NCBI RefSeq assembly: GCF_014489575.1
Contig: NZ_CP060789.1
Location: 3,348,001 to 3,412,000 of the forward strand
DNA from: Tessaracoccus defluvii
Lineage (GTDB): Bacteria > Actinomycetota > Actinomycetes > Propionibacteriales > Propionibacteriaceae
Direction: 5' to 3'
Length of the DNA: 64,000 nucleotides
A program made the position numbers and the translations under genes. This document shows, piece after piece, positions 1 through 64,000 of the stretch; the stretch's first letter is position 1, and each line of letters starts with the position of its first letter. The notes below the pieces were generated by a model, which ran no database searches, was not told the origin of the DNA, and saw nothing but the letters and a program-made list of their open reading frames with translations.

Positions 1-311
1 GCAGCGAGGATCAGGGCGGCCACCGCCGGCCGTGCCCAGGCCGTGCCCGGGACGCGGATCCGGATCCGCGCCCGGCTGGCGAGCGAGATCGCCTCAGCGA
101 TCACCGTCAGCGCCAACCATCCCCACGCCAGCCAGGCGACCGCACCGAGCAGCGCCAGCAGCAGCCGGCTCTCCAGAGCCACGGTGAGGGCTGTGCGCCA
201 GTCGGCCTCGAGCAGATAGCCCGGCTCGGTGAACCGGGCGAGGAACCACGGCACACCGAGCAGCAACACGCCCAGCAGCAGCAGCGCCCCGAGGGCGCGC
301 AGGGCCCTCAT
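1..311 (-). CDS. Partial membrane protein at 3' end of Tad pilus operon
   Basis: Only the N-terminal ~103 residues lie in the window; the rest runs off the left edge. The start ATG at 311 gives MRALRALG followed by a leucine-rich membrane segment (about residues 5-25), a short loop, and a second hydrophobic stretch (about residues 50-75). It lies 27 bp downstream of the small pilin-like gene on the same strand, so it is probably the last visible gene of the pilus operon. In actinobacterial Tad loci this position is often taken by a membrane protein carrying LysM or BTAD-type domains further downstream; those domains are not visible here, so that identity is inference. Confidence 0.6.
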   Translation of the reverse strand, partial: MRALRALGALLLLGVLLLGVPWFLARFTEPGYLLEADWRTALTVALESRLLLALLGAVAWLAWGWLALTVIAEAISLASRARIRIRVPGTAWARPAVAALILA

Positions 312-338
312 CGCCGTCCCCGATCCGCCCCGGTCATG

Positions 339-521
339 TCACCGGGGCAGCCGGTCAGTGACGTAGAGGGTGATCGCCGTGACGATGACGACGGCGATGG
401 CCGCGGCCCCGGCCAGCAGGATGGCGTTCTCCGTGCTCTGGCTGAGGCCCCGCTCGTCCGGCTTCCGTGGCCCCATGACGAGCAGCACGATCAGCCCGAC
501 AGTGCGATTCAGTGACGACAT
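339..521 (-). CDS. Small pilin-like membrane peptide of the Tad locus
   Basis: 60-residue protein with a single membrane helix (about residues 31-52, ILLAGAAAIAVVIVTAITLY). Just before the helix is ERGLSQSTEN, which resembles the Gly-x-x-x-x-Glu type prepilin processing region of Flp pilins but has Asn where Flp has Tyr. An upstream ATG exists at 578, but the ATG at 521 has a clean AAGGAGG six bases away and begins MSSLNRTVGL, so it is preferred. It sits between tadC and the partial membrane gene, where Flp-like or minor pilins are expected. It could be a minor pilin or an assembly factor and not the major subunit. Confidence 0.7.
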   Translation of the reverse strand: MSSLNRTVGLIVLLVMGPRKPDERGLSQSTENAILLAGAAAIAVVIVTAITLYVTDRLPR

Positions 522-587
522 GTGATCCTCCTTGTAGTGGTGATAGGTACGGATCGGACGGATCCACCGCCCGTCCACAGGTTTTCT

Positions 588-1469
588 CTAGGGGCCACCC
601 AGCAGCGGCAGCAGGGCAGGGACGAGCAGCGCGACCCCCAGCAGCAGGGCCGGCAGGGTCATCCAGAGCGTCATCGACTCGCTCGCCTCCTGCGCCTCCG
701 ACTTCTGCCTGGCCAGGTGCGCGTCGCGGAGCTCCCTGACGCGGGCCTGCAACACCTCCGACAGACCGGCTCCCTGCTCCTCGAGCTGCATGATGTCGGC
801 GAAATCGGTCAGCTCAGGAACGCCCCACTCGACGGCGATGCGCCGCAGCTCCTCCCAGGGCTGCGCCTGCTCCATCCTGGCCCGCTCCAGCCCCGCCGAG
901 ATGCGGCGGAAGAGAGGCGAACCCGAGACGGTGGCGGCGCTGGCGGCTGCCTGCGCGGCGGAGGCGTTGGCGAGTCGTTCCAGCACCACCAGGTCGAAGA
1001 ACGTGTGGATGCCGTCGGTGGCCGACCGCCGTTGCTGTTCGGTGCCGCGGCGCAGCCGGAGGTCGGCGATGAACCAGCCGATGATGCCGCCGCCGACGCA
1101 GGCCAGCAGCGGGATCGCGGTGTGGGCCCCGCCCGTGACGGTCGAGATCAGCAGCCAGGCGCCGGGCAGCAGGGCGCCGGTCACGGTCCAGACCAGCTTC
1201 TCGATGAAGAAGTCGCCAGGGGTGCGGTCCTGCAGCTGGAGCTGCCGCAGTTGGGCGTCGGTCAGGGGGAGCCGCAGCCGGCGCCACGCCCGCTCACCCC
1301 ACCCTTCCAGGCCCTCGACGGGCGCGGCGGGCGGAACCGGTGAGGTCGGCCGTCGCTCCAGCACCGCGAGGGCGTCGCCGAGCCGCAACGGAGGGGTGAG
1401 CGATCCCCGCACGACGAGGAAGACGCCCAAGCCCACCGTCATACCGGCGGCGACCAGCCAGCCGATCAT
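588..1469 (-). CDS. tadC: Type II/IV secretion inner-membrane protein, TadC-like
   Basis: 293-residue polytopic protein of the T2SS F-domain family, an inner-membrane platform for Flp/Tad pilus assembly. It has an N-terminal membrane helix (residues 1-20), paired helices near 95-135, a cytosolic four-helix F domain (about 140-265, with EEQGAGLSEVL typical of TadC) and a final helix at 270-290. The start ATG overlaps the tadB stop by 4 bp (ATGA), so translation is coupled. TadB and TadC work as a pair with the TadA ATPase; all three are present in order. Length is normal for the family. Confidence 0.85.
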   Translation of the reverse strand: MIGWLVAAGMTVGLGVFLVVRGSLTPPLRLGDALAVLERRPTSPVPPAAPVEGLEGWGERAWRRLRLPLTDAQLRQLQLQDRTPGDFFIEKLVWTVTGALLPGAWLLISTVTGGAHTAIPLLACVGGGIIGWFIADLRLRRGTEQQRRSATDGIHTFFDLVVLERLANASAAQAAASAATVSGSPLFRRISAGLERARMEQAQPWEELRRIAVEWGVPELTDFADIMQLEEQGAGLSEVLQARVRELRDAHLARQKSEAQEASESMTLWMTLPALLLGVALLVPALLPLLGGP

Positions 1470-2323
1470 GGCGAGCTCCGGAGGAACCTCGGCGCCATCG
1501 GCGGCACCGTCTTGCGGCGGAGGATCGCCAGGCAGCCGAGGTAGGTGGCGGCCAGCACGGCCGCGATCGCCTGCCCCACGGGGGTCGCGTAGGCGGCGAA
1601 GAACCGCGGGTTCAGCAGGAGCATCGTCATCAGGACACCCAGCGTGATGATCGTGACCTGCCGCACCACCGCCCGCGGCTTCGCCCGCTCGGCCGACACC
1701 TCCCGCAGCGCCCGCAGCCGGTCCTGGATGGAGTCGGACAGGGCGCCGAGTGTCGCCCGGGCGCCCGCGCCGCCCCGTGAGGCTGCGATGCTGAGCGCCG
1801 CGATGACGGCGTCGGCGTCAGCCGATCCGAGGTCGTCGGCCGTGCCGTAGAGGGCGTCGCGCAGGGTCCAGCGCTGGTCGAGCCGCAGGCACAGCCGGGC
1901 GACGGGCTCGCGCAGCACCTCGGGCACCTGGCGCCGGGTGGCGAGGATCGCGTCGCGGATCGACCGGCCCGACGACAGCGACGTCGCCAACAACCGCACC
2001 CAGCGGTCGAGGCCGGCGAGCACCTCGATCTCCTTGCTCGGGGGCGCCGTCAGCAGGAGCGGCACCACCACGAGCAGCACCGGCACCAGCACGACAGCCA
2101 GCGGCCACCGGCCCACGAGGGCCGTCACCACACCGGCGATCAACGCGCCGGCGAACCAGGCGCGCCGGCGCAGGGACTGAGTTGTCCACCACCGATGCGC
2201 CCTTGTCCACAGGCCTGTGGATGGCGCTGTGGACGGCGGGACCCTCCGCAGCATGCCGGCCAGGATGAGCGTGATCCCCAGCCCGACCATGGCCCCGGCC
2301 GTCGCGGCCGCCGTCACGCCCAT
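1466..2323 (-). CDS. tadB: Type II/IV secretion inner-membrane protein, TadB-like
   Basis: 285-residue T2SS F-domain membrane protein, partner of TadC in the Tad pilus platform. Membrane helices lie at about residues 5-22, 60-100 and 225-275. The central cytosolic domain contains LDRWVRLLATSLSSGRSIRD and RGGAGARATLGALSD, characteristic of the TadB F domain. The start codon overlaps the end of tadA by 10 bp and its stop overlaps the tadC start by 4 bp, so it lies in one tightly coupled operon. Confidence 0.85.
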   Translation of the reverse strand: MGVTAAATAGAMVGLGITLILAGMLRRVPPSTAPSTGLWTRAHRWWTTQSLRRRAWFAGALIAGVVTALVGRWPLAVVLVPVLLVVVPLLLTAPPSKEIEVLAGLDRWVRLLATSLSSGRSIRDAILATRRQVPEVLREPVARLCLRLDQRWTLRDALYGTADDLGSADADAVIAALSIAASRGGAGARATLGALSDSIQDRLRALREVSAERAKPRAVVRQVTIITLGVLMTMLLLNPRFFAAYATPVGQAIAAVLAATYLGCLAILRRKTVPPMAPRFLRSSP

Positions 2324-3753
2324 CGCTCGGCCCTGTCGAACGCGGCCAGCTCCTCGGCCATGCCTGCCTCGGGCTGGAACAGCTCGGGCGAGGTCTCGGT
2401 CGCGGCCCGGTAGACCAGATGGGTGCTGGGGCGACCGCCCTCGACCGAGCCGGTCAACTGCCGCACCTCGGAGACGTAGCGGTGCCGGATCCCGCCGCGC
2501 CAGGCGTCGTCGCGGAGGGTGACGTGCACGATGAAGTTGATGTGGTGGGCGATCTGCCTCAGGGCGTCGTCGATCGACATGACCTTGCCCTGGGCTACCC
2601 GGGCGGCGAGGCGGTCGATGGTGGAGGCGGCGGAGTGTGAATGGGTAGTTGACAAGGTGCCCGCCCCGGACTGCATAGCCTCGAACATTGCGCCCGCCTC
2701 GGCGCCTCGGACCTCGCCGACGACGAGCCGGGTCAGGTTCTGCCGCAGCGCCTCTGGGATGAGGTCGGCGACGGTGTAGGAGCCGAGTGCGGAGTCGCCG
2801 TCGCGCTCGCCCATCCCGATGCGGGCCTGCAGCGCCAGCACGTTCTGGCGATGGTCGAGCAGGTGGGTCAGTAGTTCGTAGTCGGTCTCGAGGGTGCCGA
2901 ACCGCTCGCTCGGATGGATGGCGGCGATGAGCGCCCGCAGCAGCGTCGTCTTTCCGGCGCCCTGGTCGCCCGAGATGACGATCGACTTGCGGGCCAGCAC
3001 CGCCGACTGCAGCAGCCGGGCGAGACGGCCGGGCAGCATGCCGTCCTCGGCCAGGTCGGCGAGGGTGACATCGGTCAGGAGGTGCTGCCGGAGCACCACA
3101 CTCGGCCGGTATGACAGTCCAAAGCCGATGGCATGGAGCCGGAACCGGTCGCCGAGGGCGAGAGTCATCGTCGGGTGGAGGTCGTCGAACGGGCGCGGGG
3201 GCGTCGCCGTCTCACCCAGGAACCGGATGGCCTCGACGAGTTCCTCGTCGGTGTCGGCGATGGGCGGATGGGCCTCCCTGTGGCCGTCGCCGTACTGGAC
3301 CATCACCTGATCGCAGCCGTGGATCTCGATGTTCTCGGCGTCGGGGATCTCGAACAGCGGCTGCAGCCGGCCGTAGCCGAAGATGGCGTTCTCGACGGCG
3401 GCCGCGTAGCGCGCCTCCAGTTCGATGGGCCACAGGGCCTCGCCCGACTCGCTGAGGGTCTGGGCCCTGGCGTGAACGACGGTGCGGATGATCGCCCGCC
3501 CCTGCATCCGACGATCGGCCTCGGGGATCGGGCGCCCGCGCGACTCGAGCCACTCGGCAGATGCCCGTCCGATCAGTTCGGCGGCCTCGCGGCGCAGGCT
3601 GACGACCAGCTGCCAGTCGACGTCAGTCACGACGGCGAACGCCCTGGCCGGCCGCGGCACCGTCCCATGCTCCGGCTCGTGCGCGGCCTCGTCGGTCACC
3701 AGCCCCAGCCGGCCCAGCGCGCCGGAGAGGGGAGGAAAGTCGGTGGTGCTCAT
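2314..3753 (-). CDS. tadA: Pilus assembly ATPase, TadA/CpaF family
   Basis: 479-residue secretion ATPase powering Flp pilus assembly at the cytoplasmic membrane. Visible motifs are a Walker A loop GDQGAGKTTLL (about residue 265), an Asp-box/Walker B region RLVVGEVRGAEAGAMFEAMQ, and a His box TTHSHSAAS. The N-terminal ~240 residues are the CpaF-type N domain. The open frame continues far upstream, but the ATG at 3753 (MSTTDFPPL) overlaps the previous gene's stop by 4 bp (ATGA), which fixes the start. Length is typical of actinobacterial TadA. Confidence 0.9.
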   Translation of the reverse strand: MSTTDFPPLSGALGRLGLVTDEAAHEPEHGTVPRPARAFAVVTDVDWQLVVSLRREAAELIGRASAEWLESRGRPIPEADRRMQGRAIIRTVVHARAQTLSESGEALWPIELEARYAAAVENAIFGYGRLQPLFEIPDAENIEIHGCDQVMVQYGDGHREAHPPIADTDEELVEAIRFLGETATPPRPFDDLHPTMTLALGDRFRLHAIGFGLSYRPSVVLRQHLLTDVTLADLAEDGMLPGRLARLLQSAVLARKSIVISGDQGAGKTTLLRALIAAIHPSERFGTLETDYELLTHLLDHRQNVLALQARIGMGERDGDSALGSYTVADLIPEALRQNLTRLVVGEVRGAEAGAMFEAMQSGAGTLSTTHSHSAASTIDRLAARVAQGKVMSIDDALRQIAHHINFIVHVTLRDDAWRGGIRHRYVSEVRQLTGSVEGGRPSTHLVYRAATETSPELFQPEAGMAEELAAFDRAERWA

Positions 3754-4547
3754 CGGTCCACCCCGGCGGCGACCACGTCCCTGGCCCGGATCAGCCGGTC
3801 CTGCAACATGGAGGCCTGGGACCGGAACCGGCCCATGTACGACGACGCGGCGAACCGTCTGGGCTCGGGTTCGCCGTCGCTGAGGACGGCGGCCGCCTTC
3901 GGATCCCACGGAGCCTCCACCCAGGCGGGGAGCGCGAACTGAGCCGCGATCTCCGCCGTCGAGTAGGGCCGATCGGGGCCGACGACGGCGAGTGCGGCGG
4001 GAACCACCGCGTTCAGGGTGCGGAGCTGGTCCTCCAGCGTCGGCAGGTGGATGTGAGCGGCGGCCAGGGAACGGAGGCTGGAGCGGACCCCCACCAGGAC
4101 CGCGTCGGCGGAGGCGAGCAGCCCCAGCGGCAGCCCGCTGTTGCCGATCCGCCCGATGTCGACCAGCACGTCGGCCCCCTGCCCGTCGAGCGCGCGCACG
4201 GCCTCGCCGAACGCGGGCCAGACGTGCTCGAACAGGCGGGCCGCGCCCGGTGTGGTGAATCCAGGCAGGAACCGGCGCTGCACGTCGCCGCCCTCGACCA
4301 GCGGCAGCGTCTGGCGCCACAACTCGGGCGCGAGGAGGGTGCCCTCGCGGTGGAGCTGGGCGAGCCGCATCATGCCGCGACCCCCGTGGTCCATGCCCCT
4401 CAGGTATCCGGCCTGGATACTCTGCGCGGGCTCCCTGTCACCGTCGACGAGCAGGACATGCCGTGGCCACGTCAGGGCCAGGCCGAGCGCCGTGGTGGTC
4501 ACGCCGGGAGCCCCGGTCGCGGACGCGCACACCACGACGGCCATCAC
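3750..4547 (-). CDS. CpaE/TadZ-like pilus localisation protein, degenerate P-loop
   Basis: 265-residue protein at the place of CpaE/TadZ, a MinD-like protein that positions the pilus machine. The fold is suggested by the N-terminal beta-strand VVVCASATGAPGVTTTALG and by HVLLVDGDRE. The Walker A lysine is missing: the loop reads GAPGVTTT where MinD/ParA proteins have KGGVGKTT, so ATP hydrolysis is doubtful. Degenerate P-loops are known within the TadZ family. The start overlaps the upstream SAF gene by 4 bp and the stop overlaps tadA by 4 bp. An ATG one codon downstream is equally possible. Confidence 0.75.
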   Translation of the reverse strand: MMAVVVCASATGAPGVTTTALGLALTWPRHVLLVDGDREPAQSIQAGYLRGMDHGGRGMMRLAQLHREGTLLAPELWRQTLPLVEGGDVQRRFLPGFTTPGAARLFEHVWPAFGEAVRALDGQGADVLVDIGRIGNSGLPLGLLASADAVLVGVRSSLRSLAAAHIHLPTLEDQLRTLNAVVPAALAVVGPDRPYSTAEIAAQFALPAWVEAPWDPKAAAVLSDGEPEPRRFAASSYMGRFRSQASMLQDRLIRARDVVAAGVDR

Positions 4548-5188
4548 ACACCGCCCACCAGCACCAGCGCGACCTGGTCGCCAGCGGCGAGCCGAGCCAC
4601 CAGGTCCGCCTCCGCATCGGCGACCCGCACGTCGAGGGCGAAGCTCGTGCCATCGTCGAGCAGCGAGGGGGCCCGCGCCACGACGGCGTCGACGGTGGTC
4701 TGCGTGCCGTCGCCGACCCCGACGACGCGCACCGCAGTGCCGGGCGGCAGTTCGGTGGCCGGCAGCTTCCCGATCGGCAGCCGTAGGCCCACGAGCGTCT
4801 GCCCGGCGGGCAGCGGCTCCGCGCCGACGTGCCTGGCCAGCGGGAAGGCTCCCTTGGGCAGATCCATGAGGGCCCGCTCGCCGACGAGCGAGGGAAGGTC
4901 CGCTGCCGGCATCCCCTGGACGCCGGAGGAGGCGGGCAGTTCGATGACGGTCAGGTCGCCGTCGCCGATGACATCGCCGCGTCGCACGTCGGCTGCCATG
5001 ACGACGAGGGGGACGACGTCGTCGCCGGATCCGACCAACGCAGCGGCGCCGATGCCGCCCCCGGCGACCAGGAGCAGACCCAGCGCGATGAGGCGGGGGC
5101 TGCGGCGGGCCCGCAACTGCACGGTCTCGGGGCGAGGGGTGGTGGGCGGGGTGAGGTCAGGCTTCGTCGGCCGCTGCGGTTTGTGCAT
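4544..5188 (-). CDS. cpaB: SAF-domain pilus protein, CpaB/RcpC-like
   Basis: 214-residue protein, first gene of the Tad operon. A basic N-terminus is followed by one membrane helix (about residues 34-53, LIALGLLLVAGGGIGAAALV), then a SAF domain (about 60-125, with the VRRGDVIGDGDLTV and RALMDLPKGAFPLARH segments) and a C-terminal RcpC-like part. In Tad systems CpaB/RcpC is a periplasmic or cell-wall facing component. AAGGAGG lies five bases before the ATG. The upstream region to about 5240 is relatively AT-rich and probably holds the operon promoter. Confidence 0.8.
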   Translation of the reverse strand: MHKPQRPTKPDLTPPTTPRPETVQLRARRSPRLIALGLLLVAGGGIGAAALVGSGDDVVPLVVMAADVRRGDVIGDGDLTVIELPASSGVQGMPAADLPSLVGERALMDLPKGAFPLARHVGAEPLPAGQTLVGLRLPIGKLPATELPPGTAVRVVGVGDGTQTTVDAVVARAPSLLDDGTSFALDVRVADAEADLVARLAAGDQVALVLVGGV

Positions 5189-5240
5189 CGGTGCCTCCTT
5201 CCCCCATTGAGAGTTCGGAGACTAATTGCGAGGAGGGGCA

Positions 5241-5438
5241 ATGGGAAGGTGTCCGTGGCCGGGATGTGGACAACTCGCTGTGGAGTTACCGAAGAGTGGT
5301 CGAAAGTTGATCAAACGCATGCCGAAAGAGGATTTGTCCCTGCGGACCTGCGCCTGCGGTCCCGGGGGCCCACTTCCTGCGGAGGGCATCGGGTCGTCCG
5401 GAGCCGATCGGAGACGGGCGCGAGGCCGCGATGTTTGA
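5241..5438 (+). CDS. Possible small Cys-rich protein (doubtful)
   Basis: A 65-codon frame starts with ATG preceded by a perfect AGGAGGGG four bases away. The product starts MGRCPWPGCGQ and later has TCACGPGG, giving four cysteines that could bind a metal. Against it, codon usage is mixed, without the third-position G/C bias of neighbouring genes, and the frame lies in the divergent intergenic region between cpaB and csbD and overlaps the sigB-like promoter by a few bases. No family is recognised. Reported because the ribosome site is unusually good. Confidence 0.25.
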   Translation: MGRCPWPGCGQLAVELPKSGRKLIKRMPKEDLSLRTCACGPGGPLPAEGIGSSGADRRRARGRDV

Positions 5439-5457
5439 ACTAGGCCCAGGGGGGTAG
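5433..5457 (+). promoter_or_regulatory. sigB-type stress promoter of csbD
   Basis: GTTT (5433-5436) and GGGTAG (5452-5457) are separated by 15 bases, matching the GTTT-N14-17-GGGTAT type used by sigB/sigF-like stress sigma factors. The csbD start is 35 bases downstream. CsbD was named as a sigB-controlled gene in Bacillus, which fits. Confidence 0.6.
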
Positions 5458-5491
5458 TGGGTGACTGTCCGAACAAGCGAAGGAGCTCACC

Positions 5492-5674
5492 ATGGGTCTC
5501 GATGACAAGGCCAAGATTGCTGCGCAGGATGCGGCAGGCAAGGTGAAGGAAGGGGTCGGCGATCTCACCGACAACGAGCGTCTGGAAGCGGAAGGCAAGG
5601 CTGACCAGACCGCCGCGGCGGTGAAGAAGAAGGTCGAAGAGGCCAAGGACGCCGTACGTGACAAGTTGCGCTGA
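5492..5674 (+). CDS. csbD: CsbD family stress protein
   Basis: 60-residue highly charged protein starting MGLDDKAKIAAQDAAGKVKE and ending in VKKKVEEAKDAVRDKLR, the typical amphipathic helical CsbD pattern. CsbD proteins are abundant under general stress but have no assigned enzymatic role. AAGGAG sits six bases before the ATG. It is followed 14 bases after its stop by a small membrane-protein gene, so the two are likely co-transcribed from the sigB-like promoter at 5433-5457. Confidence 0.9.
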   Translation: MGLDDKAKIAAQDAAGKVKEGVGDLTDNERLEAEGKADQTAAAVKKKVEEAKDAVRDKLR

Positions 5675-5688
5675 ATAGGAGTACAGAC

Positions 5689-5832
5689 ATGGCTACGTTG
5701 CTTTGGATCCTGGCCGCGGTGCTGGTGATCTCCGGGATCTTTGCGCTGGTGCGCAAGCAGGTTCTCTGGGGGATCGTCCTGATCGTCGTCGGCCTCATCG
5801 TCGGCCCCGGCGGCGTGAGCATCTTCACCTGA
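5689..5832 (+). CDS. GPGG-motif small membrane protein
   Basis: 47-residue protein with two hydrophobic segments (about residues 3-20 and 26-39) joined by RKQ, ending LIVGPGGVSIFT. The GPGG motif after the second helix is the hallmark of a small actinobacterial membrane family often found beside csbD; no molecular function is established. AGGAG lies nine bases before the ATG. It is followed by a strong stem-loop (5846-5875), so it closes a two-gene stress operon. Confidence 0.8.
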   Translation: MATLLWILAAVLVISGIFALVRKQVLWGIVLIVVGLIVGPGGVSIFT

Positions 5833-5845
5833 GCCGCGGCAGAAT

Positions 5846-5875
5846 CGGCGGTCCGCAGAAGACTGCGGGCCGCCG
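5846..5875 (+). terminator. Stem-loop terminator after the csbD operon
   Basis: A 13-bp stem with one G-T wobble (CGGCGGTCCGCAG, then its partner) closes a four-base loop AAGA. It lies 13 bases after the stop of the small membrane gene. There is no T run, which is common in high-GC actinobacteria. Confidence 0.7.
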
Positions 5876-6191
5876 ACGTCTGCCGGACGATACGTCCTGG
5901 TTACTGAATGACAGAAATCGACGGAAGTCAGTCGAGAATATGCCGTTCGGTGATGTGGGAAATGTGCGCGATAGAGGCGAACCAGCGGTGGCTGAATAAA
6001 GTCACCCTTTCGGGTGATACTGCCAGGTTCACTAGCGGATTTACCATCAGTCATGGCCCCGACGGAGACGGCGTTCCTTCCTCTTGACGCTCGGTTCACG
6101 ACCCTCTTCGTGAGCCCCGAAATTCTGCGGCCGGTGGCCCAGTCACGAGCCTCGGTCACCGCGCCGATCGCCCCCTCGGCGTCGCCGTCGG
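5876..6191. other. Intergenic, AT-richer, no convincing gene
   Basis: About 316 bases with lower GC than the surroundings up to about 6060. A six-bp stem with a TTTC loop (TCACCC...GGGTGA) is at 6002-6017. Open frames exist on both strands but none has a ribosome site plus normal codon bias. It may hold regulatory sequence. Confidence 0.4.
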
Positions 6192-6446
6192 ATGTCGATC
6201 TTTTCGAGTCGCCGGCCGACGCCACCCTTCTACCCCGAACCGGACGATCTCAGGAATGCGCTCGCCCACGCCGTGGGGGAGGGGTGCGGCGACCTGGCCG
6301 CCGTCGCATGCGCTCTCGGGCCGGCCGCGGTGCCCGCACCGGAAGCCGCCGTGTGCGCCAGCCCATATGGCCTAGTTACCTGGCACTCGGAGGAGTTGCA
6401 GTCCATTCGGGCACGGTTCCTGACAGGTGCCCCGCCGACCCCCTAG
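6192..6446 (+). CDS. Hypothetical protein (weak)
   Basis: 84-residue frame with moderately normal codon bias. The product is acidic to neutral, with a central YPEPDDLRNALAHAVGEGC and an Ala-rich middle. No family is recognised, no membrane segment or signal is seen, and no clear ribosome site precedes the ATG. The stop TAG forms part of TAGGAT, which could be a -10 element for the metalloprotease gene downstream. Overlapping frames on both strands make this call weak. Confidence 0.3.
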   Translation: MSIFSSRRPTPPFYPEPDDLRNALAHAVGEGCGDLAAVACALGPAAVPAPEAAVCASPYGLVTWHSEELQSIRARFLTGAPPTP

Positions 6447-6459
6447 GATTGCCCTCGGT

Positions 6460-6488
6460 TTGACTTCCTGAGAATCCTGAGAGAATCT
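6460..6488 (+). promoter_or_regulatory. Candidate promoter of metalloprotease gene
   Basis: TTGACT (6460-6465) and GAATCT (6483-6488) are 17 bases apart, 40 bases before the GTG start at 6529. The -10 element is a modest match. A TAGGAT at 6444-6449 is an alternative. Confidence 0.35.
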
Positions 6489-6528
6489 TGGGTGGTTGTT
6501 TCCCGAGGCCGTTCCAGGAGGTGGTTCC

Positions 6529-7359
6529 GTGCGCAAGTGGTTCGCCGCGCTGACGACTGCCGCCGTCCTCGCCATCGGAACCATTGCCGCGAACTCCGCC
6601 GAGGCCCTTCCGCTCGCCCCGGAGCCCGTCGCCCCGGTCACCGGCATCCCCACCCCCTGCGCCCCGACGTTCCCGTACCCCGAGGGTGCCTCCGTCGAAG
6701 AGCTCAAGGCCGGGATCCAGCAGAACTTCGGCTTCAAGCTGGCCGGGAAGCAGTGGACCGACGGCAACAAGGCCTCCATCCGGATCCTGTGGGAGACGCT
6801 CGACGCGATGGAGTGCACGGACTACCGCGCCAACCTCCAGTCGAAGGTCTCCGGCACCGTCGGCATCAACGCCGGCTCGATCCGCGGCTACGCCTGGGGC
6901 GACTGGAGCCTCACCAAGGGCGGCTACGTCACCCTCGACTTCTCCAAGTTCCAGCGGGCGCTCGACTCCGGCGACGAAGGCAGGCTGACCCGCCTGGTCG
7001 CCCACGAACTCGGCCACGTCCTGAACTCCGACCGTGGCTCGAACCCCGACTACTGGGCCGCGTTCAAGAAGCTCTACGCCGAGGAAGGCCGCTTCTCCGA
7101 CTACGCGGGCCGCAGCGTCACCGAGACCTTCGCCGACGTCATCGGCTACTACGTGGGCCGCTGCGCGCTCGACAACCCGTACGACACCGGCGAGCACGAC
7201 GCCTACTACGAGTACGCGAAGACCTGGATCTTCGACGGCAAGGAATTCGGCCCCGCCCCCGGCGAGGAGCTGAACTGCACCGTGCCCGCGGGCGGCGCCG
7301 AGGCGCCCATGCCCGGCCCCCAGCTGCCCGAGTGGCTCGAGGGGCTCGGCGGCGAGTAA
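6529..7359 (+). CDS. Secreted zinc metalloprotease-like protein
   Basis: 276-residue exported protein. A Sec signal peptide occupies about residues 1-26 (VRKWFAALTT, then an alanine-rich core). A gluzincin/metzincin-like HELGH is at 159-163 (VAHELGHVLN), and a downstream ETFADVIGYYVG supplies a plausible third ligand or conserved Glu. Cysteines at 44, 96 and later positions may form disulfides. The GTG at 6529 is chosen over an ATG at 6496 because GGAGGTGG precedes it closely and the signal peptide then starts properly with a basic residue. The C-terminus is proline-rich. Family could not be named beyond zinc-dependent peptidase; substrate unknown. Confidence 0.75.
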   Translation: MRKWFAALTTAAVLAIGTIAANSAEALPLAPEPVAPVTGIPTPCAPTFPYPEGASVEELKAGIQQNFGFKLAGKQWTDGNKASIRILWETLDAMECTDYRANLQSKVSGTVGINAGSIRGYAWGDWSLTKGGYVTLDFSKFQRALDSGDEGRLTRLVAHELGHVLNSDRGSNPDYWAAFKKLYAEEGRFSDYAGRSVTETFADVIGYYVGRCALDNPYDTGEHDAYYEYAKTWIFDGKEFGPAPGEELNCTVPAGGAEAPMPGPQLPEWLEGLGGE

Positions 7360-7444
7360 CCCTCCGGCGCCCCGCGGCACGACGGCGGTAGGATGAGCGG
7401 TCACATCCGTTCGACACCGTTGTTTGACACCGTCAGGAGAAGTC

Positions 7445-8497
7445 ATGCCAGAAGTTGCCGCCTACGCCATCGATTCGCCGACCGGCCGCTACGCCAGGAC
7501 GACGATCACTCGGCGCGAGCCGGGACCGACGGAGGTGTTCTTCGACATCGCCTATGCAGGCATCTGCCACTCGGACATCCACACCGCTCGCGGCGAGTGG
7601 GGCCCGGTCAACTACCCGCTCGTCCCCGGACACGAGATCGCGGGCGTCGTCGCCAAGATCGGCTCCGAGGTGACGAAGTTCAAGGTCGGCGACCGCGTCG
7701 GCGTCGGCTGCTTCGTCGACTCCTGCGGCGAATGCGACATGTGCCGCCAGGGTGAGGAGCAGTTCTGCACCAGCCGCCCCGGCACCGTCTGGACCTACGC
7801 CAGCACCGGCCGCGACGGCCTCCCCACCGCGGGTGGCTACTCGCAGGGCATCACCGTCGAGCAGGACTACCTCATGCGGGTGCCGGACTCGATGCCTCTC
7901 GAGGAGGCCGCGCCGCTCATGTGCGCCGGCATCACCACCTACAACCCGCTCAAGCGCTGGGGCGCAGGCCCGGGCAAGCGCGTCGGCATCGTCGGCATGG
8001 GCGGCCTCGGCCACATGGGTGTCCAGTTCGCCGCGGCCATGGGCGCCGAGACGATCGTGCTGGGCCGGACGCTGTCGAAGCGCGAGGACGGCCTGCGCCT
8101 GGGCGCCACGGACTACGTCTCGACGCAGGACGCCGCCGCCATGAAGAGCCTGCGCGGCAGCTTCGACCTGATCCTGTCGACCATCTCGGACGGCATCGAG
8201 CTCGACTCCGTGATCAAGCTCCTTAAGGCGCACGGGGTGCTGGTCAACGTCGGCCTCCCCGAGCACCCGTCGACGTTCAAGCTGGGCGAGCTGACGGGCC
8301 AGGCCCGCGTGCTGGCCGGGTCGAACATCGGCGGCATCGGCGAGACCCAGGAGATGCTCGACTTCTGTGCCGAGAAGGGGATCTCGCCGATCATCGAGAT
8401 CATCCCGGCGCCGCAGATCAACGAGGCCTACGACAACGTCGTGGCGTCGAAGGTGCGCTACCGCTACGTGATCGACGCGTCGACAATCTCAGAGTGA
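7445..8497 (+). CDS. Zinc-dependent NAD(P) alcohol dehydrogenase, cinnamyl-ADH type
   Basis: 350-residue medium-chain dehydrogenase. The catalytic zinc site is [15 protein letters not shown] plus PGHEIAGVV; the structural zinc loop is [25 protein letters not shown] with four cysteines; the nucleotide fold shows [16 protein letters not shown]. This pattern is that of the YahK/CAD-type NADPH aldehyde reductases, which reduce a broad range of aldehydes. AGGAGA lies five bases before the ATG; a TAGGAT at 7389-7394 may be its -10 element. It probably forms its own unit, since a promoter-like TAGAGT lies before the next gene. Confidence 0.88.
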
Positions 8498-8514
8498 CTG
8501 TCCGCGGGGGTCGC

Positions 8515-8520
8515 TAGAGT
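8515..8520 (+). promoter_or_regulatory. -10 element before MFS gene
   Basis: TAGAGT, 19 bases before the GTG start at 8540, with GGAGG in between at 8531-8535. This implies a short leader and supports the downstream GTG over the GTG at 8519. Confidence 0.4.
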
Positions 8521-8539
8521 GGCCCCCGACGGAGGCAAC

Positions 8540-9859
8540 GTGCGCGACAACCGGAACTCGATGGCGTGGATCGTCTGGGGCGTCGGCGTCTTCGCGTACA
8601 GCGTCACGGTGATGCAGCGCACCGCGCTCGGCGTCGCCGGGCTCGAGGCCGCCGACCATTTCCGCACCACGCCCGGCGTCGTCTCGACCCTGGTCGTCGT
8701 GCAGCTCTTCAGCTACGCGTTCGCCCAGGTGCCCATCGGTGTCCTCCTCGACCGCTACGGTTCCCGCATCATGCTGACGGCGGGGTCGCTCGTCGTGGCG
8801 GCCTCGCAGGTCCTCCTCGGCGTCGCTGACGACCTGCCGCTCGCCTACCTTGCGCGCATCCTGCTCGGGATCGGCGATGCCTGCATGTTCTCGTCGGTGC
8901 TGCGACTGCTGCCGCGCTGGTTCGCCCCGGCCCGGGTGCCCGTGCTGCAGCAGGTCACGGGCGTCTTCGCCGCGATGGGGCAGATCGCATCGGTCGTGCT
9001 GGTCCTTCCGCTCATCAACGGGCTCGGCTGGCAGCCGGGGCTGCTGATCGCCGCCAGCCTCAGCGTCATCGGGGCCGCCGCCGCGGCGGCCTGGGTGCGC
9101 AACGCCCCGTACGGCGAGGAGGTCAACGTCGTCGACGAGCCCTTCAGCAAGATCCCGCGGGCCGTCGCCAGCGTCACCCGGCATCCCGCGACGCAGCTGG
9201 GGTTCTGGGTGCACTTCACGTCAGGCTTCTCCACCAACGCGTTCCTGTTCATGTGGGGAATGCCGTACCTCATCGTGGGCCAGGGGATGACGCAGCTCGA
9301 GGCGTCGGCGTACTTCACGCTGTTGTCCGTCGCGATGGCGGGATCCGGTCCGATCCTCGGCGCGCTGACGGCGCGGCACCCGTTGAGACGCAGCAACCTG
9401 GCCCTGATCATGATCGGGGCGCTCATCGCGGCGTGGGCGATGGTGCTCGCCTGGCCCGGACGCGCGCCCACCATCGCCCTGGTGGCCCTCGTCCTGCTCA
9501 TCGCCGTCAACGGCCCCACCACCGGCATCGGCTTCGACTTCACCCGCACGAACCTGCCCCACGCCCGCCTCGGCGCGGCCAACGGGGTGGTCAACATGGG
9601 TGGCTTCATCGGCGGCACGACGCTGGTCCTGTTGATGGGTTTCTTCCTCGATCAGATCGCCGGCGGCCAGGCCTATACCGCCGACCATCTGCGGCTGGCG
9701 TGGCTCCTGCAGATTCCGTTCTTCGTCGTCGGGATCGCCGGTCTGCTGCTGAGCCGTCGGAGCCTGCGCCGGCGAATGGCGGCGGAGGGGATCATCGTGC
9801 CCAGCTGGCGCGAGGTGGTCGAGAGGATCCGTAGCAAGAGAGCAGGCGGAGACGCGTGA
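8540..9859 (+). CDS. MFS transporter
   Basis: 439-residue major facilitator with 12 predicted membrane helices and a central basic loop near residues 195-215. The MFS signature after helix 2 is present as LLDRYGSRIMLTAG (G-x-x-x-D-R-x-G-x-R type). The start is chosen as GTG at 8540 because GGAGG is four bases upstream; a GTG at 8519 would overlap the -10 element. The substrate is not recognisable; the family resembles sugar-phosphate/nitrate-type MFS proteins. Neighbours are two dehydrogenases, which does not define a substrate. Confidence 0.8.
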   Translation: MRDNRNSMAWIVWGVGVFAYSVTVMQRTALGVAGLEAADHFRTTPGVVSTLVVVQLFSYAFAQVPIGVLLDRYGSRIMLTAGSLVVAASQVLLGVADDLPLAYLARILLGIGDACMFSSVLRLLPRWFAPARVPVLQQVTGVFAAMGQIASVVLVLPLINGLGWQPGLLIAASLSVIGAAAAAAWVRNAPYGEEVNVVDEPFSKIPRAVASVTRHPATQLGFWVHFTSGFSTNAFLFMWGMPYLIVGQGMTQLEASAYFTLLSVAMAGSGPILGALTARHPLRRSNLALIMIGALIAAWAMVLAWPGRAPTIALVALVLLIAVNGPTTGIGFDFTRTNLPHARLGAANGVVNMGGFIGGTTLVLLMGFFLDQIAGGQAYTADHLRLAWLLQIPFFVVGIAGLLLSRRSLRRRMAAEGIIVPSWREVVERIRSKRAGGDA

Positions 9860-9940
9860 CGTCAAGGCCGGCCCGGGGACCGTCCACCGTGGCCGAGAGT
9901 CTCTTGCGGTCACACGAGCGCCAATGGTGGACTGCAGGCC

Positions 9941-11047
9941 ATGCAGCAAGTCAAAGCCGTCGTCGCCCTCGCCAAGGGTGAGCCGGTCACCCTCCAGACC
10001 ATCAACATCCCCGACCCCGGGCCCGGAGAGGCCGTCGTCAAGGTGCAGGCCTGCGGCGTGTGTCACACCGATGTGCACTACCGCGACGGGGGAATCAACG
10101 ACGACTTCCCGTTCCTGCTCGGACATGAGGCCGCCGGCATCGTCGAGGCGGTGGGGCTGGGCGTCACCGAGATCGAGCCCGGCGACTTCGTGGTGCTCAA
10201 CTGGCGGGCCGTGTGCGGCAACTGTCGCGCCTGTGGCCGGGGCGAGCCGCAGTACTGCTTCAACACGCACAACGCGACCCAGAAGATGACGTTGGCCGAC
10301 GGCGAACTGGCCGGGACCGAACTCACCCCGGCGCTCGGCATCGGCGCCTTCGCCGAGAAGACCCTCGTCGCGGCCGGCCAGTGCACGAAGGTCGATCCGC
10401 GGGCGAGGCCCGCGGCCGTCGGACTGCTCGGCTGCGGCGTCATGGCTGGCCTCGGCGCGGCGATCAACACCGGCAACGTGGGCCGCGGCAAGACCGTCGC
10501 CGTCATCGGCTGCGGCGGCGTAGGCATGGCGGCCATCGCCGGCTCCGTGCTGGCCGGCGCCAGCAAGGTGATCGCCGTCGACATCGACGACCGCAAGCTG
10601 GAACGCGCCCGCACGTTCGGCGCCACCCACACCGTCAACTCCCGGCAGGCCGACCCCGTCGCCGCCATCAAGGAGATCTGCGGCGCCAACGGGGCGGACG
10701 GCGCCGACGTCGTCATCGAGGCCGTCGGCCGACCCGAGACCTACGAGCAGGCGTTCTACGCCCGCGACCTGGCCGGCACCGTCGTCCTCGTCGGCGTGCC
10801 GACCCCCGAGATGAAGGTGCCCGACCTGCCGCTGATCGACGTGTTCGGCCGCGGCGGCTCCCTCAAATCGTCCTGGTACGGCGACTGCCTGCCCAGCCGC
10901 GACTTCCCGATGCTCACCGACCTGTACCTGCAGGGACGCCTCGACCTCGACGCGTTCGTCAGCGAGGAGATCGGCATCGGCGACGTCGAGGCCGCCTTCA
11001 CCAAGATTCACGACGGCGACGTGCTGCGATCGGTCGTGATCCTGTGA
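9941..11047 (+). CDS. mscR: S-(hydroxymethyl)mycothiol dehydrogenase
   Basis: 368-residue class III alcohol dehydrogenase using mycothiol in place of glutathione; it oxidises the formaldehyde-mycothiol adduct and also acts as S-nitrosomycothiol reductase. Catalytic zinc cysteine in [16 protein letters not shown] (residue 41), GHEAAG, the structural zinc loop [15 protein letters not shown], the family-specific [11 protein letters not shown] segment and the Rossmann GCGGVGMAA are all present. Its stop overlaps the start of an MBL-fold hydrolase by 4 bp, the same neighbour found beside mycobacterial mscR. Presence of mycothiol chemistry supports an actinobacterial host. Confidence 0.92.
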
Positions 11048-11658
11048 CCGGCGCGCGCATCGACCACGCCGTCTCGTCCGGCACCTTCTCCCTCGACGGG
11101 CAGACCTTCGACGTCGACAACAACATCTGGGTGATCGGCGACGACAGCGAGTGCATCGTGATCGACGCGCCCCATTCGGTCGACGACATCATGGCCGTGG
11201 TGGGCGACCGCGCCGTCCGCGCCATCGTGTGTACCCATGCCCACGACGACCACGTGCGCGTGGCCCCTGACCTGCGGGAACGGGTCGGCGCGCCGATCCT
11301 GCTGCACCCTGACGACAGGCCCGTGTGGGAGCTCACCCACCCCGGCACTGCCTGGGACGCCGACCTCGCCGACGGCCAGGTCCTCGAGGTCGCCGGCACA
11401 CGCATTCAGGTCCTGCACACGCCCGGCCACGCGCCCGGTGCCGTCTGCCTGTACGTTCCCGAACTCGGCGCCGTGTTCACCGGCGACACGCTGTTCAACG
11501 GGGGCCCGGGTGCCACCGGCCGCTCGTTCTCGGACCGCCCCACGATCGAGGCATCCATCCGCGCCCGGCTCTTCGCGCTGCCCGACGACACGGTGGTGCA
11601 CACCGGCCACGGCGACGACACCACCATCGGTGCGGAGGCGGAGGCCCTCGGACGATGA
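11044..11658 (+). CDS. MBL-fold hydrolase, probable partner of mscR
   Basis: 204-residue metallo-beta-lactamase fold hydrolase. The metal motif THAHDDH is at residues 64-70, followed by the third histidine in LHTPGHAPG and the bridging Asp in [11 protein letters not shown]. The GTG start overlaps the mscR stop (GTGA) and its own stop overlaps the next start (ATGA), so the three genes are translationally coupled. By analogy with glyoxalase II-type enzymes and the conserved mscR pairing, it may hydrolyse the S-formylmycothiol product; this is inference. Confidence 0.88.
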
Positions 11659-12545
11659 GCGGCCCTCCCTTCGCCCCCGCGTGTCTCATCTCCGGCGAGC
11701 CAGCGCGTGGGGCGTGGGATTTCGGGGCGGGCATCGTCCCGCTCAACCACGGTTCCTACGGGGCCGTCCCGCGGGCGGTGACGGAGCTCCAGGGCCGGAT
11801 GCAGGCCCGCGCCGACAGATCCGCCATCGGCTGGTTTCCCCACACCCCTGCGTGGGTGGCCCAGGCACGGGCGGGTCTCGCAGGATTCGTGGGCGCGGCC
11901 GCCGACGAGGCGGTGGTCGCCGCATTCACACGGGCCATCGGGCCGCGGACGAAGCTCGTCGTCGTCGACCAGATCACCTCGCCGACGGCCCGCATCCTCC
12001 CCACTGCCCGGATCGCTGACGTCGCCCATGCGGCCGGTGCCAGGGTGTTGGTCGACGGCGCCCACGCGCCGGGCCTGATCGGGGACGCGGCCCGCGTCGC
12101 CGGCGGCGACTGGTGGTTCGGGAACCTGCACAAGTGGCCGTCGGCCCCGCGCGGGAGCGCGCTGCTGGTCACGTCTGCCGCGGACCGCGACGAGCTGTGG
12201 CCGCTCATCGATTCCTGGCATGCCCGGCTCAGCTACCCGGAGCGGTTCGACATGCAGGGCACCCTCGACGTCACGCCGTACCTGGCCTCACCCATGGCCA
12301 TCGGCTGGCTGGAGGAGAACTACGGCTGGGCGCGGGCGAGGGCCACGATGACGGCGAACGCGGACGCGGCGGCCGACGCCGTGGCGGAGGCGGTGGCGCC
12401 GTACCTCGACGGCGTCGGCTTCGTGCGCCTGTCGGTGCACCTGTACACGACGGCCGCCGACATCGACGCCTTCAACGACCGCGCCGTCCCGCTGCTGGTG
12501 GAGTGGTCGCGCGAACCCGGCGCCGGGCGCCCGGCGCCGAGCTGA
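11655..12545 (+). CDS. Class V aminotransferase-like protein, internally shortened
   Basis: 296 residues, against about 370-390 for related isopenicillin N epimerase/EgtE-type PLP enzymes. The N-terminus (NHGSYGAVPRAV), the PLP-phosphate Asp region (LVDGAHAPGL) and the Schiff-base lysine (FGNLHKWPSAPRGSALL) remain. Two pieces seem missing in frame: the segment after ADEAVVAAFTRAI, which in relatives contains the cofactor-stacking region, and about 60 residues before the C-terminal FVRLSVHLYTTAADID. The frame stays open with normal codon bias, so this is not a simple frameshift. It overlaps the MBL gene by 4 bp. It may be inactive or have a changed role. Confidence 0.7.
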   Translation: MSGPPFAPACLISGEPARGAWDFGAGIVPLNHGSYGAVPRAVTELQGRMQARADRSAIGWFPHTPAWVAQARAGLAGFVGAAADEAVVAAFTRAIGPRTKLVVVDQITSPTARILPTARIADVAHAAGARVLVDGAHAPGLIGDAARVAGGDWWFGNLHKWPSAPRGSALLVTSAADRDELWPLIDSWHARLSYPERFDMQGTLDVTPYLASPMAIGWLEENYGWARARATMTANADAAADAVAEAVAPYLDGVGFVRLSVHLYTTAADIDAFNDRAVPLLVEWSREPGAGRPAPS

Positions 12546-12550
12546 AGGAT

Positions 12551-13531
12551 CTAGAAGAGCCCGTCCACGGCCGGAGGCGGCGCGTAGGCCGGGTCGACGC
12601 CGTCGAACAGTGAGCTGACGGAGCGGCCCTTGTGGATCCGGCCGATCGCCTCTGCGAACAACCCGGCGACGCTCAGTTCGGTGTGGCGTGGGAAGTCGTC
12701 GGGCGCCGGCACCGTGTTGGTGGAGACGACCTCCTTGATCGACGGGTGGGACGAGAGCTTCTCGACCGCCTTCCCGGTGAACAGCCCGTGCGTGCAGGCG
12801 ACGGAGACCTCGCGGCAGCCGAAATCGCCGAGCCGTTTCACGATCTCGATGATGGAGCCGCCGGTGGCGATCTCGTCATCGAGGACGATGGCCCGCTTGC
12901 CGGACACGTCGCCGACGATCTGATCGATGACGACACGGTCGTCCGCAAGACGGTGTTTCGATCCGGCGGCGACCGGCAGGTTCAGGAGCCGGGCGAGCAG
13001 TGTCGCCTGCTTGGCGTTACCGAGGTCGGGGGAGACGACGACGCAGTCGGTCAGGTCGCGGCCCCGGTAGTGGTCGGCGATGACGCCGAGTGCGGTCAGA
13101 TGGTCGACGGGGGCGCGGAAGAAGCCGTGCACCTGCGGCGCGTGCAGCGCCATCGTCAGGACCCGGTCGACGCCCGCCGTGACCAGCAGTTCGGCGACCA
13201 GCTTGCCGCCGATCGAGATGCGCGACGCGTCCTTCTTGTCGGAGCGGGCGTACGCATAGTGCGGGATGACGGCGGTGATGGAGGCCGCGGAGGCACCGCG
13301 GGCGGCGTCGGCCATGAGCAGCAGTTCCATCAGGTGATCCTGCGTCGGCGGAACGAGCGGCTGGATCAGATACACATCGCGCTGCCGGCAGTTGGCCAGC
13401 AACTGCGCCTGCAGGCAGTCATTGCTGAAGCGGGAGATCTTCACGGGGGAGCGGGAGATCCCCAGGTTCGAACAGATCTCGTCGGCGAGGACGGGGTGGG
13501 CCGAACCTGAGAATACGACGATGCCCTTCAC
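12551..13531 (-). CDS. prs: Ribose-phosphate pyrophosphokinase
   Basis: 326-residue PRPP synthetase making PRPP from ribose 5-phosphate and ATP for nucleotide, His and Trp synthesis. Seen are VVFSGSAHPVLADEIC near the N-terminus, HYAYARSDKKDASRISIGGK (flexible loop with the catalytic Lys), the DLGNAKQATLLARLL pyrophosphate region and the PRPP loop IVLDDEIATGGSI. The sequence departs from the common form (DDEIATGGS against DDMIDTGGT), so it may be a second, divergent isozyme. The GTG at 13531 has GGAAGGA about seven bases upstream and gives the natural N-terminus; the frame is open further back to 13651. A -10-like TAGGCT is at 13572-13567. Confidence 0.88.
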   Translation of the reverse strand: MKGIVVFSGSAHPVLADEICSNLGISRSPVKISRFSNDCLQAQLLANCRQRDVYLIQPLVPPTQDHLMELLLMADAARGASAASITAVIPHYAYARSDKKDASRISIGGKLVAELLVTAGVDRVLTMALHAPQVHGFFRAPVDHLTALGVIADHYRGRDLTDCVVVSPDLGNAKQATLLARLLNLPVAAGSKHRLADDRVVIDQIVGDVSGKRAIVLDDEIATGGSIIEIVKRLGDFGCREVSVACTHGLFTGKAVEKLSSHPSIKEVVSTNTVPAPDDFPRHTELSVAGLFAEAIGRIHKGRSVSSLFDGVDPAYAPPPAVDGLF

Positions 13532-13636
13532 GAAGGTCCTTCCTGGGCGGCACGCGGGATGGCCACAGCCTAGCCGCCCCGCTGCGCCGGGGTCCGAACG
13601 GTGCCGGAGTGCGGGTGTGAAGGCTCCGGAATCCTG

Positions 13637-13709
13637 CATACTTGAGCCCATGTCTCAACCTTCTACGGAGGGCCGAAAACGCAGCGGTGACTTAGGAGCC
13701 GCCGCGTGA
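13637..13709 (+). promoter_or_regulatory. Leaderless promoter and 19-codon upstream frame
   Basis: CATACT (13637-13642) is followed after exactly seven bases by ATG at 13650, which opens a 19-codon frame (MSQPSTEGRKRSGDLGAAA) ending TGA at 13707-13709. That stop overlaps the GTG of the CNNM gene. It is either a leader peptide coupled to the gene below or the true N-terminus separated by a one-base deletion. Confidence 0.4.
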
Positions 13710-15052
13710 GCCCCCTGATATCCCTGCTCGTCGGCGTCGTCGTTGTGCTCGTCATCACCGCCGCCACCGCCTATTTCGTGGCGCAGGAGTTCGCCTACGT
13801 CGCCGTCGACAGGTCGCAGCTCAGCAGCCGCGCCGCCGCGGGTGACCCGAAGGCGACCCGCACCCTCGACATCACCCGCCGCACCTCGTTCATGCTCTCC
13901 GGGGCCCAGCTGGGCATCACCATCACCGGTCTGCTGGTCGGCTACGCCGCCGAACCGATGATCGGCGCGGCGATCGGCGACCTCGTCTCCGGCGGCGCCC
14001 GCACCGCGCTGGCCATGGGCGTCGGCAGCGTCGTCGCCCTGCTGTTTTCGACCCTGGTGCAGATGTTGCTGGGTGAGCTCTTCCCCAAGAACTACGCCAT
14101 CTCCAGGTCGGCCGCGGTCGCCGATGCGCTGTCGCCGTCCACGAAGCTGTACCTGACGGTGTTCGGCCCCGTGATCTGGGTATTCGACAAGGCGGCGGAG
14201 CTCCTGCTGCGCGTCCTGCGGATCGAGCCGGTCCACGACGTCGAGTCCGCCGTCAGCGCCACCGACCTCGAACGTGTCGTGGCCGACTCGCGGGCCAGCG
14301 GCACCCTGCCCGAGGATCTCGGATTCATCATCGACCGCATCATCGACTTTCCCCGCCGCGACGTCGAGCACGCCATGGTTCCCCGGGTGCGGGTGGGGAT
14401 CGTGCGGGAGACCGACACCATCGCCCAGGTCCGCCACCTGATGGCCACCGGCCACACGCGTTATCCGATCCTCGACCGGCACGACAACGTCGCCGGCATC
14501 GCGCAGCTCGTCGACGTCCTGGACAGCGAACCGGGCTCCACGGCGAGGATCACCACCATCGCGCGCGAGCCTCTCTTCCTGCCCACGTTCATGCCGCTGC
14601 CCGACGCCCACGACCAGCTGGTCGAGCATCGTCAGGAGCTGGCCTGCGTACTCGACGAGTTCGGCTCTTTCGTCGGCATCGTCACCGTCGAGGACCTGGT
14701 CGAGGAGATCGTCGGTGATCTGGTCGACGAGCACGACGTCGACCTCGATGCCAGCGACGACGTGCTCGTCATGGGCGGAGACACTCCGGTCGACGAGGTG
14801 GAGCGCCGCATCGGGCACAAGCTGCCTGCGGGAGACTTCGAGACCCTCTCGGGGCTCATCCTCCACGAGCTGGGGGACCTGCCGATCGTCGGGCAGGTCA
14901 TCGAACTGCGCCTCGAACCCACGATCAGTGAACGTACCCTGCACGAGGATGCGCCGACGCGGGTCGTCGCGTTCGAGGTGCTGGCCCTCGAGCGGCACGT
15001 CCCGTCCCGGGTCCGCATCGCGCTGACCGCGGAGGAGGGGGAACAGGAATGA
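13706..15052 (+). CDS. CNNM/CorC-type membrane transporter (hemolysin family), first copy
   Basis: 448 residues. The DUF21/CNNM membrane domain is at about 1-195 (three or four helices, with FVAQEFAYVAVDRSQL and the LLGELFPKNYAI segment), a CBS pair at about 205-330 (VPRVRVGIV, TRYPILDRHDN, VLDEFGSFVGIVTVEDLVEEIVGDLVDEHD) and a CorC/HlyC C-terminal domain at about 350-435. Relatives handle Mg2+ or other divalent cations. The GTG has AGGAG seven bases upstream, but a leaderless ATG at 13650 lies one frame off (see upstream entry). It overlaps its paralogue downstream by 4 bp. Confidence 0.85.
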   Translation: MSPLISLLVGVVVVLVITAATAYFVAQEFAYVAVDRSQLSSRAAAGDPKATRTLDITRRTSFMLSGAQLGITITGLLVGYAAEPMIGAAIGDLVSGGARTALAMGVGSVVALLFSTLVQMLLGELFPKNYAISRSAAVADALSPSTKLYLTVFGPVIWVFDKAAELLLRVLRIEPVHDVESAVSATDLERVVADSRASGTLPEDLGFIIDRIIDFPRRDVEHAMVPRVRVGIVRETDTIAQVRHLMATGHTRYPILDRHDNVAGIAQLVDVLDSEPGSTARITTIAREPLFLPTFMPLPDAHDQLVEHRQELACVLDEFGSFVGIVTVEDLVEEIVGDLVDEHDVDLDASDDVLVMGGDTPVDEVERRIGHKLPAGDFETLSGLILHELGDLPIVGQVIELRLEPTISERTLHEDAPTRVVAFEVLALERHVPSRVRIALTAEEGEQE

Positions 15053-16074
15053 TCCTCGAAGCCTCCGTCACCGGCTGGCCGGTGGTGCTCTGGACCGTCG
15101 TCCTCATCACGCTCAGCGCCTTCTTCGTGGCCGCCGAGTTCGCGCTGATGGCAGCTAAGCCGCACCGGCTCGAGTCCCGCACCGACACCATTGCAGGCAG
15201 GGCGGCGCTCAAGAACTCGGCCGAGCTGACCATCGTCCTGGCCGGATCGCAGCTCGGCATCACCGTCTGCACGCTGCTGCTCGGCATGATCACGAAGCCG
15301 GCGGTCCACGACGCGCTCATGCCGCTGTTCGAGATCGGCCTGCCCCTCGCGGTCGCCGACGGCGCGTCGTTCGTGGTGGCGCTCATCATCGTCACCTTCC
15401 TGCACCTGGTGATCGGCGAGATGGCGCCCAAGTCGTGGGCCATCGCACACCCCGAGGACTCGTCCGTGCTGCTCGCCGTCCCGCTACGGGCCTACATGTG
15501 GCTGACGCGCCCCGTCCTCAAGGCGATGAACGCCGCAGCCAACTGGCTGGTCCGCCGCGCGGGTGCCGAGCCCGTCGACGAGCTCGACCACGGCCAGGAC
15601 GCCGCCGGGCTCCGGCACCTGGTGGAGCACTCGGCCAACGTCGGCGCCCTCGAGGCCGCCTACCGCGGCTCGCTTACGTCCGTGTTGCGGCTCCGGGAGA
15701 TCACTGTCGGCGAGGTGGTGGCCAGGGGCCAGAGACTGTCCGCGGTGGGCGTCGACGCCACGCTGGCCGACGTGCAGGACGTGACGCGGACCCAGCGGCA
15801 CCTGCGGGTCCTCGTTCGTGACGGGGAACGGACCGTCGGGGTGGTGCATGTCCGCGACACGCTGCTGGCCGACGACCTCAGCCGGCCCGCCCTGGACCTG
15901 GCCCGGGAGCCGGTGCTGCTGCCCAGCGACACCCCGGTCGCGGCCGCCGTCTCGGCGATCCGGCAGGCGCGCACGCAGCTGGCGATCGTCGTGGACGGGG
16001 ACCGTGAGCTCGGGGTGCTGACGTTCGAGGACGTGCTGCCCGAGCTGATGCCCGACGCGATGCTGGAGGCGTAG
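15049..16074 (+). CDS. CNNM/CorC-type membrane transporter, second copy
   Basis: 341-residue paralogue of the preceding protein. The DUF21 domain is at about 1-190 (FFVAAEFALMAAKPHRLESR; GEMAPKSWAIAHPE) and a CBS pair at about 200-335, ending EDVLPELMPDAMLEA. The CorC/HlyC C-terminal domain present in the first copy is absent. Tandem long-plus-short pairs of this family are common in actinobacteria and may form a heteromer. ATGA overlap couples it to the first gene. Confidence 0.85.
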   Translation: MILEASVTGWPVVLWTVVLITLSAFFVAAEFALMAAKPHRLESRTDTIAGRAALKNSAELTIVLAGSQLGITVCTLLLGMITKPAVHDALMPLFEIGLPLAVADGASFVVALIIVTFLHLVIGEMAPKSWAIAHPEDSSVLLAVPLRAYMWLTRPVLKAMNAAANWLVRRAGAEPVDELDHGQDAAGLRHLVEHSANVGALEAAYRGSLTSVLRLREITVGEVVARGQRLSAVGVDATLADVQDVTRTQRHLRVLVRDGERTVGVVHVRDTLLADDLSRPALDLAREPVLLPSDTPVAAAVSAIRQARTQLAIVVDGDRELGVLTFEDVLPELMPDAMLEA

Positions 16075-16092
16075 GCGTGAGCGCCGCGGCCG

Positions 16093-17004
16093 TCAGTCGA
16101 CGGCTGCGGCCCGCGTCCGCCCCAGCAGCCAGGCGATCGCCCACATGAGGAGCACCGCCGCGGCGGAGTAGCTGACGGCGATCGTCGCGTCGATGCCGTT
16201 GGTCTGCGTCGGGGCCAGCCCTCCGACCGTGATGACCAGACCGAGCCCCAGCTCGACGACCAGTGCCACCGTCACCAGGACGGCGGGCGCCCGGAGCCCG
16301 GGCCGTCGCGCGGACGTCGCCAGCATCGCGACGATCACCACGATGGCCGCCACCGCCATCACGATGCGCAGCACCTGCAGGGCGGGGAAGCGGTCGATGT
16401 CGTGCAGTTCCCACAGCGGCCAGCTGAGGCAGCGGGTGAACGAACCGGTGCCGTCGGTGGTGGTGCCGGCGACGATGCTGCCGAGGAGGTGCATCGCGAA
16501 GAGCAGGACCAGGGTGACGCGCGCCAGCACCCGCGGCGTCGGCGCGTCCCCGGCCGGATGGGTCCGGCGCAAGGCCGCGTCGGTGACGGCGATCAGGGCC
16601 ATCGCGACCAGCGCGAAGGCCAGGTCGAGCAGTCCGAGGGCGAGCGGCAGGGTGAACAGGATGATCATCATCCCGAACACGGCCGACCCGATGCCGCAGG
16701 CCAGCGCGACCCACGGATAGACCCGCAGGCGCGCGTCCGCCGAGCGCCGGCCCAGCCAGCCCGAGACACCCAGCAGCACGAGGCCCGCGAAGCTGATGAA
16801 GCGGTGCACGAACTCGATGATCGGGTTCTCCAGCCAGCCGGGCCGCAGGTCGGGCCCCACCTGATCGGCGTAGCAGACGGGCCAGGCCGGGCAGGCAGAG
16901 CTGGAGTCCGTCGCGCAGACGACGCCGCCGAGCAGCACGGTGATGAAGATCGCGATGTTCGCCCACCGGGTGACGCGGCGGTGGACGACCGGGGAGTGGG
17001 GCAT
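16093..17004 (-). CDS. COX15/CtaA family (heme A synthase-like) membrane protein
   Basis: 303-residue protein with eight predicted membrane helices. The CtaA hallmark is near the N-terminus: a Cys-Pro-x-Trp-Pro-x-Cys pair (SACPAWPVCYADQ), followed by EFVHRFISFAG with the heme-ligand His. A second-half MHLLG and the GLAPTQTNGID loop fit the duplicated CtaA fold. CtaA converts heme O to heme A for cytochrome oxidase. GGAGG lies eight bases before the ATG. No ctaB or oxidase genes are in the window, so its place in the pathway cannot be confirmed from context. Confidence 0.78.
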   Translation of the reverse strand: MPHSPVVHRRVTRWANIAIFITVLLGGVVCATDSSSACPAWPVCYADQVGPDLRPGWLENPIIEFVHRFISFAGLVLLGVSGWLGRRSADARLRVYPWVALACGIGSAVFGMMIILFTLPLALGLLDLAFALVAMALIAVTDAALRRTHPAGDAPTPRVLARVTLVLLFAMHLLGSIVAGTTTDGTGSFTRCLSWPLWELHDIDRFPALQVLRIVMAVAAIVVIVAMLATSARRPGLRAPAVLVTVALVVELGLGLVITVGGLAPTQTNGIDATIAVSYSAAAVLLMWAIAWLLGRTRAAAVD

Positions 17005-17175
17005 GGTGTGGACCTCCGGGAGACGACGCCGTCATCCAAGCAGGGTCGCGGTGACGCCCGACCCCCGGGGGTGCGGTTAGGTGCCGAGGATCAGACCGGC
17101 GACCACCCCGGGCATCTCCCCGGAATCGCCCCGTCCGTTCCCGGGCATCGCGCAGCACCTGAGAAGATGGGGGCC

Positions 17176-18878
17176 ATGAGCACCCTTCCGGCCCCTGGGT
17201 CACCCACTACCAGCCCGGCGTTCCCGCCGAGATCGAACTTCCCACCGAGTCCCTGGTCAGCCTGTACCAGCGCTCCGTCAGGGAGGGCGGCGCGGCCGTC
17301 GCGCTGGAGTTCTTCGGCAGGGAGACCACCTACACCGAGTTCGGCGACCAGGTGGAGCGCGCGGCCGAGGGCCTGCGCCGCCTCGGCGTCAAGGCAGGCG
17401 ACCGGGTCGCGCTGATCCTGCCGAACTGCCCGCAGCACGTCGTCGCCTTCTACGCCGTGATGCGGCTCGGCGCCGTCGTCGTGGAACACAATCCGCTCTA
17501 CACGGCCCGCGAGCTGCGCCACCTGTTCGAGGACCACGGCGCCCGCGTCGTCATCGCGATGGACGCCACCGTCTCGAAGCTGCGGGAGCAGCCCGCCGAC
17601 ATCGAGCTCGACCACATCGTCGCCGTCAACCTCCTGAAGGCGTTCCCGCTCGCCAAGCAGTTGGCGCTGAAGCTGCCCCTGAAGAAGCTGCGTGCGACCC
17701 GCGCCAAGCTGACGCAGCCGGCGCCCGGCACCATGAGCTGGGAGGAGCTGCTGTCGGCACCCCCCATCGACGCCGGCCACCCCGCCCCGAGTGTGCACGA
17801 CCTCGCCGTCATCCAGTACACGTCGGGCACCACCGGGCAGCCCAAGGGCGCCATGCTGACGCACTCGAACCTGTTCGCCAATGCCCGCCAGGGTGAGGCC
17901 TGGATGCACGGCGCCGAGTACCGCAAGGAGGTGTTCTACGCGATCCTGCCGATGTTCCACGCGTTCGGCATGACGCTGTTCGTCACCTACGGCATCCTCA
18001 AACAGGGCCGCCTCGTCCTCTTCCCATCCTTCGACGTCGATCTCGTCCTCGAGGCCGCGAAGAAGCACCCGCCGACGGTGTACTGCGCGGTGCCGCCCAT
18101 CTACGAGACCACGGCCCGCGAGGCGAAGAAGCGCGGCATCAGCCTGCGCAGCGCCAAGTACTGCATCTCCGGCGCCATGGCGCTGCCCGACTCCACCGTC
18201 GAACTGTGGGAGTCCGTCTCCGGCGGCCTGCTCGTCGAGGGCTACGGCATGACGGAGGCGTCGCCCGTCTGCCTCGGCAACCCGTTCGCGGAGTCGCGCC
18301 GCACCGGCACCATCGGCGTGCCGTTCCCGAGCACCTGGATGAAGGTCGTCGACACCGAGGACCCGACGCGCGAGGTCGAGCGGGGGGAGCGCGGCGAGCT
18401 GCTCATCCGCGGCCCGCAGGTGTTCCAGGGCTACTGGCACAACGACGTCGAGACCGAGCGCACCCTCCTGCCCGGCGGCTGGCTCCGCACCGGTGACGTC
18501 GTCACCGTCGACGAGGACGGGTTCACCACCATCGTCGACCGGGTCAAGGAACTCATCATCACCGGCGGCTTCAACGTGGCCCCGTCCGAGGTCGAGCTCG
18601 TACTGCGGGCCCACCCGGACGTCGTCGACGTCGCCGTCGTCGGCATGCCGAACCAGGAGGTCGGCGGCGAGCGGGTCGTCGCGGCCGTCGTCGCCGAGCC
18701 CGGCAAGGTCGTCACCCACGCGGCCCTGCGGGCCTGGTGCAAGGAGCGGCTCACCGGCTACAAGGTGCCGCGCGAGTTCTACGTCGTCGACGAGCTGCCG
18801 AAGTCGATGCTCGGCAAGGTTCTGCGCAAGCAGGTCCGCGACGAGCTCGACGCGAAGACCCCGCTCGTGCACGGCTGA
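17176..18878 (+). CDS. fadD: Long-chain acyl-CoA synthetase (apparent frameshift near start)
   Basis: About 567 residues after repair. AMP-forming ligase motifs are YTSGTTGQPKGAMLTHSNL, GYGMTEASP, GWLRTGDVV, GGFNVAPSEVE and KSMLGKVLRK. It activates fatty acids to acyl-CoA. The downstream frame has no start before GTG 17352, yet it clearly encodes family sequence further up (WVTHYQPGVPAEIELPTESL, from about 17196). A leaderless ATG at 17176 (MSTLPAP) follows GAAGAT by exactly seven bases but lies in the next frame. Adding one C to the CCCC at 17192-17195 joins them as MSTLPAP-PWVTHYQ. It is therefore annotated from 17176 with a probable one-base assembly error. Confidence 0.85.
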
Positions 18879-18879
18879 C

Positions 18880-19958
18880 ATGACGGCCGCCTTCCCGACG
18901 GCGGCGCGGCGTTCCCGCCTTGCCCGGCGCCATGCGCTGACGCCGGGCAGCAGGCGGGACGACGTCGTGGCTCTGGCCGACGACCTGGTAGCCGTCCACT
19001 CGACGGATCCCGCGACGGTGTACCTGTCGCTGCTGGCCAGGATGCAGCGGCCCGACCTGGACGCGGTGGAGCGCGCCCTCTACACGGACCGTGCCCTGGT
19101 GCGGCACCACTCGCTGCGCCGCACCCTGTGGGTGGCGTCGCGGCCGATGACCCGGCGCCTGCACTCGGCCGCCACGCTCGGGCTGCTCCGACAGGAACGG
19201 CGGCGGACGACCGCGCTGCTCGCCGACAACGGCATCGACGATCCCGAGCGGTGGATCGACCGGGCCAGGCTCCGCACGCTTGGGGCGCTGGCGGAGGGCC
19301 CACTCGCCGCGCGTGAGCTCGGGCGACTCGTGCCCGAGCTCAACGAACGGCTCACCCAGTCGGCAGCTGGATCAACGGGCAGTACACGTGGGCCCCGACC
19401 CTCGACTGGCTGGGGGAGGAGATCGCGGGTCTCGACGTCGCCGCCGCGGAGCGCGAACTGGCGGGCGCCTACCTGCGCTCGTTCGGCCCCGTCACCACCA
19501 CCGACGTGCGGTGGTGGGCCGGCTGGACGGCGACGACCGCCCACCGCGCCCTCGCCGCCGCCGGCGCCGTCGCGATCGACACGGACTCCGGTCCCGCCTG
19601 GGTCGCGCCCGGCGACGAGGCCCCGGACGAGCCGGTCGACGAATGGGTCGCGCTTCTGCCGTCGCTGGACTCGACCCTCATGGGGTGGAAGGAGCGGGCC
19701 TGGTACCTCCCCGCTTCCTCCGCCGACGCGTTCGACAGCATCGGCAACGGCGGCCCCACCGTCTGGGTCGACGGCGTCGTCGTGGGCGCCTGGGCTCAGC
19801 GGCCCGACGGGGAGATCCGCGTCCACTGGTTCCAGGACGTGCCCGCCAGGCGCCGCGCCCAGGTGGCGGACCGGGCGCGGGAGCTCGAAGGGTGGCTGGG
19901 GGAGACCCGGTTCACGGCCCGGTTCCCCGGCGCGATCACGGCGTCCCTGCTGGCCTGA
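18880..19958 (+). CDS. Winged-helix AlkZ-like protein (apparent frameshift)
   Basis: About 359 residues after repair, normal for the winged-helix DNA-binding family that includes AlkZ/YcaQ glycosylases for interstrand crosslinks and alkylated bases. The N-terminal half (LARRHALTPGSRRDDVVALADDLV, HHSLRRTLWVASRP) is in one frame; from about 19365 the next frame carries SWINGQYTWAPTLDWLG, TDVRWWAGWT and LPSLDSTLMGWKER. One base is missing at 19360-19364. The ATG lies two bases past the fadD stop, so it may share that transcript. It is convergent with the helicase gene, 3 bp between the stops. Catalytic residues were not verified. Confidence 0.78.
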
Positions 19959-19961
19959 GCC

Positions 19962-22525
19962 TCACCAGTGCCGGCGCTCGACGATGCGCATGCCCGCGCC
20001 GTCGCCGAACGGGGAGGTCCACCGGAGCGTGGCCAGCAGGCCCGCCCCCTCGGGGTTGCCGACGTAGATCAGCCTGCCGTCGCGTACCCGGCGCGCCCAG
20101 GCGGCCCGGAACACCTCGGCCCGCGCGGCGGAGCCCCCGAACAGGGTGGGCACCTGATGCCACACCTCCCGGTCCGGTGCCGGGGGCCGCAGCGCGTGCC
20201 GCAGGTGCAGCCGGTGCCGGTCCCAGGCCGGGCGCGAGATCAGGTAGCGGGGCTGCTCGATGGGGCCCAGAACCTCGGCCAGCGCCGTGACGAACTCCTG
20301 CGTGACCGCCTCCGCGACCCCCTCCAGGTGCACGCGGGTCTCGCCGCCCGAGGTGACCTCGACCCGCACCCCTCCGCGCCGACGGGGGAGCGGCCGCCTT
20401 CGCGCAGGGCATCGGCGACGGCCCTGGCATAGTCGGAGGTGGCCGGCTCGGTCGCCAGGGACGCGCGGACCTGGGCGGCGCGCAGAACGTACTCGCCGAA
20501 GAACAGGACCAGCGACACGAGGATGACCGCCGCCGCCGTCGGCGAGTTGATGAATCCGAGCATGGCGGCGACCGCCGCGGCGGGGATCCCGAGCCCGGCG
20601 AGGCCCACCGGGGCCTTCGGTGTCAGCTCCTTCCTCGTCGGCAACGGGCGCAGCGCCACCGGGGCCGGGCCGCGGTCGGCGGTGATCCGCAGCGTCACCA
20701 CGGCGTTCTCGCGGGCCGGGTCGACGTGCGCCCAGGCGTCGCGGATGGCGGTCGCATCGGCGGCCCTGGCCAGAGCGCGGGCGTTGAGTGTGTCGATCGC
20801 GGTCGGCGGGGCGGACGGGCTCAGGTGTGAGTCGAGGTGGGCGACGCCGTCGACGATGTCGCCCTCCTCGTCGACGGCGAACCAGCCCTCGTGTTTGCGG
20901 ACGAGGCGCCGGTAGTCGGCGTCGCCCTGTGGCCGGTCCGGGGCGACGCATGTGACGGTCCAGTTCACGGCCACCTTGTCGGGGCGGTCCGGGTCGGTGC
21001 GCAGCGACCGGCCGCGCGTCTGCACGATCGCCGTCGACGTGGTGGCGCTGGTCAGGTCGATCACGCCGCTCACGGCGCGGGCGTTCCAGCCCTCGCCCAG
21101 CAGGCCGCGGGTGCCGACCAGGCAGCGCGTCCAGCCCCGGTTCAGAGCCTCGGTGGCGGCGCGGAGCCAGCGGTCGGCCGTCGACCCCTCCAGCACGACG
21201 ACGCCGTCGCCCTGCCCGATGTCCTCGTCGGGCAGCAGTTCCCGCAGCACGTGGGCCTCGGCCCCGATGGTCGAGCCGGTCACGGCGATGGGGCGCGCGC
21301 CGGCCAACCGGCCGTCGGCCACCAGCGCCTCCAGCAGCCAGTGGACTGAGCCTGACTGCGGCTCGACGACGCCGTCGAGGTCGGCAGGCAGCGCCGCGGC
21401 CCTGGCGTGGTCGGTGAGCACCAGCAGCCGCGCCCGGTCGTCGTCGGCGAGGGTCCGGGCGGCGATCTCGACGGCGGCCGCCGCCTTGGACGACGAACGG
21501 CTCAGCACCCGGTCGACCAGGGGATGGCCTGGGCGGATGCCGTGCCGGGTGAAGCGGTACCCGACGCCGGGCAGCAGCGTGGCGATGCGGCGCTGGAAGG
21601 CCCGCTCGGCGTCGTCGTCGCCGTCGCGGAGCCCGACGAGCCAGCCCTCGGCGACCGTCAGCCAGTCGTCCAGCGTCACGGGGGTGCGGTGACGCTCGGT
21701 GACGTGGGCGTGCTCGGGCAGGGGCAGGTGCCCGGCCAGCGCGAGGCGGACGACGGCATCCGCGACGTCGGGCTGCAGGTCGCGCCAGTCGTGCAGATCC
21801 AGCCAGCTGAGCAGCGGCACGTCGACGGCGTCGACGCGGGTCAGCTCGGAGACGAGTTCGCGGGCGCGGACCGTGCGGGCGTCGAGCCATTCCTCCTCAC
21901 GTGCCGACGGCGTCGTGAACCAGGCGAGCTCGGCGAACGGCGCCAGGTCGCCCTCGGCCACCAGCGCCGGGATCCCCGCCTGGTAGGTGATGTCGCCGAA
22001 CAGCCGCTCCACCCGGGCCGCCTGCGTCGCGGTGAGCAGTTCCGGCGGCGTCGCCGTCAACGCCAGGACGATGGCGTCGGGCAGGCCGGCGACGATCTCG
22101 TCCAGCAGGTCGCCCCACACCTCGAGCAGGTGGTGGCATTCGTCCAGCACGAGGGTGAGGGGGCCGGCGTCGTGCAGGCGCTCCACGAGCGCCAACCCGT
22201 TCGGGTGGAGCCGGGCCTTCTGGGAGTCGCCGTCCGCCTCGCCGTCGAACACCGCGAGCGACTGGTAGGTCAGCGCGGTGAAGACGGTGGGCAGGTCACG
22301 ATCGGAGGTGGCCGGCTCCCCGGTCATCGCCGTCCAGGCGGCCCGCCACTGGGAGACGATGGCCACGTTGGGTGCGAACGCGACGACCGGCCGCCCCCAC
22401 GAGGAGGCGGCGCCGACCCCCGCCAGCGTCTTGCCTGCTCCTGGCGGCAGCACCACCCAGTGCCGGGCGTCCGCCGAGTCGGCGATCGCGTCGAGGGCCT
22501 CGCGTTGGTGGCGCCGCCAACGCAC
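19962..22525 (-). CDS. DEAD/DEAH-type helicase with C-terminal membrane segments (apparent frameshift)
   Basis: About 854 residues after repair. Superfamily 2 motifs are Walker A LPPGAGKTLAG (29-33), DECHHLLEVW, ALTATPP, and a motif VI-like QTRGRSLR. After about residue 650 comes a hydrophobic stretch that could form two membrane helices (AAAVAAMLGFINSPT and AAAVILVSLVLFFGEYV), unusual for a helicase. The last ~130 residues (VRVEVTSGGETRVHLEGVAE to VERRHW) are in the next frame; one base is missing at the GGGGG of 20384-20388. The GTG start lies 3 bases after the UMF1 transporter stop, so both share a transcript. Function unknown; possibly membrane-tethered defence or repair. Confidence 0.8.
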
Positions 22526-22528
22526 TCG

Positions 22529-23869
22529 TCAGGCCGCCGCGGGTGCCACGGAGGGCTGCTTGATCGGATCCTTGACGAACACGGCCAGCGCCAGGCCGGC
22601 CGCGAGCACCACGACGACGCCGAGGATGCCCCAGTACTGCGCCTCCGCTTCCGAGGAGCCCAGCACCAGTTCGCCGATCGCGATGCCGGCGCCGAACAGC
22701 AGCGGAGACAGGAACGAGACCGCACGGCCGGTGGTGGCGTAGAGCCCGAAGATCTCGCCGCTCATGCCGTCGGGGATGAGGCGGGCCAGCAGGCTGCGGC
22801 TCGCCGACTGCGCTGGCCCGACGAACAGGCACATGAGCAGGCCCATCACCCAGAAGACGGGCTTGCCGCCGTCGTGGAAGACGAAGATGCCGACGCCGAG
22901 GGCGACCAGCGAGACCAGAGACGTGACGATCACGGTCTTGGGGCCGAGGCGGTCGTCGAGCAGACCGAACAGCATCGTGGCGACGCCGGCGACCACGTTG
23001 GCGACGACCCCGAAGATGACGACCTCGCTGAACTCGAAGCCGAACGTGCCGGCCGCGAGGATGCCGCCGAAGGTGAAGACGCCGGCCAGGCCGTCGCGGA
23101 ACAGGGCTGAGGCGGCCAGGAAGAACAGGGTGTTCGGGCTGGTGCGTGCGAGGTCCGCGATCGAGCGGAACAGCCGCTTGTAGCTGCCGACGAAGCCGAG
23201 CGAGGGGGCCGCCGTCTCTGGCTGGCGGTCCTTCAGCGCCACGAAGATCGGGATCGTGAACAGCGCCGTCCAGGCGCCACAGATGAGCATGGCGAAGCGG
23301 ACGTCGTCGGCGGGGAAGTCGGCCCCCAGCACGCCGATGATGACGAGCAGGATCGTGATGCCGCCCAGGTAGCCCAGTCCCCAGCCGAGTCCGCTGACCC
23401 GGCCGACGTTCTTCGGGGTGCTGACCTGGTCGATGGCCGCGTAGTAGTTGACGTTGGCGATCTCGGCGATGATGTTGCCGGCGCCGAGCAGGATCGCGCC
23501 CAGCCAGAAGTAGGACGGCTCGGGGGCCACGAAGTACATGGCCGCGCAGATCGCGGCCAGCACCCAGGTCTGCCAGCGCAGGTGGAACATGCGCCGGCCC
23601 TTGCGGTCGGCGCCCTGGCCGAGGACGGGCGCGAGCAGCGCGATGCACAGGCCGGCCGCGGCGGTGGTCCAGGCGAGGTTCTTGGTCAGGGTGTCCTTGT
23701 CGCCGAACGCCGAGCTGGTCAGGTAGACGGCGAAGACGAAGGTGGTGATCACCGTCGCGAATGGCTGGGTCCCCCAGTCCCAGAAGGCCCAGGCGAGCAC
23801 GCGCCGACGTGGCGCCGGTTCGGCGCTGAGCGCGGTGATGGGGGTGGGAGCGGTGGAGGGCGTGGTCAC
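22529..23869 (-). CDS. UMF1-type MFS transporter
   Basis: 446 residues, about 12 membrane helices. The N-terminal WAFWDWGTQPFATVITTFVF is the signature of the UMF1/Atg22-like MFS family, whose yeast member exports amino acids from the vacuole; bacterial substrates are mostly unknown. The start is the GTG at 23869: TAGCTT (23882-23877) precedes it by exactly seven bases, a leaderless arrangement. Upstream in-frame ATGs up to 24295 would overlap the citrate synthase gene and encode no family sequence. It is followed by the helicase gene in the same operon. Confidence 0.85.
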   Translation of the reverse strand: MTTPSTAPTPITALSAEPAPRRRVLAWAFWDWGTQPFATVITTFVFAVYLTSSAFGDKDTLTKNLAWTTAAAGLCIALLAPVLGQGADRKGRRMFHLRWQTWVLAAICAAMYFVAPEPSYFWLGAILLGAGNIIAEIANVNYYAAIDQVSTPKNVGRVSGLGWGLGYLGGITILLVIIGVLGADFPADDVRFAMLICGAWTALFTIPIFVALKDRQPETAAPSLGFVGSYKRLFRSIADLARTSPNTLFFLAASALFRDGLAGVFTFGGILAAGTFGFEFSEVVIFGVVANVVAGVATMLFGLLDDRLGPKTVIVTSLVSLVALGVGIFVFHDGGKPVFWVMGLLMCLFVGPAQSASRSLLARLIPDGMSGEIFGLYATTGRAVSFLSPLLFGAGIAIGELVLGSSEAEAQYWGILGVVVVLAAGLALAVFVKDPIKQPSVAPAAA

Positions 23870-24101
23870 GCCAGCAAAGCTATCGGGAAACCGGTCACGG
23901 TGGGGCAGGGGCCGAGCCTCGAACGCTCGGGCACGAGCCGTGTCCGGTCCGCGCCGTTCCCCGCAGGAACGTGTGCGGAACCTGCGGACGCTCCTTACCA
24001 CGGTGGTTGTGTGGGCTGTATGGTGGGGTTCCGCAGACAGGCCAAACGTTGGCTGAGAACCCGGTGCCCATGGCGGCCGCCGGCCAGAGAAAGGCGCATG
24101 C

Positions 24102-25387
<1,286 letters not shown>

Positions 25388-25413
25388 GCCGACGGCGCCA
25401 GGTTCGATTCCGC

Positions 25414-25442
25414 GGGCCCGTCCCCTTCGTGGGGGCGGGCCC
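25414..25442 (+). terminator. Stem-loop terminator after gltA
   Basis: 12-bp stem (GGGCCCGTCCCC with its partner, one T-G wobble) and a TTCGT loop, 26 bases after the repaired gltA stop. It is a strong GC-rich terminator without a T run. It also supports the view that gltA ends at 25387 and is not fused to the LacI gene. Confidence 0.75.
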
Positions 25443-25474
25443 GTGGCCTGTCCTGCCACCCGGGTCAACGCGGC

Positions 25475-25480
25475 TATCCT
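25475..25480 (+). promoter_or_regulatory. Leaderless -10 element of first LacI gene
   Basis: TATCCT followed by exactly seven bases and the ATG at 25488, the same spacing seen at several other genes in this window. Confidence 0.4.
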
Positions 25481-25487
25481 GTCGGGC

Positions 25488-26498
25488 ATGGCGTTGACGA
25501 TGAGGGACGTGGCGGCACGCGCCGGTGTGTCCCTGAAGACGGTGTCGCGCGTAGTCAACGGCGAACCGCACACGTCACCCGAGGTCGTCTCACGGGTCCG
25601 CGCCGCCGTCGACGAACTCGGCTGGACCCCGAACACGAGCGCCAGGAACCTTCGCACCGGCCGGACCGGCGTCATCGCGCTGGCGGTCGAGGGGCTGCGC
25701 CGCCCATCGCTGGCGCAACTGGTCGAGGTCTTCGTCGACGAGGTGCGGCGCCGCGGCTTCGACGCCGCCGTCGAGCCGACCCGCCGCGAGCCGGGCAGGC
25801 TCACCGCCGTCCTCGAGGCGGTCGGTACGCACCACGACGGCGTCATCGTGTTCGGTGAGGTGCCCGCCCCACCCCCCGCCGGCAGCGTCCCGCCCGTGGT
25901 GGTGGTGGGCGGCAGCGGTGCTGCGCTGCCCTACGACCGGGTTGACGAGGACGTGGCCTCGGCCGCCTCGCTGGTCTCCCGTCACCTGGCGCTGATGGGG
26001 CTCCGTCGACCTGTGCTCATCGGCCGTGACCGCGGGGGCGCCTTCGAGGCCGACACGGGGGAGGGGCCGTCGCCCGTCCTGCGGGCGGCGCTGGCCGCCG
26101 TCGGGATCCACGACGTCCCCGTGCTCGAGCTGTCAGGAGCGCCCGACCGGGAGGCCGGCCTCGCCCTCTCCCTCGACGCGATCGCGCGCCATCCGGACAC
26201 TGACGCGTTGATCTGCGCCAACGACGAGGTGGCACTCGGCGCGCTGGCCGGGTTGCGGAGTCTCGGCATCGACTGCCCGGGGCAGGTGGCGGTCATCGGC
26301 ACCGGCAACCTGGTCGACGGCCGGTTCGCCAGCCCCTCGCTGACCACCGTCGACCTGCACAGGCTGTACCTGGCCCGCGCCGCGCTCGACCTGCTGGCGG
26401 AACGGCTCGGTGGCTCCCCGCCGGCCGGGCCGCGGAGCGTCACCATCCCCGTCGACCTGATCCGGCGTGAGTCGACGATGGGGCGAAGGGCGACATGA
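25488..26498 (+). CDS. LacI family transcriptional regulator (first)
   Basis: 336 residues. The N-terminal LacI helix-turn-helix (MRDVAARAGVSLKTVSRVVN) and hinge (SARNLRTGRTGVIAL) precede a periplasmic-binding-protein-like effector domain (about 65-330) with ICANDEVALGAL and TTVDLHR. It is a repressor of carbohydrate genes, effector unknown. The stop overlaps the start of a second LacI gene by 4 bp. The start follows a TATCCT -10 by seven bases. The likely targets are the GH127/GH31 genes 1.1 kb downstream and possibly the sugar ABC operon at 44.6 kb. Confidence 0.9.
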   Translation: MALTMRDVAARAGVSLKTVSRVVNGEPHTSPEVVSRVRAAVDELGWTPNTSARNLRTGRTGVIALAVEGLRRPSLAQLVEVFVDEVRRRGFDAAVEPTRREPGRLTAVLEAVGTHHDGVIVFGEVPAPPPAGSVPPVVVVGGSGAALPYDRVDEDVASAASLVSRHLALMGLRRPVLIGRDRGGAFEADTGEGPSPVLRAALAAVGIHDVPVLELSGAPDREAGLALSLDAIARHPDTDALICANDEVALGALAGLRSLGIDCPGQVAVIGTGNLVDGRFASPSLTTVDLHRLYLARAALDLLAERLGGSPPAGPRSVTIPVDLIRRESTMGRRAT

Positions 26499-27499
26499 CC
26501 TCCCGACCCACTCTCCAGGACGTCGCCGCCCTCGCGGGCGTGTCTGCCAAGACCGTTTCGAACGTGCTGCTGGGGCGCCCGAACGCCTCGTCAGCCACCC
26601 GGGAGCGGGTGCTCGCCGCCGTCGAGCAGGTCGGTTATGTCGCCAACCCCGCCGGCCGGGGACTGGTGTCTGGCCGCACGGGCCGCGTCGCCATCGTGGT
26701 GCCGAACCTCCACCAGCCCTACTTCGCGGAGATGGCGGAGCGGCTCATGGTCGAACTCGAGTCCCACGCGCTGGCGACCACCCTCGTCGTCGTCCGGTCG
26801 GGCGAGGAGGAGCGACGCGTGGTGCTGGGGGAGTCGACGCCCGGGGTCGACGGCGTGATCATCCTTCCCCACATGCTCCCGTGGGCGCTGCCGGAGGGCG
26901 GGACCCTGCCGCGGCCCGTGGTCCAGCTGGGCAGCACCGCCACCCCCGGCATCGACTGGGTGGCGATGGGTGAGCGGACGGGCATGCGTCTGGTCACCGA
27001 GCACCTGCTCGCCCAGGGCCACCGGCGTTTCGTCGTGCTCTGGAACGCGGAGGTTGGCGACGAGCCGGGGGAGAGGTTCGGGGGCATCCTCGACGCGCTC
27101 GGCACCGTCGGCATCGGGCGCGACGACGTCACCGTCGTCGCCGGGTCGGACTGGGACCGGCGCGAGTCGGGCTACGAGGCCATGGCCGGGCTGCTGCGCA
27201 GCGGACGGGACTTCGACGCCATCATCAGCGTCAACGACGCGCTCGCGGTCGGCGCCATGCGTGCCCTCGCGGACGCGGGCCTGCGGATTCCCGAGGATGT
27301 CGCGATCAGCGGGTTCGACGACACGGAGGAGGGGGCGTTCACCTCGCCGCCGCTCACGTCCGTGTCGCCGGAGCAGGCTGAGATGGCCCACAGCGCCGTC
27401 CGTCTGCTGCTTGAGCGGATGAACGGCTACGCCGGCCCCGCCCGCGAGGTGCTGACGGGTGCGCACCTTGTCAGCCGCGCTTCGACCGTCCGCCGCTGA
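26495..27499 (+). CDS. LacI family transcriptional regulator (second)
   Basis: 334 residues, clearly a different paralogue from its neighbour. Helix-turn-helix TLQDVAALAGVSAKTVSNVL, hinge GRGLVSGRTGRVAIVVPN, effector domain with IISVNDALAVGAMRALAD and AISGFDDTEEGAF near the C-terminus. The ATG overlaps the first LacI stop (ATGA), so the two regulators are made from one message. Two overlapping LacI genes suggest control by two different sugars or heteromeric control; this is inference. It precedes the GH127 gene by 135 bases, where operator-like repeats lie. Confidence 0.9.
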   Translation: MTSRPTLQDVAALAGVSAKTVSNVLLGRPNASSATRERVLAAVEQVGYVANPAGRGLVSGRTGRVAIVVPNLHQPYFAEMAERLMVELESHALATTLVVVRSGEEERRVVLGESTPGVDGVIILPHMLPWALPEGGTLPRPVVQLGSTATPGIDWVAMGERTGMRLVTEHLLAQGHRRFVVLWNAEVGDEPGERFGGILDALGTVGIGRDDVTVVAGSDWDRRESGYEAMAGLLRSGRDFDAIISVNDALAVGAMRALADAGLRIPEDVAISGFDDTEEGAFTSPPLTSVSPEQAEMAHSAVRLLLERMNGYAGPAREVLTGAHLVSRASTVRR

Positions 27500-27528
27500 G
27501 GCAGAGGCCCGCTCGACCCAACACGTCG

Positions 27529-27595
27529 TTATGAAACTGTGGCCATGCCGAAGGTTGTCTTGTGGTTGACAACGCTGAATCAAATGACGCAGAAT
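27529..27595 (+). promoter_or_regulatory. Promoter/operator of the GH127-GH31 unit
   Basis: TTGACA (27566-27571) and CAGAAT (27590-27595) form a promoter with an 18-base spacer. The -35 lies in an inverted repeat GTTGTC-N8-GACAAC (27554-27573). Upstream, TCGTTATGA (27529-27537) is shared with the sugar ABC promoter region (44482-44490), and GGTTGACAACG (27564-27574) recurs exactly at 39904-39914. These are candidate LacI operators. Confidence 0.5.
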
Positions 27596-27634
27596 CGGTC
27601 CCGTTCCTGAATTTCAGCGATGAAAGGGTCAGTG

Positions 27635-29485
27635 GTGACCGATACCGCAACGCTCGTCTCCCCTGTGGCTCCGCGCGCCCTCGGCGTGCGCCGTCCGCTC
27701 GCGGTGCCCGCAGTGAGGATCACTCCGTCGGCACGCCTCGGCGCCTGGCAGGCCCGCAACGCGGCGGCCACCATCCCGCACTGCATCGGGCAACTGGAGG
27801 AGGCCGGCAACCTCGACAACTTCCGTCGCGTCATCGGGGAGTCCGATGCGCAGTGGCGCGGGTTCTGGTTCGCCGACTCCGATGTCTACAAGACCATCGA
27901 GGCCGTCGCCTGGGAGATCGCCCGCACCGGCACCCACGCCTTCGACTCCTGGCTCGACGACGTCATCGCTCTCGTGGGGCGGGTGCAGGAGGCCGACGGC
28001 TACGTCATGACCTGGATCCAGGGCGTCCACCCCGAGAAGAAGTTCGCCGAGCTGGACTGGACGCACGAGATGTACGTGCTGGGCCACCTGGTGCAGGCGG
28101 CCGTCGCGCTCGACCGGGCCGCCGGCCGGGGCGACCTGCTCGACATCGCCGTCCGCTTCGTCGACCTGGTCGACCGCACCTTCGGCCCCGGCGCCGACCA
28201 GGTCGGCTACTGCGGTCACCCCGAGCTGGAGACCGCGCTGGTCGAGCTCTACCGCCACACCGGCGAGGACCGCTTCCTCGCGCTGGCCCGCCACCAGATC
28301 GACCACCGCGGCAGCGGGCTGCTGAAGGTCGGCGGGCTCGGCGCCCGCTACTTCCAGGACCACGCCACCGTCCGCGAGTCCCGCGCCGCCGTCGGCCACG
28401 CCGTCCGCCAGCTCTACCTCAACGCCGGCGTCACCGACCTCGTCCTCGAGGGCGGCGACGACGAGCTGCTGGACGCCATGCGCGACCAGTGGGACAGCGC
28501 CCACCACCGCAAGATGTACCTGACCGGCGCGTTCGGCTCGCGACACAGGGACGAGGCCTTCGGCGACGACTACGAGCTCCCGTCCGACCGTGCCTACGCC
28601 GAGACGTGCGCCACGATCGCCGACCTCCACTGGAACTGGCGCATGTACCTCGCCGAGGGCGGGTCCCGCTACGGCGACGTCATCGAGCGCGAGCTCTACA
28701 ACGCGCTCGCGGCCTCGCTCGACGAGACCGGCACCCGCTTCTTCTACTCGAACCCGCTGCAGCTGCGGCCCGACCGCTACTCGGAGGAGAACGCCCCGCG
28801 CGAGCGCACCCCCTGGTACGCCTGCGCCTGCTGCCCGCCCAACATCGCCCGCGTCTTCGCCCAGCTCGGCGCCTACGTCGCCTCTGTCGACGGCGACGCG
28901 CTGGCACTGCACCAGTACACGGGCGTCGAGGTCGACCTTCCTGTCGAGCTCGGCGGCGGCGCCGTCACTGTGCACACCAGCTACCCGGACGACGGCCGGG
29001 TCGAGATCTCTGGCCCCGCGGGCGTGAAGCTCCGTCTCCGGATCCCGGCGTGGGCGGCCGGCGCGACGATCGACGGCGCCGCAGTCAGTCCCGCCGCCGA
29101 TGGGTACGCCGAGGTCGTCCTCGGGGGCGGGACGCTCGTCCTCGACCTTCCGCTCGGGGCGCGGTGGACCTCCCCGAACCACAGGATCGACGCCGTCCGC
29201 GGCTGCCTTGCCCTCGAGCGTGGCCCGGTCGTCTACTGCGTGGAGGAGGCCGACCTCCCCGAGGGCGTCCAGCTCGCCGACACGCTCGTCGACCCCACCA
29301 GGACTCCGGGGGAGGCCGACGGCGCCCTCGAGATCGGGCTGATCACGAGGACACCCGACGGTGTCCTCTACGGCCCGATCAGCACCTCCACCACCGGGGA
29401 GGCCGTCGCCGTGCGCGCCATCCCCTTCCACACCTGGGGCAACAGGGCCTCCGGTGCCATGCGCGTCTGGCTACCCAGCGCGTGA
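27635..29485 (+). CDS. GH127 beta-L-arabinofuranosidase
   Basis: 616 residues, normal for GH127, an (alpha/alpha)6 barrel that removes beta-L-arabinofuranose from plant glycans. By comparison with the Bifidobacterium enzyme HypBA1, the zinc/cysteine active site is complete: Glu323 and Cys325 (AETCATIAD), Cys399 and Cys400 (CACCPPNIARV), and the general acid Glu307 sixteen residues before the zinc Glu (RDEAFGDDY). No signal peptide, so it acts in the cytoplasm on imported oligosaccharides. The GTG at 27635 is favoured by AAGGG six bases upstream; ATG 27620 is an alternative with no ribosome site. It precedes a GH31 gene. Confidence 0.88.
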   Translation: MTDTATLVSPVAPRALGVRRPLAVPAVRITPSARLGAWQARNAAATIPHCIGQLEEAGNLDNFRRVIGESDAQWRGFWFADSDVYKTIEAVAWEIARTGTHAFDSWLDDVIALVGRVQEADGYVMTWIQGVHPEKKFAELDWTHEMYVLGHLVQAAVALDRAAGRGDLLDIAVRFVDLVDRTFGPGADQVGYCGHPELETALVELYRHTGEDRFLALARHQIDHRGSGLLKVGGLGARYFQDHATVRESRAAVGHAVRQLYLNAGVTDLVLEGGDDELLDAMRDQWDSAHHRKMYLTGAFGSRHRDEAFGDDYELPSDRAYAETCATIADLHWNWRMYLAEGGSRYGDVIERELYNALAASLDETGTRFFYSNPLQLRPDRYSEENAPRERTPWYACACCPPNIARVFAQLGAYVASVDGDALALHQYTGVEVDLPVELGGGAVTVHTSYPDDGRVEISGPAGVKLRLRIPAWAAGATIDGAAVSPAADGYAEVVLGGGTLVLDLPLGARWTSPNHRIDAVRGCLALERGPVVYCVEEADLPEGVQLADTLVDPTRTPGEADGALEIGLITRTPDGVLYGPISTSTTGEAVAVRAIPFHTWGNRASGAMRVWLPSA

Positions 29486-29505
29486 TCTCAATGAAGAGAG
29501 GACAT

Positions 29506-29732
29506 ATGTCGATGAGGATGAAGAGGATCGGGGCGGCAGCGCCGTCCTCGCCGTGGGCCGCCCGCTACAGTCGCTGCTGATGGCGACCGGTGTGCTGGCG
29601 GTCGCCGCGGCCTACGTCCTGCTGCCGGGTCTCGCCGCCGTCTTCGGCCTTGCCCCGGCCGCCTTCCTCATCACCCAGTACCTGTGGGGGACAGGCCTCC
29701 TCGCCGCCCCGAGATGCCAAAGGAGGCATTGC
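29506..29732 (+). pseudogene. Remnant resembling a transporter gene start
   Basis: ATG at 29506, behind GAGAGG, opens MSMRMKRIGAAA and stops after 24 codons. In the next frame the text continues VLAVGRPLQSLLMATGVLAVA and on through a long hydrophobic stretch without a stop into the GH31 gene. The first part looks like the start of a lipoprotein signal peptide of a sugar-binding protein, the second like a membrane-protein fragment. With no stop before GH31 it cannot be an independent gene. It is most simply a leftover of a deleted transporter operon. Confidence 0.35.
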
Positions 29733-31751
29733 ATGTTCGAAGTTCGTGACCGTTCGCTGCTCTGGCGGGGCGGCACAGAGACCCTGCTCGTCGAGTCCTG
29801 GGGGGAGGGCGCTGTCCGCGTCCGCTCCAGGCTGGGCGACGTCGTCGACACCGACTGGGCCCTGCTGCCCGCGCCGGAGACGGATGCGACCGTCACCGTC
29901 GACGGCGACACGGCTACGCTCGTGTGCGGGGCGATCACCGTCGTCGCCCGGCAGAGCGTCGGCCGGGACTGGCAGGCAGGACAGCTCGGGTTCGACTGCC
30001 GGCTTGAGTTCCGCGACGCCGACGACCGGATCCTGCTCAGCGAGCTGTCCGGCGGCGGTGCGCTGAAGCGTGATGCCCGCCGCTTCGAGCCGCTGCCCGG
30101 CGGCGGCTACCGCGCCACCCTGTCGCTCGAGTCCCCCGCCGACGAGCGGTTGTGGGGCATGGGCCAGTACCAGGACGGCACCGGCGACCTGAAGGGCTCC
30201 ACCCTGGAGTTGGCCCACCGCAACTCGCAGGCCAGCGTCCCGTTCCTCCTGTCCAGCGCCGGCTACGGGTTCCTCTGGCACTGCCCGGCCATCGGACGGG
30301 CCACGTTCGCGGCCAACCGCACCGAGTGGGTGGCCGAGGTGGCCGACCAGATCGACTACTGGGTGGTCGCCGGCGACACGCCCGCCGCCATCCACCGCGC
30401 CTACGCCGACGCGACGGGCCACGCGCCGATGATGCCCGAGCTCGGCCTCGGGTTCTGGCAGTGCAAGCTCCGCTACACCAGCGCGGACGAGCTTCTGGAG
30501 GTCGCCCGCGAACACAAGCGCCGCGGCCTGCCCCTCGACGTGATCGTCGCCGACTTCTTCCACTGGCCGAAGATGGGCGACTACCGGTTCGAGGACGAGT
30601 TCTGGCCGGATGTCGAGGCGATGACGGCCGAGCTGAAGGAGTTGGGCGTCGAGCTGATGGTCTCGGTGTGGCCGCAGGTCGCGCTCGAGTCGGAGAACTT
30701 CGACGAGCTGTCCGAGGCCGGTCACCTCGCCTCCAGCAACAACGGCATCGACGTCCAGATGTGGTTCGAGGGGCCGAGCCGGTTCATCGACATGACCAGC
30801 CCGCGGGCCCGTCAGTGGCTGTGGGACACCTGTCGCCGCAACTACGGCGACCGCGGCGTGCGCCTCTACTGGCTCGACGAGGCCGAGCCGGAATGGGGCA
30901 TCTACAACGCAGCCGCCTACCGGTTCCACGCCGGCCAGGCGCAGGCCGTCGGCAACGTCTATCCGCAGCACTTCTCCCGCGCCTTCTACGAGGGGCAGGC
31001 GGCCGACGGCGTCGAGGTCGTGAACCTCGTCCGGTGCGCCTGGGCCGGATCGCAGCGCTACGGAGCCCTCGTCTGGTCGGGTGACATCGCCTCGACCTGG
31101 GAGGCGCTCCGCGCCCAGATCGTGGCCGGAGTCCACATGGGGGTGGCCGGCATCCCGTGGTTCACCACCGACATCGGCGGCTTCTACGGCGGCGACATCA
31201 CCGATCCCGCCTTCCATGAGCTGCTCGTGCGGTGGTTCCAGTTCGGCACCTTCCTGCCCGTGATGCGGCTGCACGGGGACCGGCTGCCCAGCCACCCCGT
31301 CGAGGCGGCCGACGGTTCGCGGCGGCTGGCCTCCGGCGCCGACAACGAGGTGTGGAGCTACGGCGACGAGGTCTACCCGATCCTGCGCGACCACCTGTTC
31401 CTCCGCGAGGAGCTGCGGGACTACACCAGGGAGGCGATGGCCGAGGCCCACCGTGACGGGCAGCCCGTCATGCGCGGCCTGTTCCACGGCTTCCCGTCCG
31501 ACCCCGAGACCTGGACGATCACCGACCAGTTCCTGTTCGGTGGCGACCTGCTGGTCGCCCCCGTCGTTGAGCCCGGCGCCCGCTCCCGCAGCGTGTATCT
31601 GCCGGCGGGCCAGACCTGGACCGAACTGGCCACCGGCACCGTCCACGAGGGCGGTCGCCGCGTCGACGTGGAGGCTCCCCTCGAGGTGATTCCGGTGTTC
31701 GCGCGCGGTGCTGCCTGCGCCGATCTGATCGGCAGAAGACCCCGCAGCTAG
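29733..31751 (+). CDS. GH31 alpha-glycosidase (alpha-xylosidase/alpha-glucosidase type)
   Basis: 672 residues. N-terminal beta-sandwich (about 1-220) followed by a TIM barrel. Catalytic nucleophile Asp382 in LYWLDEAEPEWG and acid/base Asp451 in LVWSGDIASTWEALR match the GH31 pattern. FWQCKLRYTSADELLEVARE and DFFHWPKMGDYRFEDEFWPD resemble YicI-type alpha-xylosidases. The ATG at 29733 has AAAGGAGG seven bases upstream, so the long open frame before it is not part of the protein. No signal peptide. It works with the GH127 enzyme in the same unit on imported glycans; substrate preference is inference. Confidence 0.88.
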   Translation: MFEVRDRSLLWRGGTETLLVESWGEGAVRVRSRLGDVVDTDWALLPAPETDATVTVDGDTATLVCGAITVVARQSVGRDWQAGQLGFDCRLEFRDADDRILLSELSGGGALKRDARRFEPLPGGGYRATLSLESPADERLWGMGQYQDGTGDLKGSTLELAHRNSQASVPFLLSSAGYGFLWHCPAIGRATFAANRTEWVAEVADQIDYWVVAGDTPAAIHRAYADATGHAPMMPELGLGFWQCKLRYTSADELLEVAREHKRRGLPLDVIVADFFHWPKMGDYRFEDEFWPDVEAMTAELKELGVELMVSVWPQVALESENFDELSEAGHLASSNNGIDVQMWFEGPSRFIDMTSPRARQWLWDTCRRNYGDRGVRLYWLDEAEPEWGIYNAAAYRFHAGQAQAVGNVYPQHFSRAFYEGQAADGVEVVNLVRCAWAGSQRYGALVWSGDIASTWEALRAQIVAGVHMGVAGIPWFTTDIGGFYGGDITDPAFHELLVRWFQFGTFLPVMRLHGDRLPSHPVEAADGSRRLASGADNEVWSYGDEVYPILRDHLFLREELRDYTREAMAEAHRDGQPVMRGLFHGFPSDPETWTITDQFLFGGDLLVAPVVEPGARSRSVYLPAGQTWTELATGTVHEGGRRVDVEAPLEVIPVFARGAACADLIGRRPRS

Positions 31752-31777
31752 GCCGGGGGGAGTGGCCGGTGGGAGCC

Positions 31778-32020
31778 CTACTTGGTGGCGGCGCGCAGCA
31801 GGTCGGCGACCTCCGCCGCGCTGGCGACCTTCCCGCTCAGGACGACCTCCTCGTCGATCACGAGGCCGGGCGTCTTCATGACGCCGTAGCCGGCGATCTC
31901 GCCGTAGTCGGTGACCTTCTCGACGTCGGCCTCCATGCCGAGTTCGGCGAGCGCGGCGCGGGTGTTCTTCTCAAGGTTGATGCAGTTCTTGCAGCCGGGG
32001 CCGAGGACCTTGATCTTCAT
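31778..32020 (-). CDS. Small thioredoxin-like protein of the arsenic locus
   Basis: 80-residue single-domain thioredoxin of the MTH895/TM0996 type, starting MKIKVLGPGCKNC with the redox pair CKNC at residues 10-13 and the cis-Pro region MKTPGLVIDEEVV. These small thioredoxins are commonly encoded next to DUF318-type permeases and arsR genes, and may donate electrons to arsenate reductase. AAAGGAGA lies about five bases before the ATG. It is the last gene of the minus-strand arsR-permease-thioredoxin unit, 23 bp after the permease stop. Confidence 0.9.
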   Translation of the reverse strand: MKIKVLGPGCKNCINLEKNTRAALAELGMEADVEKVTDYGEIAGYGVMKTPGLVIDEEVVLSGKVASAAEVADLLRAATK

Positions 32021-32043
32021 GGTGTCTCCTTTGGTGGTTTGGG

Positions 32044-33084
32044 TCAGCCGAACAGGTTGAACAGGAAGCCGAGGGCCATGATGCCGACGGCGACGGCGCC
32101 GAAGAACAGCGCCAGGAGCGGCGGCTTCAGCACCCTCCGCAGCATGACGGCCTGGGGGATGGACAGGGCGATGGAGCTCATCATGAACGCCATGACGGTG
32201 CCGAGCGACATGCCCTTGGACCACAGCGCCTCGCCCACGGGGACGACGCCCGCGCCGTTCACGTAGAGCGGTAGGCCGGCGACCGTGGCGACGATGACCG
32301 CGAACGGGTTCTCCGGCCCTGCGAAGCGGGCGAAGAAGTCCTCCGGCACCCAGCCGTGGATGGCGGCGCCGAGACCGACGCCCAGCAGCACCCAGAGCCA
32401 GACGTCCTTGAAGATGTCCTTGCTCTCCTCGACGGCGGCGTCGACGCGTTCGCGCAGCGTGGGCTTGTGCCCCTCAGCCCGTAGCTGGGAGACGCGACCG
32501 CTCTTGACGACGTCCTCCACCCAGTGGTCGAGCTGGAAGCGGGAGAAGGCCCAGCCGATCAGGATCGACAGGACGCTGCCCGCGAGCAGGTACCAGAGCG
32601 CGATGTCCCAGCCGAAGTGGTCGCCGATCATGATGGCCGCGATCTCGCTGACCAGCGGTGACGCGATCAGGAACGTCAGCGTCACCGACAGCGGGATGCC
32701 CGCGGCGACGAAGCCGATGAACAGGGGGATGGAACTGCACGAGCAGAACGGGGTCACGACGCCGAGCACCACGGCGAGGATCAAGCCGACGAACAGGCCG
32801 CGACCCTCCAGGAACGTTCGGGCGCGCTCCAGGTCCAGTGACGCGCGCAGCATGCCCACCACGAACATGAGGCCGAGCAGGAGCAGGAAGATCTTGACGG
32901 TGTCGTAGAAGAAGAAGTGGACGGCGCCGACGGCGCGGGATTCGAGGTCGAGGCCCAGCAGTGCGACCAGGCCGTCCCAGACGCGTTCGTTGGCCAGCCA
33001 CAGCAGGACCCACACGACGGCACCGCCAGCGAGCAGCAGGCGCAGGCGGGTGTCGCCGTCCGTCTTCTGGAGGGTTTGGGTCAC
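32044..33084 (-). CDS. DUF318/ArsP-like permease
   Basis: 346-residue membrane protein of the YraQ/UPF0718 permease family, eight or more membrane helices. TPFCSCSSIPLFIGFVAAGI is the family hallmark, with conserved cysteines, and it is repeated in character by NGAGVVPVGEALWSKGMSLG in the second half. ArsP, a member, exports trivalent organoarsenicals. The GTG start abuts the arsR stop (TAG then GTG), so translation is coupled. No ArsB or Acr3 exporter lies in the window, so this permease is the only candidate efflux protein for the locus. Confidence 0.85.
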   Translation of the reverse strand: MTQTLQKTDGDTRLRLLLAGGAVVWVLLWLANERVWDGLVALLGLDLESRAVGAVHFFFYDTVKIFLLLLGLMFVVGMLRASLDLERARTFLEGRGLFVGLILAVVLGVVTPFCSCSSIPLFIGFVAAGIPLSVTLTFLIASPLVSEIAAIMIGDHFGWDIALWYLLAGSVLSILIGWAFSRFQLDHWVEDVVKSGRVSQLRAEGHKPTLRERVDAAVEESKDIFKDVWLWVLLGVGLGAAIHGWVPEDFFARFAGPENPFAVIVATVAGLPLYVNGAGVVPVGEALWSKGMSLGTVMAFMMSSIALSIPQAVMLRRVLKPPLLALFFGAVAVGIMALGFLFNLFG

Positions 33085-33387
33085 CTAGATCGCCTCCGCC
33101 AATTCGCGCTGGGGGAGCGCCGCGTGCAGCCGGTCGAGGGCGTCGTTGGCAAGGGTGTAGTCCATCCAGCGGCCGCGGCGGGCGGCGGTGACCAGCCCCG
33201 CATCGCGCAGCACCCTGAGGTGGTAGCTGAGCTGGTTGTCGGGGATGGGGGGCTCGGGCTGCAGGTCGCAGACGCAGCGCGTGCCCTCGCGGGCCAGGCG
33301 GTGGATCACCGTGAGGCGCAGCGGGTCCGCGATGACGGCGAGCAGTTCCGCGTGGGCCGTCACTTCAAGGAGATTCGATTCAAGCAC
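33085..33387 (-). CDS. arsR: ArsR family metalloregulator
   Basis: 100-residue winged-helix repressor. The metal-binding CVC-type motif is at TRCVCDL in helix 3, and the recognition helix is DNQLSYHLRVLRDAGLV. It should release DNA on binding arsenite, antimonite or a similar metalloid. The start is taken as the GTG at 33387 (VLESNLLEVTA); the frame is open to an ATG at 33459, but that extension would cross the divergent promoter and is not like ArsR. An inverted repeat TTCAA-N6-TTGAA covers this start. First gene of a unit with the permease and thioredoxin. Confidence 0.85.
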   Translation of the reverse strand: MLESNLLEVTAHAELLAVIADPLRLTVIHRLAREGTRCVCDLQPEPPIPDNQLSYHLRVLRDAGLVTAARRGRWMDYTLANDALDRLHAALPQRELAEAI

Positions 33388-33394
33388 GTTTGAA
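33379..33394. promoter_or_regulatory. ArsR operator (minus-strand unit)
   Basis: Inverted repeat TTCAA-N6-TTGAA overlapping the arsR start. The same arms and spacing recur at 33455-33470 in the divergent promoter. Confidence 0.6.
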
Positions 33395-33437
33395 GTGTAC
33401 GCCGTGGGCGATCGGCAGGTGGGGGGGGGTGCGCTTA

Positions 33438-33481
33438 TTGACACCGGAAGATAATTCAACTAGGATTGAATCAAGCTTGAT
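33438..33481 (+). promoter_or_regulatory. Divergent ars promoter with overlapping operators
   Basis: TTGACA (33438-33443), 17 bases, TAGGAT (33461-33466): a near-ideal promoter. TTCAA-N6-TTGAA (33455-33470) covers the -10 element, and a second palindrome ATCAAGCTTGAT (33470-33481) follows directly. Repressor bound here would block transcription of the ArsR-ArsC fusion gene 14 bases further on. Confidence 0.7.
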
Positions 33482-33494
33482 TGAAGGAGTGTCC

Positions 33495-34154
33495 ATGGAG
33501 CTGGCCGAGAGGGCCCGGATGTTCGCCGCGCTGGGGGACGTCACCCGCCTCGCCCTGCTGGATGAACTCGCACACGGCGACCTCACCCCGCGCGCCCTCG
33601 CCGATGCCCTCGGCACCCCTGGCAACCTCCTCACCCACCACCTCGGCATCCTCCAGGACTCAGGCCTCGTCCGGAAGCGCCGCTCCGACGTCGACGGCCG
33701 CAGCAGCTATGTGCAACTCACCCAGGTGGCGCGCGCCGTCCTGCCGTCGCGCCCGATGGCCAGGCCTAAGCGGATCGCCTTCGTCTGCACCGCCAACTCC
33801 GCCCGCTCCCAACTCGCCGAGGCCCTGTGGCACCGGGCCAGCGACATCCCCGCCGTCTCGGCCGGCACCCATCCCGCGCTGCAGGTCCACCCCGGCGCCG
33901 TCCGCGCCGCCGGCCGCCTCGGGCTCGACCTGAGCCACGCCGTCCCCCGGCAGGCCCAGGGCCTGCTGGAGGACGACGACCTGATCATCTCCGTCTGCGA
34001 CTCGGCAGGCCGCGAGATCGAACCCGCCCACCTCCACTGGTCCATCCCGGATCCCGTGATGTCCGACACCCCGGCTGCCTTCGACGCCGCCAGCACCGAG
34101 CTGGCCCAGCGCATTGACGCACTGCACCACAGCATCCAAGGAGAAGAGTCATGA
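33495..34154 (+). CDS. ArsR-ArsC fusion: metalloregulator joined to arsenate reductase
   Basis: 219 residues. An ArsR-type winged helix is at about 1-85 (ARMFAALGDVTRLALLDEL, recognition helix GNLLTHHLGILQDSGLV), then a low-molecular-weight phosphatase/ArsC domain at about 90-215. That domain's P-loop VCTANSARSQLAEALW has the C-x5-R form (C-T-A-N-S-A-R-S). Such a fusion couples sensing and reduction in one protein; the wHTH lacks the CVC metal site of its divergent partner. GAAGGAG lies five bases before the ATG; the frame is open upstream but without family sequence. It overlaps the next arsenate reductase gene by 4 bp. Confidence 0.88.
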   Translation: MELAERARMFAALGDVTRLALLDELAHGDLTPRALADALGTPGNLLTHHLGILQDSGLVRKRRSDVDGRSSYVQLTQVARAVLPSRPMARPKRIAFVCTANSARSQLAEALWHRASDIPAVSAGTHPALQVHPGAVRAAGRLGLDLSHAVPRQAQGLLEDDDLIISVCDSAGREIEPAHLHWSIPDPVMSDTPAAFDAASTELAQRIDALHHSIQGEES

Positions 34155-34807
34155 CCACCGAACGCACCTGGGAGAGCCTTGCCCTCGACGAGAAGTACGC
34201 GCTCAGGCAGGCCACCGCCCGCCTCGAGGACGACTTCCGCCAGTTCTTCGGCACCGAGACCATCGAGCGGTTCCTCGTGAGCTCCTTCGACCAGTTCGCC
34301 GCCAGCGCCAAGATCCGCAAGTTCCTGCCCCTGATCGCCGAGCGCTTCGCGCGGCAGCGGCTCGAGGCCGTCGCCCGCCTCGAGGGCCACCGCAACGACG
34401 GCAAGTCCGTCGTCCTGTTCCTCTGCACCCACAACGCCGGCCGCTCCCAGATGGCGCTCGGCTTCTTCGAGGCCCTCGCCGGCGACAAGGCCATCGCCTG
34501 GTCCGGCGGCTCCGAGCCGGGCGACGAGGTCAACCCCGTCGCTGTGCAGGCCATGGCGGAGCGCAACATCGACATCTCGCGCGAGTTCCCCAAGCCCTGG
34601 ACCGACGAGACGGTGCGCGCCGCCGACGTCGTGATCACCATGGGCTGCGGCGACGCCTGCCCGGTCTTCCCGGGCACGCGCTACGAGAACTGGGACATCG
34701 ACGACCCGAACGAGGCCAACCTCGGCGACGTCCGCCGCATCCGCGACAAGATCGAGCGCCGCGTCCGGAAGCTCATCGACGAACTGCCCGAACCCGCAAC
34801 CAACTGA
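34151..34807 (+). CDS. arsC: Arsenate reductase with N-terminal helical domain
   Basis: 218 residues. An N-terminal three-helix domain (about 1-75, DDFRQFFGTETIERFLVSSF) is found in actinobacterial arsenate-mycothiol transferases, followed by the LMW-phosphatase fold with P-loop LCTHNAGRSQMALGF and the active-site segment TMGCGDACPVFPGTRYENW, where the paired cysteines probably take part in the redox cycle. It should reduce arsenate with mycothiol/mycoredoxin or thioredoxin. ATGA overlap with the fusion gene; 19 bp before a third arsenate reductase. Confidence 0.88.
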   Translation: MTTERTWESLALDEKYALRQATARLEDDFRQFFGTETIERFLVSSFDQFAASAKIRKFLPLIAERFARQRLEAVARLEGHRNDGKSVVLFLCTHNAGRSQMALGFFEALAGDKAIAWSGGSEPGDEVNPVAVQAMAERNIDISREFPKPWTDETVRAADVVITMGCGDACPVFPGTRYENWDIDDPNEANLGDVRRIRDKIERRVRKLIDELPEPATN

Positions 34808-34826
34808 GCCACCAGAGAGGCACCCC

Positions 34827-35258
34827 ATGACCGACAAGCCATCCGTCATCTTCGTCTGCGTCCACAACGCGGGCCGCTCCCAGATGGGCGCGGCCTACGC
34901 CCAGCACCTGTCGCGCGGCGCCGTCGAGGTGCGCTCGGCCGGCTCCGCGCCCGCCGACGCCATCAACCCGGCCGTGCGCGAGGCCATGCTGGAGGAGGGG
35001 ATCGATATCTCGCACGAGAAGCCGAAGATCCTCACCGGCGAGGCGGTGGAGGCCTCGGACGTCGTGATCACGATGGGCTGCGGGGACGCCTGCCCGTTCT
35101 ACCCCGGCAAGACCTACCTCGACTGGAAGCTTGACGACCCGGCCGGCCAGGGCGTCGACTCCGTGCGCCCCATCCGCGACGACATCCGCCGCCGGATCAC
35201 CGAACTGCTCACCGAACTCGGCGTCGAGGTGCACCCCACGCCCGCGGAAGTCGCCTGA
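34827..35258 (+). CDS. arsC: Arsenate reductase (LMW phosphatase type)
   Basis: 143-residue single-domain enzyme with P-loop VCVHNAGRSQMGAAYA and TMGCGDACPFYPGKTYLDW carrying the second and third redox cysteines. It ends DDIRRRITELLTELG as usual for the family. Third ArsC domain in a row in this operon. Paralogues may differ in electron donor (thioredoxin against mycothiol/mycoredoxin). GAGAGGC lies six bases before the ATG. Confidence 0.9.
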   Translation: MTDKPSVIFVCVHNAGRSQMGAAYAQHLSRGAVEVRSAGSAPADAINPAVREAMLEEGIDISHEKPKILTGEAVEASDVVITMGCGDACPFYPGKTYLDWKLDDPAGQGVDSVRPIRDDIRRRITELLTELGVEVHPTPAEVA

Positions 35259-35321
35259 CGCGCTGTCAGTTCCCTGAGCTGAGGCATCCGTAGCCTCCCG
35301 CGAATGACCCTGGACGAGGTG

Positions 35322-35335
35322 CGCGCCTAGGCGCG
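35322..35335. repeat. Perfect 14-bp palindrome between ars operon and ABC gene
   Basis: CGCGCCTAGGCGCG, 63 bases after the arsC stop. A nearby GAGGC-N7-GCCTC (35281-35297) can also pair. Together they may end the ars transcript or bind a regulator of the ABC gene. Confidence 0.4.
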
Positions 35336-35370
35336 AACCTGCGTCATGTGGACCCCGGGGTGGTAAGGGG

Positions 35371-35376
35371 TAGAGT
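35371..35376 (+). promoter_or_regulatory. -10 element of ABC exporter gene
   Basis: TAGAGT, with AAGGAG at 35385-35390 and the GTG start at 35400, gives a short-leader promoter layout identical to the MFS gene at 8515. Confidence 0.45.
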
Positions 35377-35399
35377 GCCCGGCGAAGGAGTGAGCCTCA

Positions 35400-37199
<1,800 letters not shown>

Positions 37200-37253
37200 T
37201 CGGTCACCCCTGATCGGTCGGGCCCGCGCCGTCGACCCGGCACAATGGAACCC

Positions 37254-38417
37254 ATGACCCCCATGGACATCGGCTTCCTCACCATCGCGGTACTCGTCAG
37301 CGGCGTCCTGTTCGCGGCAGGGGCGGTCGCGAACCGCTTCTATCACGACCGGATCTTCGCGGACATCACGCCCGGCCTGGTGCCGCCGCCCGGGGTGCAG
37401 GGCAACGTCGTCAAGGTGCAGCCGGGCCGCGAGTACTCGGGCGAGGTCGCCGTCGCCTTCTCGCCGCCGCGGGGGATGACGCCCGGCCTGATCGGGACCA
37501 TCGTCGACGGCAAAGCCGAGATGCGCGACATCACCGCCACGATCGTCGACCTTGCCGTGCGGGGCTGGCTGAAGATCGAGGCGATCCAGGCGGAGGCCGA
37601 GGCGAAGGATCCGAAGAAGAAGGCCCGCGACTGGAAGATCACCCTGTCGGCGACCGCGCCGGCCGACCAGCTCACCCCGTTCGAGACGCGGCTGCTGGAG
37701 TCGATACGGTCGATGCGCGGCGCCGCAGCCGGAGCCGGAGTGCTGATGAGTGACTGGACCAGGCAGCGCGGCGACGACCTGCGGGGCCTGCAGCAGAGCC
37801 TGTACGCCGAGACGGTGGCGGCAGGCTGGTACGAGAAGAGCCCGGCGCCGCGGTCGTCGTTCGGCTGCCTGTCGATCCTCGGCTATCTCGCGGTCGCCGC
37901 CTACCTGCTGGCCATGTTCGCCAACGGGGTCACGGTCTGGTCGATCGTGAGCGCCGTCGTCATCATCTCCTCGATCGTGTTCTTTAAGAAGAAGTTCTCG
38001 GCCCGCGTGCCGCGCACGGCCGTCGGCACCGCCGTCCAGATCCAGGCGCTCGGGTTCAAGAAGTACCTCGCCACCGCCGAGGCGGAGCAGTTCTCCTTCG
38101 AGGAGGCCGCCGGCATCTTCAGCCGCTACCTGCCGTACGCCCTGGTATTCGGGGTGGCGGCGCACTGGGCGAAGGTCTTCGGCGAGGTCGCCAAGGCGAG
38201 CAGTGAGATCGGCGGCGAGGATCTCTTCGACGGGCTGATGTGGATGGATGTCGGCTTCGACATGGCCTGGACGATGTCGATGTTCGGCGACGGCGGGTTC
38301 GACGGGCTGTTCGACATCGAGGGCATGGTCGGCGGGCTCGGCGACGTCGCTGAGGGCCTCGGAGGCTTCGTCGAGGGTATCGGCGACTTCATCTCGGACA
38401 TCGACTTCGACTTCTGA
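37254..38417 (+). CDS. DUF2207-like membrane protein
   Basis: 387 residues: an N-terminal membrane helix (about 5-25), an extended/cytosolic middle of the DUF2207 C-terminal type (TIVDLAVRGWLKIEAI, LTPFETRLLESI, GWYEKSP), two central membrane helices (about 205-245) and a glycine-rich, acidic tail (GDGGFDGLFDIEGMVGG, ending DIDFDF). The usual long N-terminal extracellular DUF2207 domain is absent, so this is a short form. The start ATG at 37254 follows CACAAT by seven bases (leaderless); ATGs at 37245 and 37263 are alternatives. Function unknown. Repeats follow the stop immediately. Confidence 0.75.
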   Translation: MTPMDIGFLTIAVLVSGVLFAAGAVANRFYHDRIFADITPGLVPPPGVQGNVVKVQPGREYSGEVAVAFSPPRGMTPGLIGTIVDGKAEMRDITATIVDLAVRGWLKIEAIQAEAEAKDPKKKARDWKITLSATAPADQLTPFETRLLESIRSMRGAAAGAGVLMSDWTRQRGDDLRGLQQSLYAETVAAGWYEKSPAPRSSFGCLSILGYLAVAAYLLAMFANGVTVWSIVSAVVIISSIVFFKKKFSARVPRTAVGTAVQIQALGFKKYLATAEAEQFSFEEAAGIFSRYLPYALVFGVAAHWAKVFGEVAKASSEIGGEDLFDGLMWMDVGFDMAWTMSMFGDGGFDGLFDIEGMVGGLGDVAEGLGGFVEGIGDFISDIDFDF

Positions 38418-38445
38418 GGTCACGCCGTTCGCCGTTCGCTGTTCG

Positions 38446-38603
38446 CCCTTCGAGACGCTCGCTGGCGCTCGCTCCTCAGGGAGCGCCTTCGAGACGCTCG
38501 CTGGCGCTCGCTCCTCAGGGGCCGGTGTTCCCTGAGCTTGTCGAAGGGTCGCTCCTCAGGGGCCGGTGTTCCCTGAGCTTGTCGAAGGGTCGATCCTCAG
38601 GGG
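38446..38603. repeat. Array of short dispersed repeats (two unit types)
   Basis: Two copies of a 36-bp unit A (38446-38481, 38486-38521; starts CTTCGAGACGCTCGC, ends CTCCTCAGGG) are followed by two copies of a ~41-bp unit B (38521-38561, 38561-38603) built round the near-palindrome CCCTGAGCTTGTCGAAGGG. Both units carry CCCT/AGGG ends, like REP-type intergenic repeats. Confidence 0.8.
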
Positions 38604-38610
38604 CCCCGAG

Positions 38611-38700
38611 CACGAATCTCCGCTGAGCCGCCGCTGCGTGCATATGCGCGTAGCCGCGGCTCCAGCCAGCGCAATGCTCGTTGGAGCCAGATTTGTGCAC
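38611..38700 (+). repeat. 90-bp structured dispersed repeat, copy 1
   Basis: Begins CACGAATCTCC and ends AGATTTGTGCAC. A second copy, 90 bp and about 90 percent identical, lies inverted at 48616-48705. The ends pair (38611-38619 with 38689-38697, one G-T). A long hairpin spans 38625-38662 with an ATAT loop, and a short GCTC-N4-GAGC hairpin spans 38676-38687. Differences between copies preserve the pairing (see findings). Confidence 0.85.
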
Positions 38701-38711
38701 GGGGTGTGGGG

Positions 38712-38747
38712 CCCTTCGAGACGCTCGCTGGCGCTCGCTCCTCAGGG
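38712..38747. repeat. Third copy of 36-bp repeat unit A
   Basis: Same unit as at 38446. It supplies the stop codon (38742-38744) of the FAD oxidoreductase gene on the minus strand, so the repeat has settled exactly at that gene's 3' end. Confidence 0.8.
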
Positions 38748-39847
38748 GCCGACGCTCAGCTGGTCCCGCACCGCCAGCGCCGCGACCCGACCCGCCCGCG
38801 TCGCCCCGATCGTCGACGCCGACGGGCCGTAGCCCACGAAGTGGATCCGCCGGTCCCTGGTCGCCGTCGTGAACGTGTGCGGGTCCCGCGGCGCCTCCAA
38901 CTGGATGCCGCCCGCGTCCCCCCGGAGCCGCAGGAGCCGCAGGTGCGCCACGCTCGGACGGAAGCCCGTCGCCCACACGATCGCGTCGGCGGGCTCGAAC
39001 GAGCCGTCAGCCCAGCGGACGCCGTCCGCCTCGACGCGGGTGAACATCGGCCGCCTCGCCGCGTAGATCCCGAGTTCCGCCGCCCGTCGCTCCTGCGGGC
39101 GCAGCATCAGGCCCGTGACGCTGACCACCGACTTCGGAGGGAGGCCGCGACGCACCCGCTCCTCGACGAGGGCGACGGCCTCGCGCCCCGCCTCCGGGTC
39201 GAAGTCGCCGGTGCGCCACACGGGGGTCCGCCGCGTCACCCACGCGATGCTCCCGGCGATGTCCGCCAGTTCCCCGATGAACTGCACCGCCGACGCCCGC
39301 CGCCGACGACGACCACGCGCAGGCCGCGGAAGAACTCCGGCCCGGGGTAGCCGGCGGTGTGGAACTGGGGGCCGCGGAAACCGCGGGCACCGGGATAGAA
39401 CGGCAGGAACGGCGTGTCCCACGTGCCGGTGGCGTTGACGATGGAGCGGGCTCGCCAGCAGCCCGCCGTCGTCGTCACCACGAGCGGCGCGTCAGGGCCG
39501 GGGGCCTCGGGTGCGACCGAGGTGACCCTCACGGGCCGCTCGACCGGCAGGCCGAGCCGGGCCTCGTACTCGCCGAAGTAGGCCGGGACGGTGACGTTCG
39601 CGCGGGCGGCCGGATCGAAGTCGGGCACCGGCATCCCGGGGAGGTCGGCGACGCCGTGCACATCGTGCATCGTCAGCGAGTCCCAGCGGTGCTGCCAGGC
39701 GCCGCCGGGGGCGTCGTTGGCATCGAGGACGACGAAGTCGAGGGCGAGCCGCTGCAGGTGGTAGGCGGCCGAGAGCCCGGCCTGGCCGGCGCCGATGACG
39801 ACGGCGTCGAGCAGCGGGAGGTCAGCGGAGGTGCCGGGTGCTGGCAT
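38742..39847 (-). CDS. FAD/NAD(P)-dependent oxidoreductase, monooxygenase-like (apparent frameshift)
   Basis: About 368 residues after repair. The FAD-binding GxGxxG is in AVVIGAGQAGLSAAYHL, followed by PGGAWQHRWDSLTMHD as in flavin-containing monooxygenase/CzcO-like proteins; the NAD(P) fold is RVVVVGGG and then SAVQFIGELAD in the next frame; ATGFRPSVAHLR lies near the C-terminus. One base is missing at 39291-39298. The ATG at 39847 follows TAGGCT (39860-39855) by exactly seven bases. The stop lies in a dispersed repeat. CzcO-like proteins occur near metal-resistance genes, but the exact role is unknown. Confidence 0.82.
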
Positions 39848-39903
39848 GTCGTCGAGCCTACCCAGCGCGGCGCGGGACCCGGCTGGTGCAACGGCGGCAA
39901 CAA

Positions 39904-39914
39904 GGTTGACAACG
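39904..39914 (+). promoter_or_regulatory. Candidate promoter/operator of apiosidase-lacZ unit
   Basis: GGTTGACAACG contains a -35 TTGACA inside the palindrome GTTG-A-CAAC. The same 11-mer is found at 27564-27574 before the GH127 gene. No strong -10 is visible 17-18 bases downstream. Confidence 0.45.
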
Positions 39915-39982
39915 GCGCCACCGCACCCAAGACTGTGGATACCTGTGCGTCTATGAATGGATATGCAATGTTGCCCACCGGG

Positions 39983-41524
39983 ATGACGTTCCCCACCCGC
40001 ACCACGCGCTGGCACGTCGCCGAGTTCCGCCTCCCCACCTCGGGGCCGCGCATCGTCCCCGCGCCCTCCGCGAGGCCGCCGATCCTGCTCCGGTTCTCGC
40101 ACCCCTCAGGCCTCGCCATGGCGGTCGAGGGATTCGATGACGGCGACGGCGGCTGCGTCGTCCGCTGGGCAGCCCCGGAAGAGGGGCGCTGGGAGTGGAA
40201 TGCGGAGAGTCCCCACCCGGAGCTCGACGGCCTCACCGGCGTCGTCGATGTCGATCCCGCCGTGGGGGCCGCCGGGTCGCACGCCCACGGCCCGGTGCGG
40301 GCTGTCGGCTTCCACTTCGCGCACGCGGACGGCACGCCCTTCCGGCCCTTCGGCAGCACCGCCTACAACCTGCTCCACCAGAGCGACGACGCCATCCGCG
40401 AGACCATCGACGACCTCGCCGCCGCCGGCTTCAACAAGCTGCGGTTCATGGTGTTCCCGCAGGCGGGTGACTACGTCGTCCGCACCCCGGAGGTGATGCC
40501 GTTGGAGCGGACCGCCGACGGCGGGTGGGACGCCTCGCGCCCCGTGCCGGAGTTCTTCCGCCGCCTCGACCGGACCGTCGAACTCCTGGGTGCGGCAGGC
40601 ATTCAGGCCGAGGTGCTCCTCCTCGACGCCTACGACAACGACGCCTACGGCCTCAACCGCCTCACCGAGGACGAGGATGCCCGTTACCTGCGCCACGTCG
40701 TCGCCCGGCTGGCGGCGCACCCACACGTCTGGTGGTCGCTGTGCAACGAGTACGACCTCCTCGACCGCCCGGACGAGCGCTGGGACAGGGCGGGGGAGCT
40801 GGTCCGCGCGCTCGACCCCTACGACCATCCGCGCTCGATCCACAACTGGCGCCGTCTCTACGACAATCGGCGGCCCTGGATCACGCATTCGTCTATCCAG
40901 CAGGGGCAGGCCGCGGACGACGCGGGCCGGGTCGGGCTGTTCCGCGACGTCTACGGCAAGGCCGTCATCCTCGACGAGATCTGCTACGAGGGCGACATCG
41001 CCCTGCGCTGGGGCCGCCTGACGGGGCGGCAACTCGTGCACAGGTTCTGGACCACGATCTGCGGCGGCGCCTACGCATCGCACGGCGAGAGCTTCGAGCG
41101 GGAGGACGGCAGTCTGCACATGGTCGCCGGCGGACGGCTGCAGGGGGAGTCCCCGCGACGCCTCGCCTTCCTGCGCAGCATCCTTGACGAGATCGGCGGG
41201 GCGGGCCTGGAGCCTGTCGACAGCTGGTGGGACGACGAGTTCGTGGTCGGCATCCCCGGCCGGGCCTACCTGCGCTACCTCGGCGACACGCACCCGGGCG
41301 GTTGGACGTTCCGGCTGCCGCAGGGACTGCTGGGAGAGCGGCTCGAGCCCGGCCAGCGCTACGCCGTCGACGTCATCGACACGTGGGAGATGACCGTCGC
41401 GCCGGTGGACGCCGTGTTCGAGCTCGACGAGGTGGGGCGCAACGAGTCCTATGCGCGGGCTGCCGAGCCTGTCGCGCTGCCGCCGACGGCGCCCGTGGCG
41501 CTGCGCATCCGCCGCCTGCCCTGA
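39983..41524 (+). CDS. Apiosidase-like glycoside hydrolase (DUF5060-DUF4038-DUF5605)
   Basis: 513 residues. A beta-sandwich N domain at about 1-90 (TTRWHVAEFRLPT; GLAMAVEGFDDGDG; APEEGRWEW), a TIM barrel of the DUF4038/apiosidase-like family at about 100-400 (GTPFRPFGSTAYNLLHQ), and a C-terminal beta-domain (YLGDTHPGGWTFRLP). The expected acid/base Glu256 in SLCNEYDLL and nucleophile Glu332 in ILDEICYEG are present. One family member (GH140) releases apiose from pectic rhamnogalacturonan II. No signal peptide. ATGs at 39953 and 39968 are possible earlier starts. It lies 16 bp before the beta-galactosidase gene. Confidence 0.8.
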   Translation: MTFPTRTTRWHVAEFRLPTSGPRIVPAPSARPPILLRFSHPSGLAMAVEGFDDGDGGCVVRWAAPEEGRWEWNAESPHPELDGLTGVVDVDPAVGAAGSHAHGPVRAVGFHFAHADGTPFRPFGSTAYNLLHQSDDAIRETIDDLAAAGFNKLRFMVFPQAGDYVVRTPEVMPLERTADGGWDASRPVPEFFRRLDRTVELLGAAGIQAEVLLLDAYDNDAYGLNRLTEDEDARYLRHVVARLAAHPHVWWSLCNEYDLLDRPDERWDRAGELVRALDPYDHPRSIHNWRRLYDNRRPWITHSSIQQGQAADDAGRVGLFRDVYGKAVILDEICYEGDIALRWGRLTGRQLVHRFWTTICGGAYASHGESFEREDGSLHMVAGGRLQGESPRRLAFLRSILDEIGGAGLEPVDSWWDDEFVVGIPGRAYLRYLGDTHPGGWTFRLPQGLLGERLEPGQRYAVDVIDTWEMTVAPVDAVFELDEVGRNESYARAAEPVALPPTAPVALRIRRLP

Positions 41525-41540
41525 CCCCGAGGAGACAACC

Positions 41541-44467
41541 GTGCACACCACCCCCCTGAACTCCGTCCTTCCCGGCGAGGGGCGGCGCGCCCCGCGGGCC
41601 GACGCCGTCACCGATGCGCGAACCCAGTCGCTGAACGGGCGCTGGAGGTTCCGCCTGTCGCCGACCGCCGCGGGTAGCGGCGGCGGCTTCGTCGCCGACG
41701 ACTTCGACGACACCGCGTGGGACACCATTCGCGTGCCGTCGCACTGGGTGCTGGAACCCGTCACCCCGCCGGGGGCCGACGGGCCCCGGTCCCTGCTCGG
41801 CACCGCCGACGGTCCGCTGTACACCAACACGGCGTTCCCGATCCCGCTCGACCCGCCGCACATCCCGGAGGAGAACCCGACCGGCGACTACCGCCTCGAA
41901 TTCGACACCGACATCGCCGCCGGCGTGCTCCGGTTCCAGGGTGTCGACTCCTGCGCCACCGTCTGGCTCAACGGGGAGCGGCTCGGCTGGACGACCGGAA
42001 GCAGGCTCCAGACCGAGTTCGACGTCCGGCCCCGCCCCGGCCGCAACGTCCTGGCCGTCCGGGTGCACCGCTGGTCGCCCGGAACCTATCTCGAGGACCA
42101 GGACATGTGGTGGCTCCCCGGCATCTTCCGGGACGTCGAGCTGATCGAGCGGCTTCCCGGCACGATCGACGACCACTTCGTCCATGCCGACTACAACCAT
42201 CAGACGGGCCTGGGCACGCTGCGGGTCGACGCCGATGCTGCGGCCGTCGTCACGATCCCCGAGCTCGACCTCGTGCTGGCGGCGGGCGAGACCGCCACGG
42301 TCGCCGTCGAACCATGGAGCGCGGAATCCCCACGCCTCTACCGCGGGACGCTCGCCACCGGGACGGAGTCCGTCACCCTTGCCATCGGGTTCCGCCGGGT
42401 CACGATCGACGACGGCCGGCTGCTGGTCAACGGGGCGCCGGTCTTCTTCCGGGGCGTCAACCGCCACGAGCAGGACTGGGAGCGCGGCCGGACTTTGGAC
42501 CGCGACACCATGCTGCGCGACATCCTCGAGATGAAGCGCCACAACATCAACGCCGTCCGGACCAGCCACTACCCGCCGCACCCGGACTTCCTACGGTTGT
42601 GCGACGAGATCGGGCTGTGGGTGGTCGAGGAGTGCGACCTGGAGACCCACGGGTTCATCTACGCCGGTTGGGAGGGCAACCCGCCCACCGAACCGCAGTG
42701 GCTACCCGCGATGCTCGACCGCATCCAGCGGATGGTCGAACGCGACAAGAACCGCCCCAGCGTCGTCATCTGGTCGATGGCCAACGAGTCGTGGACGGGC
42801 GCCAACTTCGACGCGTTGGAGGCGTGGATCCGCGACCGGGATCCCTCCCGCCCGATCCTCTACGAGCGCGACCCCAGCTACCGGAACTCCGACTTCTACT
42901 CGGTCATGTACCCGGACCTGGAGCGTCTCGAGGCCATCGGCCGCCGCGAGGAGGAGCGCCCCGACGGCGTGAGCGACGAGGAGGACGCCCGGCGCAGGAC
43001 GCTGCCGTTCCTGCTGTGCGAGTACGCGCACGCCATGGGGAACGGTCCCGGCTCGCTGCACGACTACCACCGCATCATGCGGTCCCACCCCCGCATCTGC
43101 GGCGGTTTCGTGTGGGAGTGGATCGACCACGGCTTCCGCCACGTCGACGGTGCCGGAAACGAGTTCGTCATGCACGGCGGCGACGTCGCCTATCGTCCCA
43201 ACGGGGGCCGCTACTGCTTGGACGGCCTGCTGTTCGCTGACCGGACCCCGGGCCCGGGCTGGCCGAACTGGCCGCCGTCCTGCAGCCGGTGGAGATCGGG
43301 GCGGCCGACGACGGGGTGCTGATCCGCAACGCCCAGGACTTCGTCGACACCTCGTCGCTGCGCTTCGAATGGCTGCTGGAGCATGACGGCGTCCGCGTCG
43401 GTGGCGGTGACCTTGCCGTCCCCGTCCTCGCGCCCGGTGAGGCGGCGACCCTCCCGCTCCCGGCGCACCCCGGGGCGGCGCCGGGCGACTGGTGGCTGAC
43501 GGTCCGGGGGCTGCAGCGCGAGGACACCGCCTGGGCTCCGGCCGGGCACCTCGTCGCGCGCGGCCAGTGGGCTCTGGCCCGGACGGCTCCCGCTCCCGCG
43601 GCCGGAAGCCCTGTCGCGCCGCGGCAGGGCGACGGGGTCGTGTTCCTCGGCCCGGGGGAGTTCGACGCCGCCTCCGGTGCGCTGATCCGGCTCGGCGGGG
43701 TGCCCGTCGACGGTCCCCGCCTTGACCTCTACCGGGCCCCCACCGAGAACGACCGGGGCCAGGGGGAGCGCAACAACCTTGCCGCCGTCTGGACGGCGGT
43801 CGGGCTCGACCGCCTCCAGCACCGCACGGACGGCGTGCGGATCCGGGACGACGGTCTGGAGGTCGTCGTGCGCACATCCTCGTCGACGCATCCGCACGCC
43901 GCCGACACCGTCCTGCGCTGGTCGTGCGTGGACGACGTGCTGCACCTGAGCGTCACCGTGGACTTCGTCGGTCCCTGGCGCGACACCCCGTACATGCATC
44001 GCGACATCGTCGTCCCGCGGCTGGGGCTGCGGCTCGGGCTGCCGGGCGGCTACGGGCGGGCGGAGTGGTTCGGGCTCGGACCGCAGGAGAGCTACGTCGA
44101 CTCGACGGCGGCGGCGGTCGTGGGGCGGCACGCGTCCACCATCGACGACCTGCAGGTCGACTATCCGACCCCCCAGGAGAACGGCAACCGGATGGGGACG
44201 CGCTGGCTCACGCTGGCAGGCGACGGGCTGCCGACGCTGCGGTTCCTCGGACCGGACGAGTTCGCCTTCACCGCGCGTCGCTGGACGAGCGAGGCGCTGG
44301 AGCGCGCCCGGCATCCGCAGGACCTCGTCGACAGCGGGCGTGTCTGGCTGAACCTGGACCACGCGCAGCAGGGCATCGGGTCCGCCTCGGTCGGCCCGGC
44401 GCTGCCCGAGCGCTATCGCGTCCCGCTCACGCGGGCGAGCTGGACGGTCACCTTCGCCGTCGACTGA
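41541..44467 (+). CDS. lacZ: GH2 beta-galactosidase (apparent frameshift)
   Basis: About 975 residues after repair, normal for LacZ. Sugar-binding, Ig-like, TIM-barrel and beta-galactosidase small-chain domains are in order. Acid/base Glu416 in WSMANESWTG and nucleophile Glu494 in LLCEYAHAMGNGPG are intact, as are NRHEQDWERGR and SHYPPHPDF. After FADRTPGPG the frame changes; the next frame continues LAELAAVLQPVEIGAADDGV. One base is missing at 43253-43258 (CCCGGG). GAGGAG lies six bases before the GTG start. It follows the apiosidase-like gene closely and precedes a sugar ABC importer, so it probably acts inside the cell on imported oligosaccharides. Confidence 0.9.
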
Positions 44468-44594
44468 TCATTCGTAATTGAATCGTTATGATACGTGGCC
44501 GGATCTGTGCTAGCCTCGTCACTAATGAATAGATTCTCATTGATGAGTGTCTAGCCAGGCCCTGAAAATCCTTGCGTCGAGGAGGACGTCCGAC
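44468..44594 (+). promoter_or_regulatory. AT-rich regulatory region of the sugar ABC operon
   Basis: 127 bases, clearly lower in GC than the genes. TCGTTATGA (44482-44490) is shared with the GH127 promoter region at 27529. An inverted repeat AATGA-N8-TCATT lies at 44524-44541. TAGCCT at 44511-44516 could be a -10 element. GAGGAGG near 44579 is the ribosome site of the next gene. Confidence 0.45.
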
Positions 44595-45944
44595 ATGAAC
44601 AAGATCACTGCCCGCGTTGGCAAGTGGGCGCTGGTGGCTGCGGCCATCGCCATGCCCCTGACCGCCTGCGGCACGACCGGGGAGGGCGCCGACCCCGGCA
44701 CCACCCCCACCGGCGGCGCCCAGACCACTGCCGGCTCCGCCGCGACCGGCAAGGACGGGAAGACGTTCACCGTCCAGACCGCCAACGAGAATCCCGCGCT
44801 GCGTGAACACCTCGAGGCGCTGGCGGGGAACCAGTGCAAGGCCGAGAACGAGGCCCTGCCCATCGAGATGCTGACGGTCGCCCAGGCCGACGTCGTGCAG
44901 AAGGTCACGCTGCTGGCCTCGCAGGGGGCCATGCCCGCCCACAGCATCGCCGGCACCGCCATGGTCCGCCCCGACGGCGACCTCGGCGCCGCGAAGCTCG
45001 TCATCAACCTGAGCGACGTCGGTGCCCTGGACAACGTCCTGCCCGCGGCCGTCTCCACGGAGGAGAAGGTCTACGGCGGCGTCGTCTCGATGCCGTACCA
45101 GTACAACATCGAGGGCATCTTCTACAACAAGCAGATCTTCGCTGACAACGGCATCGAGGAGCCCCAGACCTGGGACGAGTTCGTCGCCATCTCGGAGAAG
45201 CTGCAGGCGGCCGGCGTCACCCCGATCTCGCAGGCAGGTGCCGCAGGCTGGCCGCTGACGCGGGTCATCGGCATGTACATCCAGCGCAACGTCGGACCGG
45301 AGGCCATGGCCGACATTCGTGACGACAAGGCCAAGCTGACCGACGAGGCCTATGTGGCAGGCGCCAAGGCGTTCGCCGACTACGCCGCGAAGGGCTACTT
45401 CGGCGAGGGCGTCTCCAGCCGCGACATGGACCAGGCGCAGAACATGTTCCTGTCCGGCAAGGCCGCCATGTTCTACGACGGCACCTGGTTCCTCAGCGCC
45501 ATCAACGACCCCGACCGCAACACGATCGGCGCCGAGAACGTCGGCTTCATGCCGTTCCCGGCCGTCGACGGCGGCAAGGGCAGCATCGACCAGTACCCGG
45601 CCAACGCGGGCGCCCCGATGGTCTTCTCGTCGGACGCCTACGGCCCGAAGACCGAGGCTTGGGTCAAGTGCATCGCCGCGAACTACGGCCAGGAGGCGCT
45701 GCAGAGCACCGGCACCATCTCCGGCTTCAAGGTCAACGGCGAGGTGACCGACCTCTCGCCGAACACGGCCGAGATCCAGGAGCGGATCGCCGGCATCGAC
45801 GAGACCGTGCTGTGGTTCGAGGCCCTGTTCGACCCCAAGTCGAACTCGCTCGCCTCGACCAACATGACGCTCCTGGTGACGGGCCAGATGTCCGCTGAGG
45901 ACTACATGGCCCAGCTCCAGAAGAGCATCGACGAGAACCGCTGA
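44595..45944 (+). CDS. Sugar ABC transporter solute-binding lipoprotein
   Basis: 449 residues. Lipoprotein signal with lipobox LTAC (Cys about residue 27), Thr/Gly-rich linker, then an extracellular-solute-binding family 1 fold: QKVTLLASQGAMPAHS, YGGVVSMPYQYNIEGIFYNK, PQTWDEFVAISEKLQAAGVT, AAMFYDGTWFLSAIND. Anchored to the outer face of the membrane, it would deliver an oligosaccharide to the two permeases that follow. The start ATG at 44595 sits behind GAGGAGG. No sugar can be named from sequence; glycosidases upstream suggest a plant-derived galactoside or pectic fragment. Confidence 0.9.
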   Translation: MNKITARVGKWALVAAAIAMPLTACGTTGEGADPGTTPTGGAQTTAGSAATGKDGKTFTVQTANENPALREHLEALAGNQCKAENEALPIEMLTVAQADVVQKVTLLASQGAMPAHSIAGTAMVRPDGDLGAAKLVINLSDVGALDNVLPAAVSTEEKVYGGVVSMPYQYNIEGIFYNKQIFADNGIEEPQTWDEFVAISEKLQAAGVTPISQAGAAGWPLTRVIGMYIQRNVGPEAMADIRDDKAKLTDEAYVAGAKAFADYAAKGYFGEGVSSRDMDQAQNMFLSGKAAMFYDGTWFLSAINDPDRNTIGAENVGFMPFPAVDGGKGSIDQYPANAGAPMVFSSDAYGPKTEAWVKCIAANYGQEALQSTGTISGFKVNGEVTDLSPNTAEIQERIAGIDETVLWFEALFDPKSNSLASTNMTLLVTGQMSAEDYMAQLQKSIDENR

Positions 45945-46010
45945 TCGCGATCCCGGCCCGGCTCCCCGTGAGCCGGGCCGGGCCGACAGGCACCCAGTCG
46001 AAGGAGACAC

Positions 46011-46892
46011 GTGAACTCGATCTTCGGTGACCGTAGGACGGTCATCATTCTGCTCGCCCCGGCGCTGCTGGTGTACACCCTGCTGAAGGTGGTCCCGGTG
46101 CTGTGGTCGTTCGGCCTGTCCTTCTTCGAGGGCAACTCCCTGCGGGGCTTCACGTTCGTGGGGATCGACAACTTCGTCGCGTTCCTCGGCGACGATGCCG
46201 CCATCCAGTCGCTGAAGGTGAGCGTCAGCTTCGCCATCATCGCGACGATCGGCCAGGTCACGCTGGGCTACCTGCTGGCGCTCCTGTACGTCTTCGGCCT
46301 GCGCAAGGGTTCGACCCTGTTGCGCACCATCGTGTTCTTCCCGGCCATCCTGCCGACCGTGGCCGTCGCGCTGCTGTTCAAGAGCTTCGTCGCGGTCGGG
46401 GACAACCAGGGCCCCGTCAACGACATCATCAACTTCTTCGGCGGGCCGAGCGTCGAGGTGCTCGCCACGACCTACGGCACGATGCTGACGGCGATCGTGA
46501 TGACCCTGTGGACGTCCATGGGCTTCTACGCGATTCTGCTCTTCGCCGGCCTCCTGGACATCCCCGAGGAGGTGCTTGAGTCGGCACGCCTCGACGGAGC
46601 CAACGGCTGGCGCCTCATCCGCCACATCGTGCTGCCCCTGTCGCTGCCGATCCTCATGTCGTCGCTGATCTTCAGCCTCAACTCGACGCTGAAGGTGTTC
46701 GACAGCCTTCTGGCCCTCAACAACGGCGGGCCGGGAACGTCGACGGCGCCGCTGACGCTCTACATGTACCGCACATCCTTCGAGTACGCCGAGTACGGGT
46801 ACGGATCCACCATCGCGATGGTGCTGACCCTGCTCTGTCTGGTGTTCACGCTGGCGATCTTCAAGTCGTCGCGCAAGCCGGTTGAGGAGTGA
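46011..46892 (+). CDS. Sugar ABC transporter permease (MalF-type)
   Basis: 293 residues, six membrane helices. The EAA loop of carbohydrate permeases is present: EVLESARLDGANGWRLIRHIVLPLSLP. The GTG at 46011 has GAAGGAGA four bases upstream. It forms the translocation pore with the next permease. Its stop (46890-46892) is two bases before the GTG of the second permease. No ATPase gene is nearby, so a shared MsiK-type ATPase encoded elsewhere is expected. Confidence 0.9.
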   Translation: MNSIFGDRRTVIILLAPALLVYTLLKVVPVLWSFGLSFFEGNSLRGFTFVGIDNFVAFLGDDAAIQSLKVSVSFAIIATIGQVTLGYLLALLYVFGLRKGSTLLRTIVFFPAILPTVAVALLFKSFVAVGDNQGPVNDIINFFGGPSVEVLATTYGTMLTAIVMTLWTSMGFYAILLFAGLLDIPEEVLESARLDGANGWRLIRHIVLPLSLPILMSSLIFSLNSTLKVFDSLLALNNGGPGTSTAPLTLYMYRTSFEYAEYGYGSTIAMVLTLLCLVFTLAIFKSSRKPVEE

Positions 46893-46894
46893 CC

Positions 46895-47796
46895 GTGACC
46901 ACAACCACCGCCCCTGCCGCCCCGTGCGGGACCGCAGCAGCCGCAGCGCGCAGAACATGAGAACCCTGCGCCGGGCGCTGCGTCGGCTCCCGATCTGGAT
47001 CGGCGTGACGATCCTGCTGGTCGTCGTGCTCTACCCACAGATCTGGATGATCCTGGGGTCCTTCAAGAGCCAGAGCGAATTCCTCTCCAACCCGGCGCTG
47101 TCGCTGCCGTCGGAGTGGCGCTTCGACAACTACGTCGCCGCGTTGACCACCGGCAACATCGGCATCAACTACATGAACAGCATCATCGTGACGATCCCGT
47201 CGGTGATCATGATCGTGTTCATCGGCGTGGCTGCCGGGTACGCCCTCGAGATCATGGTCTGGAAGGGCCGCGGCGGTGTGCTGCTGTACATCCTCGCCGG
47301 CATCATGGTGCCCGGGCAGATGATCCTGGTGCCGCTGTTCATCACGTACTTCAAGATCGGGATCACCGACTCGTATCTTCCGCTGATCCTGACCTACACG
47401 GCCATGGGCCTGCCGCTGACGACGTTCCTCATGGCCACCTACTTCCGGTCGGTGCCCCGGAGCGTGTTCGAGGCGGCGACGGTGGACGGCTGCGGCCCGC
47501 TGCGCTCGTTCTTCGTCCTCGGCATCCCGCTGATGAAGAACGCCATCTTCACCGTCGGCACCGTCCAGTTCTTCAGCGTCTGGAACGATCTGCTCATCGC
47601 GCTGACATTCACGACGCGGCCGGCGATGGCCACGATCCAGGTCGGCCTCTTGAGCCTCGGCGACGAGTACGGCTCCACGCAGTACGGCCCCCTGTTCGCA
47701 GCCGTCAGCCTCAACATTCTGGTGCTGATGACCGTGTTCATCCTGCTCAACAAGCGGATCATGGCCGGCATGGCCGCGGGCGCCGTCAAGGGGTGA
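46895..47796 (+). CDS. Sugar ABC transporter permease (MalG-type; apparent frameshift near start)
   Basis: About 301 residues after repair. Six membrane helices and EAA loop RSVFEAATVDGCGPLRSFFVLGIPL. The GTG at 46895 has GAGGAG five bases upstream and begins MTTTTAPAAP but stops after 22 codons; the body of the protein is one frame off and shows VRDRSSRSAQNMRTLRRALR. Adding one C in CCCC at 46920-46923 joins them. ATG 46957 is an in-frame alternative without a ribosome site. It belongs to the same operon as the binding protein and first permease. Confidence 0.88.
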
Positions 47797-47801
47797 CCCG
47801 C

Positions 47802-47807
47802 TAGGTT
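47802..47807 (+). promoter_or_regulatory. Leaderless -10 element of vanZ-like gene
   Basis: TAGGTT, then exactly seven bases, then the ATG at 47815. Confidence 0.4.
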
Positions 47808-47814
47808 CGATCCC

Positions 47815-48177
47815 ATGAGGGGGCGACGGATCCGATGGGCGCTGCTGGGCATGGCCCTGGTGCTCCAGGCCGTCGCCCTCTATTCGCCCGGGTCGTCGGG
47901 CCCGCCTCTCATCACGATCCCGCACGCCGACAAGGTGGTCCATGCCGCGCTGTTCGCGGTGCCGGCGTACCTGATCCGGCGGCTGACGGTGTCGTGGTGG
48001 CCGGTCGTCGCGCTCGCGGCGCACGCCGTCGTGAGCGAGCTGATCCAGGGGGCGTGGCTCCCGAACCGGGCGGGCGATCCGTTCGACCTGCTCGCCGACG
48101 GCGTCGGCATTGGTCTGGGGGTCTGGGCTGCCACATGGGTGAACGGCCGATCGCGAGCGGGGTCGTCTCGCGGGTGA
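47815..48177 (+). CDS. VanZ family membrane protein
   Basis: 120 residues, four hydrophobic segments. The VanZ core is visible as HADKVVHAALFAVPAYLIRR and later VVSELIQGAWLPNRAGDPFDLLADGVG. VanZ proteins give low-level teicoplanin resistance in enterococci, but most relatives have no known role. The leaderless start follows TAGGTT by seven bases, so it is probably expressed separately from the ABC operon that ends 18 bases upstream. Confidence 0.85.
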   Translation: MRGRRIRWALLGMALVLQAVALYSPGSSGPPLITIPHADKVVHAALFAVPAYLIRRLTVSWWPVVALAAHAVVSELIQGAWLPNRAGDPFDLLADGVGIGLGVWAATWVNGRSRAGSSRG

Positions 48178-48353
48178 GAGGTCGTTCCTGAGTTGGGCCG
48201 CCCCCGATCACCCTGCCGAGGCCCACGAGCTGCAACGCCGACTCACGGTCGCATCCACCCGCCCCGATACCGGTCCGGTCACGGTTCACGGGTTCCCGTG
48301 TCGCCGCGGAGAAACCAGGCAAGAATCAGGGCAGCGGCGAAGGGCGGTTCCTG

Positions 48354-48572
48354 ATGAGATCTGTTGAGCGGGTCGACCTGAAGAGGACCGGGCGGCGCGT
48401 CGTTCCTGGGCTGGTCGTGATTCTGCTCGGCCTGGTGGTCGTCGGCGCGACCACGACGTTCAGCTGCTCGGAGGCGTCCTGCGGGCCGACAACGGCTCCG
48501 CTCGCCGTCCTCTTCGCCGTCGCCGCCGTCGTGGTCGGAGGGGTTCTCCTGTTCAGGCGTAGGCGTCGCTGA
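48354..48572 (+). CDS. Small two-helix membrane protein
   Basis: 72 residues: basic N-terminus, membrane helix (about 17-36), a short Cys-x4-Cys loop (SCSEASC), a second helix (about 46-66), and a basic RRRRR end. GAAGGGCGG about six bases before the ATG may act as ribosome site. No family is recognised. The 177 bases between vanZ and this gene hold nothing clear. Confidence 0.55.
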   Translation: MRSVERVDLKRTGRRVVPGLVVILLGLVVVGATTTFSCSEASCGPTTAPLAVLFAVAAVVVGGVLLFRRRRR

Positions 48573-48615
48573 CGGCGTCTTTCGTAGCCCTGGCTGGGCG
48601 CGTGTCTGACCCGGC

Positions 48616-48705
48616 GTGCACAAATCTGGCTCTTCCGAGCATTGCGCTGGCTGGAGCCGCCGCTATGCGCATATGCACACAGCGGCGGCTCCATGGAGAT
48701 TCGTG
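48616..48705 (-). repeat. 90-bp structured dispersed repeat, copy 2 (inverted)
   Basis: Same element as 38611-38700 on the opposite strand, starting 36 bases from the end of the racemase-GH78 gene. Its long hairpin stem is perfectly paired, and the loop of the short hairpin is GGAA, a GNRA-type tetraloop. Confidence 0.85.
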
Positions 48706-48740
48706 CCCGTGGGGCGCGGCGCGTCTGTTCTCAGAGTGTC

Positions 48741-51700
48741 TCAGAGCGTCGCGACCTGCGGCTTCTCGATCGTGATCGCGTACCGACCCGGCCCGACGAC
48801 CTGGTCGTCGACCCCGGTCACCGTCGACTCTCCCGTCACCGGCAGCCACAGCTCGGCCGTGCTGCCCACCGGGACCTCCAGGTCGATCTCCAGGCGATCC
48901 TCCGCCAGGCGCCAGTCGATCGACAAGCGGCCGGTGGCCGCCTCGATCGACGCCTTCGCCCAGGTGATCGACGCCGTCGGCCGAGGCGCGACGACGATCC
49001 GACGGTAGCCCGGCTCCACCGGATCCGGCGCGAGGCCGGCCACCGTGCGGTAGACCCAGTCGATCATCGCGCCGTACGCGTAGTGGTTGAACGACAGCAT
49101 GGAGCCGCCGTCGGCGATGTCCATCTCGCCGCCATGGATGGAGCCGTCCTCGCGGATGGCGTCCCAGCGCTCCCACACGGTCGTCGCCCCACGGTCCACC
49201 TGGTACAGCCACGACGGCGACTCGCGCCGCAGCAGCAGCCGGTAGGCCTGGTCGAGGTGGCCGTTTCCGGACAGCGCCGACAGCACCAGCGGCGTCCCGA
49301 GGAAGCCCGTCTCGATCCGGCCGTCGGTCGCGTCGACCCGCTCCGCCAGGGCGGCGGCCACCGCGGCCCGCTCGTCGTCCGGGCACAGCCCGAACTCCAG
49401 GGCCAGGGCGGCGCCGGTCTGGGTGGCGTAGGCCACCGATCCCCAGCGTCGCCACGTCTCGGCGGCCACCTCGTCCGCGCGGGCGTGCAGGGCAGCCGAA
49501 CGCTCCGCGTCGCCGACGAGGTCCTCCGTCCAGGCGAGGATACGCAGCGACTGCACGTAGAACGCGTTGGCGACGTAGTCGACGTCGGTCTTCGCGTCCC
49601 AGGGGCGGTCGCCGGGGGCGTCCGGGTCGAGCCAGTCGCCGTACTGGAACGGCTCGTGGGGCAGGACCCCGCCGTCGGCACGGGCCTCGAGCGAGTCGAT
49701 CCAGCGACGCATGGAGTCGAGCTGGAGGCGCAGCGGCAGGGTGTCGCCGTACGACTCGTAGACGCTCCAGGGCACGATGGTGGCCGCGTCGGCCCAGCCG
49801 GCCCGGCCCATCGACTCGACAGGCCCCTGACCGAAGACCAGGTCGTCCGGGCCGACAATGTTGGGCACGACGGAGGCGACGGCGCCGTCGGGGCCCTGGT
49901 CGATGGCCAGGTCACGCAGCCACGACGTCCAGAACGACCGGGCCTGCACCAGCGTGCTGGCCGTCAGCGCGAACGCCTGCGCGTCCCCCGTCCAGCCGAG
50001 GCGTTCGTCGCGCTGCGGGCAGTCGGTCGGTACCGACAGGAAGTTGCCGCGCAGAGACCAGCCGACGTTGCGGTGGAACTGCGTCAGCGCCTCGTGGGAA
50101 CACTCGAACGTCGAGCGGACCGGCAGGTCGCTGCTGACGGCGATCGCGGTGGCCGAGAGCACCGTCGCGGTCGTCTCGACCTGCGCGTAGCGGAAGCCGT
50201 GGAACGTGAACGCAGGCTCGAGCACCTCGCGGCCGCCGGCGAGCACGTACGTGTCGGTCGCCTTGGCGGTCCGCAGCGCGGCCGTGTGCAGGTCGCCGGA
50301 CGGCTCGAGGATCTCGGCGTGGCGGATGGTGACGACGTCGCCGCGGGTGCCCTCGACCTCGAGGCGTACCCAGCCGCTCAGGTTCTGGCCCGAGTCGAAC
50401 TGGATCCCGTCCGGCCGCTGGGTGGCGGCCATGGGGCGCTCCTCGATCACGCGGATCGGCTCGGCGATCCGGGGCTCGAAGGTGCTGAGATCGTCTGCGA
50501 GCACAGTGCACGAGGCCCAGGCGGAGTCGTCGAAGCCGGGCTCGGAGAAGCCCGTGGCGGTCAGTGTCAGATCGGTGACGGTGCCGTCGTAGATGCTGGA
50601 GCTGCGGACGGAGCCGAAGCCGCCGCGCCACTGCCCGTCCGAGGCGATGGTCATCGTGGTGCCGTCGGCCAGCTCCATCTCGAGTTGCACAAGGGCAGCC
50701 AGGTCGTGTCCATAGAGGTCGGTCCGGCCGGTCCAGCCGATGCGGCCGCGGTACCAGCCGTCGGCGAGGCGCACGCCGATGGCGTTGCGGCCGGGACGCA
50801 GCAGGGCCGTCACGTCGTGCGTGGCGATGACGGTGCGGGCCTGGTGGCTCGTCCAGCCGGGGGCCAGGTATTCGTCGTCGGTGCGGGCGCCGTTGAGCTC
50901 ACACTCGTAGAGGCCGTGGGCCGAGACGCGCAGCACTGCACGGCGGACCGGGCCGGGGATGTCGAACTCGCGGCGCAGGTGCGGGGCGGGCCCCTCGGTC
51001 TCGGAGGCGATCCCGACGAGGCGGGCCTCCAGATCCGCGCCGGCGACGCCGGCCTCGACGGTGAGTGCATCGGACCAGGCGCCCCAGCCCTCGCCGTCAC
51101 GGAGACGCACGGCGTAGCGGCGGCGGTCGCGGGGAGCCAGCGGCCCACCGGGAGCGGGGACGGGGCCGACGGCGACGCCGTCGACCGGCTCAGCCACCTG
51201 CCACTGCCCACCCTGGTCGGCGTGGCGCAGCTGATATCCGGTGGCGGGCGCGGTGGTCCGCCAGGTGAGCTGGATGTCGCCCGCGGGCACGCCCAGCAGG
51301 CCGGCCGGATACTGGGAGGCGAGGTCGAGTGCGGCCGGCCTGCCCGAAGTGACGAACGACGCGAAGCGCGCCACCCCGAGCTCGGGGCTTGTCAGAACGG
51401 GGACGGCGACGCTCACCTTGGCGGCGGCCCGGGCCGCGGAGGCCTGGGCGAGGACGATCACATCGGCGGAGTCGGCTGCCGCTACGATGGCGGCCCCGAC
51501 GAGGGCGTCGTGGCGGTCGCCGTCACCTGCGACGACGGCGTCGAAGGCACCTTCGACGAGGACACGGTCGATGGCGGGCGAGAGCCCCTGCAACTCGGCG
51601 CGTTCGCGGATCAGCCGGATGGTGGGCTCGAGCGTGGTCGGCAGCGTCGCGATGACGGCGATCCGTTCGCCCGCCGCGGCGGTGTCGGCCATGGCCTCGT

Positions 51701-51989
51701 CGATCCGCAGGACAGGAAGTCCGGCGGCCCGCTGCACGTCGCCGGCCAGCCCCGAGATGGACGAGCACGTGAACATCAGGGCGTCGGCGCCGGCCTCGCG
51801 GGCCTCGACGGCGAGCGCGATCAGGCGCCCGGGCACGGTCGCGGCGACGTCGCCACCCTCGGTGAGGTCGCGCACCACCGTCGGGTCCAACAGGCTGAGC
51901 ACCTCGGCCTCGGGGAGCGCCTCGTGCGCCAGGGCCTCGATGCCGGGGATCACCACCGCACCGGTGTGGAGGAAAGCGATCTTGGTCAC
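48741..51989 (-). CDS. Asp/Glu racemase-like domain fused to GH78 alpha-L-rhamnosidase
   Basis: 1082 residues in one uninterrupted frame. Residues 1-212 are an aspartate/glutamate racemase-type fold (MTKIAFLHTGAVVIPGIEAL; catalytic-type Cys75 in LMFTCSSISG; the second Cys is replaced, VIVLAQASAARA). From about 217 the protein is GH78: beta-domains, then the (alpha/alpha)6 barrel with VPTDCPQRDERLGWTGDAQ, the family's catalytic signature, and a C-terminal beta-domain. GH78 removes alpha-L-rhamnose from plant glycans. There is no linker at the junction (near 51340). AAGGAG precedes the GTG start, which overlaps the kinase gene by 4 bp. Last gene of the operon; no signal peptide. Confidence 0.85.
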   Translation of the reverse strand: MTKIAFLHTGAVVIPGIEALAHEALPEAEVLSLLDPTVVRDLTEGGDVAATVPGRLIALAVEAREAGADALMFTCSSISGLAGDVQRAAGLPVLRIDEAMADTAAAGERIAVIATLPTTLEPTIRLIRERAELQGLSPAIDRVLVEGAFDAVVAGDGDRHDALVGAAIVAAADSADVIVLAQASAARAAAKVSVAVPVLTSPELGVARFASFVTSGRPAALDLASQYPAGLLGVPAGDIQLTWRTTAPATGYQLRHADQGGQWQVAEPVDGVAVGPVPAPGGPLAPRDRRRYAVRLRDGEGWGAWSDALTVEAGVAGADLEARLVGIASETEGPAPHLRREFDIPGPVRRAVLRVSAHGLYECELNGARTDDEYLAPGWTSHQARTVIATHDVTALLRPGRNAIGVRLADGWYRGRIGWTGRTDLYGHDLAALVQLEMELADGTTMTIASDGQWRGGFGSVRSSSIYDGTVTDLTLTATGFSEPGFDDSAWASCTVLADDLSTFEPRIAEPIRVIEERPMAATQRPDGIQFDSGQNLSGWVRLEVEGTRGDVVTIRHAEILEPSGDLHTAALRTAKATDTYVLAGGREVLEPAFTFHGFRYAQVETTATVLSATAIAVSSDLPVRSTFECSHEALTQFHRNVGWSLRGNFLSVPTDCPQRDERLGWTGDAQAFALTASTLVQARSFWTSWLRDLAIDQGPDGAVASVVPNIVGPDDLVFGQGPVESMGRAGWADAATIVPWSVYESYGDTLPLRLQLDSMRRWIDSLEARADGGVLPHEPFQYGDWLDPDAPGDRPWDAKTDVDYVANAFYVQSLRILAWTEDLVGDAERSAALHARADEVAAETWRRWGSVAYATQTGAALALEFGLCPDDERAAVAAALAERVDATDGRIETGFLGTPLVLSALSGNGHLDQAYRLLLRRESPSWLYQVDRGATTVWERWDAIREDGSIHGGEMDIADGGSMLSFNHYAYGAMIDWVYRTVAGLAPDPVEPGYRRIVVAPRPTASITWAKASIEAATGRLSIDWRLAEDRLEIDLEVPVGSTAELWLPVTGESTVTGVDDQVVGPGRYAITIEKPQVATL

Positions 51990-53241
51990 AGCGACTCCTT
52001 CGTCAGGTCGGTCAGGTCGGAGGTCCGGCCCGCGAGCCGGTTGAACAGGTCTTCGGGGCCCACCTGGCCACCCTTGAGCACCACGCGCGCGCCGTCCACC
52101 CAGGAGGATCCCACGAGCCGCGAGATCGGCACGTTGCCGGCGACGACCGCATCGATCTCCAGCGCGTCCGCGCCGCTACCGCGCACCAGACGACTCGACG
52201 TGTCGCCGCCGCAGACCACCACCAGGGGGTCGCCGGCCGCGCGCGCCTCGCGCCAGAGTGACTCGAAGAGCGCGGCGATGCGGGCAAGCAGGCCGGGGCC
52301 CGACAGTTCGCGCGTGTGGATGATCGCCCGCCCCCTCGCCGACAGCGCGTCGAGCGCCCAGCGGGCCAGGCCTGCCGGATCGGCAAGGTCGGCGTCCGCC
52401 GCGGCGCGGCAGGGCCAGCCGTCCTCCTCCGCCACGGCGATCTGGCGTGCCGTGAGGGGCTCTGGCTCCCCGCGAGCACCAGCACAGGGCCGGGGGCAGG
52501 GCCGCGTCCTCGTCCGTGCCGGTGTCAGGGGAGCCGAGGTGGAGCCCGACGGCGCGGCTGAGCCCGCCCGATCCCAGCGCGAAGACCGTCCCCGGTGCCA
52601 CGCCGAGGACGAGCCCCCGGCCGCGCGCAGGTCGTCGTCTTCCAGAGCGTCGAGCACGACGACCCCTTCGCCGGTCAGCGGGCCGCCCGCGGCATAGGTC
52701 GTGCGCGGCCGGCTGGTCACTGGCCGCCCGGTCTGGCGGGCGAGGAACACCGTGAGGTCCGCCTCATCGATGGGGGTGCTGGGATGCCGGCTCATCGTCG
52801 GATGCCTGTCGAGCCGGTGGACGGCGCCGCCCTGGGCAGCGAAGTGGGTGCCGAAGAGCGTGTAGCGGCCGAAATCGGGCTGCGCGAAGAGCGCAGGGAC
52901 GAGCCCCTGTCCGAGCAGATCCGCGCCGGCCTCCGCCGCCCAGCCGAGACTCCCGACCGTGGGGAGGAGTCGACGGTGGAGCAGGCCTTGTACTGCAGGA
53001 CACGCGGCCGCAGGGCCGCCAACGCGCCCAGAGCTGGGGTGACCTCCGCGGCCATGTCGGCGGTCGGCAGCGAACGCGCGGTCCCCGCGACCCCCAGGAC
53101 GGCGGCCCCCGCGTATCGGGCGATGAGGTCCGGGTCGACGCGCAGGACGAGCGGGCCGACGAGGCCGCAGCGGCGGAGCTGCAGCAGCACGTCGGTCGCG
53201 CCGGTGAAGTCGTCGGCGTAGAACCCCACCGCCGCAGTCAT
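51986..53241 (-). CDS. DUF1537 four-carbon acid sugar kinase (four apparent frameshifts)
   Basis: About 419 residues after repair, normal for DUF1537 kinases that phosphorylate threonate, erythronate, 3-oxo-isoapionate and similar acids. The N-terminus has the family motif FYADDFTGATDVLLQL, followed by LQYKACSTVDSSPTVGSLG; later come VLVLAGSQSPLTARQI and, near the C-terminus, VVCGGDTSSRLVRG and VVLKGGQVGPEDLF. Family sequence hops frame at 52961-52964, 52614-52618, 52492-52496 and 52456-52459, each a G/C run needing one extra base. The ATG shares one base with the RuBisCO-like stop (TGATG). The four hits make this the worst-damaged gene in the window. Confidence 0.82.
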
Positions 53242-54481
53242 CAGCCGAACCTGTCGATGGCGTGCTGCAGCGACGGCACGCGTGCCGCGCGGGCCGCCAG
53301 AGACTCGCCGGCCACGGCCGCGTCCCACGCCGCGCGCATGCTCTCGACACCCCCGGCGGCGCCGTCGGGATGCCCATGGATGCCGCCGCCGGCCAACGTC
53401 AGCAGGTCGGTGCTGCCGACGGCCGCGTACGTCTCGTGCGCCACGCCGGCCCACTGCCCCGACGACAGGACGGGGACCGTGACGTTGCCGCCCAGCAGTG
53501 GGGTGCGCACGTCGGTGATCGCGGCGATCACTTCGGCGTCGGACTCGTAGAACTTGTTGTGCAGCCCGTTGGTGTGCAGGTGGTCGACGCCGCTCAGACG
53601 GGCCAGCTTCTGGTAGGCGCGGAAGTGGATGCCGACCTGGGGGAGCGGGTGATGGCGCCGAACATGGTGCGGTGGCCGTGGATGGCGACCTGCGAGTGCC
53701 GCCGCAGCCATTCGACGCCGGCCAGCCCCACGAGGTTGATGCAGGCCATCACGCACGTGCCGCCCGCGGCGACGACGAGGTCGTGGTTCCGGCGCATGGT
53801 GTCAAGGTCGTCGGTGATGTTGAACGCGTACATCGGCATGCGGCCGGTCCGCTCGCGGTAGTCGAGCAGGACCGGCATGACGGCGGCGACGCGCTCGGCC
53901 AGCGGCGAGTGTGGGCCGTTGCCCTGTAGCTCGTCGTCCTTGATGAAGTCGATGCCAGCCTCCACCAACTCGCCGACGACCTCGGCCAGCTCCGCGGGGG
54001 CGAGCCCGATGCTCGGCTTGATGATGGTTCCGATCATGGCCCCGGTCGGACGGCCCATGGCCTCACGCGTGCCGGCCAACCCGAACGCCGGGCCGGGGTA
54101 GCGCTCGGCGAAGGCGGCCGGCAGGTCGAGGTCCATCAGCTTGATGGACGAGAACGGGCGCATCTCGAACAGGTTGCCGGCGACGGCCGCCTGCAGGTTG
54201 GGCAGCGAGGGGCCGAAGTTGTCGAGCGGGAACGACAGCCGGATCAGGGCCGCCCGCATGGGGCCGTCCGACGTGTTCGCGCCCGGCAGCGGCGTCCTGC
54301 CGCTCGGCTCCTGTTCCTCGATGCTGACGACCTGCGCGGCGAAGCGGGCCCGCAACTCGTCAGTCTCCCGCTCGACGCGCACGAAGGTGCCCGTCGACTG
54401 CTCGCCGGCCATGGCCTCGGCCGCGCGCTCCAACGGATCGGTGGTCTCCACCCAGTAGGTGGCCTCGACTGTCGCTGACAT
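53241..54481 (-). CDS. RuBisCO-like protein (apparent frameshift)
   Basis: About 413 residues after repair. Form IV RuBisCO-type sequence: GTIIKPSIGL (Lys155), IDFIKDDELQGN with Lys181, Asp183 and Glu184 in the positions of the carbamylated Lys and Mg ligands, HGHR at 268-271, and LAGGGIHGHPDG near the C-terminus. RLPs act as enolases, isomerases, decarboxylases or transcarboxylases on phosphorylated sugars and sugar acids. One base is missing at GGGGG 53639-53643. AAAGGAGAA precedes the ATG. The position between GH127 and a DUF1537 kinase suggests action on the kinase's product, as in the OiaK/OiaX apionate pathway; this is inference. Confidence 0.85.
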
Positions 54482-54495
54482 CGCGGGTTCTCCTT

Positions 54496-56480
54496 TCACC
54501 AGCGCAGGGGGAGCCAGACCGACATCTCCGACGCGCCGCGGTTCGCCCACGCCGCGTAGGGGATGAGCGTGACGGCGACGTCGGTCGGGTCGTCGGTCGG
54601 CAGATCGGCATACAGGGCATCGGGGTCGACGGCGGGTCTGCGGGCCGCGACCGTCGACAGCGTGACGATCTCGGCGCCGTCGATCGTGGCCGTGGCCTCG
54701 GTGAACTCGGCATGGCGGGGGATCAACAGGTCGCTGGGGCGGACGCCGTCGGGAAGGTCGGTCGATTCAACGCAGTAGACGACCGGGCCGCGCTGGATCG
54801 CAACCTGGTTGGTCGTCTCCTCGACCAACGCGTGGGAGACGAGCTTGCGGGCCGACAGGGGCAGCTCGAGGACAATCTCGTCGCCCACACTCCAGCCTCG
54901 GCGGACCTTGGCGTAGCGGCCGGGGATGGCGTCGACAGCCTCCCCGTTCAGGCTCAGCGTCGCTCCCACGGCCCAGGTAGGAACGCGGATCGCGAGCGTC
55001 GTGGGGCTCGACGGTGCCGCCGTCACGACGATCCGCACCGTGCCGGAACGCGGGTAGTCGGTGTGCTGCTCGACGGCCAGTTCGCCGTCGGCGGTTGTGA
55101 CCGTGCCGCGGCCGCCCGCGTACTGGTGGATCATGAGACCGTCCGGCAGCGCCGAGTAGCAGTACTCGGACAGCCGGGCGATGGTGCGGACGATGTTGGG
55201 CGGGCAGCAGAAGCACGACAGGTAGCGCTGGCGCAGCCGCTCGTCCGACGGCGGCGGGGCGGGGACCGGATCCAGCGCCGTGTCGCCGGCACGACGCAGC
55301 GGGTAGGGAAGGTCGCCGACCTGGCGCAGAGGGTTGGTGTAGAAGTAGCCGGGGTCGCCGATGCCGATGCTGCCGAACAGCGTGTTGTTGACGGCGACTT
55401 CGATGGAGTCGGCGTAGCGGACCTCACCGGTGCGCAGCAGCATCCGCCACGACCACAGCATGTTGCCGATGGTGGCGCACGTCTCGTTGTGGGCCGTGAT
55501 CTGCGGTAGCTGGTACGGCCGCCCGTAGGACTGGTGGACCTTGGTGATCTGCTCCTGCCAGGGGAACCCATCGGGGGAGGCCCCGTCGTAGAGGGCGCCG
55601 TGCCCACCCGTGAGGTATACCTTCGCGTTGGCGACGTCCTCCCAGAGCCGGGTGAGGCGGGCGGCGACGTCCTCGTCGGGTTCCTCGAGAAGCAGGTCTG
55701 CAATGCCGGCGTAGAGGTAGTTCGAGCGGACGGCGTGGCCGACGACGGCCTCCGTCTCAGCGAAGGTGAGCCGGTCCTGGTTGTCGTCGCCCCGAGTCCG
55801 CTGGCGGGGACACGGTCCCGCAAGGTGATGAGGTCCCTTGCCAGCTGCAGGTAGCGGGAGTCGCCGGTGGTGCGGAACAACTCGACAGTGCCCATGTAGT
55901 GGGAGGGGCAGATGGCGGAACGCGCGACCAGGTCGGGATTGTCGGCGATCAGGTTGATGAGGAAGCCTGCCGCGCGCTCGGCGACCGCCAGGAGGGTCGT
56001 CCGGCCGGTCACAGCGTGGTGCAGGCAGGCCGCGGTCATCAGGTGACCGAGGTTGTACGTCTCGAAGTTGAGCCGGTCGGCCAGCGTCTCGTCCGCGCCA
56101 CGCTGCAGCTGGGCGATTTGCGTGGGGGTGTGCAGGTAGCCGTCGGCGCGTTGCGCCTCGGCGATCAGCGAGACCAGATCCTCCACGCAGGTATCCAGCT
56201 CCGGGTCATCGCCCTGTGCCAGGAGCGCGACGGCTGCCTCGAGCCACTTGTAGAGGTCGCCGTCCAGGAAGGGGGGGCCCTGGTGAGCGCCGTCGGCGCG
56301 ACCGGTGGCCACCTCGAAGTTGTGACGGGCTCCGCTCAGTACATCGTCGAACAGGTCGTCGCGCATGGTGGGAACCGCGCGGTCACGAACATGCTCGAAG
56401 CGCTCGGCCCAGGGGCCGAAGGTGAGTGTCGCCGACCCCACGGGCAGCTGCGCCGAGGCGAGGGACGAAGTGTGCATCAT
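54496..56480 (-). CDS. GH127 beta-L-arabinofuranosidase, second copy (apparent frameshift)
   Basis: About 661 residues after repair. (Alpha/alpha)6 barrel enzyme; zinc/cysteine site in HNETCATIG and CFCCPPNIVRT. The N-terminal half (FLDGDLYKWLEAAVALLA, ADGYLHTPTQI, NLGHLMTAACLHH) and the C-terminal half are in different frames; at about 55790-55793 (CCCC) one base is missing, after which the text reads DDNQDRLTFAETEAVVGHAV. It is not closely similar to the first copy. GGAGGTTTCA precedes the ATG pair at 56480/56477. First gene of the operon and divergent from the SorC-type regulator. Confidence 0.87.
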
Positions 56481-56493
56481 TGAAACCTCCAGT

Positions 56494-56511
56494 GGCTATT
56501 TAACCATAGCC
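56494..56511. promoter_or_regulatory. Palindromic operator between GH127 and SorC genes
   Basis: GGCTAT-N6-ATAGCC, a perfect inverted repeat 14 bases upstream of the GH127 start in an AT-richer divergent region. It is a likely binding site for the SorC-type regulator. Confidence 0.6.
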
Positions 56512-56576
56512 GCATGGATATGCACATTATGAACGGTCTACCCCTCCGGCACCCTCCGGCCGTGCTACCTTCAAGC

Positions 56577-57554
56577 GTGTCTCTCCGTGAAGCCCAGGAA
56601 CGGCTGCCCCTGATCGTCAAGGTGGCGCGGCTCTACCACGAGCACGGGCTACGTCAGCCCGAGATCGCTGCCCGCCTCAACATGTCCCAGTCCCGCGTGT
56701 CGCGACTGCTGAAGGAGGGGCTCGAGACAGGAATCATCCGCACCATCGTCGTCGAGCCCGAGGGCATGTTCAGCCAACTCGAGGACCGCGTCTGCGCCGC
56801 GTTCGGGCTCCGCGACGTCGTCGTCGCCGGGGGCGTAGACGAGGAGAACGAGTCGGAGGCGGCGCTGCTCAGCGCCGTCGGCAGCGCCGGCGCCAGATAC
56901 CTCGAGTCGACGATGCTGCCCACCGATCGCATCGGCCTGTCGTCCTGGTCGGCCTCCCTGCTCGCCGTTGTCGAGGCCATGACCCCGCGCACCACCCGCT
57001 CGGCCGAACGCATCGTGCAGGTCATCGGCGGCGTCGGAGAACCCCGTGCCCAGGTGCAGGCCACGCGCCTCGCCGATCGTCTCGCCCGGGTCACCGGCGC
57101 CGAGATCGACTATTTCCACGCTCCGGGCGTGGTCGCCAGCCAGGCCATCCGTGACTCCCTGCTGTCCGACCGGCAGATCAGCGGCGTGCGCGACGAATGG
57201 GAGCGCCTGACAATGGCGCTCGTCGGCATCGGCAGCGTCCAGCCGTCCGAACTGCTGGTCTCCTCGGGGAACACACTGCCGGAGGACGACCTGCGCTCAC
57301 TCGCCGATCAGGGCGCCGTCGGCGACGTCTGCCTGAACTTCTTCGACTCCGACGGAGTGCTCGTCGAGTCCGACCTCGTCGGCCGGACCCTCGGTATCGA
57401 CGCGGCCACGCTGAAGGCCATCCCGCGTCGAATCGGGGTCGCGGCCGGGCGGCGCAAGCTGGACGCGATCCGGGCCGCGCTGAAGGGCGGCTGGTGCGAC
57501 GTGCTGATCACCGACTCGAACACCGCGGAGGCGCTGCTGCCGCCGGAGCAGTGA
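56577..57554 (+). CDS. SorC/DeoR-type sugar-binding transcriptional regulator
   Basis: 325 residues. N-terminal helix-turn-helix LYHEHGLRQPEIAARLNMSQSR-type region (LRQPEIAARLNMSQSRVSRL), then a sugar-binding domain (about 60-320) with VQVIGGVGEP, ALVGIGSVQPSELL and a C-terminal RRKLDAIRAAL. SorC regulators sense phosphorylated sugars. The GTG at 56577 is chosen: CTACCT lies six bases upstream (leaderless) and the protein then starts at family sequence; the ATG at 56514 would add unrelated residues and cover the promoter. It is expected to control the divergent GH127-RLP-kinase-GH78 operon. Its 3' end is part of a terminator stem. Confidence 0.88.
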   Translation: MSLREAQERLPLIVKVARLYHEHGLRQPEIAARLNMSQSRVSRLLKEGLETGIIRTIVVEPEGMFSQLEDRVCAAFGLRDVVVAGGVDEENESEAALLSAVGSAGARYLESTMLPTDRIGLSSWSASLLAVVEAMTPRTTRSAERIVQVIGGVGEPRAQVQATRLADRLARVTGAEIDYFHAPGVVASQAIRDSLLSDRQISGVRDEWERLTMALVGIGSVQPSELLVSSGNTLPEDDLRSLADQGAVGDVCLNFFDSDGVLVESDLVGRTLGIDAATLKAIPRRIGVAAGRRKLDAIRAALKGGWCDVLITDSNTAEALLPPEQ

Positions 57555-57570
57555 TCCGGCGGCAGCAGCG
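57532..57570. terminator. Bidirectional terminator at the SorC 3' end
   Basis: Perfect 16-bp stem (CGCTGCTGCCGCCGGA with its complement) and a seven-base loop GCAGTGA that contains the regulator's stop codon. It lies between convergent genes. Confidence 0.75.
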
Positions 57571-57578
57571 ATGGTCGA

Positions 57579-58252
57579 TCAGCGGGAGACGGGGAACCGC
57601 TCCCAGACGCGGTGCTCCGCCAGCAACCCGGTCAGGTCAGCCAGGGCCTCCTGAGGGTCGGCGACGATGACACCGGGTGCCTTCGCGGGCACCGAGGCAG
57701 CCTCGAGGACCGTCGCGCAGTCGGGCACGACCGCGATGGCCTTGCAGTGCCGGAACATCTCGCCGACGATCTTCGTCACGCGGGGATCGACGGGAGTCGC
57801 ACCCGGCTCGAAGCCGGCCTTCGCGTCGAAGCTGGGCAGTTCCTCCGGCTGCGGAGCGCCGAGCACCAGCAGTGAATCGAACTCGACCGACGCGGCAGTC
57901 AGGAGAGTGCGGTCGATCGCGACGTCACCGATCCTGCCGCCCCGGGGCGCCGTCACCAGAGGCATCATGCCAGCCGCCAGCACGGCCTCGCGGGCCTGCA
58001 GTACCGCCCCGGCGGGGGTGTCCGGGGCGACGATGAGCCCCACCTTCCGACCCTCCACCGGCCACGTGCCCCCCAGCTGCGAGATGGCGGGGCTGGGGAT
58101 CACGTCGGCGGGCGCCTCGATGCTCGGCTCTGCTGGGAGGATTTCGGCGGCGGAGGCGGCACCGGCGCCGTCGGCTCCTCCAGCGGGGGATCGGCTATCC
58201 CCGGTCCGGCGAGAAGCGGTTCGGTGTGGTGGGGGTCTGGCTTGTCTGCCAT
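57579..58252 (-). CDS. Catalase-tail/DJ-1-like protein without catalase domain (apparent frameshift)
   Basis: About 224 residues after repair. The start MADKPDPHHTEPLLAGPG resembles the N-terminal arm of large-subunit catalases; the proline-rich part leads to AEILPAEPSIEAP, then a C-terminal domain of the DJ-1/PfpI fold as at the end of HPII catalases (GRKVGLIVAPDTPAGAVL, LVTAPRGGRIGD, CKAIAVVPDCATVLEAA, APGVIVAD). The ~500-residue heme core is absent. One base is missing in 58144-58162. AAGGAGAA lies about four bases before the ATG. It is 13 bases after a BrkB-like gene and shares its sigB-like promoter. A role in oxidative stress is inference. Confidence 0.72.
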
Positions 58253-58265
58253 GGGGTTCTCCTTG

Positions 58266-59393
58266 TCAGTGGGTGTCGAGTGGACCCTTGCGGTCCTTGT
58301 CAGCTTCGGATTGGCGGTCCTCCGGATCGGCGCGCAGCTCCCGGGCCTGGTCGACGAGCTTCTGGTTGCGGTCAGCGAGCTTCTCCGCCGCGGTCGTCTC
58401 GCGCGGAGGCAGCTGGATCGTCTCCTCGGCCGGCAGACCGCCCTGGAGCTGTCGTCCGCGTTCGATCTCCGCATCGATCTCGGCGCCCAGCAGCAGCACC
58501 GTGTTGATGATCCACAGCCCGAGCAGCAGCACGATCACCGACCCGATGACGCCGTAGGTGGCGTTGTAGGAGGCGAAGTTCGTCACGTAGACGGAGAAGA
58601 GCGCCACAGCGATCGCCGACGTGACCAGCGCGATGACGGCGCCCAGACTCACCCAGCGGAACCTGGGCTGCTTCACGTTGGGGCTGAAGTAGTACAGCAT
58701 CGCGATGGCCACCACGGCCAGGGCCACCACGACCGGCCACTTGGCGATGTTCCAGATCAGGACAGTCGTCTCCCCGATCCCGATCAGGTTGCCGATGCTG
58801 CGGGCCACGGGGCCGGACAACACCAGCGCCACCACCATGAGCACGATGATTACGACGATGGCGACGGTGAGCAGCAGCATCTGCGGCTTGTGCTTCCAGA
58901 AGGGCCGGCCCTCCTCCACCTCGTAGATGCGGTTCATCGCGCGGGAGAAGGCACCGACGTAGCCCGAGGAGGCCCAGAGAGCGCCGAGGATGCCCGTGAC
59001 GAGCGCCAGCCCGGCGCCGGACTGTGTGGCCAGGCCGGAGATGGGGCCGCTGAGGAGCTCCGAGACGTCCTCGGGGGCGAACTGGGCGATCCACTCGTTC
59101 AACGTCTCCGCTGTGCGTTCCCCCTGTCCGAACACGCCGAGCAGCGACACCACTGCCAGCAGCATCGGGAACAGCGACAGCACCGAGAAGAACGTCAGCC
59201 CGGCGGCGAGATCAGTCACCTTGTCCTTGGAGAACTCGGAGACCGCCCGCTTCGCGGCATAGAACCACGCGGGTCGACTCATGTCGGTGGGCGACTCGGG
59301 CTTGCGTGGATCGTCCGGGTACGGCGCGTTCGCGGCCTTGTCCCGGGTCTGCTTCACCGACTCGGGCGCTGCGGCCCCCCTAACGTCCGGCAT
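58266..59393 (-). CDS. YihY/BrkB family membrane protein
   Basis: 375 residues. Six membrane helices of the BrkB/UPF0761 fold (about 60-320): LAAGLTFFSVLSLFPMLLAV, WASSGYVGAFSRAMNRIYEVEE, and RFRWVSLGAVIAL. The C-terminal tail is charged (EIERGRQLQGG to DKDRKGPLDTH). The function of the family is unresolved. GGGAGG lies four bases before the ATG at 59393; the upstream open frame has no family sequence. A sigB-like promoter lies 69-94 bases upstream, which suggests a general-stress operon with the catalase-tail gene. Confidence 0.88.
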   Translation of the reverse strand: MPDVRGAAAPESVKQTRDKAANAPYPDDPRKPESPTDMSRPAWFYAAKRAVSEFSKDKVTDLAAGLTFFSVLSLFPMLLAVVSLLGVFGQGERTAETLNEWIAQFAPEDVSELLSGPISGLATQSGAGLALVTGILGALWASSGYVGAFSRAMNRIYEVEEGRPFWKHKPQMLLLTVAIVVIIVLMVVALVLSGPVARSIGNLIGIGETTVLIWNIAKWPVVVALAVVAIAMLYYFSPNVKQPRFRWVSLGAVIALVTSAIAVALFSVYVTNFASYNATYGVIGSVIVLLLGLWIINTVLLLGAEIDAEIERGRQLQGGLPAEETIQLPPRETTAAEKLADRNQKLVDQARELRADPEDRQSEADKDRKGPLDTH

Positions 59394-59461
59394 CTGACCT
59401 CCCAGCTGAGAACGGACGCCGCCGCCGTGGGGGAGGGTCGGCGGCGGTCGTCGCCTCGTCA

Positions 59462-59487
59462 CTACCCCGAAGGCGGGAACCGCAAAC
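59462..59487 (-). promoter_or_regulatory. sigB-type stress promoter of the BrkB operon
   Basis: On the minus strand GTTT (59487-59484), 16 bases, GGGTAG (59467-59462). Both half-sites match the csbD promoter at 5433, including the TG that follows. Confidence 0.6.
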
Positions 59488-59502
59488 ACGCATGCCGGGG
59501 AT

Positions 59503-59558
59503 GCCCTGACCGGCGGATCCGGCGGCATTGTGGCCGGGCGGATCCATCCGGTCAGGGC
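59503..59558. terminator. Inverted repeat after the carboxylase gene
   Basis: Arms GCCCTGACCGG and CCGGTCAGGGC (11 bp, perfect) enclose 34 bases that hold two direct copies of GGCGGATCC. It lies 16 bases past the carboxylase stop and upstream of the BrkB promoter, and is a likely terminator. Confidence 0.5.
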
Positions 59559-59573
59559 GTGGGAGACCGGCTC

Positions 59574-64000
<4,427 letters not shown>

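Follow-up and report, generated by a model that had tools for sequence, protein, structure and literature searches.

What is a 90-bp sequence, present twice on opposite strands and able to fold on itself, doing in the chromosome of Tessaracoccus defluvii? The stretch of DNA analysed here (the window) comprises 64,000 nucleotides, positions 3,348,001-3,412,000 of a genome of 3,864,792 bp that forms a single contig. The first-pass annotation of the window had drawn attention to the two copies, had read base changes between them as selection on a fold, and had proposed a small RNA or a structured, non-autonomous mobile element among the possible explanations.

Anatomy of the repeat

The two matching sequences, 38611-38700 on the plus strand and 48616-48705 on the minus strand, are each 90 bp long and differ at nine positions. 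On re-inspection the pairing of their ends, the hairpin around ATAT and the change in the loop of the small hairpin (GTTG against GGAA) are all present. The conserved unit spans 94 alignment columns, slightly beyond the 90 bp reported (38608-38700 and 48616-48708). Its edges were defined on one copy per locus, that is on 31 of the 56 aligned copies; the left edge is sharp, and on the right a conserved G at +1 is followed by a weak signal to about +17. The unit is bounded by imperfect 12-bp terminal inverted repeats (left GTGCACGAATCT, right AGATTYGTGCAC) and contains a palindromic core around ATAT, followed by a right half made of direct repeats of about 20 bp (AGCCAGATTYGTGCAC). In the window the parts lie as follows:

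38608-38700, plus strand: copy 1, the 94-column unit, between convergent open reading frames ending at 38417 (+) and 38742 (-)
38608-38619, plus strand: left terminal inverted repeat of copy 1 (family consensus GTGCACGAATCT), with its partner at 38689-38700; this helix (helix 1) is paired in 90.8% of cells
38626-38661, plus strand: palindromic core of copy 1, the long hairpin around ATAT, whose stem letters do not covary over 56 copies
38664-38679, plus strand: degenerate internal form of the right-end unit of about 20 bp in copy 1, recognised by eye
38685-38700, plus strand: right-end unit of copy 1 (AGCCAGATTYGTGCAC), the member of the direct repeats that is present in nearly every copy
48616-48708, minus strand: copy 2, between convergent open reading frames ending at 48572 (+) and 48741 (-)
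48637-48652, minus strand: degenerate internal right-end unit of copy 2, recognised by eye
48616-48631, minus strand: right-end unit of copy 2, located with the unit matrix

A second repeat family surrounds copy 1 (window 38447-38524, 38508-38589 and 38713-38751), with CCTTCGAGACGCTCGCTGGCGCTCGCTCCTCAGG and a CCCTGAGCTTGTCGAAGG motif; one or both of these motifs also occur in four other loci (L031, L032, L042 and L049).

A matrix built for the unit of about 20 bp found 118 places in 247,031 bases, against one in a reversed control. Within the elements it falls at offset 78 in 54 of the 56 copies, and at 77 and 79 in one each; a degenerate form rises above threshold at offset 57-58 in seven of the 56 copies, and the unit recurs at offset 98-100 in 14. 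Spacings below 120 bp between units on the same strand are mostly 20-22 bp (28 cases) or 39-41 bp (seven), the other five being drawn from 29, 46, 59 and 115 bp. This regular spacing of two helical turns suggests that the units are bound by a protein.

A dispersed family in one chromosome

Counting copies over the whole genome, a check proposed with the first-pass annotation, gives at least 63 non-overlapping profile matches in the stretches around BLAST matches, at least 56 of them near full length; the BLAST search scored the best 40 of 53 candidates, so that the count may be low. A search with the end motifs yielded four more, namely a tandem trio of degenerate copies near 1,488 kb and, near 3,539 kb, half a copy. 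The 56-copy alignment used throughout leaves out the seven partial matches of the 63 as well as the trio near 1,488 kb. Tandem groups hold 42 of the 56 near-full copies; these arrays consist of duplications of the element together with its spacer, and neighbours are 79-97% identical in within-locus alignments longer than 110 bp (73% in L035). The arrays thus grew by local tandem duplication.

The repeat has no match in 38 other Tessaracoccus genomes, where all candidates were scored, and among the few candidates scored per genome in 198 genomes of the family (29 genera) it was found in its own genome only. The exact 21-base left end has no match across a collection of genome contigs from which the own genome may have been left out. 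An origin from a phage or plasmid was considered and rejected, the consensus being without match among plasmids and phages; one 16-mer match in each of seven viral contigs was taken as chance. The roughly 60 copies of a unit of about 94 bp form a lineage-specific dispersed family in one Tessaracoccus chromosome.

The palindrome across 56 copies

Both copies fold strongly on the strand that was originally read, with z-scores of -5.07 (copy 1) and -8.48 (copy 2) against shuffled sequences, none of 200 shuffles being as good. On the complementary strands the values are -1.57, with 13 of 200 shuffles as good, and -4.43. In the first-pass annotation the argument for selection on this fold rested on covariation between the two copies, and it did not survive the larger alignment. 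In the three-helix structure that had been named, standard pairs fill 84.2% of 1624 cells, slightly below the 85.8 +- 0.4% obtained when the 3' letters are shuffled; every one of 500 shuffles equals or exceeds the observed value. Covariation scores 0.074, where shuffling gives 0.103, and nine cells are changed on both sides where 31.9 are expected. RNAalifold, given all 56 copies, drops the hairpin wholly and contains no pair changed on both sides. The further copies thus break the stems at the chance rate, the very outcome that the annotation had named as speaking against its reading.

The two pairs singled out earlier illustrate how this came about. The change from C/G to T/A at 38637/38650 (columns 30/44) is real, but its reading as a compensating change fails, since over the 56 copies C-A occurs 17 times and C-G twice. 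Likewise, the C-C mismatch at 38632/38655 (columns 25/49) does become C-G in the second window copy, but there is no covariation at this pair in the family as a whole (C-G 27, G-G 15, C-C 12, C-T 2, G-C 0). A single compensating pair between two copies resembled covariation and was gone with 56, which calls for caution with such comparisons.

The palindrome itself is real in the family consensus, since sliding the helix partners cuts pairing to 28-40%. Its hairpin arms vary independently, like those of a decaying DNA palindrome. At alignment columns 22, 25, 49 and 52, C/G exchanges stand at matching places of both arms (GCSGCSGCT), and they are almost never in paired combination (two of 56 and none of 56).

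Position in the genome and traces of insertion

Gene calls were made with a crude GC-bias caller of our own. The element occupies 35 loci, two of which are unclassified, no gene having been called on one side; the other 33 comprise 13 convergent, 18 co-directional and two divergent gaps. Compared with the element-free gaps in these stretches (convergent 7, co-directional 45, divergent 19), convergent gaps are enriched (p=9e-4) and divergent gaps depleted (p=0.017), a comparison that is approximate in that element loci were subtracted from the full set of gaps there. In the co-directional loci the element has the orientation of the flanking genes in ten and the reverse orientation in eight. If dnaA-dnaN is taken as the origin, thirty of the 35 loci fall in the origin-proximal half of the chromosome (p=2e-5, the loci being clustered and non-independent).

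One copy (genome 3043542-3043634, L048) lies between two genes which we take to be dnaA and dnaN, in what is presumably the oriC interval. The dnaA-like protein of the host is 94% identical to its counterpart in Tessaracoccus coleopterorum, and the distance from the dnaA stop to the shared block is about 290 bp in the host, with one element copy inside, against about 46 bp in T. coleopterorum. The extra DNA behind dnaA is a lineage-specific gain; it is larger than one element, so that the sister sequence is not a clean empty site.

Target-site duplications, which the first-pass annotation had suggested counting, do not exceed shuffled pairs in the 56 copies for lengths of 2-10 bp: none was seen for k=3-10, and two for k=2, where 1.4 are expected. 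The exact 13-mer left end has 47 matches in the genome, all within element copies or left-end remnants. At genome 3534378-3539327 (L349) a 4.9-kb stretch with transposase-like genes, and with repeats inside it, splits an element into a left half (profile 1-41) and a right half (49-91). By eye we judge this stretch to be an insertion into an element and not the parent element, because it starts and stops inside the element core and its outer sequences are unlike the element ends. REPs are reportedly targets of insertion, and the 4.9-kb stretch is in keeping with this.

Other genes of interest occur next to element copies: an integrase-core (IS3-like) gene pair at L044 (3857-5151), a DDE_3 transposase gene at L050 (2914-3603) and, flanked by inverted element copies, a gene weakly like REase_MTES_1575 and AbiEi_4 at L039 (2186-3088).

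Nature of the repeat

The family is, in all probability, a lineage-specific, REP/BIME-like, non-autonomous interspersed DNA repeat; the earlier suggestion of a structured, repeated and apparently non-autonomous element is supported, and mobility we infer from the distribution of the copies. Like REPs and BIMEs, the repeat is extragenic and palindromic, lies downstream of genes, is species-specific and forms tandem mosaics, and 31 of the 33 classified loci have the position described for REPs, between co-directional or convergent open reading frames. REPs of the GTAG/CGTC superfamilies are described as palindromes of 20-40 bp with an unpaired GTAG or CGTC tag (PMC3733652), and as usually exceeding 100 copies per genome (PMC2817692). 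The window unit differs from them in its length of 94 bp, in ending with GTGCAC and having no GTAG or CGTC tag (by eye), and in its copy number, at least 56 near-full copies among 63 matches plus four found later being short of 100. It differs from GTAG REPs also in its direct repeats of about 20 bp, in the lack of a detected RAYT in the host, and in having a DUF222/HNH-motif protein as candidate partner. The class of the family, a REP-like dispersed repeat, is ordinary, whereas its form and candidate partner are unusual.

Among the alternatives, repeated transcription terminators or stabilisers of mRNA 3' ends, in which a GC-rich hairpin would act behind convergent genes in either direction, would fit the convergent enrichment, the divergent depletion and the folding of the GC-rich hairpin. 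This explanation is unlikely, as by eye the hairpin is not followed by a run of T, the arrays of two or three copies and the repeats of about 20 bp are left unexplained, and the repeat has no match in sister species, whose transcripts must end too; termination may be something that a mobile repeat brings about incidentally rather than a rival to it. A structured small RNA, or a 3'-UTR RNA element under selection on its fold, would share the downstream position, and the strong folding of both copies on one strand speaks in its favour. We regard it as highly improbable, given pairing and covariation below the shuffled expectation over 56 copies and the hairpin dropped by RNAalifold. The near-equal orientation relative to the flanking transcription and the presence in a single species among those searched likewise disfavour the small RNA proposed at the outset. 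No Rfam family reached its gathering score in the window, and on four loci Rfam gave two weak hits away from the elements.

The remaining alternatives concern the kind of mobility. The repeat resembles a MITE in being short, non-coding and dispersed with terminal inverted repeats, and the 4.9-kb stretch with transposase-like genes between element halves could be taken for the classical DDE insertion sequence that such a MITE would require. It differs from MITEs in lacking target-site duplications, in the direct repeats of its right half and in that no insertion sequence with matching ends was found, the 13-mer left end being confined to the element and its remnants and the 4.9-kb stretch being bounded inside the core; descent from a DDE insertion sequence is thus quite unlikely. 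Integron attC sites, whose ends are RYYYAAC/GTTRRRY, are likewise imperfect palindromes of about 90 bp in tandem. That the element is such a recombination site is scarcely credible: its ends, GTGCACGAATCT/AGATTYGTGCAC, are unlike those of attC, the array spacers duplicate each other and are not cassettes, and no integron integrase is among the ten neighbour proteins scanned. Mobilisation as a genuine REP, by a RAYT (Y1 transposase), would agree with the position, species specificity and tandem arrays given in the REP descriptions (PMC3733652, PMC2817692). We give it a very small chance, since PF01797, the RAYT domain, has no match in the host genome while five of 14 control genomes are positive, and since no GTAG or CGTC tag stands at the foot of the hairpin (by eye). 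A RAYT partner was accordingly rejected. A reverse transcriptase partner was rejected as well: the genome has five RVT_1 places, and the profile finds no element in the stretches around them.

DUF222 genes beside the repeat in the host genome

Four DUF222 genes are found in the host genome with E <1e-15. Three of them (114813, 2613547 and 3421385) are next downstream of repeat copies on the same strand, at 314, 391 and 314 bp from one, three and three copies, respectively; the fourth (936801) has no copy nearby. At these genes the copies lie on one side only. Two of the three adjacent genes (L031 694-1818 and L049 628-2168) lie in the two copies, 88% identical, of a 1.5-kb duplication, so that the cases count as two independent ones, the protein of the third gene being 38% identical. 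The chance that two of three independent genes should be so placed is about 1e-3, on the assumption of 3,500 genes. The duplicated genes look broken, one having an odd short end and the other a frame split in two. As to the HNH motif, the Pfam HNH profile scores just below its cut-off in L043 and has no hit for L031 or for the piece of L049 that was scanned.

Flanking repeats in sister species

The comparison was extended to 69 DUF222 windows. Of 30 matching sister genomes, 29 contributed one locus each (G011 yielded none), and 40 further places were picked, the locus of the host genome (L175) being excluded. Some windows are cut by contig ends, and in five of the 69, where no central open reading frame was called, a fixed middle was left out instead. 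Flank repeats were defined as matches with E up to 1e-10 and of at least 40 bp, the gene left out. They occur in 17 of the 69 windows, from ten of the 29 genomes, against none of 82 control windows (p=5e-7); a first count of 22 fell to 17 once the whole open reading frame was excluded. At L188, one of the 17, the repeat seems to lie within the coding sequence of an adjacent gene, and with 16 of 69 the p-value becomes 1e-6. Counted per genome, ten of 29 stand against none of 20 controls (p=0.003). For the controls, a single 20-kb stretch was taken from each of 20 sister genomes, of which 19 belong to the 29, and windows were set around its genes coding for 350-650 aa; these windows partly overlap and had only their central 900 bp left out, a laxer rule than exclusion of the whole frame. 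Loci and genes within one genome are non-independent. Flank repeats are absent from 52 of the 69 windows and from 19 of the 29 genomes.

These repeats differ from the element of the window, which has no match in the sister genomes. Repeats on both sides of the gene come mainly from one genome, G010, with seven of the nine such windows after frame exclusion; it also supplies seven of the 17 windows with flank repeats. Here a 94-bp unit has at least 98 matches (best 40 of 138 candidates scored), 80 of which stand near DUF222 genes, at most 2.2 kb away; 11 of the 13 genes are accompanied in this way, and nine have the unit on both sides. Among the matches listed the orientation is strict: 46 are on the plus strand on the low side, 34 on the minus strand on the high side, and none is reversed. 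Eight DUF222 proteins of G010 that were compared are 83-93% identical, and an HNH motif was found by pattern in all eight. In a second genome, G038, the flanking repeat has at least 112 matches over 2.8 Mb (palindrome self-matches included; best 40 of 94 candidates); at its locus L184 inverted flanks enclose a DUF222 gene in which the HNH motif was not found by pattern. The two-sided flank repeat at L172 of G004 is direct.

Outside the genus, flank repeats were seen in nine of 28 DUF222 windows, or seven of 28 after gene exclusion, against one of 126 dnaA-locus windows. We rely on the genus result alone, because in the matches shown none of the outside repeats is inverted across the gene and some are probably coding.

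A possible partner for the repeat

The inverted ends and the units of about 20 bp would be binding sites for a protein that acts in trans to spread the unit, and the position behind genes would be what purifying selection tolerates. The most likely candidate for this protein is a DUF222 (13E12-type, HNH-motif) protein, because DUF222 genes adjoin both this repeat and other species-specific repeats in the genus, much as RAYT genes lie between REPs; the likeness is closest in G010, where the gene stands between inverted repeats. By this analogy a DUF222 protein is a possible mobiliser of the repeat, a role that we put forward tentatively. As a wider and equally speculative proposal, DUF222-HNH proteins might act in trans on a second kind of actinobacterial REP system, independent of RAYTs, in which the gene would lie between inverted arrays of a species-specific palindrome and its protein would spread solo copies through the chromosome, in the case of the window's family behind genes. 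The 94-bp family would then be the version of one lineage, with its DUF222 units decaying.

RAYTs account for the origin of REP-like repeats in some bacteria only. A gene family that stands beside species-specific repeats in several species of a single genus, and within strictly inverted arrays in one, offers a concrete candidate for those of Actinobacteria; it also suggests what DUF222-HNH genes might do. In the available text of two papers (PMC10589994, PMC13061034), REP13E12 of Mycobacterium tuberculosis is treated as a gene region that is repeated and has no defined function, with no mention of flanking arrays of short repeats. The likeness lies in DUF222-HNH genes that are themselves repetitive, and in the host DUF222 genes adjoin the element. 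No link to flanking short repeats was seen, either, in the open-access papers found for DUF222.

Alternatively, the repeats and the DUF222 genes could gather because both are tolerated at the same sites. An argument against shared tolerance is the strict inversion seen in G010, which holds for that genome but not for the host. The other 18 listed matches of the G010 unit fall into five one-sided arrays and a single inverted pair with a short interior between. At L339 of G010, inverted arrays enclose a short interior; this may be what a deletion has left of a DUF222 unit.
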